Source: Alphaproteobacteria bacterium
GTDB lineage: Bacteria; Pseudomonadota; Alphaproteobacteria; TMED109
Length of the DNA: 39,214 nucleotides
Direction: 5' to 3'
Assembly (NCBI GenBank): GCA_022825235.1
Contig: JAJDYI010000010.1
Coordinates: 1 to 39,214, forward strand
Shown: piece by piece, positions 1 through 39,214 of the stretch
Position numbering within the stretch: position 1 is the first letter of the stretch
Layout of the letters: the number at the start of each line of letters is the position of its first letter
Notes under the pieces: generated by a model
Told to the model about the DNA's origin: nothing
The model's database searches: none
What the model saw: only the letters and a program-made list of their open reading frames with translations
Translations under genes and position numbers: made by a program

Positions 1-558
1 CCGCTCGGCCCGTTTCTCGGGAAGAGCATGATGACCTCGATTTCGCCCTGGGTGGTCACGACGGAAGCGCTCGTCCCTTTCGCCGCCCCGGCGCGGCCGC
101 GCGAACCCGGAAAAGAGCCGCCCGAACATCTGACGAGCACCAGGAACCAAGTTGGCGGCGGTCTCGACCTCGCCATGTTCGCCGATTGGTCAACCGAGGC
201 CATGCGCGAGAGAAATGCGCCGGCGGAAACCGTCGTTCGGACCAATTTCCGCACCATGTACTGGACGCCGGCGCAGATGCTCTGCCACCACGCGAGCAAC
301 GGATGCGAGCTGCGGTCCGGCGATCTGTTCGGCAGCGGCACGGTCTCCGGCCCGACACCTGAGTCGCGTGCCTGCCTCGCGGAGATCAACGAGAAAGGCG
401 CCCGGACGATCGCGATCGGCGGCGAGACCAGAACCTGGCTCGAGGACGGCGATGAAGTGTCCTTCCGGGCTAAAGCCGAACGCGACGGCTATGCGTCCAT
501 CGGGTTCGGCACCTGCCGGGGGAAGGTGCTTCCCTGTTCCGCGTCGAGGGTCCGATAA
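1..558 (+). CDS. fahA: Fumarylacetoacetase, C-terminal part (cut by window edge)
   Basis: This is the C-terminal 185 residues of fumarylacetoacetase, the cytosolic enzyme that splits fumarylacetoacetate into fumarate and acetoacetate at the end of tyrosine/homogentisate breakdown. The frame is open from base 1, so the ATG at 28 is internal and the N-terminal half lies outside the window. Readable family blocks, in order, are LGPFLGKS, SISPWVVT, NFRTMYWTPAQ, the GDLFGSGTVSGP loop, LEDGDEVSF and GFGTCRGKVLP near the C-terminus. A methyltransferase gene follows after 14 bases on the same strand, so the two are probably co-transcribed. The family assignment is secure; activity cannot be judged because the rest of the active site is missing from view. 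Confidence 0.93.
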   Translation, partial: PLGPFLGKSMMTSISPWVVTTEALVPFAAPARPREPGKEPPEHLTSTRNQVGGGLDLAMFADWSTEAMRERNAPAETVVRTNFRTMYWTPAQMLCHHASNGCELRSGDLFGSGTVSGPTPESRACLAEINEKGARTIAIGGETRTWLEDGDEVSFRAKAERDGYASIGFGTCRGKVLPCSASRVR

Positions 559-572
559 ACGGGAATTCGCCA

Positions 573-1238
573 ATGGCGCTTGTCACCGACATCGTGGACG
601 AAGGGGCCGTCGCGTTCATGCGGGCCTTTTCGTCGCCCCGCGAAAGCGCCGTGGCGGCGAAGCTGCGCGAGGCGACGGCGGAGCATCCCAAACGAAACAT
701 GCAGATCGGCATGGAACAGGGGCGCCTGATGGCCCAGCTGGCAACGATGATCGGCGCCAGGCGATGCCTTGAGGTCGGCGTATTCACCGGTTACAGCGCG
801 CTCTGCGTCGCCGAACGCCTGCCGCCCGACGGCGAGCTCGTGGCATGCGACATATCCGAGGAATACACCGCGATGGGAAAACCGTTCTGGGAGGAAGCCG
901 GGGTCGCGGACCGGATCGAGCTAAGGCTGGGTCCGGCGTCGGACACGCTGGCGGCGCTCATCGACGAAGGACGGAACGGATCCTTCGATTTCGCGTTCAT
1001 CGACGCCGACAAGGGCGGGTACGACGACTATTACGAAAAGTGTCTCCGGCTGACCCGAAACGGCGGACTCGTCGTACTGGACAATGCGTTCCTGAGGGGC
1101 GCCACATACGACCCGCGGGACGAGACCGAGCGGACCGTCACGATGCGCACGCTTCTCACAAGAATTTCCACTGACGAACGGGTCGACGCGTCGATCCTGC
1201 CCGTAGGCGACGGCATCGTCATCGCCTGCAAGCGATGA
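573..1238 (+). CDS. Class I SAM-dependent O-methyltransferase (caffeoyl-CoA OMT family)
   Basis: A 221-residue cytosolic methyltransferase of the caffeoyl-CoA/catechol O-methyltransferase family, close to the usual family length (about 220). The SAM-binding motif I LEVGVFTGYSA is at residues 66-76, the acidic ribose-binding residue is in ACDIS (91-95), and the metal/catalytic region FIDADKGGYDDYY runs from about 142, with a second metal-ligand pair D170-N171 in VVLDNAF. These enzymes transfer a methyl group to a hydroxyl of a catechol-like substrate using a divalent metal. It starts 14 bases after the fumarylacetoacetase stop, which suggests a link to aromatic compound metabolism, but the actual substrate cannot be read from sequence. 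The start has only a weak Shine-Dalgarno (GGGAA). Confidence 0.88.
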   Translation: MALVTDIVDEGAVAFMRAFSSPRESAVAAKLREATAEHPKRNMQIGMEQGRLMAQLATMIGARRCLEVGVFTGYSALCVAERLPPDGELVACDISEEYTAMGKPFWEEAGVADRIELRLGPASDTLAALIDEGRNGSFDFAFIDADKGGYDDYYEKCLRLTRNGGLVVLDNAFLRGATYDPRDETERTVTMRTLLTRISTDERVDASILPVGDGIVIACKR

Positions 1239-1968
1239 ACGGCGAGAACGTCGGGAATATCGGTCGCTTTCCCCGGGAAGTCTTGACCAAAGGTTGCGCT
1301 GGCTGGCAACCAGGGTTGTCTAGGCTTGGATGAGGTGTGGTTGTGAGGGGCCCGATCGCCGGGCTCGCGGCACTACGACAGACCGGTCGCTGCGCTGATA
1401 TTCGAACCGGACCGGCCGAGAGGCCGGGTCGGGCACCCGAGCGCGGGAAAGTTCGAGGAAGCAATCCTTGAATCGGACTCCCGTGGAACCGGAGCGACCG
1501 GCGATCCATCCAGACGCCCGGAAAATCGGAGCATCCTTCGGGCCATTGAGATCCAACGTGAGACCGAACACGGCAACCACCCCGGCCTTGCGACCGGGAC
1601 ACAAGGTGAGGGCGGCAGCGGGTTCAATTCCAGGTCATCTCTTTACGCCAAAACGCGTAAGTCCCGGGCGTTGTCGGCGGCCCGGCTTTCGCATTTTAGG
1701 CGCTGCACCGGTGCGGCCGAGAGCCGCGTCATTCGATCGTGACGCTTCCCGGCAAGCCTCGCGCGCGGTCGAGCGCGCCGATGCGACGGTCCGTCCCCTC
1801 CTGATACCCGAACCCGGAGCCGGACCGATCCGATCGGCGGAGAATCGGATAACGATTTCCTATCGTCCCCATCGGAAAATCCGTCTGGTTGCGGCGGCGA
1901 ACCTCCCCACGTGATTCTCAAGCGCATCCTTTCGGGGAGCGCCCCTGGCATTGCAGAGGAGACGCGCA
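1239..1968. other. 730-base intergenic region, no recognised gene
   Basis: Between the methyltransferase and the Calx-beta protein I see only GC-rich DNA. Open frames on both strands here look like chance frames: arginine/proline-rich, with no signal peptide, motif or good ribosome binding site. A minus-strand frame around 1330-1600 has a slightly protein-like stretch (VAVFGLTLDLNG) that I do not recognise; it may be a decayed gene. No AT-rich ACTACA island precedes the 1969 gene. Confidence 0.5.
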
Positions 1969-4389
1969 ATGGCCGGAGGAAACGCGAGCCGCACCAGGGA
2001 CAAGGCGATCGCGGTCGTTGCCGCGGCGCTCATCCTGTCGCTCCCGTCAATTGCAGCCGCCACTCAATGCAGCCGCCCGGAACGGGTGGACCACCGGGAC
2101 GCCGAGTGCCTGGACGCCTCGTGGAAGAACCGGGGGATATTCAAGAAGAGTACGTTCCGGGTCCAGAACAGATGTGCGGCCTACGGCACGGTGGTCGCCA
2201 AGGTCGACCTCGTGGCGGCGAGCGACGTGACGCTGCGCCTCGACCACGGAAGACGGGGACGCGGCCACGCGTGGCGCCAGATCAGATCGATCTCCTGTTG
2301 CTCCGACATGGGCATCTGCAACCGGTCCGACGCGGTCACCGACGAGGGGTGCCAGGCGCGGATCATGCAGGCGAGCACGGCGCCGCTGAGCTGCAGGTCC
2401 GTAACCGCTTATGCCACCAGTCCCGGCGAGAACTACAATTGCACCATCGAAGCCGAGTGCTACAGAGATTCCAACACCCTCATTTTCGCGACCTGGTCTT
2501 CCACGATTACCGTTCCGTTCGTCGCTCTGGGCGATGTGCACAATTGCGAAGGCCGGCTGCGGCGCGGGCCGTGCGACGACGATCCAGTCGATACGACCAG
2601 AGTGAGGGTGCTCGACGCGACTGCCTATGAGGACCGCCTCATGAACAGCAACACCCTGAACTTCAGGGTGTTCCTGAGCCGGCGGTTGCGGATCCCGGTG
2701 CAAGTCGACTACGCCACCTCGGACGGCACGGCCCATGCGGGGGCGGACTACAGGGCGGCCTCGGGCACGCTGACCTTCAGGCCGGGAGAGACGGCAAAGA
2801 CGATCTCCGTACCGGTGCTCGAGGACAGCCACAACGAGGGCTATGAGAGTATGACGCTCACGCTGTCCAACCCGCACCCGTGGCGGCGGGTGCGACTGCA
2901 TGACGCGACCGCGACGGGGACGATCGGTAACGCCGATCCCATGCCGAGAGCATGGATCGGGCGCTTCGGGCGCACGGTCGCGGACCAGGTGCTGGATGCG
3001 GTGGACGACCGGATGCAGGCGAAGCCGGCGCCCGGCGTCGAGGCGCACGTCGCCGGGCGGCGGATCGGCTCCGGCCCGGCGCTCGCAGCCGGCCTGCAAG
3101 GGGATCCGACGTCCGGCGAGGCCGATGCGTCCGGTCTCGGGCAGCCGATGAGCGGGCGCGAGCTGCTGCCCGGCACGTCGTTCTTTCTGACCGCGGAGAC
3201 CCACGGCGAGGGCTTTATATCTATCTGGGGCCGGGGTGCGGCGACGCGCTTCGCCGGCCGGGGCGCTGCCGGCGCGGAGGCGGGCGGCGATGTAGCGGTC
3301 GACGGCGAGGTGGCGAGCGCCATGCTGGGGGCGGACTGGACCCGTGGGCGCTGGACGACCGGGCTGATGATCTCGCACAGCCGGAGCGGCGGCGGCTACC
3401 GTGGCGCGGGCGACGGCACGGTAAGCGCGTCGCTCACCGGGGTATGGCCCTGGACGCGCTATGCCTTGGACGAACGGCTCTCGGTGTGGGGTGTGGCGGG
3501 CTACGGCGACGGCAGCCTGACGCTGGAGCCGCGCGCGGAGGGCGGCACCCGCGCCGGGGCGATCCGCACCGACCTCGATCTCTGGATGGCGGCTGTCGGG
3601 GTGCGCGGCGTGGCGCTCGACGGCGGCGACGACGGTGTCTCTCTGGTGGTGATGGCCGATGCCATGACCGTGCGCACCGCGTCGGACCCGGCATCCGGGA
3701 CGGGCGGCAACCTGGCGGCCGCCAAGGCCGAGGTCACGCGTCTCAGACTCGGGCTGGAGGGCTCGCGGCCGTTCCCGCTCGCAGGCGGCTCGGTGCTGAC
3801 GCCGAGCGTCGAGATCGGGCTACGCCGCGACGACGGCGACGCGGAGACCGGCTTCGGCGCGGACATCGGCGCCAGACTGGCGTGGCAAGACCTGGAGCGC
3901 GGCCTTGGCGCGGAGCTGCGCGGGCGCGGCCTGCTCGCCCACGAGGCGAAGGGTTTCCGGGAGCTCGGACTTTCGGGCTCCGTCGCCTGGAATCCGGTGA
4001 CGGGCGATCGCGGGCCGCGGTTGAGCTTGACCCAGACGGCGGGCGTCGCGGCACAAGGCGGCGCCGACGCGCTGCCCGGACGCACGACGCCGGCCGGTCC
4101 GGCCGCAAACGACAACAGGGATGGGCTGCGGCGGCAGCGGTTCGAGGTCCGGCTGGGCTACGGCGTTGCGGCCTTGGGCGAGCGCTTCACCGCGACGCCG
4201 GAGATCGCCGTCGGCCTGTCCGATACCGGGCGCGACTACAGCCTCGGTTGGCGGTTGACCCCCGGCGGCGTAGCGCCTGACGGCGCCGCGCTGGAGCTTG
4301 CCTTCGAAGCGCGTCGGTTTGAGAGCGCGTCCCGGCGAAACGCGCCGCCGGAGCACGTCGCCACCCTTCGCCTGACGTCCCGATTCTAG
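1969..4389 (+). CDS. Secreted Cys-rich / Calx-beta / outer-membrane-barrel-like protein
   Basis: An 806-residue exported protein. I chose the ATG at 1969 because GAGGAG lies about ten bases upstream; an in-frame TTG at 1951 is less likely. A Sec signal peptide covers residues 1-31 (hydrophobic core AVVAAALILSL, likely cut near AAA). Residues 34-202 hold twelve cysteines, including a CC pair at 110-111. Residues 208-320 form a Calx-beta domain, recognisable from TSDGTAHAGADY and GTLTFRPGETAKTI. After a linker, residues from about 400 to the end alternate like an outer-membrane beta-barrel and finish in phenylalanine (LRLTSRF), as autotransporter-type barrels do. Inference: the head is displayed or released at the cell surface. 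The cysteine-rich part resembles the small secreted protein at 24093. Alternatives are another barrel class or an adhesin. No partner genes flank it. Confidence 0.75.
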   Translation: MAGGNASRTRDKAIAVVAAALILSLPSIAAATQCSRPERVDHRDAECLDASWKNRGIFKKSTFRVQNRCAAYGTVVAKVDLVAASDVTLRLDHGRRGRGHAWRQIRSISCCSDMGICNRSDAVTDEGCQARIMQASTAPLSCRSVTAYATSPGENYNCTIEAECYRDSNTLIFATWSSTITVPFVALGDVHNCEGRLRRGPCDDDPVDTTRVRVLDATAYEDRLMNSNTLNFRVFLSRRLRIPVQVDYATSDGTAHAGADYRAASGTLTFRPGETAKTISVPVLEDSHNEGYESMTLTLSNPHPWRRVRLHDATATGTIGNADPMPRAWIGRFGRTVADQVLDAVDDRMQAKPAPGVEAHVAGRRIGSGPALAAGLQGDPTSGEADASGLGQPMSGRELLPGTSFFLTAETHGEGFISIWGRGAATRFAGRGAAGAEAGGDVAVDGEVASAMLGADWTRGRWTTGLMISHSRSGGGYRGAGDGTVSASLTGVWPWTRYALDERLSVWGVAGYGDGSLTLEPRAEGGTRAGAIRTDLDLWMAAVGVRGVALDGGDDGVSLVVMADAMTVRTASDPASGTGGNLAAAKAEVTRLRLGLEGSRPFPLAGGSVLTPSVEIGLRRDDGDAETGFGADIGARLAWQDLERGLGAELRGRGLLAHEAKGFRELGLSGSVAWNPVTGDRGPRLSLTQTAGVAAQGGADALPGRTTPAGPAANDNRDGLRRQRFEVRLGYGVAALGERFTATPEIAVGLSDTGRDYSLGWRLTPGGVAPDGAALELAFEARRFESASRRNAPPEHVATLRLTSRF

Positions 4390-5728
4390 GCCGCGCCCGC
4401 CGCCAGCTGCGAACCGGGTTCCGATCGCGGTAGGGACGGCTGTTGCCCGCCGCCCCCCGCACATGCCCGATTAAGCCATGCGACTCCTACCGCTGGTGTG
4501 TGTGCCGCCATGGACCAAGGCATCGGCCCAGCTCGAACGTCGACCCCTACGACGCAGGGCGTCCGGCAAACGAGCGAAAATCCGGGTCTCGATCTCGGAT
4601 GGGGGCGCGAACGCGGTGCCTGTCCGGGGGAATAAAAGCGTGCCTCTTGTGGACCGCAGAGTCGTCAACTCCCTATGCCGCGTCTGTTCCCGCGGGCGCT
4701 GGGACAGATCACTTCCCGGGGCCGCGGGCCGACCTCTTTCCGAGAAGATCGGTCGCCGGAGGCGTGGGGCCGGATCGTCTTCTCTCTCCGTTTAACCTGT
4801 CCGTTACCTGGGGCTGCCTACCGTTAACCGTCCCCAGTCATTTGGCTCCGCTTGGTTTGCGGGTAAGGCGGTTCGAGGCGCATAGGCCGCCATGGCCGAA
4901 CTCCCGATCGGCTCTGTGCGACAGCCGCTCCCGATACGATCCACTTAGCCTCCTCGGTCTTGACCGCTGTAAACACGAGAGCGGATATCTGACAGGGGCT
5001 TAATTTGCCTTCGTCGTTGTGTAATCGACCTTTCCTCGGGATCGGGGGTCTCTGGTCGCCGGTCGACGAATCGCTAAACACGGTTGTTGGCTGCGCTGCC
5101 TGTAATTCTATGTAGACATGTCGGTTAATAATTGTAGTTTCCGGCGTTTTCTTGTGGGAATTAGTTGTAGTTGCATATGCAGTTAAATCACCACAAAAAT
5201 AAAATAACTTACTCTTCAATTTACATTGACACGACTCACCCTGATAGTGCTTAACCGAGGAGAGGATGGATTGTTTGCAGTGAAACAGGGGTGGCGTTTT
5301 GGCTAGCGTTTGGGTTCCAAATCCTTGGATGGAAGTCGGCGGTGTGTGCCGCTGTTTGGGAGCGGATGTGAGCATTGGCACGGTCGCCTTCTGTTTCCCC
5401 TCGCCGCCAGCGAAGCCTGCGAGGACGCCGCGGACAACCCGGGGTTCAGAGAGAAATTGCGCCATCTGGCGCCGGTGAGGAGAGGGGCGCTCCTATCCGG
5501 CGTGTCGTGCGGGTCGCACGATCCGGCGGAGCGGGGTCGAAGGATCGAGTCCTTCGATGCCGAATATCTCCGTGTCGGCCGGATGTGGCTGCTGTGTGGG
5601 AGAGGAACACTTGGAAGTCACCGGTACGATCCTGATCGACATCCACCTCCCGGCACGTCTCCAGGGACTCGCTAGACCGTCTTCCCCGCATCCTTGACCG
5701 CGCGTTCGTCGGCGAGGCGTTCGACATC
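4390..5728. other. Long intergenic region with one AT-rich island, no recognised gene
   Basis: This 1.3-kb stretch holds no gene I can support. Most is GC-rich with chance frames. An AT-rich island sits at about 5095-5245 (listed separately). Just after it a strong ribosome binding site, GAGGAGAGG, precedes an ATG at 5266 that is followed by only four codons and a stop (MDCLQ), like the start of a gene whose body is gone. From about 5300 to 5728 the sequence is GC-rich again; the frame of the GPP34 gene is open for some distance upstream of its ATG but without family similarity. Confidence 0.5.
5095..5245. promoter_or_regulatory. AT-rich island with phased TGTAGT-type words
   Basis: A sharply AT-rich stretch in GC-rich surroundings. 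It carries TGTAGA at 5111, TGTAGT at 5133 and TGTAGT at 5166; the first two are spaced 22 bases and the third follows after 33 bases. The same word and similar spacing recur in six other islands of this window. It lies between the 1969 and 5729 genes. What it controls is unclear; the strong ribosome binding site at about 5257-5265 serves only a five-codon frame. Confidence 0.45.
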
Positions 5729-6673
5729 ATGCTGCGATTTGCCGAAGAGATCGTATTACTCATCCTGGACGACAGCGGGGAGTTCGCCCGCGTGCCCAGA
5801 TGGTCGCTGTATTGCGCGCTGGCGGGCGGAGTGCTGATGGACCTCGCCCTGGAAGGCCGGATCGACACCGACCCGAATCGGCTCTTCGTGGTCGATCCGG
5901 CTCCCGTCGGAGACGACCTCCTCGATCCGGTTCTCGCCCGGATCGCAGAAATGTCGGAGACGTTCGACGCTCGGTATTGGGTCCAGACCACGGCGGAAGG
6001 CGCGGAGCGGATTCGGGTGCGTGCGCTCGAACGCCTTGTCGAGCAGGGCATTCTCAAGCGACGGGACGAACGCTTCCTGTGGGTGCTTCGGTCGCGTCGC
6101 TACCCGACGATCGACGGCAAGGCCGACCGGGAAGTGAAGCTAAGGATCATGTCGGTGCTGTTCAGCGATGAGATTCCCGACCCCCGCGACAGCACCATGG
6201 TCGGCCTCGCGGACACCTGCGGCATCTTCAAGCAACTGCTGTCGAAGCGGGAGCTCGAACGCGCCGCCGGTCGCATCGCGCTGGCGGGCCGGCTGGACCT
6301 GATGCTTCGGGCCGTCTCGTGGGCGGTCCAAGACCGCAAGACGCCGCCCGGCAAACCGGCCGCCATCGCCGTGGGCGCGGATTCCGAACTGCCCCCGCTC
6401 GGCGGTCTTGCGTCCGTGTCCCACGGCGGCAAGGAGTATGTGATCGCCAACGTGGACGGGCGCTACTATGCCGTCGACGGGCGCTGCGAACATGCCGGCG
6501 CGCGGCTGGTCCGGGGGCATCTGGACGACCGCCGGCTGACCTGCCCGGTGCACGGCTGGACCTACGACGTGACGGACGGCTCTATCGTCAGGCCGCCGCT
6601 GGAGCGCCGACGCCTGCGCAGCTACGCGGTGCGCGTGAAGGACGGAACGATAGAGCTGGCGCCGGCCACATGA
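5729..6673 (+). CDS. GPP34 (GOLPH3-like) domain fused to a Rieske [2Fe-2S] domain
   Basis: A 314-residue, two-domain protein. Residues 1-200 match the GPP34/GOLPH3 family: FAEEIVLLILDD at the start, CALAGGVLMDLALEGRID, VDPAPVGDDLLDPVLA, ARYWV, RYPTIDGKADREVK and FSDEIPDPRD. In eukaryotes such domains bind phosphoinositide and act in Golgi sorting; the bacterial role is unknown. Residues about 222-314 are a Rieske domain with both cluster-binding boxes intact: C253-E-H255 and C272-P-V-H275, sixteen residues apart, followed by GWTYDVTDG. No signal peptide or membrane segment is visible, so it should be cytosolic or membrane-associated through GPP34. The ATG at 5729 starts exactly where the GPP34 homology begins. 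A PepSY-type membrane protein lies 111 bases downstream on the same strand. The domain calls are firm; the function of the fusion is unknown to me. Confidence 0.88.
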   Translation: MLRFAEEIVLLILDDSGEFARVPRWSLYCALAGGVLMDLALEGRIDTDPNRLFVVDPAPVGDDLLDPVLARIAEMSETFDARYWVQTTAEGAERIRVRALERLVEQGILKRRDERFLWVLRSRRYPTIDGKADREVKLRIMSVLFSDEIPDPRDSTMVGLADTCGIFKQLLSKRELERAAGRIALAGRLDLMLRAVSWAVQDRKTPPGKPAAIAVGADSELPPLGGLASVSHGGKEYVIANVDGRYYAVDGRCEHAGARLVRGHLDDRRLTCPVHGWTYDVTDGSIVRPPLERRRLRSYAVRVKDGTIELAPAT

Positions 6674-6784
6674 CGCATTGCCGCCGGCAGTCCGTCCGCT
6701 CTTCGGCAGCGGGGCCGGCGCCGGCGGGCCCCCTGCCCGCATTCCCCACCCGCTCGATCGATACACGGGAAGGATGAAAATGCC

Positions 6785-7324
6785 ATGCGCGAACGCTGGA
6801 TTAACATGCACCTCTGGGTCGGCGCGTTCTTCACGCCGATCCTGTTGATCGTCGCGGTCTCGGGGGGGCTTTACCTGGTCGGAATCAAGGGAACGACGGT
6901 CGATAGCGCTGTCTCCCTGCCCGCGGACGCGAAGCTGGATCCCAAATCCGCAAACCTGGAGGCTGACGTCGATGCGCTGCTCCGGAAGGCCGGGATCGAC
7001 CACAGTTTCGAATACATCAAGAAGAGCGGCTCGACACTCACCACGCGACCGACCTCCCGCACCTATTACGTCTTCACCGTCGCAGACGGGAGCGTTAAGG
7101 CGACCCGGGCCGTGCCGGATCTGCAGAAGCGGCTGATCGAGCTGCACAAGGGTCACGGGCCGCTCGCATTCAAATGGCTGCAGCGCATCACCGCCATCGG
7201 CCTGATCTTCGCGATCTTGGCGGGACTCTGGATCGCCCTGTCCGAGCGAGAACTGTGGCGGCACGGCGCCATCGCGACGGGAGCGGGGCTGGCGGTCGCC
7301 GTCGTGCTGGGCTTTTTCCTCTGA
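6785..7324 (+). CDS. PepSY-type membrane protein
   Basis: A 179-residue inner-membrane protein resembling the PepSY-associated membrane family (PiuB-like). The first membrane segment is at residues about 8-33 (HLWVGAFFTPILLIVAVSGG), followed by a periplasmic region of roughly 100 residues with a PepSY-like strand and turn pattern (TYYVFTVADGSVKAT). Then comes LHKGHGPLAFKWLQ and two more membrane segments at about 132-152 and 160-179. Histidines in HLW and LHKGHG sit at membrane borders, as in relatives that bind heme or metals. It follows the GPP34-Rieske gene after 111 bases with GGAAGGA upstream of the ATG. The pairing with an iron-sulfur protein suggests a membrane redox role, but that is inference. 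Confidence 0.72.
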   Translation: MRERWINMHLWVGAFFTPILLIVAVSGGLYLVGIKGTTVDSAVSLPADAKLDPKSANLEADVDALLRKAGIDHSFEYIKKSGSTLTTRPTSRTYYVFTVADGSVKATRAVPDLQKRLIELHKGHGPLAFKWLQRITAIGLIFAILAGLWIALSERELWRHGAIATGAGLAVAVVLGFFL

Positions 7325-7354
7325 GGGGCACCCCCGGCACCGATCGAGACCTTC

Positions 7355-7492
7355 GAACCACGGCGCGTTCGGCCGCCGGTTCGTCCTCCGTCGCGCTCAT
7401 CTCGATCTCGTCGAGCTGCGCTTCCAGCTCCGCGACTTGCGCTCCGAGCGCCAACCGTGGAGCTCGCGTCGGAACTTCTCGATCACGAGCTT
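7355..7492 (-). pseudogene. IS66-family transposase (TnpC) remnant
   Basis: On the minus strand a short coding remnant reads LVIEKFRRELHGWRSERK and, after a frame change, QVAELEAQLDEIEMSATEDE and AAERA. This is the N-terminal coiled-coil signature of IS66 TnpC proteins (KLRRELYG-x-RSER, LELQLEELEA). Only about 45 codons survive, with a frameshift, so it is dead. It lies in the gap between the PepSY gene and the convergent outer-membrane barrel gene. I saw no IS66 ends or duplications around it. Confidence 0.55.
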
Positions 7493-7548
7493 AACCCGAC
7501 CCGTTCGGTGCGCCGTGGAAAGGTGCCGTCCCCTCGCGCCTTGATCGG

Positions 7549-8586
7549 CTAGAAGCTATATCTCGCGGACAGGATCGTTCTCGTGTCCCGAAGGTCCAGC
7601 AGACCTTCGCCGCCGGCATCCGCGCTCGCCCGCCCATGATTGAGCCCGAGATTGGCCGACAAGCCCCGGGCCAAATCGTATTGCGCCCCGAGAGCGAGAG
7701 AAATCTCGCTCTCGCCCGCGATCCGGCCACAATGCGCTTCGAGCGTCCAGCCCAACGCGCCGGCCTTTCCGCGGGTTCCGGCCGAAACGTACAGCCGCCG
7801 GACATCCCTCCCGCGCGATGACAGGCGCTCGTGGCCCAGGCCCAGATCGAAGACCGTGCTGCCATGGATCACCTCTCCCACGCCGGCAACTGCCCTGCTG
7901 TCGAAGCTGCGCCGACCGCCGACGGGTACGTAGACGGCGTTGCTGACGTTCAGGCTCAGCCGGTGATCGATGTGTTGGATCGGACGGCGAAAGGTCGCGC
8001 CTATGTCGAAATTGCCGTCTTCGTCCACCGCCGCGCCGATCACCCAGGGTCCGAAGCGACCGGTGTAGCTGCCGCCCAAATCGGCGAGCCCGCCGAGGGC
8101 ACCGTCGAGCGCGAGGACGGCGTTGCCTGCGCCGCGCCTGCGGCGGGTTCCCTCGCGAACCGCGCCCGAGACGTTCCCGCCCGACACCGTGCCCCATACT
8201 CCGCCGACGGAAAGCGCCGCGTTGTCGGTGTATTGCCGGTGCGGCTCGGAAGTGAACCTCCTGTCCGTCGCGTATTGACCGAAATAGGCCACGCCGACCC
8301 GCCAGCGGTTCCGCAGCTGGGCGAGAGCGCCGAGCTGGAAATTCCCGACGAGCCCCGATTCGACCGCCTCATCGTTTTCCGCGTCGAAAGCAAGCGGCGC
8401 ATCGATCAGACCGGTCAGCGTGAGCGTGAGATCGCCGATTTCGGTCGCGAGCGGCTCCTCCATCGACGACAGGCGCTCGTAGTTGAGTGGAATATCCTGC
8501 GCTGTCGCAAGCGGGGCCGCGGCCATCGCGGCAACAGCGGCGGCGGCAGCGACCCGAAGGCCGCGGCCCGGTCCATACGCCCGCAT
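7549..8586 (-). CDS. Outer-membrane beta-barrel protein, unassigned
   Basis: A 345-residue protein with a clear Sec signal peptide (residues 1-29: GLRVAAAAAVAAMAAAPLATAQ) and no other membrane helix. The rest alternates polar and apolar residues with many Gly/Arg-rich strands (LTLTLTGLID, WRVGVAYFGQYA, FGPWVIGAAVDEDGNF, LSLALGAQYDLA) and ends in YSF, the terminal aromatic expected by the Bam machinery. It is therefore most likely an outer-membrane porin-like barrel, though I recognise no specific family. Its ATG lies only four bases after the stop of the haloperoxidase-like gene, so the two form an operon and translation may be coupled. Its role may be to pass substrate or product of that periplasmic enzyme; this is inference. 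Confidence 0.68.
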   Translation of the reverse strand: MRAYGPGRGLRVAAAAAVAAMAAAPLATAQDIPLNYERLSSMEEPLATEIGDLTLTLTGLIDAPLAFDAENDEAVESGLVGNFQLGALAQLRNRWRVGVAYFGQYATDRRFTSEPHRQYTDNAALSVGGVWGTVSGGNVSGAVREGTRRRRGAGNAVLALDGALGGLADLGGSYTGRFGPWVIGAAVDEDGNFDIGATFRRPIQHIDHRLSLNVSNAVYVPVGGRRSFDSRAVAGVGEVIHGSTVFDLGLGHERLSSRGRDVRRLYVSAGTRGKAGALGWTLEAHCGRIAGESEISLALGAQYDLARGLSANLGLNHGRASADAGGEGLLDLRDTRTILSARYSF

Positions 8587-8590
8587 GCGC

Positions 8591-9967
8591 CTACGCTTTC
8601 TTTGGGAGGGTGGAGCGAAACGCCTGCCGGGCGATGGCCCGACCGGCCTTCACCGCCTCGGTGTGGTCGATCTCCCAGTGCACCCCGCCATAGAGCCGGC
8701 TCATGCCGTTTTCCTCGGCCACCTGTTTCAGGCTGGTCCAGCGCCGGGTAACGCCCCTTAGCTGCGGCCACAGCACCAGGTCGGGCGAGCGGCCCGAGAA
8801 CGTCACGTCGTCGCGGCCGTAGATCAGCGCAATCATCTCCGCGCCGGCCGCGGCGAAGGTCGAATGGCCCGACGGGTAGGCGGGGAATTCCGGGGTCGGG
8901 ATGTAGCTCCGCCAGTCCGGCTGCGCGGCCACCCGCGGATCGGGGTTGCCGAACTGCGGTGCCCTCGCGCGTATGGCGCTCTCGGGCCGGACGATATCGT
9001 GATGGCACTTGCTGTCCCACGCGAAGATCGACGCATCGCACTGCGTCATCCCGATCAGCGCGAAGGCGCGGGCGAGATCGACGAAGTCGAGGCCGCGATC
9101 CTGCAGCAGCTGAACGCCGATATAGATCATGTGACCGGCCGGGGTGATGCCCCAGGGTCCGTCCTCCCAGAACAGGGCGATCTCCGACTGATCGGCGGTG
9201 CGGATCTTGCTGTCGGCGCCGCCGAGATGGCGGATGGTGTCGAATTCCTCGGCGAATTCAGGGCTCGCCGGGTCATGGAAGTCGGGCGCGCGGAACTGTG
9301 CGCCGTCGCTCATCGTCCAGGGCGTGATCTTGCCGTGACCGGGATAGAGGCAGCGCTCGAAGGTCGGGAATGCCGGGCCGGGCCTCGCGCTGTAAAAGGG
9401 GCCGGTAGGACGCCAGCGGAGAGAATCGGTGCGCCTTCGATAGCGGCCGAGATAGTAATTCACCTTGCTGGGCTCGGCTCCGTCCCCGGTCCGCATCTCG
9501 AGCACCTTCTGTCCCACCTGGCGGCCCCATTGCACGCCGAGGGTCTTTCCCTCGCTGCCGGGAAACCGGTCCAGAAAGGCGATCCGCTCGAAGAGAAAGG
9601 GTTGCTGGAACGCTTCCGCCGCCGCCATCGCGAATGCGACACCGTAGGCGACCTGGGGATCCGCTCCACCGGGACCCGCGCCGATCCCGAAGGGCTCGTC
9701 ATAGCCCTGGACGATGCCGTTCGCGGCCAGGAAGCCGGCCACCATGGGCAGCGAGCACACATAGGCGGCCCTGGGTGGTGGGAGCCGCTGGTCGCGCACC
9801 TGCTGCAACGCCGCATCCACCCAATCGAAGACCACGCTCCCGTTCTGCGGCTTCAGGATCTGGCCGGTATAGGATGCACGGCCACCCTGCACGCCTACGC
9901 ATCCGGCCACCGGAAACGAGGTCGCAGCGGTTACGGTCGCCAGAAACTGCCTTCTCGAATAATTCAC
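8591..9967 (-). CDS. Vanadium-dependent haloperoxidase-like (PAP2 superfamily), Tat-exported
   Basis: A 458-residue exported enzyme of the vanadium haloperoxidase / PAP2 fold. The GTG at 9967 is preferred over a more upstream frame start because AGGAAG lies about seven bases before it and a Tat signal follows at once (NYSRRQFLATV, then a hydrophobic stretch and cysteine 23). Vanadate/phosphate-binding residues are all present: K320 and R327 in WDSKCHHDIVRP, the S-G-H core (366-368) in PAYPSGHSTFAAAG, and R424 plus H430 in SRLYGGVHWEIDH. Such enzymes oxidise halides with peroxide or, in relatives, hydrolyse phosphate esters; sequence alone does not decide between them. Tat export suggests cofactor loading before transport. 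It is transcribed with the outer-membrane barrel gene four bases downstream. Confidence 0.88.
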   Translation of the reverse strand: MNYSRRQFLATVTAATSFPVAGCVGVQGGRASYTGQILKPQNGSVVFDWVDAALQQVRDQRLPPPRAAYVCSLPMVAGFLAANGIVQGYDEPFGIGAGPGGADPQVAYGVAFAMAAAEAFQQPFLFERIAFLDRFPGSEGKTLGVQWGRQVGQKVLEMRTGDGAEPSKVNYYLGRYRRRTDSLRWRPTGPFYSARPGPAFPTFERCLYPGHGKITPWTMSDGAQFRAPDFHDPASPEFAEEFDTIRHLGGADSKIRTADQSEIALFWEDGPWGITPAGHMIYIGVQLLQDRGLDFVDLARAFALIGMTQCDASIFAWDSKCHHDIVRPESAIRARAPQFGNPDPRVAAQPDWRSYIPTPEFPAYPSGHSTFAAAGAEMIALIYGRDDVTFSGRSPDLVLWPQLRGVTRRWTSLKQVAEENGMSRLYGGVHWEIDHTEAVKAGRAIARQAFRSTLPKKA

Positions 9968-11299
9968 CTGTACTTCCTTCCGGTTTCGGACCGCAAAGTC
10001 ACTCGATGTGTGGGGAATGCGGTTCCCGCGCAGCGGCCGTTCGCCCTTGCCTGCCGCGGGTCGGAGCAATGCAGGACACCATGTTCGAACCCTCCCGCCA
10101 GTCGACGCCGTGATCCGCGAGCTTCCGGTCTGTATCCCGGTGAAACGGGCGCTCGCCGTCCCGTTGTTCCGGTATACGGGGTGGTCGGTATGAAAGTTGT
10201 AGGCGGGGCGTCCTCCGCCCGGGGCTAGGTTCCCGCGCGGATACGGCCGCTTTCGAAAGCGTCGGCGGCGGCAACGCGGTGCGCACGGCCCCGCACCGGT
10301 GGGAATATCGACCGGCTGTTGAGGCCGGCCTCGTCATCGTTCCGTCGTCCGAGAACTCGTCGGCCGCAGGCTTCGGCCGGCGGTATCCGGAAGCAGGCGC
10401 GGCCATGGCGCGTGCGACCGGCGCAGGCCATGGCAGAATCGCGGCGGCGCCGTTCCCCCCTCGAATGTGGTGCTCCGGCAAACGGTCCGAGACTGCGTCC
10501 TTGGCGATCAGGCGACGCAAATTTGCAACCGCACCGCCCATCGAAACAGCGCACGCCGGGCGAACGCAATCCAGACCGAACATACCGGTAACCATCCCGA
10601 ACACGACTGCAAAGAGTGGTTAGCAAAAGTAAATCTCAAGTGCAACGGAATGTATTCACTGAATTGAGTATAAGATAGGTAATATTATGTGGCATATATA
10701 CTTGTACAAGAGTACTCTTTTTTGACCTATTACTACAATTTAAGCGACATCGATACTGCACTAATTTGCAGCCCTCACCCCCCATCTTTCGGCTGGATTG
10801 CACGACCGCGCCCAACCCAGCCTCTTCGCGAACACGCCCGTACCACGGCACGCGGTTCGCACGGGGCGGGTCGGTTCATGTCCCGGGCGGCGGCATCGCA
10901 TCGCGCCACGGTTTGACTGCGGCTCTCCGTCTGACGGGGCACACGGGCGATCCGTGGCGCGACGTCCTGCAGGTCGATGATGAATTCGGCCTGGCGGTCG
11001 GCGAGACCCGCCAGCCGGCCCCGCGCGGCAGGGCAGCGATCCGTCGATCGCCGTAATGTCGGTGGGTGAATCCGTTGGACGCGGATGGGCGAGCTAACCT
11101 ATCGATATCGCGCCTTCACGGAGGTCGGATTTCGCCGCCCAACAAAAGGCCGGAACAATCGTCGCCCTGCAGCGTCTCCCCCCCGAAAATCCCACCAGAA
11201 GGTTCTCGCCATGCTCGCCGCCGCCGCTCGGCGCATAGCGATAAACCGCCCCCGGCGGGTCGGCGCCCCGACCACGGCCGCTCGTGGCGCACCAGCGTC
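9968..11299. other. Intergenic region left of the IS, with one AT-rich island
   Basis: About 1.3 kb between the haloperoxidase-like gene and the IS1595 target site. GC-rich parts (9968-10625 and 10790-11299) contain only chance frames or decayed sequence that I cannot assign; a minus-strand stretch near 10930-11010 (QAEFIIDLQDVAPRIA) looks protein-like but is short. The AT-rich island at 10625-10785 is listed separately. With the IS removed, this region joins directly to the DNA just downstream of the ABC permease gene. Confidence 0.5.
10625..10785. promoter_or_regulatory. AT-rich island with ACTACA word
   Basis: An isolated AT-rich stretch with ACTACA at 10732 and a related ACTGCA 23 bases further at 10755. 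A small palindrome CTTGTACAAG lies at about 10701-10710. It resembles the other islands in composition and word, but no gene with a good start follows before the IS at 11308. It may be an orphan control region or the remains of an island. Confidence 0.35.
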
Positions 11300-11307
11300 A
11301 ACAGATA
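11300..11307 (+). repeat. Target site duplication, left copy
   Basis: The eight bases AACAGATA directly abut the left end of the IS1595 element and recur exactly next to the right end. Eight-base duplications are typical of this family and show that the element arrived by transposition as one unit. Confidence 0.93.
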
Positions 11308-11330
11308 GGGGATTACAAAGAAAGGTTGAC
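11308..11330 (+). repeat. IS1595 element left inverted repeat
   Basis: 23 bases beginning GGGGATTACAAAGAAAGG, the exact reverse complement of 13483-13505. The last bases form most of the -35 box of the transposase promoter. Confidence 0.95.
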
Positions 11331-11354
11331 ATTATCGCGCTGCCTCGCTATATT
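11326..11354 (+). promoter_or_regulatory. Transposase promoter built into the IS end
   Basis: A near-consensus sigma-70 promoter: TTGACA at 11326-11331, a 17-base spacer, and TATATT at 11349-11354. The -35 box overlaps the inner end of the left inverted repeat. The transposase ATG is 26 bases beyond the -10 box, behind a purine-rich ribosome binding site (GGAAGGGAGAG). Confidence 0.75.
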
Positions 11355-11379
11355 CCAAGGGTAGGAAGGGAGAGCGGAA

Positions 11380-12366
11380 ATGGCGAAGAAAGCACCCGGC
11401 AAAGCGCACCGCGAAGGGCTCACGGTGGTTCAGCTCATGGACATGTTCCCGACCGAGGAAGCCGCGACCGAGTGGTTCGAGTCGGTGATTTGGCCGGACG
11501 GTCGGCATTGCCCGAAATGCGGAAGCCTCCGCACCCGCGAAGCCTCCCATGCGAAGATGCCCTACTGGTGCACGGATTGCCGGTCCTACTTCTCGGTCAA
11601 GACGGGAACGGCCATGCAGGCGTCGAAGGTTCCGCTGCGGAAGTGGGCAATCGCGATCTATCTGTGCCTGACCTCGTTGAAGTCGATTTCGTCCATGAAG
11701 CTGCAACGCGACATCGGCGTTTCGCAGCCTACCGCGTGGTTCATGCTTCAGCGCATCCGCGAAGCATGGGCGGTTGACGACGACGAGGATTTCGACGGCC
11801 CGGTAGAGGTGGACGAGACCTACATGGGCGGCGAGCGCAAGAACATGAGCAATGCCAAGCGCCGCGCGTTCCGCGAAGCCGGATCGCCGCGCGGGCCGGT
11901 CGACAAGACGGCGGTGGTCGGCGTGAAGGATCGGGAGACGAATGAGGTCCGGGCCGAGGTCGTCCGGAACGTGGACGGCGCGACGCTGCAAGGCTTCGTC
12001 CGCGAGCATACCGAGGAAGGCGCGACGGTCTATTCCGACGAGGCGGCGGCGTACAAGGGGCTGGCGCGGGACTACCGGCATGTGGCCGTCAATCACACGG
12101 TCTCCGAGTATGTCCGTGTTCAGGCGCACACGAACGGGATGGAGTCCTTCTGGTCCATGTTGAAGCGGGCGCATGACGGGACTTTCCACAAGATCAGCCC
12201 GAAGCATCTGCAACGGTATGTCTCAGAATTTGCCGGGAAGCACAATCATCGCGAGTCAGGAACCCTCGTCCAGATGCGGCATACCGTCGTCCGCCTCGTC
12301 GGCCGGAGGCTCGCCTACCGTCACCTGATCGCCGACAACGGGCTTCCGTCGGGTCCCGGGGCGTAG
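11380..12366 (+). CDS. IS1595-family (ISXO2-like) transposase
   Basis: A 328-residue transposase. An N-terminal zinc ribbon uses C44, C47, C64 and C67 (CPKCGS and WCTDCRS). A helix-turn-helix-like region follows (LQRDIGVSQPTAWFMLQRI). The catalytic domain shows VDETYMGGERK with the first Asp, VYSDEAAAYKGL with the second, and HTNGMESFWSMLKRAHDG with the Asn/Glu segment of the third position, as in ISXO2-like proteins. The length is normal and no frameshift is seen, so it should be active. It binds the 23-bp ends and moves the whole element including the passenger genes. It is expressed from a promoter embedded in the left end. Confidence 0.95.
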   Translation: MAKKAPGKAHREGLTVVQLMDMFPTEEAATEWFESVIWPDGRHCPKCGSLRTREASHAKMPYWCTDCRSYFSVKTGTAMQASKVPLRKWAIAIYLCLTSLKSISSMKLQRDIGVSQPTAWFMLQRIREAWAVDDDEDFDGPVEVDETYMGGERKNMSNAKRRAFREAGSPRGPVDKTAVVGVKDRETNEVRAEVVRNVDGATLQGFVREHTEEGATVYSDEAAAYKGLARDYRHVAVNHTVSEYVRVQAHTNGMESFWSMLKRAHDGTFHKISPKHLQRYVSEFAGKHNHRESGTLVQMRHTVVRLVGRRLAYRHLIADNGLPSGPGA

Positions 12367-12465
12367 GGGCTGCGTCCGGCGGAATAGCGCCTTGGCCAAC
12401 GTCTCAGGGGTCGCGCCTGCGAGGTCCACCTTTGGATCGAGCTTGGGACGGTAGGCCATCCCGCA

Positions 12466-12885
12466 CTACGCCGAGAAGAAAATGGGGGAGAGCGCCATTT
12501 GGCTGATCTCCCAAACTTCGAGCGGCGTGTCCTTGTCTCTTTCGAATAGCTTGCATGCCCGTTCCGCGTTGCTCCATCGCGGATAGAAGGAGACAATTTC
12601 CTCACCCCCCTTCACCCTGATGGAGCGGGGCGTCAATAGGAATTCGACGCTCATATCGCCGCCCTCTTCTTCAACGGTGAAGAATGGGTGCGTGCCCTCT
12701 TCGTTTGAATTGAGATTAAATCTTCGCCCGCCGCGCTGGTCGTCGTCCAGCCCGTTGAAGTCGGCGACATCGCGCCCAACAATCTGCCGGAGTGCCACGA
12801 ACTTTAAATCCACACGGCATTCCGCCCTGCGTTTCACCCAACGCGGCGGCTCTTTATGGAAGAGGGTTTCTACTTTGTTTTCCAT
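12466..12885 (-). CDS. IS passenger gene, hypothetical soluble protein
   Basis: A 139-residue cytosolic protein with no family I recognise. The ATG at 12885 is preferred because TGGAGG lies five to ten bases upstream; a GTG at 12909 would add eight residues. The sequence is polar and acidic in the middle (FNLNSNEEGTH, VEEEGGDMSVEFL) with two tryptophan motifs (PRWSNAERACKLFERD, LEVWEISQMALS). It overlaps the end of the upstream passenger gene by 32 bases, so the two are translated together. Being inside a transposon, it may give a selective benefit to the host or to the element, but the function is unknown. Confidence 0.6.
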   Translation of the reverse strand: MENKVETLFHKEPPRWVKRRAECRVDLKFVALRQIVGRDVADFNGLDDDQRGGRRFNLNSNEEGTHPFFTVEEEGGDMSVEFLLTPRSIRVKGGEEIVSFYPRWSNAERACKLFERDKDTPLEVWEISQMALSPIFFSA

Positions 12886-13453
12886 CTGCGCCTCCAGGTT
12901 GCTTCGCACGTTGGAGCACCACTTTTAGCGTCATCCGCGCATCCCGAAGAGCATAAACGCGCGATTGAGCGGCGAGAGATACTAAAAAAGTGTACCACAG
13001 AACAAGAAGCTCAACGCTCTCGCTTGATCTTTCGAAGCTGGGTGGCCGATCAGGGCAGTCTATTCTCAAGCGGTTGAGCGACACCGAAAGCTCCCATAGC
13101 TTCGCGCCATAATGTAGGGAAGATCGAGGCGCCATATCGCCATCAATGACCGCTACCAAGTTGTCTCTAGTCTCCACTATTTCATCGTATAGGCTATGAA
13201 AAACAGCAGCCTTCGAAGTTAAAATAGCCTTTACCCATCTCCATTCGGAAATCCAGTTCCAAAACAGACCGATGGAGGCGAATAGCCCAATTGTGAAAAG
13301 CAAGACGCATCCCATTTCAATGAAGAACGGGTCTATTTCTTGCTCGCCATACATCACTTGACCCTGGATCCATTTGATCCTTGCCAAGCCAAAGACCCCG
13401 GTGGCATGAACCGCGAGGCTGGCGGACCGAAGCAGTATGAGTCCCCGTTGCAT
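12854..13453 (-). CDS. IS passenger gene, hypothetical membrane protein
   Basis: A 199-residue protein of unknown family. There is one strong membrane segment at about residues 48-68 (MGCVLLFTIGLFASIGLFWNW) and weaker hydrophobic stretches near the N-terminus and at about 152-165 (LLVLWYTFLVSLAA). Between them lies a polar region. The start is uncertain: ATG 13453 is used here, but ATG 13354 (residue 34) has an AGGG upstream and would keep the strong membrane segment. It lies directly inside the right end of the IS, is transcribed inward, and overlaps the second passenger gene. No motif allows a functional call. A two-gene membrane plus soluble pair is reminiscent of small defence or stress modules, but that is speculation. 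Confidence 0.55.
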   Translation of the reverse strand: MQRGLILLRSASLAVHATGVFGLARIKWIQGQVMYGEQEIDPFFIEMGCVLLFTIGLFASIGLFWNWISEWRWVKAILTSKAAVFHSLYDEIVETRDNLVAVIDGDMAPRSSLHYGAKLWELSVSLNRLRIDCPDRPPSFERSSESVELLVLWYTFLVSLAAQSRVYALRDARMTLKVVLQRAKQPGGADGKQSRNPLP

Positions 13454-13482
13454 CCGGGCATCATGCGGATTCCCGTCCTGGC

Positions 13483-13505
13483 GTCAACCTTTCTTTGTAA
13501 TCCCC
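13483..13505 (-). repeat. IS1595 element right inverted repeat
   Basis: Exact reverse complement of 11308-11330; it ends in CTTTGTAATCCCC at the outer edge. Confidence 0.95.
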
Positions 13506-13513
13506 AACAGATA
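13506..13513 (+). repeat. Target site duplication, right copy
   Basis: AACAGATA, identical to 11300-11307, directly outside the right inverted repeat. Confidence 0.93.
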
Positions 13514-13527
13514 GACCGTTCGAACTG

Positions 13528-14448
13528 TCAACGGCCTTGGCCCCGCCATCTTGTGCGGTGCCGAAGGTGCGAGCCGTACCGCCTCGGGTCGAGGGCGTCG
13601 GTGAGCCCATCGCCTATGAGACTTACGCCCAGCACGGTCAGGAATATTGCAATCCCCGGCAGGGTGACGGTCCACCATGCCTCCAGCACAAAATCCCGGT
13701 TGGCGCCGATCATGAGACCCCAGCTCATGGCGTTGGGATCTCCGAGGCCGAGGAAGGCGAGCCCCGCCTCGAACAGGATGGCGCCGCCGACGGTGAGCGT
13801 GGCCGCGACGATCAGCGGCGGAAGTGCGCCCGGCAGGATGATCCGCCAGATGAGACGGCGGTCGGAGGCGCCGATCGCACGGGAGGCCCGGACATAGTCG
13901 AGCTCCTTGATGCGCAGGAATTCGGCCCGGGTGAGGCGTGCGACGGGCGGCCAGCTCACCACGCCGATGGCGAAGGCGATTATGGCGAGGGTCGCGCCGA
14001 ACAGGCTTACCAGGGCCATAGCGAATATCAGGGCAGGCAGCACCTGGAAAAACTCGGCGATCCGCATCAGCCCCTCGTCGACGAGCCCCCCGTAGAACCC
14101 TGCCGCAGCGCCGACCGCGATGCCGAAGATCAGGCAGATGGCGGCGGCGCTCGCACCGACCGCGAGGCTGGCGCGCCCGCCGTGGATGATCCCGGCGAGC
14201 ACGTCGCGCCCCAGGAAATCGCTGCCGAGCGGCACCGCCGGCGCTTCGCCCGGCGGGGCCAGCGGCCGCCAGACGATGTCGAAGGGATCGACGGCGTAGA
14301 AGCTGGGCGCGATAAGCGTCATCGCGAGCACCAGGGCGATGAGCGCCAGGCCCGCGATGGCGGATCGGTTGCGAACGAACGCGGCCCACTTCTCGCGCGC
14401 GGGGCTTCGGGCCGGTGCCGCGCCGTGCGTATTGCCGGGTGCGGTCAT
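13528..14448 (-). CDS. ABC importer permease, DppC/OppC type
   Basis: A 306-residue inner-membrane permease of the dipeptide/oligopeptide (or nickel) importer family. It has the short N-terminal cytoplasmic part and the first membrane helix (IAGLALIALVLAMTLIAP), the conserved GSDFLGRDVLAGIIHGGRASLAVG segment, and the EAA-type loop LDYVRASRAIGASDRRLIWRIILP that docks the ATPase. It ends near LGVSLIGDGLTDALDPR, a typical C-terminal motif. It overlaps the upstream DppB-type gene by four bases (ATGA), which indicates translational coupling. No ATPase gene follows: the next feature is the IS1595 insertion 14 bases past the stop, and none lies beyond it. Confidence 0.92.
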   Translation of the reverse strand: MTAPGNTHGAAPARSPAREKWAAFVRNRSAIAGLALIALVLAMTLIAPSFYAVDPFDIVWRPLAPPGEAPAVPLGSDFLGRDVLAGIIHGGRASLAVGASAAAICLIFGIAVGAAAGFYGGLVDEGLMRIAEFFQVLPALIFAMALVSLFGATLAIIAFAIGVVSWPPVARLTRAEFLRIKELDYVRASRAIGASDRRLIWRIILPGALPPLIVAATLTVGGAILFEAGLAFLGLGDPNAMSWGLMIGANRDFVLEAWWTVTLPGIAIFLTVLGVSLIGDGLTDALDPRRYGSHLRHRTRWRGQGR

Positions 14449-15431
14449 GGCGGGGACGTGCCGGCGCGGATGCGGGGGTCGACGATCCCATAGGCGATGT
14501 CGGTGAGCAGGTCCGCGGCGACCACCATGACGGTTGCGAAAAAGAGGATGCCGAGGACGGTGGGATGGTCCCGGCGCAGGATCGATTCGAACGCGAGCTG
14601 GCCGAGACCCGGCCAGTTGAACACCACCTCGACCAGCACCGCGCCGGACAGCATGTTGCCGAACTGAAGGCCGGCGACGGTGACGACCGGGAGGATCGCA
14701 TTGGGCAGCGCATGGCGAAAGAGCACGGCGCGGTCGCTCAGCCCCTTCGCCCGCGCGGTCCGGATGTATTCGGCGCCGAGCACGTCGAGCATGCTGGCGC
14801 GCGAGATCCGGCTGTACTGGGCGAGGAAAACGATCGCGAGAGTGATCGCGGGCAGCGCCAGGTGATGGGCGATGTCGAGCGCCAGGAGCAAGCCCGCGCT
14901 GTCTGCGCGCACGTCGTACATGCCGGACAACGGGAACAGGGGAATCGTGGCGGAGAAGAGAAGCAGCAGCACGATCCCGGTCCAGAACACGGGCGCCGAA
15001 TAGCCGACGAGGGAGAGCACGGTGACGAGATTCGTGACGAAGCCACCGGGTTTGCGGGAAGCGAGCACGCCGAGATAGGTGCCGAGGGTGAGCGCGATCG
15101 CCATGGCGGTCATGATCAGCAGCACCGTCGGCCCGAGGCGGTCGAGGATGAGATCGATGACCGGCGCGTTGAAGAACAGCGAGTGTCCGAGATCGCCCGA
15201 CAGCATCCGCTCCAGGTAGAGTGCGAATTGATGGTGCAGGGGACGGTCCAGGCCGTAGGCTTGGCGGATATCGCGAAGGATCTCCTCGGTGATGCCGCCC
15301 ATCCCGCCCGCGATGGTCAGCGCCGGGTCGCCGGGCGCGAGGCGGATGAGGACGAAGTTGAGGACGAGAACCGCCAGGATCAGCGCGGCAGCGCCGAGGA
15401 GGCGGCGTCCGAGGATCGGGGCGAGCTGCAC
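14445..15431 (-). CDS. ABC importer permease, DppB/OppB type
   Basis: A 328-residue permease. It starts with the family pattern LGRRLLGAAALILAVLVLNFVLIRLAPGDP, has the family's periplasmic region (YGLDRPLHHQFALYLERMLSGDLGHS), and carries the EAA loop EYIRTARAKGLSDRAVLFRHALPNAILPVVT. It ends near DLLTDIAYGIVDPRIR, as DppB-like proteins do. It should pair with the DppC-type protein to form the channel of a peptide-type importer. It lies 92 bases downstream of the solute-binding protein gene and overlaps the DppC gene by four bases, so the three form one operon. Confidence 0.93.
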   Translation of the reverse strand: MQLAPILGRRLLGAAALILAVLVLNFVLIRLAPGDPALTIAGGMGGITEEILRDIRQAYGLDRPLHHQFALYLERMLSGDLGHSLFFNAPVIDLILDRLGPTVLLIMTAMAIALTLGTYLGVLASRKPGGFVTNLVTVLSLVGYSAPVFWTGIVLLLLFSATIPLFPLSGMYDVRADSAGLLLALDIAHHLALPAITLAIVFLAQYSRISRASMLDVLGAEYIRTARAKGLSDRAVLFRHALPNAILPVVTVAGLQFGNMLSGAVLVEVVFNWPGLGQLAFESILRRDHPTVLGILFFATVMVVAADLLTDIAYGIVDPRIRAGTSPP

Positions 15432-15523
15432 GTCTCCTTTATCCCGAGGCCGTTCAGGGGGAGGCTGCCGCAGGAACGATTACGCGGTGCGGTCGGCGGC
15501 GAGGGGGTGCGGTCGAGGTCGGC

Positions 15524-17182
15524 TCAGCGATCGAGCCAGACGCGGTCCATGGGCTGCATCGGTCCCCACACCGTCTCGGGCAGATCCATGACATATCTGC
15601 GCGATACCGTGACATAGGGCTCCTCGTTTATGAAATAGAGAGGCAGCTCCCGGTTGACGATGCGCTGGAACTCCGCGTAGAGCGCCTTGCGCGTCGGAAC
15701 GTCGATGGTCGATTCCGCCTCCCGGAGCAGCGCGTCCACCCGCTCGTTGCAATATCCCTGCGTGTTCGACCAGACCGTCTTCCTGATGTTGCCGCAGAGA
15801 TAGATGCGGTGCACGCCGATGACCGGATCGGGATAGGTCCAGTGGCTGTTCATGGTGAACTGGTAGTCCCAGGAGCCGATGCGCTGCGCCCAGCTCGGGA
15901 AGTCGGCGGCCGGGCGCAGATCGACGGCGATGCCCACCTTCTTCAGCTGCGCCCTGATGTAATTGGCGCCGGTTGCCAGGCTGTCGACATGGAACGGAGG
16001 ATAGTCGAGCACGACGCGCAGGCGCAGCCCCTCCGCATCCGGCGCGTAGCCGGCATCGTCGAGCAGCTTCCGCGCGCGATCCAGGTCCACCGGATATCTG
16101 TTCAGCCCGTCGCTGTGGAACGGGCTCGAGCGGTGCAGGGGTCCGTAGCCCGGGCGCGGCAAGCCTCCGTGCAGCGTGTTGACCAGGAAGTCCTGGTCGA
16201 TGGCGTAAGCGACCGCCCGGCGAACCCGCAGGTCGTCAAAGGGAGGCTCCCGCAGATTGAACTCCACGTAGTTGAGCGGGCCGAGCGCCTCGTAGCCTCT
16301 GGTGCTCACGCGAAGATCGGGGTTGTCGGCGATTCTCGGGACGTCGCGGAAACGCACGCCCGCGAACGGGTAATAGTCGACCTCGCCCTTTTCCAGCGCG
16401 AGCATGCGCACCGAGGGCAGATTGAAGAACTTGACGACGATCCGGTCGAGAAGGGGCCGTCCTTCGATGAAGAAGTCGTCGTTGCGCTCCAGGATCACGT
16501 GCTGGCCCCTCACCCACTCCTTGAACCTGAAGGGGCCGGAGCCGACCGGGGCAGCGTTCATCGGGTGAGTCTTGGGATCGCGGCCGTCGCCGAAGACGTG
16601 CCTGGGGATGACCGGCATCAGGAGAGGGACCAGCGACTGCATGAGCGCCGGGTGGGGCCTGGCGAGCCGGATCACGGCGGTAAGCGGGTCCGGCGTGTCC
16701 ACCCGATCGACGGCATCGAACATGGCCATTCCGAATGGGTGGTTCCGCTTCACGACGGCGAGCGAGAAGGCGACGTCTTCCGAGGTGATCGGCGTGCCGT
16801 CGTGGAAGCGGGCGTTGGGTACGAGGTGGAAGGCGTAGCTCAGCCCGTCCCCCGATATTTCCCAGCGCTCGGCGAGATAGGGCCGGGGCCGGAACCCGTC
16901 GTCGACCCGCACCAGCCCGGCGAACAGCTGGACGCCGAGGCCGGCGTGGGCGCCCGACTGGACGGCGGGGTTGAGATGGCGCAGGCCGGCGCCACCCGCG
17001 ACGACCAGGGTGCCACCCGACCTGGGCTCCGCCGCGAAGGCAGGGAAGGCGAGAGCCGCGAGGACGAGGCATAGGGTGGTCGCAAGGGCAGCTGCGCGCG
17101 GAAGGGGGCGGGCGGGATTTCCGGAGGGGCGTCCTCCGGGACGGCCCAACGGCGAATGCCGGTGCGTTCGAAAGTCGTACAT
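15524..17182 (-). CDS. ABC importer solute-binding protein (SBP family 5)
   Basis: A 552-residue periplasmic binding protein of the dipeptide/oligopeptide type. The ATG at 17182 gives a signal peptide after an arginine-rich lead (AAALATTLCLVLAALAFPAFA); an in-frame GTG at 17266 is possible but would put 28 extra residues before it. Family blocks include GGTLVVAGGAGLRHLNPAVQ, the YLAERWEISGDGLSYAFHL region, FHDGTPITSEDVAFSLAVVK, APVGSGPFRFKEW and FDDLRVRRAVAYAIDQ. It delivers a peptide-like ligand to the two permeases encoded next. The ligand cannot be predicted. No good ribosome binding site is seen before 17182. An 8-bp inverted repeat lies 40-70 bases upstream. Confidence 0.9.
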   Translation of the reverse strand: MYDFRTHRHSPLGRPGGRPSGNPARPLPRAAALATTLCLVLAALAFPAFAAEPRSGGTLVVAGGAGLRHLNPAVQSGAHAGLGVQLFAGLVRVDDGFRPRPYLAERWEISGDGLSYAFHLVPNARFHDGTPITSEDVAFSLAVVKRNHPFGMAMFDAVDRVDTPDPLTAVIRLARPHPALMQSLVPLLMPVIPRHVFGDGRDPKTHPMNAAPVGSGPFRFKEWVRGQHVILERNDDFFIEGRPLLDRIVVKFFNLPSVRMLALEKGEVDYYPFAGVRFRDVPRIADNPDLRVSTRGYEALGPLNYVEFNLREPPFDDLRVRRAVAYAIDQDFLVNTLHGGLPRPGYGPLHRSSPFHSDGLNRYPVDLDRARKLLDDAGYAPDAEGLRLRVVLDYPPFHVDSLATGANYIRAQLKKVGIAVDLRPAADFPSWAQRIGSWDYQFTMNSHWTYPDPVIGVHRIYLCGNIRKTVWSNTQGYCNERVDALLREAESTIDVPTRKALYAEFQRIVNRELPLYFINEEPYVTVSRRYVMDLPETVWGPMQPMDRVWLDR

Positions 17183-17221
17183 CTGCGTAACGCTCGAATA
17201 TGCGAGTCCCTGGGAACGGAT

Positions 17222-17253
17222 ACTCCTCGTCCGGAGCGATTGTTCCGAGGAGT
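17222..17253. promoter_or_regulatory. Perfect 8-bp inverted repeat upstream of the binding-protein gene
   Basis: ACTCCTCG at 17222-17229 and its exact complement CGAGGAGT at 17246-17253, separated by 16 bases. It lies 40 bases upstream of the chosen start of the solute-binding protein gene. It could be a repressor site or, if transcribed, a hairpin in the leader. If the more upstream GTG start is real, it would be coding, which argues mildly for the downstream start. Confidence 0.35.
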
Positions 17254-17374
17254 CGTTCACGGCCACGATGTCGCCGGCGCGACGGTATGAGCAAAGGTGT
17301 TAGGGCGGTCAAGAGAATTGGACGAATGTCCGGGAAAAGGGCGCGCGAGAGCGACGTTATCGCGTCTGCGGTGC

Positions 17375-17465
17375 CGTAATTTGCGGTTAATGACGATGAT
17401 ATGTGTGGTCTTGTAATAGCGCGCCTGTACTACAAGTTTATTTGGGTGCATGGTCGTTGTTCGGA
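17375..17465. promoter_or_regulatory. AT-rich island with ACTACA word before the MalT-like regulator
   Basis: A short AT-rich stretch with ACTACA at 17429 and TGTAAT in the opposite sense at 17412. It lies about 180 bases before the start of the MalT-like regulator and between it and the divergent importer operon. The shared word links this regulator gene to the other islands. It may mark autoregulation. Confidence 0.4.
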
Positions 17466-17486
17466 AGATACGTTTGCTGTGAATCT

Positions 17487-17612
17487 ATGAGCAGCAAGCC
17501 GAAAACTCGTGGGGCCCGGCCACGCATTGCGCGGGCAGCGACAATCTTGTGGGAAGCGCAGCGGTATCGGTGCGACGTGCCGGCGCGCCATCCCGCCGGA
17601 CCCCGGCGATGA
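17487..17612 (+). CDS. Possible 41-codon leader ORF overlapping the regulator start
   Basis: A short frame from ATG 17487 ending in a TGA at 17610-17612 that overlaps the ATG of the regulator at 17609 (ATGA). The peptide is basic (MSSKPKTRGARPRIARAA) without recognisable features and without a clear ribosome binding site. It could couple translation to the regulator or be chance. I list it because of the exact overlap and because the regulator's own ribosome binding site is weak. Confidence 0.25.
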   Translation: MSSKPKTRGARPRIARAATILWEAQRYRCDVPARHPAGPRR

Positions 17613-20374
17613 GCGAAACCGGGCCGAGCGCGGACATCGGGTGCGGCGGGCGATCGTCGGCGCAGGCTGACGCTCAATCGCACGACGCGCGGCCGCTCCC
17701 CTGGCTGCTGCGCCAGAAGGTGTCCGTTCCCGAGCGGGCGGCGGATTATCTCGACCGAGCCGAGCTGGCGACACGGACGATGCCCACCCACCGTCGACTG
17801 ACGGTGCTCCACGCACCCGGCGGATTCGGCAAGACGACGCTGCTGGCCGAATGCTGCCGCCGGTTGCGAGAGGATGGGATTCCGACCGCCTGGGTATCCG
17901 TCGACGAGCAGGACGAGCCCGCCGTGCTCGATGCCTATATCGGCTATGCCTGCCGGAACGCGGCGGCGGGCGATTCGCCGAGATCGGAGGAGGTCGCTGT
18001 ATCGGGTTTGGACCGGTTGGGCGGCGGGAGCGGGAGCCGTGTCGGGCCTGTCATGCACGAGATTGCTGAATTCGACGGGCCGTTCGTCCTGGTGCTGGAC
18101 GAACTGGAACGTCTCCGGGACCCGGGAGCGGGGGAACTGCTGGAGTTCCTGCTGCGGAGCGGCCCGCCCAACTTGCATCTGGCCTTTGCGTGCCGAGAGC
18201 TTCCATCCGGCCTGAACATCGCCGGTGCCGTCCTGGAAGGCCGAGCCCTGATCGTGTCGGCGGAGGAATTGCGGTTTTCGAGCTCCGAGGTGGCGGAGTT
18301 CTTCGACGGCAAATTGTCGTCCCCGCAACTGGCGGGGCTGATGACCGATTCGGCGGGTTGGCCGTTCGCGCTCAGGGTTGCCCGAAACGAGATGGGGCGC
18401 GGCAGGAGGCTGGACGCGCTGGCCTCGCAGGAGTTTGTGGAGAACTGGGTGGAGTCGCGACTGTTCGCCGGGCTTGGGAGGGAAGACCGGGAATTTCTCT
18501 TCGATATCGGCCTGTTCGACTGGATGGACGCTGCGCTCCTCGACGAGGTGCTGGACCGCCACGATTCGGTGCGTCGGATCGAGACGATACCGGTCCTGGT
18601 GGGGCTGCTCGAGCCGGTGCATGACGGTGTGACGGACATGTGGCGGCTGCACCCCCTGATCCGGGAGCACTGCGCGAGACGGCGCCTCCGCGAGACGCCC
18701 GAGCGATTTCGGCGCATTCACCGGCGGATTGCGGAGGCGCTCATGCGGCGGGACCAGACGGTGTCCGCGATGCGCCATGCCGTCGAAGCGGGGGAACCGG
18801 CGCTCGCGGGCGACATCCTGGAGCGTGCGGGCGGCGGGCGCCTGATCCTCCGGGACGGGACGGCCCAGTTCCTAGCCGCCGACCGCTGGCTGAGCGAGGC
18901 GGTTATCGCGGAGCGGCCGCGGCTCGCGCTGGCGCGCTGCTTGGCGCTGATCCATTTGGGACGGATGGAAGAAGCCAGGAAGAGATACCGGTCCATCGCC
19001 GCGCCTGCAGGCAACGTTGAAGACGAAGCGGGAGATGTCGAGTTCGAGCTGGCGGTCGACCATTGCATGGTTCGCGGCACGATGCTGCTGTTTGGCGGGG
19101 AACGTTTCGGATCGGCTTTGTTCCAGACCCACCTGGCCGAAATTGCGCGCCTGGCCTTGTCTCCACGAGTCGATGTAGCGGTCCGGGGCATGATGGAGTA
19201 CGGCCTGTGCGTGTCGAACAACATGACGGCTGCATTCGAGGTTGCACTCGATCATGCCGCGCGGGCTCGTCGATACTTCGACCGGAACCGCTACATGACG
19301 ATGTATCTCGACATTCAACTCGGGCAGATCGCCATGGCGCAGGGCCGGGCGACGGATGCGGCGGCGCATTACCGGACGGGCTTGCGAGTCGCGAAAAAGA
19401 ACTTCGTGCTGGATCCCATTGCAACGGTGTTATGCAGGGTCCACCTGCAAGAGCTTGCTCTCGAATGCAGTCGCGTTGCGCCGGACGCGGAGATGACCCG
19501 CGTTCCCGGAGCCTTGGTGACCGGTGCCACTCCCCTTCAGGCCTATGCCGCGGCCGGCGGCGCGGTCATCGATCTGAGTCTGCGGGACGAGGGTGTCGAG
19601 GGCGCGTTGGCGGTGGCCGACGAAATGCTGACATATGTCCGCAAAGCCGGTTTGACCGCATTGGTGAGGTATGTGTCGGCGCTCAGGGTTTCCCTGCTGG
19701 CGCTTGCGGGGCGGATCGGCGATGGCGAACGTGCCTGGGCGGCGGACAATCTGCCTGAGGCGTCGGCGGACTGCCTGGACCTGGCCGGCCAGACCTGGCG
19801 GGAAATGGAGGCCATCTCGTGCGCGCGGCTGCGCCTGGAGATCGGGTGCGAGCGGTTCGATGCCGGTCGCGCCCTGGCCGCCGATCTGCGCGCGATAGCG
19901 GAGGTCCGGGGGCTGAAGCGGACGCTGATGCGCGCGCTCGCTTTGTCGGTGGTGCTGGAACGGCGCGCCGGGGAGGCGAAAGCCGCGGCCGGACACCTGG
20001 AAGCGTATCTGCGTGCCTACGGCGATGCGCCCTACGCAGGGCCGCTGGTGCGCGAGCGCGCGGACTGCGCGCCGGTGCTGACGGAATTGCTTGATTCGGC
20101 CCCACATTGGGCGGACGAGGAGACTGCGCGCTCGCTTCTGGCGGCGATGGAACAGGAAGACACTTCGCGGCAACTGGTGCTGAGCGCGCGCGAGAGAGAG
20201 GTGCTGCAACGGCTCGGGGCACAGCGCGACAAGCAGATCGCCGCGGAGCTCGGTCTGAGCACCTATGGCGTGCGTCATCACCTCCGCAAGCTGTTCGCCA
20301 AGTTGGGGGTGCGCAAGCGGGCCGAGGCGGTACGCCGGGCCAGGGAGATGGGGCTGGTTTCGGACGATTATTGA
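17609..20374 (+). CDS. MalT-like LuxR-family regulator with ATPase domain (LAL type)
   Basis: A 921-residue cytosolic regulator. Residues about 29-60 carry the LAL lead-in (LLRQKVSVPERAADYLDR). The Walker A loop is APGGFGKTT at 69-77 within HRRLTVLHAPGGFGKTTLL, a Walker B-like stretch is PFVLVLDELERL, and then LHPLIREHCARR precedes a long helical-repeat (TPR-like) signal region to about residue 845. The C-terminal LuxR helix-turn-helix is LSAREREVLQRLGAQRDKQIA followed by ELGLSTYGVRHHLRKLFAKL. Such regulators bind ATP and an inducer, form oligomers and activate promoters with repeated sites. The start is uncertain; an in-frame GTG at 17549 is the alternative. It converges with the tandem-STAS gene and the export operon and has an ACTACA island upstream. 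Confidence 0.9.
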   Translation: MSETGPSADIGCGGRSSAQADAQSHDARPLPWLLRQKVSVPERAADYLDRAELATRTMPTHRRLTVLHAPGGFGKTTLLAECCRRLREDGIPTAWVSVDEQDEPAVLDAYIGYACRNAAAGDSPRSEEVAVSGLDRLGGGSGSRVGPVMHEIAEFDGPFVLVLDELERLRDPGAGELLEFLLRSGPPNLHLAFACRELPSGLNIAGAVLEGRALIVSAEELRFSSSEVAEFFDGKLSSPQLAGLMTDSAGWPFALRVARNEMGRGRRLDALASQEFVENWVESRLFAGLGREDREFLFDIGLFDWMDAALLDEVLDRHDSVRRIETIPVLVGLLEPVHDGVTDMWRLHPLIREHCARRRLRETPERFRRIHRRIAEALMRRDQTVSAMRHAVEAGEPALAGDILERAGGGRLILRDGTAQFLAADRWLSEAVIAERPRLALARCLALIHLGRMEEARKRYRSIAAPAGNVEDEAGDVEFELAVDHCMVRGTMLLFGGERFGSALFQTHLAEIARLALSPRVDVAVRGMMEYGLCVSNNMTAAFEVALDHAARARRYFDRNRYMTMYLDIQLGQIAMAQGRATDAAAHYRTGLRVAKKNFVLDPIATVLCRVHLQELALECSRVAPDAEMTRVPGALVTGATPLQAYAAAGGAVIDLSLRDEGVEGALAVADEMLTYVRKAGLTALVRYVSALRVSLLALAGRIGDGERAWAADNLPEASADCLDLAGQTWREMEAISCARLRLEIGCERFDAGRALAADLRAIAEVRGLKRTLMRALALSVVLERRAGEAKAAAGHLEAYLRAYGDAPYAGPLVRERADCAPVLTELLDSAPHWADEETARSLLAAMEQEDTSRQLVLSAREREVLQRLGAQRDKQIAAELGLSTYGVRHHLRKLFAKLGVRKRAEAVRRAREMGLVSDDY

Positions 20375-20444
20375 GCGGGCCCACTCGGGGATGTCGCGGC
20401 GTGAAGCGCTCAGAGGGCCGGGCCGCGATCTCTGCACAGCGGCT

Positions 20445-21149
20445 TCATTCGCGGGCAAGCGCGGCGAGCGCGGCTTCGAGGGTCTCCCGGTAGTCGATGA
20501 CCGTGAGAAAGCCGCTCATCTCCATCACCGAGCGGCATTGCGGCGCGAGCGCGGCGATGGCGAGGTCCCCGCCTGCCTGACGGCATTCCTTGGCGCCGAT
20601 CAGCAGGGCGCGCAGGCCGGCGCTGTTCACATAGCTCATTCCCGCGCAATCCAGTGCCACGCGAACCGTTCCGTGCTCGATGGCGTTGGCGATCCTCGCC
20701 AGCAGCAGGGATGCACCGTCGCCGTTCAGCTGGCCGACGAGCGAGAGGACGACCGCCTGCGCCTCGCGCCGTTCCGCGATTTCCATTCCGTCTCGCATTG
20801 TCTTTCGGCGGGGGCGGCCGGTTCCGTTGAGCGCGGCCTCCGCGGTCTCGTGGTATTGCAGCACGGACAACAACCCGCTCGCCTCCAGAAGCGCCCGGCA
20901 TTCGGGCCGGAGCGCGGCAACGGCGAGTTCGCCGCCTTCCCGCACGCATGCCTTCGCGCCGAGGAGCAGCGCGCGGAGCCCCGCGCAGCTGATATAGGCG
21001 ATGTCGCCGCAGTCGAGCACCGCGCGACCCCGGCCCCGCCTTGCAGCGGAGCAGAGTTCGGCTTCCAACTCCCGCGCGCCGGTCGCGTCCAGCCGTCCGG
21101 AGGGAGCGACGATAACGGCCGAACCCGCCTTGCGCGTTTCGAATATCAT
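20445..21149 (-). CDS. Tandem STAS-domain protein (anti-sigma antagonist-like)
   Basis: A 234-residue cytosolic protein made of two STAS domains, about residues 1-110 and 120-234, joined by a short basic linker. Each has the STAS core: VLDCGDIAYISCAGLRALLLGAK in the first and ALDCAGMSYVNSAGLRALLIGAK in the second (shown here in pieces as read). In SpoIIAA-like proteins the Ser of D-S-x-G-L is phosphorylated; here the second domain keeps Ser (NSAGL) but the first has Cys (SCAGL). The ATG at 21149 is chosen because the domain begins there; an in-frame TTG at 21227 lacks a ribosome binding site. It is the last gene of the export operon, 100 bases after the ATPase gene. Its partners, a kinase or sigma regulator, are not in view. 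Confidence 0.85.
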   Translation of the reverse strand: MIFETRKAGSAVIVAPSGRLDATGARELEAELCSAARRGRGRAVLDCGDIAYISCAGLRALLLGAKACVREGGELAVAALRPECRALLEASGLLSVLQYHETAEAALNGTGRPRRKTMRDGMEIAERREAQAVVLSLVGQLNGDGASLLLARIANAIEHGTVRVALDCAGMSYVNSAGLRALLIGAKECRQAGGDLAIAALAPQCRSVMEMSGFLTVIDYRETLEAALAALARE

Positions 21150-21249
21150 CGCCGCTGCCCCCTCATCCCCGACCGTGGCGGTGGCGGGAAATGCGGGCTG
21201 CAGGCCGAAGAACACGCCGACCGCCAAGGAAACACCGGACCCGCATGCG

Positions 21250-21948
21250 TCATGCCGCGCCGGCTTCCCGGGCTTCGGCGGCCTCTTCGAGCAGCGAGCC
21301 GTCGCGGATCAGTGCCCGGCGCCGGCATTGCAGGGAGACCGTCGGGTCGTGGGTGATGATGACCACCGCCACCCGCTCCTCGCGGTTGAGGCGGATCAGG
21401 AGCTGCATCACTTCCTCGGCCGTGTCGGAGTCGAGCGCGCCGGTGGGCTCGTCCGCCAGCACGGCCGACGGCGTCCCCACCAGCGCCCGCGCGATCGCCA
21501 CGCGCTGCTTCTGCCCGCCGGAGAGCTGGTCCGGCCGGTGGTCCAGCCGGTCGGCCATGGCGACCTTCTCCAGTATGTCCACGGCCCGGCGGCGCGCGGC
21601 GCGCCGGCCCGAGCCCCGATAGACCAGCGGCAGGGCGACGTTCTCCAGCGCCGTCAGATGCCCCAGCAGGTTGAAGGACTGGAAGATGAAGCCGATATTC
21701 TCGTTGCGAAATGCCGAGAGCTCCCGGTCGTTCATGGTCGCGACATCGCGCCCGTTGAGCCGGTAGGAACCCGAGGTCGGGCGGCCCAGCAGCCCCAGTA
21801 TGTTCATCAGCGTCGACTTGCCGCTGCCCGACGGCCCCATGATCGACATGAGGTCGCCCGCCTCCACCCGGAGGTCGATCCCCTTCAGCACCTCGACTTC
21901 CACCGGCCCGAGGCGGAACGTCTTGCGGATGTCGGCAAGTTCCAGCAT
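21250..21948 (-). CDS. ABC transporter ATPase, MacB/LolD type
   Basis: A 232-residue ATPase that powers a MacB/LolCDE-like exporter. Walker A is GPSGSGKST at 38-46, the Q-loop is FIFQSFNLL, the signature is LSGGQKQRVAIARAL, Walker B is AVLADEPTGALD and the switch His is in IITHDP. The length and motif spacing are those of stand-alone LolD-like ATPases. In this locus the matching permease is encoded at 25473-26660. In MacB proper the ATPase and permease are one chain, so this is a split version. It lies 92 bases after the TolC-like gene and 100 bases before the tandem-STAS gene. Confidence 0.95.
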   Translation of the reverse strand: MLELADIRKTFRLGPVEVEVLKGIDLRVEAGDLMSIMGPSGSGKSTLMNILGLLGRPTSGSYRLNGRDVATMNDRELSAFRNENIGFIFQSFNLLGHLTALENVALPLVYRGSGRRAARRRAVDILEKVAMADRLDHRPDQLSGGQKQRVAIARALVGTPSAVLADEPTGALDSDTAEEVMQLLIRLNREERVAVVIITHDPTVSLQCRRRALIRDGSLLEEAAEAREAGAA

Positions 21949-22040
21949 CGCTTGGGTTCAACCTCCCGGAACCGGCAATGTCCCGCCCGCATCGAGACCG
22001 GCGCGGATTTCGAGCGGTTCGCGCCGGTTGTCGGGCCCGG

Positions 22041-23435
22041 TCACTTCCCCACCTGCTTCACGCTTATGCCCCACCGGTCGAGCGTCGTGCCGAGCGCGCG
22101 GTCGAGCCGGGCGAGCGAATCCCGGTAGCGCGCCACCGCGTCCAGTTCGCGCCGCTGAGCCGTCACGAGGTCGTCCTCGAAGCGGCCGAGCTGGAAGGCG
22201 GACGACAGGCCTTGCTGCAGCTTGCGGCGTTCCACGTCGAGCTTCCGCTCCGCGAGTTCCCGCGCCTGGCGCGCGAGGTCGATCTGACGCAGCGCCACCG
22301 CCACATCGTACACCGCCCGACGCACCTCGATGCGGATCGACTGGCGCCGCTCGGCGATCTCCATCCGCGCCCGGCGCATCCCGTTGCGCGCGCGCGTCAG
22401 CGCCCGCCGGGGCTCGTCGTCCTGGAGTTGAACCGTCAGGTTCAGCCCGACCGACCAGTGCGTCGGGTCGGGCCCGCTGCGATGATCGGCCTGCGCGTTC
22501 AGGTTGAGATCCGGCAGGAGCGCGTTCTCCGCGCTGTGCAGACGCATGCGCGCCAGCTCCATGCCGATCTCCGCCGTGAGCCAGTCCGTGCGCCGGGCGA
22601 AGGCCGTTTCCAGGCTCTCCTCGAGGTCCGGCCGCTCAGGCTCGACCGGTGGCTCCGGCCGCGGCTCGACCCGCGCCCCCTCTTCGAGGTCGAGCGTGTT
22701 GACGAGGTTGGAATTGGCCGAGTCCAGCGCGTTCCGGGCGTCGATCAGCGCATATTCCTTGCCGGCGACGTCGGCTTCCGTCTGCACCAGGTCCTGCGAC
22801 GCCATGCGGCCCGCCTCGACCAGCGCGCGGTTGATCCCGAGCTGCCGCCGCGCCCGCTCCAGCGCCTCGCGCGCAATGACCGTCCGCTGCCGCTCCCGCA
22901 GCACGCCGCGATAGGCGGACACCGCCGCGTCCACGATGCCGGCCGCGCTGTCCCGGAAGGCGCGCAGGTTGATCCTCTCCTTCAGCCGCGCCTCGCGGAC
23001 CGGCTGGGTGTCGAGCTCCGGCCCGAAGCCCTTGAGCAGCGGCTGCGAGAATGTGAGCGTCGTGGTCGCCTTCCGGTCGCCCTCGCCCGCCAGCGGCTTG
23101 CTGAAGGAGAGCTGGAAGGTGCCGCCGGTCGGCACCCGAAGGCTCGGACCGATGGTGAGGTCCGCCGTCTCCTCGGTCTGCTTTTCGGCGGTCCACCCCA
23201 GGTTCAGGTTCGCCATCGGATCGTAGCGTTCCTCCGCGCCTTCCAGCGTGAGCCGCTGCTCCTCCCGCCCGAGCCTGGCCCGGATCGCCGCGCGGCTCCC
23301 GGTGAGGGCCAGCCGCACCGCCTCCTCCAGCGACAGGTCCAGACGCACAGGCGCGCCCGTCTGCGCCGCGGCCGTCGTCGTCAGCAAGAGCAGCGCAAGG
23401 CTTAGCGCCGGGAACAGTGTCGGCCGCCTTGACAT
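22041..23435 (-). CDS. TolC-family outer-membrane efflux protein
   Basis: A 464-residue outer-membrane channel protein. It has a signal peptide (LFPALSLALLLLTTTAAAQ), followed by LDLSLEEAVRLAL, the standard N-terminal signature, and two related halves of long amphipathic coiled coils. The halves show the typical repeats SAAGIVDAAVSAYRGVLRERQ and ALERARRQLGINRALVEAGR, then EVRRAVYDVAVALRQIDLAR and ELAERKLDVERRKLQQG. It would connect the PAS-adaptor and MacB-like permease to the outside. It now lies apart from the permease because a 2-kb block is inserted upstream. Its own promoter is not obvious; the AT-rich island at 23.6 kb lies upstream of its start. Confidence 0.92.
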   Translation of the reverse strand: MSRRPTLFPALSLALLLLTTTAAAQTGAPVRLDLSLEEAVRLALTGSRAAIRARLGREEQRLTLEGAEERYDPMANLNLGWTAEKQTEETADLTIGPSLRVPTGGTFQLSFSKPLAGEGDRKATTTLTFSQPLLKGFGPELDTQPVREARLKERINLRAFRDSAAGIVDAAVSAYRGVLRERQRTVIAREALERARRQLGINRALVEAGRMASQDLVQTEADVAGKEYALIDARNALDSANSNLVNTLDLEEGARVEPRPEPPVEPERPDLEESLETAFARRTDWLTAEIGMELARMRLHSAENALLPDLNLNAQADHRSGPDPTHWSVGLNLTVQLQDDEPRRALTRARNGMRRARMEIAERRQSIRIEVRRAVYDVAVALRQIDLARQARELAERKLDVERRKLQQGLSSAFQLGRFEDDLVTAQRRELDAVARYRDSLARLDRALGTTLDRWGISVKQVGK

Positions 23436-23599
23436 CAGATCGACCGGTTCCGGCCGCCGTTCAGGGCGACGGACAGCCGCCCCTCGGCGCCCGTCCCCCG
23501 CTGTCGCGGTACTTACGCAGATCGTCCACCCAGGCTATCGGCAATTTCGCGCCGTTCTTTGCAATAGACATCCGCCATTAAGGCAGGAATGAACCTGAG

Positions 23600-23960
23600 T
23601 CTCCACCCATTACAGAGGAAGTATTCGCGCAATAGTTTGTAGTGATTTCAAACACAAATACCTACAAAGCAAAACTGCAACAATTGACACTATGTTCTAC
23701 TATAAATCGCCATTTGAACCGCCGGTATTTACCTCTTTTTCGACCATCGCGGGAAAGGCACGGTCCCGGCCCGGCGGGATACGCCCTGGCGATTCGCGGA
23801 ACGACATCGCCTTGGGCTCGGCAAGTCATCGATACAAGCCCTACCGAAGCAGCGCGTCAGGAAACCCAATGGCTTCCGACTGTGTATTTTATACCGTTCT
23901 TGTAGGACTGTCGGCCTGAATGTGTAGTTTGATTTACGATAACGTGTAGTATCTAAATTT
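23600..23960. promoter_or_regulatory. AT-rich island between the TolC-like and Cys-rich genes
   Basis: Two AT-rich parts (about 23620-23715 and 23900-24000) separated by a more GC-rich stretch. TGTAGT occurs at 23638, 23923 and 23945; the last two are direct repeats spaced 22 bases. Variants are CCTACAAA at 23661 and TCTACTATA at 23696. The region lies upstream of the Cys-rich gene (plus) and of the TolC-like gene (minus). No consensus sigma-70 promoter is clear: TTGACA at 23684 is followed by TATAAA after only 11 bases, which is too short. The rest of 23436-24092 holds no gene. Confidence 0.5.
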
Positions 23961-24092
23961 ATTGATAAAACAAAGACTTAACCCCTAGTTTTTCTCACGC
24001 TGGATTCTGGACATTACAGTTGACTTACGCCGCCACTTGTACCCGTATAGCCTTGTCCTGCGCCCATTTTGAAACACCAAGGAGAAGTCCTC

Positions 24093-24584
24093 ATGCAAAT
24101 ATACGCAAAACGTTTTGGCGCCATAGTGGCCAACACGAAGGTGAAACTGTCCGGCGGCTTCATCGCAACCGCCTTGGTGGCGGGAATGTTGCTTGCCGGT
24201 GCTAGCGGCGCCGCCGCCCAGAACGCGACCACCACCACCTGCCAATCGCAGTGGGACGATAGTCCCGCATCGGAATACTGCACCACCAGCTTGTTGCTCC
24301 AGGTCGGCTCGGTCGTGACGAATCCCGCAGACGCGGATTGCGATATCAGCGCGACCTGCAGCATCACCTTCACCCATGGTACGAATGGGGCGAGCAGCAC
24401 TACGCTTAAACCTTCGGTGAGCCTTGCCGTCTTTGTTATGGACGATGTCGATGAGCTGGACATCTGCGTCAAAGAGACGACCGACGCCAGCGGCACAGTA
24501 TCGTATTCAGCGGCACTGAGAACCGCCTGCCGGGCTAACGAATACACCTCTACACAGACGACCACAGGCCAGTTTCACGATTAG
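24093..24584 (+). CDS. Small secreted cysteine-rich protein
   Basis: A 163-residue exported protein of unknown family. The ATG at 24093 has a strong ribosome binding site (AAGGAG at 24079-24084). The signal peptide is long, with the hydrophobic core FIATALVAGMLLAGAS and a likely cut at AAA-Q (residues 41-43). The mature part is Thr/Ser-rich with six cysteines (50, 63, 83, 89, 125, 146), enough for three disulfides. Two patterns stand out: C-x3-WDDSPASEYC and C-DISAT-C followed by AVFVMDDVDELDIC. The first recurs in the truncated gene at 29133, and the second resembles the N-terminal module of the 1969 protein. It sits inside the split export operon on the opposite strand, so it is a candidate cargo or surface protein; that is inference. 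Confidence 0.75.
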   Translation: MQIYAKRFGAIVANTKVKLSGGFIATALVAGMLLAGASGAAAQNATTTTCQSQWDDSPASEYCTTSLLLQVGSVVTNPADADCDISATCSITFTHGTNGASSTTLKPSVSLAVFVMDDVDELDICVKETTDASGTVSYSAALRTACRANEYTSTQTTTGQFHD

Positions 24585-24689
24585 CGGCAGGCGAAACGCG
24601 CTTTGGCCCGATTCCCGGTTTCCTGTGTCCCTGCTCGAGAGATGGTTTCTTTTCGGAGGCAGTGATGCGGAACCGGGATCGGTTATCCG

Positions 24690-25040
24690 GTTGCGCAAGA
24701 ACTTCCAGTGCGTGCGGTCGTCGTGCTCGTCGCGTGCGAGGCGCCGCAGCTCGGGCAACAGCGCGACGGCGGGCGCCAGGTTGACGCCGTAGGCCTCGAC
24801 GATCTGCCCGGTCGCGGCGCGCGATCCGAAGCGCCGGTGGTTGGGGGAGTCCTTCCATGCGAGCGCGCCCAGCCCGTGCAGCGTCTTCTCGTTGCGGCGG
24901 ACCTGCGAGGTCGAGACGCCGAGCCTCCAGGCGGTCTCCTTGACCGACAGCCAGACGATCGGCTGTGTGCCGGGCTGCCAGTCCTGGGGGCGGCTGAAGT
25001 CGAGCAGCAGCACGAAGTGCTTGATGAGCGCCCGGAACAT
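24690..25040 (-). pseudogene. RepC-like plasmid replication protein fragment
   Basis: The minus-strand frame contains FSRPQDWQPGTQPIVWLS, then WRLGVSTSQVRRNEKTLHGLGA, DSPNHRRFGSR and GQIVEAYGVNLAPAVALLPEL. This is the winged helix-turn-helix pattern of the N-terminal domain of RepC-like replication initiators. Only about 115 residues remain; both the start and the large C-terminal part are missing, so it cannot be functional. It abuts the IS1380 remnant at an 11-bp inverted repeat. It may be a trace of plasmid integration. The family call is moderately sure. Confidence 0.5.
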
Positions 25041-25051
25041 GGGCGCTCATC
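25023..25051. repeat. 11-bp perfect inverted repeat at the junction of two remnants
   Basis: GATGAGCGCCC at 25023-25033 and its complement GGGCGCTCATC at 25041-25051, with seven bases between. It lies exactly where the RepC-like fragment and the IS1380-like fragment meet. It may be an end structure, a recombination scar or a hairpin. Confidence 0.5.
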
Positions 25052-25438
25052 GCTACCGCCGCATCGGTCATGAGCCTGAGGCGATCGAGAGGCTCTTCGT
25101 CGATCTCTTCCTCGACGCCCACGGACAAGCCCCTGAGCGGCTGATCCTCGATCTGGACGCCACCGACGACCCGCTGCACGGCCGCCAGGAAGGGCGCTTC
25201 TTCCACGGCTACTACGACTGCTACTGCTACCTGCCGCTCTACATCTTCTGCGGCGATCAAGCACCTGACGCGGCGCATCCGCCGGCACTGGCCGCGCGCC
25301 CGGCTGACCTTCCCGGGGGACAGCCACTACGGACGGACCGAGGCCATGGCATGGTGCGAGGCGAACGGCGTCGACTACATCTTCGGCCTCGCCGGCACTG
25401 CCGCGTTGCACGGCCTCGCGCCTGCCGGCGATCGATGA
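25041..25438 (+). pseudogene. IS1380-family transposase remnant
   Basis: Plus-strand pieces match IS1380 transposases: LDLDATDDPLHGRQEGRFFHG and YYDCYCYLPLYIFCG in one frame, and, after frame changes, IRRHWPRARLTF and then GDSHYGRTEAMAWCEANGVD and YIFGLAG. The first piece holds the catalytic DDPLHG region. A central part is missing, the frame shifts more than once and the C-terminal third is absent. It is therefore inactive. It lies 35 bases from the stop of the MacB-like permease gene. Confidence 0.75.
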
Positions 25439-25472
25439 GGTCGGATAGCCGTGCTACGGCAACGCTGTCGGC

Positions 25473-26660
25473 CTATGTGCCCTGGAGCGCCGTCACCGGG
25501 TCGAGCCTTGCCGCCTGGTAAGCCGGGTAGAGGCCGAAGAAGATGCCAGCCCCGCCCGAGACGATGGCGCCGAGTGCCGTGCCGCCCCAGGAAAGCGCGA
25601 ATTCCCAACCGGTGAACCGGCAGATGCCGTAGGTCGCGCCGAGCCCAAGCAGGACGCCGACAATGCCTCCCGCCAGACACAGGATCAGCGACTCGGCCAG
25701 AAACTGCCCCTGAATGTCCCAGCGCGTCGCGCCCAGGGCGCGGCGGATGCCGATCTCCTTCCTGCGCTCCATCACGGCGACGAGCATGACGTTCATCACC
25801 CCGACGCCGCCGACGAGCAGCGAAATGCCCCCCAGCGCCCCGAGCAGCAATGTGTAGAGACGCTTCTGCCGGTGCATCTGTTCGATCAGCTCCTCCGCGC
25901 TGCGCACCCGCAGCTTGACCCCGGACAGGCGTTGTTCGAACCAGGCGCGGAGCTCCGCCGTGGCCGCGCGGTAGTGGGTCCCGGGGCTCATGCGCGCCAG
26001 AATGTCGCGCAGGGTCTCCCGCGGGGTTACGCGGGCGGCGGTCTCTATGGGGATGAATACGGTTTCGTTGACATCGAAGGGCCGCTGTCCCATGGCGGTC
26101 CGGCGCAATGTCCCTACCACGGTAAAGACGGTCTCCCCGATGCGCACGGTCTCGCCGACGGCTCGACCTCCCCTCGCCTGCGCAAGCGCATTCGCAAGGC
26201 CCGCGCCAAGAGTACAAAAATACCGGCCGCGATCGAGCCTCGAGACGAAGCGCCCTTCCGCGAGATCCAGCCGCGCGAGGCCGGCAAACGCCATCGTGGC
26301 CCCGCTGACGCGCGCGGGCACCGCCTCCGTTCCGCCGAGCACGACATGCGATGAAGCGATGGTGTAGGGAGCGGCGCGGCCGATGGAGGGCAGCGTCACG
26401 ATGCCTTGGGCGTCAGCAAGCGGGACCGATACGCGCCCGGCGTCCCGGTTCTGCGGGCGCAGCCGCACGTTCACGATGTCGGTGCCGAGTTCCTGGAATT
26501 GGCGGGCGGCCTCGGTACGCGCGATCGTGCCGACCGAGATCATGCTGCTCACCGAGGCGACACCGATCGCGATCCCGATGAGCGCCAGGACGGCGCGGTG
26601 TTTCGCCGTCATGAGGCTCGAACATGCCTCCGCCAGATTGGTCCGGCTAAACGGTCCCAT
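25473..26660 (-). CDS. MacB-like ABC exporter permease (FtsX fold)
   Basis: A 395-residue inner-membrane protein. There is one N-terminal membrane helix (AVLALIGIAIGVASVSSMISV), a large periplasmic MacB_PCD domain (residues about 50-270, with GETVRIGETVFTVVGTL), and three C-terminal helices with the FtsX pattern (LLLGALGGISLLVGGVGVMN, MNVMLVAVMERRKEIGIRRALGA, ending PAYQAARLDPVTALQG). It lacks an ATPase domain, which the 21250 gene supplies. MacB-type transporters work as mechanotransmitters that push periplasmic substrates into TolC through an adaptor. It starts 60 bases after the stop of the PAS-adaptor gene, with GGAG before the ATG. Mobile remnants begin 35 bases beyond its stop. Confidence 0.93.
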   Translation of the reverse strand: MGPFSRTNLAEACSSLMTAKHRAVLALIGIAIGVASVSSMISVGTIARTEAARQFQELGTDIVNVRLRPQNRDAGRVSVPLADAQGIVTLPSIGRAAPYTIASSHVVLGGTEAVPARVSGATMAFAGLARLDLAEGRFVSRLDRGRYFCTLGAGLANALAQARGGRAVGETVRIGETVFTVVGTLRRTAMGQRPFDVNETVFIPIETAARVTPRETLRDILARMSPGTHYRAATAELRAWFEQRLSGVKLRVRSAEELIEQMHRQKRLYTLLLGALGGISLLVGGVGVMNVMLVAVMERRKEIGIRRALGATRWDIQGQFLAESLILCLAGGIVGVLLGLGATYGICRFTGWEFALSWGGTALGAIVSGGAGIFFGLYPAYQAARLDPVTALQGT

Positions 26661-26720
26661 GCTTCTAGCTCCGCTCCGACGCGCGGGCCGGGGCGCGGTG
26701 GCGATCGCCGCCCGTCCGGC

Positions 26721-28517
26721 TCACGGCGCGACCACCCGGTCTCCGGGCGCAAGACCTCTCACAATCTCGACCGAATCGATCGTGGTGATCCCGGTCACGA
26801 CCTCGACGACGCGCTCCTCCCCCGTTTCGCCATCCCGCACGCGGACGCGCGGGCTGCCTCGGGAGAGGTCCACCGCTCCCACCGGCACAACGAGGGCCCG
26901 GTCGCTTTCGTAAACCACGATTTTCATGTCGGCGGACATGCCGAGGCGCACCGACTTGCGCTGCGCCTCGTCCAGCCTCTCGACCGTCGCCGTGATCCCG
27001 AAGACCGGCAACCTCCGCGGGCCCGGCGGCCGGAACGCCTGCGACGAAACATGCGCCACCCGCCCTTCGAGCACGATACCTGGAAAGGCGGGACCCAAAA
27101 TCCGCACCGCATGACCCGGGCGGATGCGCCGGACCTCCACCTCGTCCACCTGTCCCGATGCCGTGATGCCCCCCATGTCGCCGATCGTGACGAGAGGCTC
27201 TCCGGCTTCGACCTCGGTTCCCGCCGACAGCGCGTCGCGGCGCTGCCCTACCGCCTTGCCAAGCTGCAGCACGACCCCGGCAACCGGCGCCACTACCGTT
27301 GCGTTGCGCAGGATATCTTCAATCCGTTCGAGATCGCCCCTGGCGTTTTCGAGTTCGAGACGGGCGATCTCGCGATTTTCCTGCCCCTTGGCGAGCACGG
27401 CGTTCAGGTTTTGCTCCGCCGATTCCAGGTCGAGAAGGCGGGTGCGATGCTCGCGTTCCGCAGATGCCTTCCTTGCCGTAGGCGCCAGCCCCTCCTTTAC
27501 CAGGAACGCTGCTTCCGCAAGCTTGGTGTTCGACGCTTCGAGCGCGATCCGGGCCTTGGTCACAGCCCGCTTCGACCTCGACGCCTCCGAACCGTTCGGC
27601 CAGTCGGCCAGCTTGCGCATCTGCGCTTCCGCCTTGAGCCACTCCGCCTGCGCCTTCCGATGCCGGGTCCGGACCTCGCTGACATTGAGCGCCAGCAGCA
27701 TCTGTCCGGCGGAAACGCGCTCCCCGAGCTTGACGTGGACCGTCTCGACCTTGCCCTCGACCGGGCTGGTCACCGCGACCTCGCGAAGCGGTTCGATCGC
27801 GCTCGCCACCGTGATCGTCGACGCGATGCGCCTCGGCTTCACGGTGAAGAGGCGTGTGCCGCCGGGAGCCCCCGCGGCCCGTGTCGACGCTGCGCTGAAC
27901 AGGGTGAAAGGAGATTCGTCCCACAGCCAGACTCCGAAGCCGGTGGCAAGCACGCCCCCGCACAGGAAAGCGGCGAGCCTGACCGCGCGAACTTTCCGTA
28001 GCAGCCCGCCGAGTCTGTCATTGCGCTCTTCCAGGCTGCGATAGGCGTCCTGCAATTCCCGGTGCTTGGCCGCGACATCCTGAGCAAGCGCAATTTCTTT
28101 CGCCCGCAGGCCTTCGAGTTCGGAGATATCGCTGAACACGGCGATGATGCCCTTGTGGACATCCCCGTCGCCGGACAGCTCGCGCAGATAGGCCGTATCG
28201 ACGGCCAGAGGCACCGTCCGCCCTTCCACAAAGACGGTCGCCACCCGCTGATGGCCGACGGCGCCCTCGTAGATCGCCGCCAGTACGGCTTCGCTCAGGT
28301 CTTCAAATGCTTTGTCGACGACGAAGACCTCGGTGAAGTTCCGATGCAGCACGGCCTCGCGGTCGAGCCCGAGAAGTTTCGAGGCGGCGGGATTGAAGGT
28401 TTCGATCCGTCCCTCGTCATCGATGAGCATGACGCCGCTGGTCATGCTTTCGCAGACGGCGCGGTAAATGGAGGACAGAGGCTGCTCGGCCGTCTCGTCG
28501 GGGCGTCCACCCGTCAT
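26721..28517 (-). CDS. PAS sensor domain fused to a MacA/HlyD-type membrane fusion protein
   Basis: A 598-residue protein with an unusual order of parts. Residues about 16-135 are a cytosolic PAS domain (GVMLIDDEGRIETFNPAASKLLG, KGIIAVFSDISELE). Residues 136-178 form a coiled-coil signalling helix. A single membrane helix lies at about 181-199 (LAAFLCGGVLATGFGVWLW), preceded by positive charges (RKVRAVR). The rest is a periplasmic adaptor: a lipoyl half (VTSPVEGKVETVHVKLGERVSAGQ), a helical hairpin (about 280-410), the second lipoyl half (VVAPVAGVVLQLGKAVGQ), a barrel domain and a C-terminal part (PVGAVDLSRGSPRVRVRDGE). Normal adaptors have only a short N-terminal anchor. It should bridge the MacB-like permease and the TolC-like channel while sensing a cytosolic cue. 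GGGGGAG lies before the ATG. It is the first gene of the operon. Confidence 0.92.
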   Translation of the reverse strand: MTGGRPDETAEQPLSSIYRAVCESMTSGVMLIDDEGRIETFNPAASKLLGLDREAVLHRNFTEVFVVDKAFEDLSEAVLAAIYEGAVGHQRVATVFVEGRTVPLAVDTAYLRELSGDGDVHKGIIAVFSDISELEGLRAKEIALAQDVAAKHRELQDAYRSLEERNDRLGGLLRKVRAVRLAAFLCGGVLATGFGVWLWDESPFTLFSAASTRAAGAPGGTRLFTVKPRRIASTITVASAIEPLREVAVTSPVEGKVETVHVKLGERVSAGQMLLALNVSEVRTRHRKAQAEWLKAEAQMRKLADWPNGSEASRSKRAVTKARIALEASNTKLAEAAFLVKEGLAPTARKASAEREHRTRLLDLESAEQNLNAVLAKGQENREIARLELENARGDLERIEDILRNATVVAPVAGVVLQLGKAVGQRRDALSAGTEVEAGEPLVTIGDMGGITASGQVDEVEVRRIRPGHAVRILGPAFPGIVLEGRVAHVSSQAFRPPGPRRLPVFGITATVERLDEAQRKSVRLGMSADMKIVVYESDRALVVPVGAVDLSRGSPRVRVRDGETGEERVVEVVTGITTIDSVEIVRGLAPGDRVVAP

Positions 28518-28734
28518 CGGCTCCCCCGGCGTCGACTGCGGATTCTGTCGAGGTGGCCGAACTTCCCGGGCTGAACCTTCCGCTCGCGTGGGCTATCGCG
28601 TCCGAGAACGCTGCGACTGCAGCCGTAGCAGGTCTTCAACTAGCCGACCCCCAAGCCTTTCCACCACGTTCGCCTCCGCAAGGCGACGAAACTGAAACTG
28701 ATGCGGGGCAGTTGCGGAGCCTGAATTGAGCAGG

Positions 28735-28900
28735 TTTTGAGACTTAAGTGCAACCAGCATTTTCACAAAATAATTGTAGCGCGACCGTAAACACAAAACT
28801 ACACAATTAGAAGCATAATAACTACAAACAAAAAATTACTCTAATGTTTTATATGGATTTCCTACACGTTTGTGGTTTGAAATGTCGGCAAAACCTACTC
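28735..28900. promoter_or_regulatory. AT-rich island with repeated ACTACA words
   Basis: ACTACA occurs at 28798 and 28821 (23 bases apart), with the variants TGTAGC at 28775 and CCTACA at 28861. It lies upstream of the truncated Cys-rich gene (plus) and of the PAS-adaptor operon (minus). Composition and word match the other islands. It is about 300 bases from the start codon at 29133. Confidence 0.5.
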
Positions 28901-29078
28901 TCTTTTCGTTAATCGATACGACGAATTGGCACCAAGGAGCAACTAGCAGTTGTGCAAGTATCGTGATGAAGAACAACGACACAGTTTGTATCGAACAGAG
29001 TTAATCTTTCTTATGCATCGAGAGATTAAAAAGAGTGTTTACCGGCTTGCGGAGTTTTGCTTCAGGTTGTTTCTACTT

Positions 29079-29102
29079 TCCGACGAAAGGATTTCCGTCG
29101 GA
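29079..29102 (+). promoter_or_regulatory. Small hairpin in the leader of the truncated Cys-rich gene
   Basis: TCCGACG at 29079-29085 pairs with CGTCGGA at 29096-29102, with ten bases between. It lies 18 bases before the ribosome binding site GAGGAG (29121-29126), so it could affect translation if transcribed. Confidence 0.3.
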
Positions 29103-29132
29103 GTCACTTGCGAAGAGCCTGAGGAGACGATC

Positions 29133-29282
29133 ATGAAGGTCCCGGCGAAACCCTTTCTTGCAGGTATGGCGCTTGCCTCGATGCTGCTGGCCGGCGCGAG
29201 ACTTGCCAGTGCCACAGGCAGCGAGTGCGCCGTTGACGACTGGAACGATGCCCTTGCGAGCAGCTACTGCTCGTCGTCATAG
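29133..29282 (+). pseudogene. Truncated small secreted cysteine-rich protein
   Basis: A 49-residue frame with a strong ribosome binding site (GAGGAG, six bases before the ATG). It has a clean signal peptide (PFLAGMALASMLLAGARLASA) and then C-AVDDWNDALASSYC followed by SSS and a stop. The start of the mature part matches the 24093 protein (W-[DN]-D-x2-AS-x-YC), but the remaining 100 residues are missing. The homology ends at base 29270 and the next bases belong to the convergent VCBS gene, so both genes were cut at this point. It is probably dead, although a short secreted peptide could still be made. Confidence 0.6.
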
Positions 29283-30589
29283 TCGGCGCAGACCGCGCCC
29301 CGGCCCTGGCCCGTGTGGCGGATGCCCAGCTCGGACGAGCGTTCGGTGAAGGTCCCGTCGCCGTTCGCCATGAACAGCCGGGAGGGATCGTCCAGGAATC
29401 CGGCGTATTTCCGGACATATTCTTCCTCCAGGCCGTATTGGCCGGCCTCGCTCACGCCGTAGCCGTTGGTATGGAAGATGTCGACATGGCCGTCATTGTC
29501 GAAATCGGCGAAACAGGCTCCCCAGCCCCAGCCGCCCTCCCGGACGCCGGCCGTGTCCGTTGCATCCTCGAACCGGCCGTCGCCGAGATTTCGGTAGAGC
29601 CGGTTGCCCGTAGGGCCTTCACCGGACCGGCCCTCCGGATCGTGAATGCTGGTCACGAACCAATCCATGCCTCCGTCGCGGTCGTAGTCCCCGACCGCCG
29701 CGCCCATGCCGTTCTCGTCGGTGATGACGGCATCGCGGATGTCGACGAAGCGCCTGCCGTCTTCGTTGCGCAGGACCTGGCCGGTACCGAAATCGCCCGC
29801 CAGCAGGACGTCCGGGTAGCCGTCGCCGTCGATGTCGCTGAATGTCGGCGTAAAGGACACTTCGAGAGGCGTCGTCAGGCCCGGCTGCCTGAGGGTGCGG
29901 ATCGGCACGATATCGGTGATGTCCTCGAACCGACCCTTGCCGTCGTTGCGCCAGAGATAGTGGAAGGGCGCGTTGAGCCCGTCCGAGAGCTTGCCCCATT
30001 GGGCGAAAAACAGGTCGAGATCGCCGTCGCGGTCGTAGTCTCCCGCGGCCATCGAATAAAGATGGGTCTTGGCCGAGCCTGTGGGGAACGGGTCGGACAT
30101 TTCCGCGAAGCGCCCGCCGCCGTCATTGCGGAACGCCTGCGCGCCGTCTCGGTGGATGGACAGGAAATCCATCGCGCCGTCGCCGTCGAGGTCGATGAAG
30201 TACCCGGACCGGTCCGGCGCCGTCGCTTCGATACCGCCATTGTCCAAGCGCGCCGCGAACCGCCGCCCGTCCCAGGAGAACAGCCGGCCGGGTTCGCCTC
30301 CGCCGTGCGCAACATAGAGCTCGGGCTTTCCGTCGCTGTCGATATCGACAAGAGCCAGGCCGCCGTCTTCCAGGCGGGCGGCGGTGTCCCCGTCGTCGTC
30401 CGGTTCGACCGGGCGCACCGCATAGGACAGACCGACCGCTTGGGTAACATCGACGAATCCGCCGCCCGGTCCGGTGGGCGGCGCGGACCGCGACGAGCCC
30501 GCGCCGGACGCCGACGGGATGAGCGCGAGGCAGGCTAGCGTTACCGCCGCGCGGCGAAGGAATTGCAGGGGTCGAGCCGACGTTGTCAT
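29264..30589 (-). pseudogene. FG-GAP/VCBS-repeat secreted protein, C-terminally truncated
   Basis: A 441-residue exported protein. The ATG at 30589 gives a signal peptide (LQFLRRAAVTLACLALIPSASG); a longer upstream frame is arginine/histidine-rich and unlikely. The mature part is a series of VCBS/FG-GAP beta-propeller repeats with calcium-binding loops: DIDSDGKPELYV, DLDGDGAMDFLS, DYDRDGDLDLFF, DIDGDGYPDVLL, DYDRDGGMDWFV and DFDNDGHVDIFH. The last repeat begins CADYD and then ends after DEQ, where relatives continue with DGD and often a C-terminal ASPIC/UnbV domain. The stop lies in the truncated Cys-rich gene, so the gene is broken by rearrangement. The remaining propeller could still fold; I rate it as a probable pseudogene. 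An ACTACA island lies about 320 bases upstream of its start. Confidence 0.75.
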
Positions 30590-30612
30590 GGCATGCCCGG
30601 CATCGACATCGT

Positions 30613-30888
30613 TTATGTCCCCCAATATGCGCCGCAGATGCCGTGGGAGCGTTCTCCCGCCGTGTCGATGGCGAGGTCTTGAATGCCGAGGCTGAAGTCG
30701 CCCGTGCCCACATGTGTGCGGAAGGCGCCTTTGGCGGCGTCTCCCGCCGTGGTGATGAAGCTGTCTCGAACGTCGAGGTTGAATTCGCTCACCAAATAGC
30801 GATCGCGCCGGGATGTCAGCGCTGAGGAAGGCGGCTTCGAACCGCCCCTTTTCGGGCGATCCATGCACGACCCGGGAACCCGTGGCAA
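30613..30888 (-). CDS. Unrecognised short ORF or 3' gene fragment
   Basis: The frame ends at 30613, 23 bases before the VCBS gene start. Its last 60 codons (EFNLDVRDSFITTAGDAAKG, then GTGDFSLGIQDLAIDTAG, then GICGAYWGT) have strongly GC-rich third positions and look like real coding DNA, unlike the first 30 codons. I recognise no family. It is likely either a small gene starting at an internal GTG or the C-terminal end of a larger gene cut by the AT-rich island that begins just upstream near 30890. Confidence 0.35.
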   Translation of the reverse strand: MPRVPGSCMDRPKRGGSKPPSSALTSRRDRYLVSEFNLDVRDSFITTAGDAAKGAFRTHVGTGDFSLGIQDLAIDTAGERSHGICGAYWGT

Positions 30889-30889
30889 G

Positions 30890-31000
30890 AGGAGTTGGAA
30901 GGAAAATTATGTAGTATTATTTGTCGGTTACAGAACTCTACTATAGCCTCCATTGAGCTGCAGTAGTGATCTAAGAAACTATAAAGATATGCCATAATCC
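30890..31000. promoter_or_regulatory. AT-rich island with TGTAGT word
   Basis: TGTAGT at 30910 and AGTAGT at 30962 in AT-rich sequence. It lies between two coding-like fragments on the minus strand (30613-30888 and 30979-31170), both of which seem to lose their reading sense at the island. In the ACTACA sense it points toward the VCBS gene. Confidence 0.4.
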
Positions 31001-31170
31001 CTGCATAAATGCGCGCGGAACGCTGTCGAATCCAAGGCGTGCGCGACCGCGACCCATTGCTTGGCACAGTGCGCCCACGGGGTGTCGGCGTCGCCGTCCC
31101 GGCAGTCTCTGTGAGCCGAAGCCGCTCTGTAGTCACCGGAGACCAGGTCCAACTCCCGTTCCAGGGGCAC
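30979..31170 (-). pseudogene. Unrecognised gene fragment ending in the AT-rich island
   Basis: A minus-strand frame reads LERELDLVSGDYRAASAHRD, then DADTPWAHCAKQWVAVAHAL and DSTAFRAHL with GC-rich third positions, then becomes AT-rich (CRDYGISL) and stops at 30979. The codon use suggests a real gene whose 3' part was replaced by the island. The family is not recognised. Confidence 0.35.
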
Positions 31171-31341
31171 CGCCTCGGCCCGGTTTCACGTCCCGATGTT
31201 GGTGCCGAGCGTAAATCTCCCATTCGTGCCGAGCCAAAGTTCCTCACTTTGGTCTTGCCGCTGGAGGCGCGCCGGGCCGTTGCGTTAGCGAGGTCAACGG
31301 AGCGGGAAGCGGTGCTCGGATGTACGGATGGAAGACCCGGG

Positions 31342-31494
31342 TGTTGTTGAGCCATCTATCTCGACCAGGGCGTTTCGAAAGCGGAGCTGTCGCGGCGGTT
31401 CGGGGTGAACCGCCGTACCATCCACTTCTGGATCGAAACGGGCCAGCTCGATTGGGAGCTCTCGTCCGGTGCCCGCGGGCGCCGATATGGGTCC
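31342..31494 (+). pseudogene. IS21-family transposase (IstA-like) N-terminal remnant
   Basis: The plus-strand frame reads IYLDQGVSKAELSRRFGVN, then RRTIHFWIETGQLDWEL and, more weakly, RYGSPS. This matches the N-terminal helix-turn-helix of IS21-type transposases (G-VSK-x-ALARRFGV-x-RRTI-x-WIETGQLDR). About 45 codons survive, with no start codon and no downstream catalytic domain. It is a dead fragment. Confidence 0.5.
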
Positions 31495-31980
31495 CCTTCC
31501 CATGCGGGCGAAAGTTGCGTCCGATGCGGTAGCCGTCAAACTGGAACGCTTCCTCCGGATACCACAGACACCGGGTATTCCGTTCGTTTACCGCCAGCTA
31601 CAGACCCGTCACGAGCCACTCGACCGCCGGCAGCCTTTCCGTTACCGGGGCCTTCCAGAGCTCGCAAGGGTCGTCGGCATAATTCACGATCTCCGCCCGG
31701 AAGCACCGGGCATGCGCGCGTCGCTCGCTTCCCGGCCTGTGGCAGCGTCGCCCGTTTCGAGGCCTGCTAGACCTCCACTCACGTTGCGGTCCTCATGGTT
31801 GCTAAGCCGTCCAAGGCGATCCGTCGCACCGGAGTGCTTCGGTCGAAATCGTTACCTCCTTCAACCGTTCGGATTGATACCGGCTGGAGCGATAGTTGCC
31901 GGGCGTGGTTCGCACCCGCAAGGTGACGGCACCTTTGCTCGGCGCACGAATAAGTCGGGTTAGTCGACTATTGCAAACAG
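31495..31980. other. Intergenic sequence, nothing recognised
   Basis: About 490 bases of GC-rich sequence after the IS21-like remnant. Open frames here have no start signals or recognisable motifs. It may be decayed transposon DNA. Confidence 0.4.
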
Positions 31981-31984
31981 CCGA

Positions 31985-32065
31985 AACTAATTTAATTCCA
32001 AATACTACATTTTTTTCTTAATATTACTACATATCTAAATTGCAATACTACATAATTATTCCCTT
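31985..32065. promoter_or_regulatory. AT-rich island with three phased ACTACA repeats
   Basis: The clearest example of the set: ACTACA at 32004, 32026 and 32047, direct repeats with spacings of 22 and 21 bases, in a stretch that is almost entirely A and T. It lies about 220 bases upstream of the lipoprotein gene at 32275. Regular spacing of two helical turns is what one expects for a protein binding several sites on one face of the DNA. Confidence 0.6.
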
Positions 32066-32274
32066 TATCCATCTTTTGTTCAAGATACAATGGATGGTGG
32101 CATGCTTGCGGTTTGCATCGCACGCCGGTTGCATCAGCCTCGGAAGATCCAGGTGCCACGGGTGCGCGACCGACGCCCTGCCGGCCCTTGAGAAAGCTTG
32201 AAACGGTTGTGGATGAGGCTCTTGAACGATAACGGCAACCGCCTACCGGGGATACAATAACGCAGGAGGCACCT

Positions 32275-33066
32275 ATGCGAATTGCATGTATAGTGTCGGC
32301 TATTGCCCTGTCCATTGTTCTTTCGGGCTGCTCTACGTCACAGGAGTCGGTAACTGATCCATTGTCCAGTTTATATAAAGTCACGACTCTGACCAATTCG
32401 GTAAAAGCAACAAACTTTTACATTAACGGACATCAGATTCCGCTGGAGACCTGCGACAGGTACCAGTGTATTGCCCGGGGCGGCTTCCTCGCAACTCTGA
32501 CGGCGCCCGGGGTTACTCTTGCAGAACACGATTTTGTGACGGAAGCGGAAATAGGCGGAGTTGATATTGTCAGAACGGACAGAAATGATGACTGGAGGTT
32601 GCTCGGTGGATGGATGGATCATTCCGCATTCTTTGTCCATAAATTAATTTCACTGGTCGACAGCAATACGTTCTTGGTTTATCCTCAATCGTTAGGCCGC
32701 ATTTATCGGAATGACGGTGCTGCTTTGCCTGTAGTAGGTAGCGCTTCATATGAAGGCGCGATGGTAGGAACTAACATCATGACGGCTGACCGCTATACAG
32801 GACAGTCATCGATGATTGCGAAATTCGGAGAGGCCCCCACTATTGATATTTATTTCACCAATATTATGGACGTGAGGACCGGGGATTCATACTCCGATAT
32901 ATCATATGCCGATGCTTCAATTAGCGAAGGAAAGGGTATTTGGGCCGCGCATTCAGACGGAAGTTATGTAAATGGCGAATTTATGGGCCCGACAAACGAG
33001 GAGGTCGTAGGCGTCTTTGAGCATGGAGACCTTATCGGAGCGTTCGGAGCGAAGCGGGCAGAGTAA
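32275..33066 (+). CDS. TbpB-like surface lipoprotein
   Basis: A 263-residue lipoprotein. A signal peptide ends in the lipobox L-S-G-C19, so Cys19 should be lipidated. A near-perfect ribosome binding site AGGAGG lies five bases before the ATG. The C-terminal half has the pattern of the TbpB beta-barrel domain: YEGAMVGTNIM, IDIYFTNIMDV, then YVNGEFMGPTNEEVVGVFEH and IGAFGAKR at the end. Such proteins often sit on the cell surface and bind host or environmental proteins or metal carriers, and some need a Slam translocon; none is in view. Two cysteines (C61, C67 approx.) could pair. The gene is visibly less GC-rich than its neighbours, suggesting transfer. Upstream is the phased ACTACA island. 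Confidence 0.82.
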   Translation: MRIACIVSAIALSIVLSGCSTSQESVTDPLSSLYKVTTLTNSVKATNFYINGHQIPLETCDRYQCIARGGFLATLTAPGVTLAEHDFVTEAEIGGVDIVRTDRNDDWRLLGGWMDHSAFFVHKLISLVDSNTFLVYPQSLGRIYRNDGAALPVVGSASYEGAMVGTNIMTADRYTGQSSMIAKFGEAPTIDIYFTNIMDVRTGDSYSDISYADASISEGKGIWAAHSDGSYVNGEFMGPTNEEVVGVFEHGDLIGAFGAKRAE

Positions 33067-33586
33067 GCCCCGCTGAGGCGAGTATTCGCGCCCGAAAACA
33101 GGTTAGGCCGATCCGAATGAGACCTTTGGGCAAGTCCATGTCGTCCATGTAGGACGTGAGACCGTCGAGCGTCCGGCGGTGAAACAGCGCTGCCGGCAAG
33201 AGGACAATGTTATTCTTCTTAACCACCGCCGGCTCGGGCACGACATGTGCGCTTACATTCGCGGACAAATCGTTGCAGAGGAGCTGATCCCAGAGCCCGT
33301 CGGGGCGGTGCGGATCATGGTTGCCCGGGAACAGATGCCAGCGGACGCTTGAGAATCCGCGCATCCGTTCCAAGGGTTGGTTGAGCGAACGCGGTGACAG
33401 CGCCTCCATGTCGTAGACGTCGCCCGCGACCAGTATGTGGGCGGCACCGTGCTCCCCGGCGAGTTCACCCAGCCGCGATATGGACCGCAGACGAGCTTCC
33501 TGGAGAAGCCCCATCGTCGCATTGTCGACAAAGCGGAAGACCTTCCCGATCTGCCAGTCCGACGTATGGATGAACTTGACGGTCAT
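33032..33586 (-). pseudogene. SbcD-like metallophosphoesterase, C-terminally truncated
   Basis: The ATG at 33586 is preceded by GGGAAG and starts VKFIHTSDWQIGK, the N-terminal metal-binding motif of DNA-repair-type metallophosphoesterases. Further motifs are HILVAGDVYD and HLFPGNHDPHR. After about 160 residues (KGLIRIGLT) the homology stops and the frame runs into the antisense of the lipoprotein gene, ending at 33032. The later histidine motifs that complete the active site, and the usual partner ATPase gene, are missing. The gene was cut where the lipoprotein block begins, near 33105. It is probably non-functional. Confidence 0.75.
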
Positions 33587-34213
33587 CGATCGCTTCCCAC
33601 CCGGCCCGACGGCACGTTCCGAGTTGCAAGGCAAAGTGGCGATGCGGCACGGAGAGTTGACGGATACCTTGATTCAGGAATGAGGTCGCGGTGCCAAACC
33701 CGCAATATCGGCTGCGGCGCGGAGGGTAATTGCCTTGCGGACTAGAAGCTAGAGACCAGACCTCGCAAATCGTCTCCAGCGCGTTTGCACATTGCCCTGC
33801 AATGGCGATCACCCATCGTGAAGGCCCAAGCCATTCTCCGCCGCAATCGGCTGTCGCCTGAGTTTGCATCCATTGGGTCGCCGGCCAACAGCCTTGCGAT
33901 TAGCGCTCAATGCTCGAAAATGGTAATCTGCTGCCACACACTGTCGCTTGCCGTCCCAGTATTGAAAAATCTTGCATTCGGTTTGATGACTGAAACTGTA
34001 CATTCTGGATCTCCGTCTTCAGGTTTCCGCTATTTCTTTCGGTATTTCAATGCACTATGGGATCGACAGAGACTTCACCCCAGCTTTGTTCCGGGCATCC
34101 ACGCCCGGCCGGGGCTCCGCAAGACGTGGATACCCGGAACAAGTCCGGGCATGACGACGTGGGAGGAGCGGGGCGGCATCGACATGAATTACCGATGAGT
34201 TCCGGATTCGAAC
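33587..34213. other. Intergenic region with one palindromic repeat
   Basis: About 630 bases without a recognisable gene. It is of mixed composition. The only clear structure is the palindromic unit at 34088-34140 (listed separately), followed by the lead-in to the antitoxin-like gene. Confidence 0.5.
34088..34140. repeat. Palindromic intergenic repeat unit
   Basis: GTTCCGGGCATCCACG at 34088-34103 pairs with CGTGGATACCCGGAAC at 34125-34140 with one mismatch over 16 bases. It is followed by ACAAGTCCGGGCATGACGA, a second partial copy. Such units are common between genes in alphaproteobacteria and form hairpins. Confidence 0.6.
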
Positions 34214-34444
34214 ATGATCGCGACGATCCGGATCCGCAACGTGCCGGAGCCGCTGCACCGCCGGCTCAAGGCGCGCGCCGCCATGGAGGGCGTGTCGATG
34301 TCCCGCTATGTCCTGCGGGAAATCGAACGGTCGCTGGAACGCCCGACACGGCGGGAGCTGCTCGAGGCCATCGCGTCGCAGCCGGAGAGGGTGCTGGACC
34401 CCCCGCCCGCCGAAATCCTGCGGGAGGAACGGGACCGGCGCTGA
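34214..34444 (+). CDS. Orphan FitA-like ribbon-helix-helix antitoxin
   Basis: A 76-residue protein with the FitA/VapB-type pattern: a short beta strand IATIRIRNVP, then LHRRLKARAAMEGVSMSRYVL forming the two helices, and a charged C-terminal tail for toxin binding. Such proteins repress their own operon and neutralise a PIN-domain RNase. The toxin gene, which normally overlaps or follows at once, is absent; instead a REP-like repeat begins about 95 bases downstream. It may be the leftover of a broken pair or may act on another toxin. No strong ribosome binding site is seen. Confidence 0.7.
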   Translation: MIATIRIRNVPEPLHRRLKARAAMEGVSMSRYVLREIERSLERPTRRELLEAIASQPERVLDPPPAEILREERDRR

Positions 34445-34538
34445 CGGACGCGCTCGTGCCGGGGCGGCCCCCAAGCCTGTCACCGCGGCCTTGAGCCGAA
34501 GTGACGGCAGGGAACACGGGCGGGCGGGGCCGGAGCAA

Positions 34539-34640
34539 TCGCCCTCCCCCGACCCCTCCCGCAAGCGGGAGGGGGGAAGGCAAGCAAGAACGGGAAGGCG
34601 GGTCCCCTCTCCCCGCTGGGGAGAGGGCCGGGGTGCGGGG
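34539..34640 (+). repeat. REP-like repeat element, left of the GNAT gene
   Basis: A GC-rich element with two strong hairpins: CCCCTCCCGC/GCGGGAGGGG at 34553-34574 and CCCTCTCCCC/GGGGAGAGGG at 34605-34627. A second copy in inverted orientation lies at 35385-35469, so the GNAT gene is framed by the pair. One or both may also end transcripts. Confidence 0.6.
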
Positions 34641-34777
34641 CCTCTCGGGCGACGGCAGCGGCCGACGGCGCTACCCCTCTGGCGACAGATGTTGCCACGC
34701 CCGCCGCGACCGGTTAGACGAGCCGGCATTATGCTCACCTACTCCGTCGCAGAAGCCTGAGCGCGCGTGGGAAGCCC

Positions 34778-35242
34778 ATGACAGACCTCGTCATCCGCCC
34801 GGCGGCGCCGGGCGATCGGGCCGGCTGGGCGAAGCTGTTCCTGGCCTACGGCGACTTCTACCGGGTGGCCGTGACCGCGGAGACGCTGGAAACCGTGTGG
34901 GGCTGGATCCACGATCCGGCGCACGTCGTCGAGGCGCTGGTGGCGGAGCGCGGCGGCGCGCCGGCCGGCCTCGCCCATTACCGCGCCATGCCGAGCCCGC
35001 TGCGCGGTGCGACGCTCGGCTTCCTCGACGACATCTACGTCGACCCGGCCGCGCGCGGCGCGAAGGTTGGCGAGGCCCTGCTCGTCCGGCTCGGCGAAAT
35101 CGCCACCGAACGCAACTGGCGCTGCATCCGCTGGATCACCGCCGACGACAACTACCGGGCGCGCACGCTCTACGACCGGGTGGCGGTCAAGACGGGGTGG
35201 AATATGTACGAGATGGCGATTGGGGCGGGATCGCGAGGTTGA
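34778..35242 (+). CDS. GNAT-family N-acetyltransferase
   Basis: A 154-residue acetyltransferase. It opens LVIRPAAPGDRAGWAKLF, the first strand and helix of the fold. The acetyl-CoA-binding motif A is DDIYVDPAARGAKVGEALL at about residues 84-103, followed by ITADDNYRARTLYDRV and a C-terminal Trp/Met strand. The ATG follows GGAAG by about four bases. It will transfer an acetyl group from acetyl-CoA to an amine in the cytosol; the substrate is unknown. The gene stands alone between inverted REP-like repeats. Confidence 0.87.
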   Translation: MTDLVIRPAAPGDRAGWAKLFLAYGDFYRVAVTAETLETVWGWIHDPAHVVEALVAERGGAPAGLAHYRAMPSPLRGATLGFLDDIYVDPAARGAKVGEALLVRLGEIATERNWRCIRWITADDNYRARTLYDRVAVKTGWNMYEMAIGAGSRG

Positions 35243-35384
35243 AGCGACGAAGCGGGTTCACCCGTCGAATTGCGCCAAGTGGCCGGCAAAGGTCCAATCC
35301 AAGTGCACATTGCGTAAACCGCCGAACCGCTATCGCATTTTTTCGATCGGGCACAATTGGGACCGTCTACCGCCCAGGATGTCT

Positions 35385-35469
35385 CCACCTCAACCCGACC
35401 CTCTCTCCCGGTGGGAAAGAAGGGGCATCTTCTCCCCTCCCGCTTGCGGGAAAGGCCGGGGGAGGGCGA
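35385..35469 (-). repeat. REP-like repeat element, right of the GNAT gene (inverted copy)
   Basis: Read on the minus strand this begins TCGCCCTCCCCCGG and contains CCCGCAAGCGGGAGGGG, the same core as the element at 34539-34640, followed by a related purine-rich part. The two copies are in opposite orientation around the GNAT gene. Confidence 0.55.
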
Positions 35470-35566
35470 CAACCCGGTCAGGTCGGAAAATGCGGTAGAA
35501 GGATGACGCTGATCGATCGGTCGCATGCAACGCGTTATCGCTGCTCGGCGGAACTCTCTTGTCGGT

Positions 35567-36304
35567 TCAACCGCCTACCGAAACCAGGTTTCCTTCCCTG
35601 TACTCATAGAAATCCGGATTGCGGAGAGCTGTAACGGACAAGAGTTCGTCGATAACCGACGCCAATGGGATCGGCGATTTGGCATCTCCCACTGCATACG
35701 CGTCCAGTTGCGCGTGGGACGACGACGCGTCGAGAAGCACCAGGTAGAGTCGTTCGTATTGCTCGTCCCGACCTCCCGGGTCTTCCCTTCCGGAAAACAG
35801 GTGGAAACGGGCATGCGCATTCAGAAACGTGGAACGGCGACGCTTTGTCTCGTCGTGTGCGGCGCCTTTATCGAGGAAAAACAGCCCACCAAGCACGGCA
35901 TATGGAAATCGGCGATGCAACGTGACCGCTTCGAAAAGCATGTCGCCGCGCCGGTTCGTCAGGTTCTTTTGAAAGTTACCGGTCCTCTTGTCGCGAAAGT
36001 TGATGGTCTTGATGGAGATGCCGAGAAGAAGACCCGCTTCCTCCGTCGCCCATGTCACATCGACCTTTTTCGCACCTATGCCGCCCGCCATTCGACGCTC
36101 GGCGCCAGATGTGTCGAGTTCTCCGGGCGGAGCGGGTCGTGCCCCCTTCAACCCCCGCTCGCGCAGTTCCTGTGCTGCCACGCCCGCAACGGCGGCCGAT
36201 ACTCTCTCGCTGTAGGACTTCTTCACGGGCGCGGACGCCGAATCGGAAGGCTTGTCGCCTACGGATCTCAAAGCAGCCTCCAACAGGTCGTCAATCCGCG
36301 CCAC
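35567..36304 (-). CDS. Putative type II restriction endonuclease
   Basis: A 245-residue cytosolic protein encoded directly after a DNA methyltransferase, with a 14-base overlap. The GTG start at 36304 follows GAGAGG. A candidate PD-(D/E)xK nuclease core is D82 in KKVDVTWATEEAG and, after two strands, S97-I-K99 in LLLGISIKT, with later blocks NLTNRRGDMLFEAVTLHRRF, PYAVLGGLFFLD and GRDEQYERLYLVLLDAS. The missing acidic residue before the lysine is seen in some nucleases of this fold. I do not recognise a named enzyme and cannot predict the target site. The assignment rests mainly on the tight pairing with the methyltransferase and the nuclease-like core. Confidence 0.65.
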   Translation of the reverse strand: MARIDDLLEAALRSVGDKPSDSASAPVKKSYSERVSAAVAGVAAQELRERGLKGARPAPPGELDTSGAERRMAGGIGAKKVDVTWATEEAGLLLGISIKTINFRDKRTGNFQKNLTNRRGDMLFEAVTLHRRFPYAVLGGLFFLDKGAAHDETKRRRSTFLNAHARFHLFSGREDPGGRDEQYERLYLVLLDASSSHAQLDAYAVGDAKSPIPLASVIDELLSVTALRNPDFYEYREGNLVSVGG

Positions 36305-37922
36305 TTTTTCCTCTCGTTTTGCGGCGTTGGAACAGCATTTCGCGCGCCAGGTTCAAGATCTTCAGTTCACGATCCGGAACGCCGACTAGGACAATTTTGT
36401 CGACCGCCGTTACGGCTTCGTTCAAATTTACGCTGCGAAGGGATGGGGCTAGTTGCGGCTTGATGCACTGGAGTTCCCTTTCCACCGCCCTTATGCGTTC
36501 GAGAGAAGGCACGGGAAGATCGTCGGCCTCTCTGGGTTCCATCTTGAGCAGCCCTCCGCCATAGGCCCTTCCAACAATTTCGGCTCCGAGCAGTGTGATG
36601 CTGTTGAGACAGGCAACCGGCAACACGTCCCGACCGAGTCGTTTCCGTCCTGCGGCGAGCCGGACGCCGTAGACGGAGTTGAGGATTTGTACCCTTGCCG
36701 AATTGCTTACGAGGCGCGGACGATCATGGTTCATATAGGTGAGAAAAAGATCGGGCGTCTCCACCAGCGGGACACGCCACCAAGGCTTCCTCGCGCGGCA
36801 TTTGTAGGCTTTGGCGACTCCTGCCCGCTCCCCTCCGGCAATATATCGCTTCGCCGCGTCCGACGGCTCGTCCCCGGGATACAGAAGAAGGCATCGCGCG
36901 CCGTCGTCAGCCAGTTGCTTCCACGCCGCGTCGGTGAAAGCAAGGCCCCGAAGATGACGCGTGCCCGGCGGGGAAATGCGGATTGTGTCGCTCTTGCGCA
37001 AGCCGAATTTATTTGCCTCCTCGACGGTGAGTGCAAAAAACCTGTTGTTGCCGGTGACCGCGCCGAGATACGCGCCGCCCCACGCGCCGAGTCGTTCGAA
37101 CCCCGCGCCAATCGCCGTCCGGTAGGTCGCGAAAGCATCTTGAGCCATCAGCGCCGGCGTCCATTTCTCGTTTTCTCCGGGGGTGTGCTCCGTCCACTTT
37201 TCCGCCTCAACGGACTTCAACGATTTCAGGTCGCGTGTCTGGCATATCTCCAGACAATCGGCGCCTCCGCTGCCTTCGGCGAGCAACAGCACGACTTCCT
37301 CCAGAACGCCGGGGAAAATCCGTTCCTCAAACATGACGAGACGGATTCGCCCAAATCGGCGAAGCAGGAAACGCCGTACTTCCCGGGCGTATTTCACGCT
37401 CAAGAGTTCCGCCGGAAGAACCAGCGCGAGCCGCCCTTCCGGCGCGACATGGAGTGCCGCCTTGACGACGAATGCCGCCCAGGCGTTGGCGAGGCCGGAC
37501 AAACGGACGCCTTGCGCGAGGGCCGCCTCCAGGCCACGGGCGCGCGCCTCGCGGGAGAAGCTCTGGTAACGCACAAAGGGCGGATTTCCGACCACCGCGT
37601 CGTACGAGGCCGGCGGTTCGTGATCGAAGAAATCGGCGACGGCGACGCGTGCGTCGAACCCGGCGTCCCGGAGCAGGGTTACGGCGTTCCTAGCCGATGC
37701 CGGATGAATTTCTACGCCATGGAGCCGCTCGCGCCAACGGGGTGGGTGCGCCCCGATCGCCCGTAGCCGGTCCGCGGCCGCGAGAAGAAAGCTTGCCTCG
37801 CCGCACGAGGGCTCGAGCACCCTGTCGCGCGGCGACCGCACGGCCCAGCGAACAAGGTAGTGCGCAATCTCGGGGGGCGTGAAGAATGCCCCTCGCGCCT
37901 TCCTTAGCTCACTCGTGTCCAC
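36291..37922 (-). CDS. N6-adenine DNA methyltransferase of a type II R-M system (TaqI/Eco57I-like)
   Basis: A 543-residue enzyme. Near the N-terminus, RKARGAFFTPPEIAHYLVRW is the usual lead motif, LEPSCGEASFL (about 36-46) binds SAM, HGVEIHPASA follows, and NPPF at 113-116 in AVVGNPPFVRYQ is the catalytic motif IV for adenine methylation. The long C-terminal half (about 260-540) is the presumed target-recognition region. The GTG at 37922 is preferred over the ATG at 38003 because GGAGAG lies upstream and a good promoter (38006-38034) would start transcription near 37999. It methylates host sites so that the nuclease encoded next cannot cut them. The stop overlaps the nuclease start. Confidence 0.9.
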   Translation of the reverse strand: MDTSELRKARGAFFTPPEIAHYLVRWAVRSPRDRVLEPSCGEASFLLAAADRLRAIGAHPPRWRERLHGVEIHPASARNAVTLLRDAGFDARVAVADFFDHEPPASYDAVVGNPPFVRYQSFSREARARGLEAALAQGVRLSGLANAWAAFVVKAALHVAPEGRLALVLPAELLSVKYAREVRRFLLRRFGRIRLVMFEERIFPGVLEEVVLLLAEGSGGADCLEICQTRDLKSLKSVEAEKWTEHTPGENEKWTPALMAQDAFATYRTAIGAGFERLGAWGGAYLGAVTGNNRFFALTVEEANKFGLRKSDTIRISPPGTRHLRGLAFTDAAWKQLADDGARCLLLYPGDEPSDAAKRYIAGGERAGVAKAYKCRARKPWWRVPLVETPDLFLTYMNHDRPRLVSNSARVQILNSVYGVRLAAGRKRLGRDVLPVACLNSITLLGAEIVGRAYGGGLLKMEPREADDLPVPSLERIRAVERELQCIKPQLAPSLRSVNLNEAVTAVDKIVLVGVPDRELKILNLAREMLFQRRKTRGKSGAD

Positions 37923-38005
37923 TCCGCTCTCCAAGCCATTCGCGCCGCTTCCGCATTGCAGGAATCGAACGAACGGCGACGCTGTTCCCGACACGGACAG
38001 CACAT

Positions 38006-38034
38006 ATTGTATGGTTCATGTTTCGTTCTGACAA
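38006..38034 (-). promoter_or_regulatory. Sigma-70-like promoter of the R-M operon
   Basis: On the minus strand: TTGTCA (38034-38029), a 17-base spacer and TACAAT (38011-38006). Transcription would start near 37999, 77 bases before the GTG start of the methyltransferase. It lies between the VapC-like gene and the R-M pair, so the pair has its own promoter. Confidence 0.65.
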
Positions 38035-38073
38035 GTACTCGAGTTTTCAGGATACTGCCCGAACCGACGATCC

Positions 38074-38547
38074 TCATGGGAGTGCGTGCTTCGACACTCT
38101 TGCGCGGTCGTTGACGCGTCCCCCCAACGGATTCCGCCACCTGAGCCCCGGAAACCGCGCCATATCGGCGTCCGTCGAGTGCAGCTCCGCCTGGTGCTCG
38201 ATCGCCAGCGCGGCGAGGTGGGCGGGGGCGGTGAGGTCGGCGGCGGTGCCGGCTTCGTCGAGGAGGTCGAACAGGATTTCGGCGTGGCGCTCGCCGGGGT
38301 GGACGATCGCGGTCTGCGGGCGGTCGAGCCACGAGCGGACGCGGGCGAAGGCGCCGTGCGCATCGAGCGGACGGTCGAGGATCGTCCGGTCGGTCGCGAC
38401 GCCGACGAAACCGAGGATCGCCGCCCACGGCAGGCCGACCGTGACGGTCCCGTTCATCAGCCCCTCCCACCAGCGCCGCGCGGCGGCGTGCCGGCGGGAG
38501 CCCGCATCGTGGGCGTGCACCAGCAGGTTGACGTCGGGGACGATCAC
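38074..38547 (-). CDS. VapC-like PIN-domain toxin
   Basis: A 157-residue PIN-domain ribonuclease. The N-terminal acidic residue is in IVPDVNLLVHAHD, a middle glutamate is in GERHAEILFDLLDEA, and the C-terminal acidic cluster is in LHSTDADMARFPGLRW, together forming the metal site. VapC toxins cut specific RNAs such as tRNA when free of antitoxin. It overlaps the antitoxin gene by four bases (ATGA), the usual arrangement. The last 15 residues (GGRVNDRARVSKHALP) look unrelated to the family. It is the downstream partner in a pair on the minus strand. Confidence 0.87.
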   Translation of the reverse strand: MIVPDVNLLVHAHDAGSRRHAAARRWWEGLMNGTVTVGLPWAAILGFVGVATDRTILDRPLDAHGAFARVRSWLDRPQTAIVHPGERHAEILFDLLDEAGTAADLTAPAHLAALAIEHQAELHSTDADMARFPGLRWRNPLGGRVNDRARVSKHALP

Positions 38548-38804
38548 TCGCCGAGCTTTCGCACGCGCCGGCGGACGCCCGGCTCGCCGGCGAGCCGGTT
38601 GAGCCGGTCGGTGTCGACGCCCGGCCGGAAGCCGAAATCGTGCGGCTCCACCGCGTAGGGCGGCGCGATCGGGGGCTTGCCCGCCGCCCCGAGACCGGTC
38701 CGCAGCGCGTCGTTCACGACGGCCTTCATGCTCCGGCCGGCGCGCGCCATCTCACGCCTGAGGAGCCGTTCGACGTCCGGGTCGAGGGTCAGGGTGGTAC
38801 GCAT
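38544..38804 (-). CDS. VapB-like ribbon-helix-helix antitoxin
   Basis: An 86-residue protein. The ATG at 38804 (MRTTLTLDPDVERLLRRE) is chosen because the ribbon-helix-helix fold begins there; a longer frame upstream is unlikely. The helices run through RREMARAGRSMKAVVNDALR. The C-terminal half (YAVEPHDFGFRPGVD) should wrap the toxin. It represses its own promoter together with VapC. The four-base overlap with the toxin gene ensures coupled synthesis. The ribosome binding site is weak. Confidence 0.85.
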   Translation of the reverse strand: MRTTLTLDPDVERLLRREMARAGRSMKAVVNDALRTGLGAAGKPPIAPPYAVEPHDFGFRPGVDTDRLNRLAGEPGVRRRVRKLGE

Positions 38805-39002
38805 CCCGGCATAATGCTGCACGCACCGGTTGATGTCGAGATGCCCCGGAGCGGGGCGCAGTTTTCGCGCGAGCATCGGCCGGCAAGGCGTTCGCATGGC
38901 GGGGAAATCGGCTGCCCCGGCCCCGCTCCGGGGCGTTGCGGAACGCTCCCGCGAAGGACCGCCCTGTCCCCGGGGGACGCCGAATATGCCGTTTCACGCC
39001 AA

Positions 39003-39018
39003 TGTTTCACGTGAAACA
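39003..39018. promoter_or_regulatory. parS: parS site 1
   Basis: TGTTTCACGTGAAACA, a perfect 16-bp palindrome identical to the universal bacterial parS consensus bound by ParB for chromosome segregation. A half-site GTTTCACG lies just upstream at 38991. Confidence 0.93.
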
Positions 39019-39026
39019 AAGGTCAA

Positions 39027-39068
39027 CAATGCTGACTTATGTTTCACGTGAAACATTGGGGCGGGCGC
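39027..39068 (+). repeat. Left arm of a 42-bp inverted repeat containing parS 2
   Basis: Starts CAATGCTGACTTATG and runs through parS site 2 into GGGGCGGGCGC. It is the exact reverse complement of 39173-39214. The repeat may extend beyond the window on the right side. Confidence 0.85.
39040..39055. promoter_or_regulatory. parS: parS site 2
   Basis: A second perfect TGTTTCACGTGAAACA, 37 bases after the first. Close spacing of several sites is common at ParB loading regions. Confidence 0.93.
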
Positions 39069-39172
39069 GGGCCCCCCCCCCGCCCCCCCCCGCTCGGGGG
39101 TGGGGGTATGTTACCGAGATGTCGCAACGCGCGCCCCACCCCCCCCCCGGGGTGTGGGCGGGGGTGCGGGGG
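39069..39172. other. G/C homopolymer-rich spacer between parS sites
   Basis: About 100 bases dominated by runs of C and G (runs of up to about 10) with one normal stretch (GGTATGTTACCGAGATGTCG). It is flanked by the inverted repeat arms. It may be real structure-prone DNA or a sequencing or assembly weak point. Confidence 0.5.
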
Positions 39173-39214
39173 GCGCCCGCCCCAATGTTTCACGTGAAAC
39201 ATAAGTCAGCATTG
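39173..39214 (-). repeat. Right arm of the 42-bp inverted repeat containing parS 3
   Basis: Exact reverse complement of 39027-39068; it ends at the window edge. Confidence 0.85.
39186..39201. promoter_or_regulatory. parS: parS site 3
   Basis: A third perfect TGTTTCACGTGAAACA, 146 bases after the second. parA and parB are not in the window; they may lie beyond the right edge. Confidence 0.93.

What the first reader, a model, noticed from the sequence alone, without database searches (positions are those of the whole stretch)
26721..28517. PAS sensor domain built into an efflux-pump adaptor
A MacA/HlyD-type adaptor normally has only a short anchor inside the cell. Here a full PAS domain and a coiled-coil signalling helix precede the single membrane helix. 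This would let a cytosolic cue (redox, ligand or light) alter a tripartite exporter directly, instead of through transcription. I know of no described system of this kind.
Basis: partly seen in the sequence, partly recalled or inferred. Interest (0 to 1): 0.75.

Follow-up and report, generated by a model that had tools for sequence, protein, structure and literature searches.

The report
Exporter adaptor with built-in cytosolic sensor
A bacterial export pump of the MacA-MacB-TolC kind has a sensor (PAS) domain built into its connecting protein and sits beside genes for small cysteine-rich secreted proteins, so the cell may switch secretion on or off directly at the pump instead of through gene expression.

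Summary
ORF 26721-28517(-) encodes PAS (residues 18-131), a coiled-coil helix (132-177), one membrane helix (178-199) and a complete MacA/HlyD periplasmic adaptor. It is not a joining artefact. I found 17 full-length copies: five in this genome, eleven in eight other proteobacterial genomes, and one in an independently assembled alphaproteobacterial MAG (87% identical). PAS and adaptor diverge in step (r=0.95), and the PAS is under purifying selection (dN/dS about 0.3). Sister operons are TolC, PAS-adaptor, ATPase, MacB permease. A relative in another class carries a GAF domain at the PAS position, so a cytosolic sensor module may be a recurring theme. No LOV cysteine or conserved haem histidine is present, so light and haem sensing are not supported. 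A previously undescribed family of small Sec-type cysteine proteins flanks 8 of the 17 pump loci (held-out test P about 3e-6), suggesting disulfide-bonded cargo exported like enterotoxin STII through MacAB-TolC. No paper found describes a PAS- or GAF-bearing adaptor; a 2026 review states that MacA lacks a cytoplasmic domain. Gating by the PAS is inferred, not shown. Verdict: a real, conserved new variant of a known machine.

The parts
26721..28517 (-). PAS-coil-TM-adaptor gene, 598 aa
28125..28466 (-). PAS domain, residues 18-131
   Evidence: Pfam PF00989 E=1.8e-11; PAS fold in the AF2 model
27987..28124 (-). coiled-coil signalling-type helix, residues 132-177
   Evidence: no gaps across 10 homologues; period 3.5, permutation p=0.0009; dN/dS 0.10 and 0.21
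27921..27986 (-). single membrane helix, residues 178-199, continuous with the coil
   Evidence: hydropathy and charge bias; helix 132-198 in the model
26724..27854 (-). periplasmic adaptor body (barrel-sandwich, hairpin, membrane-proximal domains), residues 222-598
   Evidence: HlyD_D23, HlyD_3, RND_mfp; fold match to MacA
25473..26660 (-). MacB-type permease without fused ATPase (MacB_PCD + FtsX)
   Evidence: encoded close to the PAS-adaptor in homologous loci
21250..21948 (-). ABC ATPase of the MacB/LolD type
22041..23435 (-). TolC-family outer-membrane channel
   Evidence: OEP E=2.4e-34
20445..21227 (-). double-STAS protein, 22 bp after the ATPase; a 50% identical homologue lies near a second PAS-adaptor locus; possible regulatory partner
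24069..24584 (+). small secreted six-cysteine protein; candidate cargo (inferred)
   Evidence: family alignment A2 with invariant C/W/A/C/C/C/C pattern; clustering at pump loci
28950..29282 (+). second member of that family, cut short by an in-frame stop (probable pseudogene)
   Evidence: 1 TAG inside the match; longer copy in L006:4370-5002

Best explanation
This is the adaptor of a MacAB-TolC-type ABC exporter that carries a cytosolic sensory module. The PAS domain probably dimerises on the cytosolic face. Its coil runs as one helix into the membrane helix and on to the periplasmic adaptor. A ligand, redox or protein cue at the PAS would change the packing of these helices around the MacB-type permease and ATPase, and so set pump assembly or ATP hydrolysis. 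In one clade the probable cargo is a family of small proteins exported by Sec and oxidised in the periplasm, then expelled through adaptor, permease and TolC, as STII is by MacAB-TolC. Shown here: the architecture, conservation, selection, operon, predicted helix continuity, a GAF at the PAS position in one relative, and genomic association with the secreted family. Inferred: that the PAS senses, that the signal runs from cytosol to pump, and that the secreted proteins are cargo.
For: Seventeen full-length copies in nine held genomes plus one MAG. PAS and body distances correlate at 0.95 with similar mean divergence (0.60 and 0.55), so they have been inherited together. dN/dS of the PAS is 0.31 and 0.27, and of the coil 0.10 and 0.21. 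The coil has no indels and a heptad period (p=0.0009). A GAF domain replaces the PAS in L073:7011-8921, within a TolC, adaptor, ATPase, permease operon, with a similar coil ('NHRNLQMAFREVEKDKDRL' against 'KHRELQDAYRSLEERNDRL'). PAS-less members of the same adaptor clade exist, so the module is separable. MacA is known to raise MacB ATPase activity (PMC13328181). Signalling helices normally join a PAS or GAF domain to an output (PMC1592074). Cargo: family A2 sits at 8 of 17 loci, held-out P=2.7e-6; a further genome examined afterwards, G768, carried eight members in one pump locus.
Against: No experiment. No cofactor-binding signature was found in the PAS. Close PAS-less relatives make working pumps plausible without it. 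The model rests on 10 sequences (pTM 0.42), and no complex could be predicted. The GAF case is a single gene in one genome. Nine of 17 pump loci lack the secreted family, and in G000 and G006 some members lie far from any pump. In the window itself the operon is split by transposon and replication-gene remnants.
Confidence: 0.55

Rival explanations
1. The PAS and coil are a fixed dimerisation module that helps assemble six adaptors round the permease, with no sensing.
For: No conserved cofactor residues. The closest PDB PAS relatives (WalK, CitA, ThkA) include signal-relay PAS domains. The coil is the most constrained part by dN/dS.
Against: PAS-less relatives of the same clade lack both PAS and coil, so the fold is not needed for assembly in general. 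A GAF, another small-molecule fold, replaces it in one relative. The PAS itself is kept under selection.
Confidence: 0.2
2. The cytosolic domain recruits a substrate or partner protein, as the HlyD N-terminal domain binds HlyA; it selects cargo and does not sense a cue.
For: HlyD has a cytosolic substrate-binding domain (PMC13328181, PMC8277102). PAS domains can bind proteins (general knowledge). A double-STAS protein follows the ATPase and recurs at a second locus.
Against: MacB-type pumps take substrates from the periplasm (general knowledge; STII). The candidate cargo has signal-peptide-like starts, so it would not meet a cytosolic domain when folded.
Confidence: 0.17
3. Signal flow is reversed: the pump reports periplasmic load to the cytosol, and the PAS is the output that engages a cytosolic regulator.
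For: MacA couples periplasmic and cytosolic states of MacB (PMC13328181). A LuxR-type regulator gene lies next to the window operon (17549-20374), and a GGDEF enzyme follows the GAF version.
Against: PAS and GAF domains normally lie upstream of signalling helices as inputs (PMC1592074). No output domain is attached.
Confidence: 0.07
4. Assembly error or chance joining of two genes.
Against: Seventeen full-length copies, including an independent MAG at 87% identity, with an open frame.
Confidence: 0.01

Closest known systems
MacA of MacAB-TolC (E. coli; PDB 5nik, 9qgy)
   Same: Adaptor fold, N-terminal membrane helix, MacB-type permease and ATPase, TolC partner; best structural and profile match
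   Different: MacA lacks a cytoplasmic domain (PMC13328181); E. coli MacB has ATPase and permease fused, here they are separate genes
HlyD of the type I secretion system
   Same: A cytosolic N-terminal part before the membrane helix
   Different: HlyD's part is small and binds the HlyA signal; here it is a PAS fold plus coil of about 175 residues, and the transporter is of MacB type
GAF-bearing adaptor in L073 (genome G561), found here
   Same: Related adaptor body, similar coil and same operon genes
   Different: GAF in place of PAS; another class of the phylum; one example only
EAG/hERG potassium channels with an N-terminal cytosolic PAS (PMC10687071, PMC8993916)
   Same: A PAS attached to a membrane transport protein modulates its activity; ligands can bind it
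   Different: Unrelated transport protein; analogy only
STII export by Sec then MacAB-TolC (PMC8277102)
   Same: Small disulfide protein expelled from the periplasm by a MacAB-type pump
   Different: The cargo family here has no known relation to STII and its role as cargo is inferred

Membership tests
Periplasmic adaptor / membrane fusion protein (MacA-like) | Adaptor profile above curated cut-off | tested here: met
   HlyD_D23 51.7 bits (cut-off 30), RND_mfp 97.9 (cut-off 94.9)
Periplasmic adaptor / membrane fusion protein (MacA-like) | Adaptor fold | tested here: met
   Foldseek top hit MacA 9qgy E=8.9e-23
Periplasmic adaptor / membrane fusion protein (MacA-like) | No folded cytosolic domain (as stated for MacA) | tested here: not met
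   PAS plus coil precede the membrane helix, so it is a variant and not a standard MacA
MacAB-TolC-type tripartite ABC exporter | MacB-type permease, ATPase and TolC-family channel encoded together | tested here: met
   in the window the four genes are present but split by remnants
MacAB-TolC-type tripartite ABC exporter | Physical complex and export activity | not testable with these tools
   needs biochemistry
PAS domain | PAS profile above gathering score and PAS fold | tested here: met
   PF00989 44.5 bits (cut-off 22.6); strand-helix order of the model
LOV (blue-light) PAS | Flavin-adduct cysteine | tested here: not met
   no invariant Cys in 13 PAS sequences
Haem PAS (FixL/DosP type) | Conserved proximal histidine | tested here: not met
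   no invariant His in 13 PAS sequences
Flavin (non-covalent) redox PAS | Bound flavin | not testable with these tools
   needs purified protein
Signalling helix (S-helix) | Gap-free coiled coil linking a sensory domain to an output, with polar interface positions | tested here: inconclusive
   gap-free, period 3.5, invariant E141 and N166 within the helix; no S-helix profile was run

The most novel reading that the evidence does not exclude
A family of sensor-gated tripartite exporters in which interchangeable cytosolic sensor domains (PAS, GAF) are wired through a coil and the membrane helix to the adaptor, giving post-translational control of secretion; one clade is dedicated to a previously undescribed family of disulfide-bonded secreted proteins.
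Probability: 0.45. Interest if true: 0.82.

Novelty: new variant of a known kind. Interest (0 to 1): 0.7.

Why it matters
Adaptors of MacB-type pumps are treated as scaffolds or mechanical couplers, and control of such pumps is described as transcriptional. A conserved cytosolic sensor on the adaptor would be a direct route from cell state to export activity, and a natural tool to ask how an adaptor controls the ABC motor across the membrane. The associated secreted-protein family gives a testable cargo for a pump class with few known protein substrates.

Tried and rejected
Gene-joining artefact: rejected. LOV or haem PAS: no conserved residue. Degenerating PAS: rejected by dN/dS and matched divergence. 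PAS borrowed recently from a kinase of the same genome: residues 1-178 match only the five adaptors at E<=1e-3. GAF-adaptor as a widespread class: in 48 genomes of its class only the one gene was full-length; the other hits are GAF-type stretches of other proteins. Plasmid-borne copies: none with PAS among the places listed, and no record covers 80% of the query. Fold of the secreted family: confident core (pLDDT about 90 in much of 65-165) but no PDB match at E<=0.001. Secreted-family copies away from pumps had none of the window pump proteins near them.

Full report
Observation. The ORF at 26721-28517 on the minus strand encodes 598 residues. Pfam finds a PAS domain at 18-131 and HlyD-type adaptor domains at 245-496, all above cut-offs. 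NCBIfam places it in the RND_mfp/MacA group.

Not an artefact. A search of the window's own genome returned five full-length copies at 100, 65, 44, 39 and 36% identity. Congeners carry three and one, other alphaproteobacterial families five more and one further genome two. An independently assembled MAG (JAJDVH010000114.1, titled Alphaproteobacteria bacterium) has a copy 87% identical. Occurrence is patchy: four of six congeners have none, and their genomes lack the matching permease too. The whole pump behaves as an accessory module.

Anatomy. AlphaFold2 on the ten-sequence alignment gives a PAS fold at about 14-130, one unbroken helix from 132 to 198 that covers both coil and membrane span, and then the adaptor (mean pLDDT 75.5, pTM 0.42, so domain placement is not reliable). 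The nearest structure is MacA in MacAB-TolC. The coil has no insertion or deletion across ten homologues and a 3.5-residue hydrophobic period with permutation p=0.0009. Charges around the membrane helix place the PAS in the cytosol.

Selection and history. Between the window and the MAG, and between the window and its 65% paralogue, dN/dS is 0.31 and 0.27 for the PAS, 0.10 and 0.21 for the coil, and 0.25 and 0.31 for the body. Pairwise distances of PAS-coil and body correlate at r=0.95. On the body tree the PAS label needs two changes. PAS-less relatives, most of them from outside the class, branch near two PAS-bearing ones, so one gain with a loss, or two gains, are both possible. The root and several long branches are unsure.

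Sensor exchange. A relative in another class of the phylum (L073:7011-8921) has a GAF domain (E=3.2e-12) where the PAS lies, followed by a similar coil, a membrane helix and the adaptor, in a TolC, adaptor, ATPase, permease operon. Other relatives have no cytosolic domain at all. Two different small-molecule-type domains at the same place argue for a sensory role. The GAF case is one gene in one genome, and coils of this kind are common, so this is suggestive only.

Operon. Homologous loci carry TolC, PAS-adaptor, ATPase and MacB-type permease together. In the window the same genes are present, but PAS-adaptor and permease are separated from TolC and ATPase by a stretch with a RepC-like N-terminal fragment and a DDE transposase fragment. 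A double-STAS gene follows the ATPase, and a homologue at 50% identity lies a few kilobases from a second PAS-adaptor locus, beside a DsbA-like gene.

Candidate cargo. Next to many of these operons are genes for small proteins with a signal-peptide-like start and the pattern C-x3-W-x4-A-x3-C ... C ... C ... C. They match no Pfam family and no PDB fold. A profile of 13 of them finds 12 in this genome (nine at pump loci), eight in G006 (three at pump loci), three in G313 (all at the pump) and none in 18 others. A profile from the window-type loci alone finds ten held-out clusters, four of them at held-out pump loci, against 0.11 expected (P=2.7e-6). That calculation treats clusters as independent. 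A genome examined afterwards (G768) has eight members around one of its pump loci. Eight of 17 pump loci carry the family and nine do not. G403 has a different set of small cysteine-bearing secreted proteins directly upstream of its operon. Export of Sec-delivered, disulfide-bonded STII by MacAB-TolC is the known parallel (PMC8277102).

Mechanism. The reading I favour is that the PAS changes helix packing through the coil and membrane helix, and so sets how the adaptor drives the permease and ATPase. MacA is known to couple to MacB and raise its ATPase activity (PMC13328181). Signalling helices typically carry PAS or GAF signals to an output domain (PMC1592074). The steps from cue to export are inferred. 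The cue is unknown: no invariant His or Cys in 13 PAS sequences argues against LOV-type light and conserved-histidine haem sensing, while flavin, a metabolite or a protein partner remain open.

Novelty. Five full-text searches gave no description of a PAS- or GAF-bearing adaptor. The library holds open-licence papers only, so absence there is not proof. A 2026 review describes MacA as lacking a cytoplasmic domain and as tuned by transcription. HlyD's small cytosolic substrate-binding domain is the nearest precedent. I file this as a new variant of a known kind.

Noticed in passing
window 24069-24584 (+); L027, L030, L031, L052, L106: Family of small secreted six-cysteine proteins without Pfam or PDB match, in tandem arrays round pump operons and at scattered sites.
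   Followed up: yes
window 28950-29282 (+): Member of that family cut short by a stop; a longer copy exists in L006.
   Followed up: partly
window 20445-21227 (-); L107:10320-11504: Double-STAS protein beside two PAS-adaptor pump loci; STAS proteins are known partners of some ABC ATPases (MlaB, from memory).
   Followed up: partly
window 24507-25521: RepC N-terminal fragment (PF03428) and DDE transposase fragment (PF13701) split the operon.
   Followed up: yes
L053:4180-5722 (genome G403): Three small secreted proteins with a different cysteine pattern (ending CSC) directly upstream of the TolC/PAS-adaptor operon.
   Followed up: partly
L073:10930-12855 (genome G561): Double-GAF GGDEF protein directly downstream of the GAF-adaptor operon.
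   Followed up: no
L107:1496-2632; L006:11474-12583: Larger secreted proteins (about 370-380 aa, cysteine-rich) near pump loci, with a similar C...W-D-N-S-P motif.
   Followed up: no
window 17549-20374 (+): Large AAA-LuxR-type regulator next to the operon, not matched in the other pump loci compared.
   Followed up: no
window 29264-30868 (-): FG-GAP repeat protein beside the pump locus.
   Followed up: no
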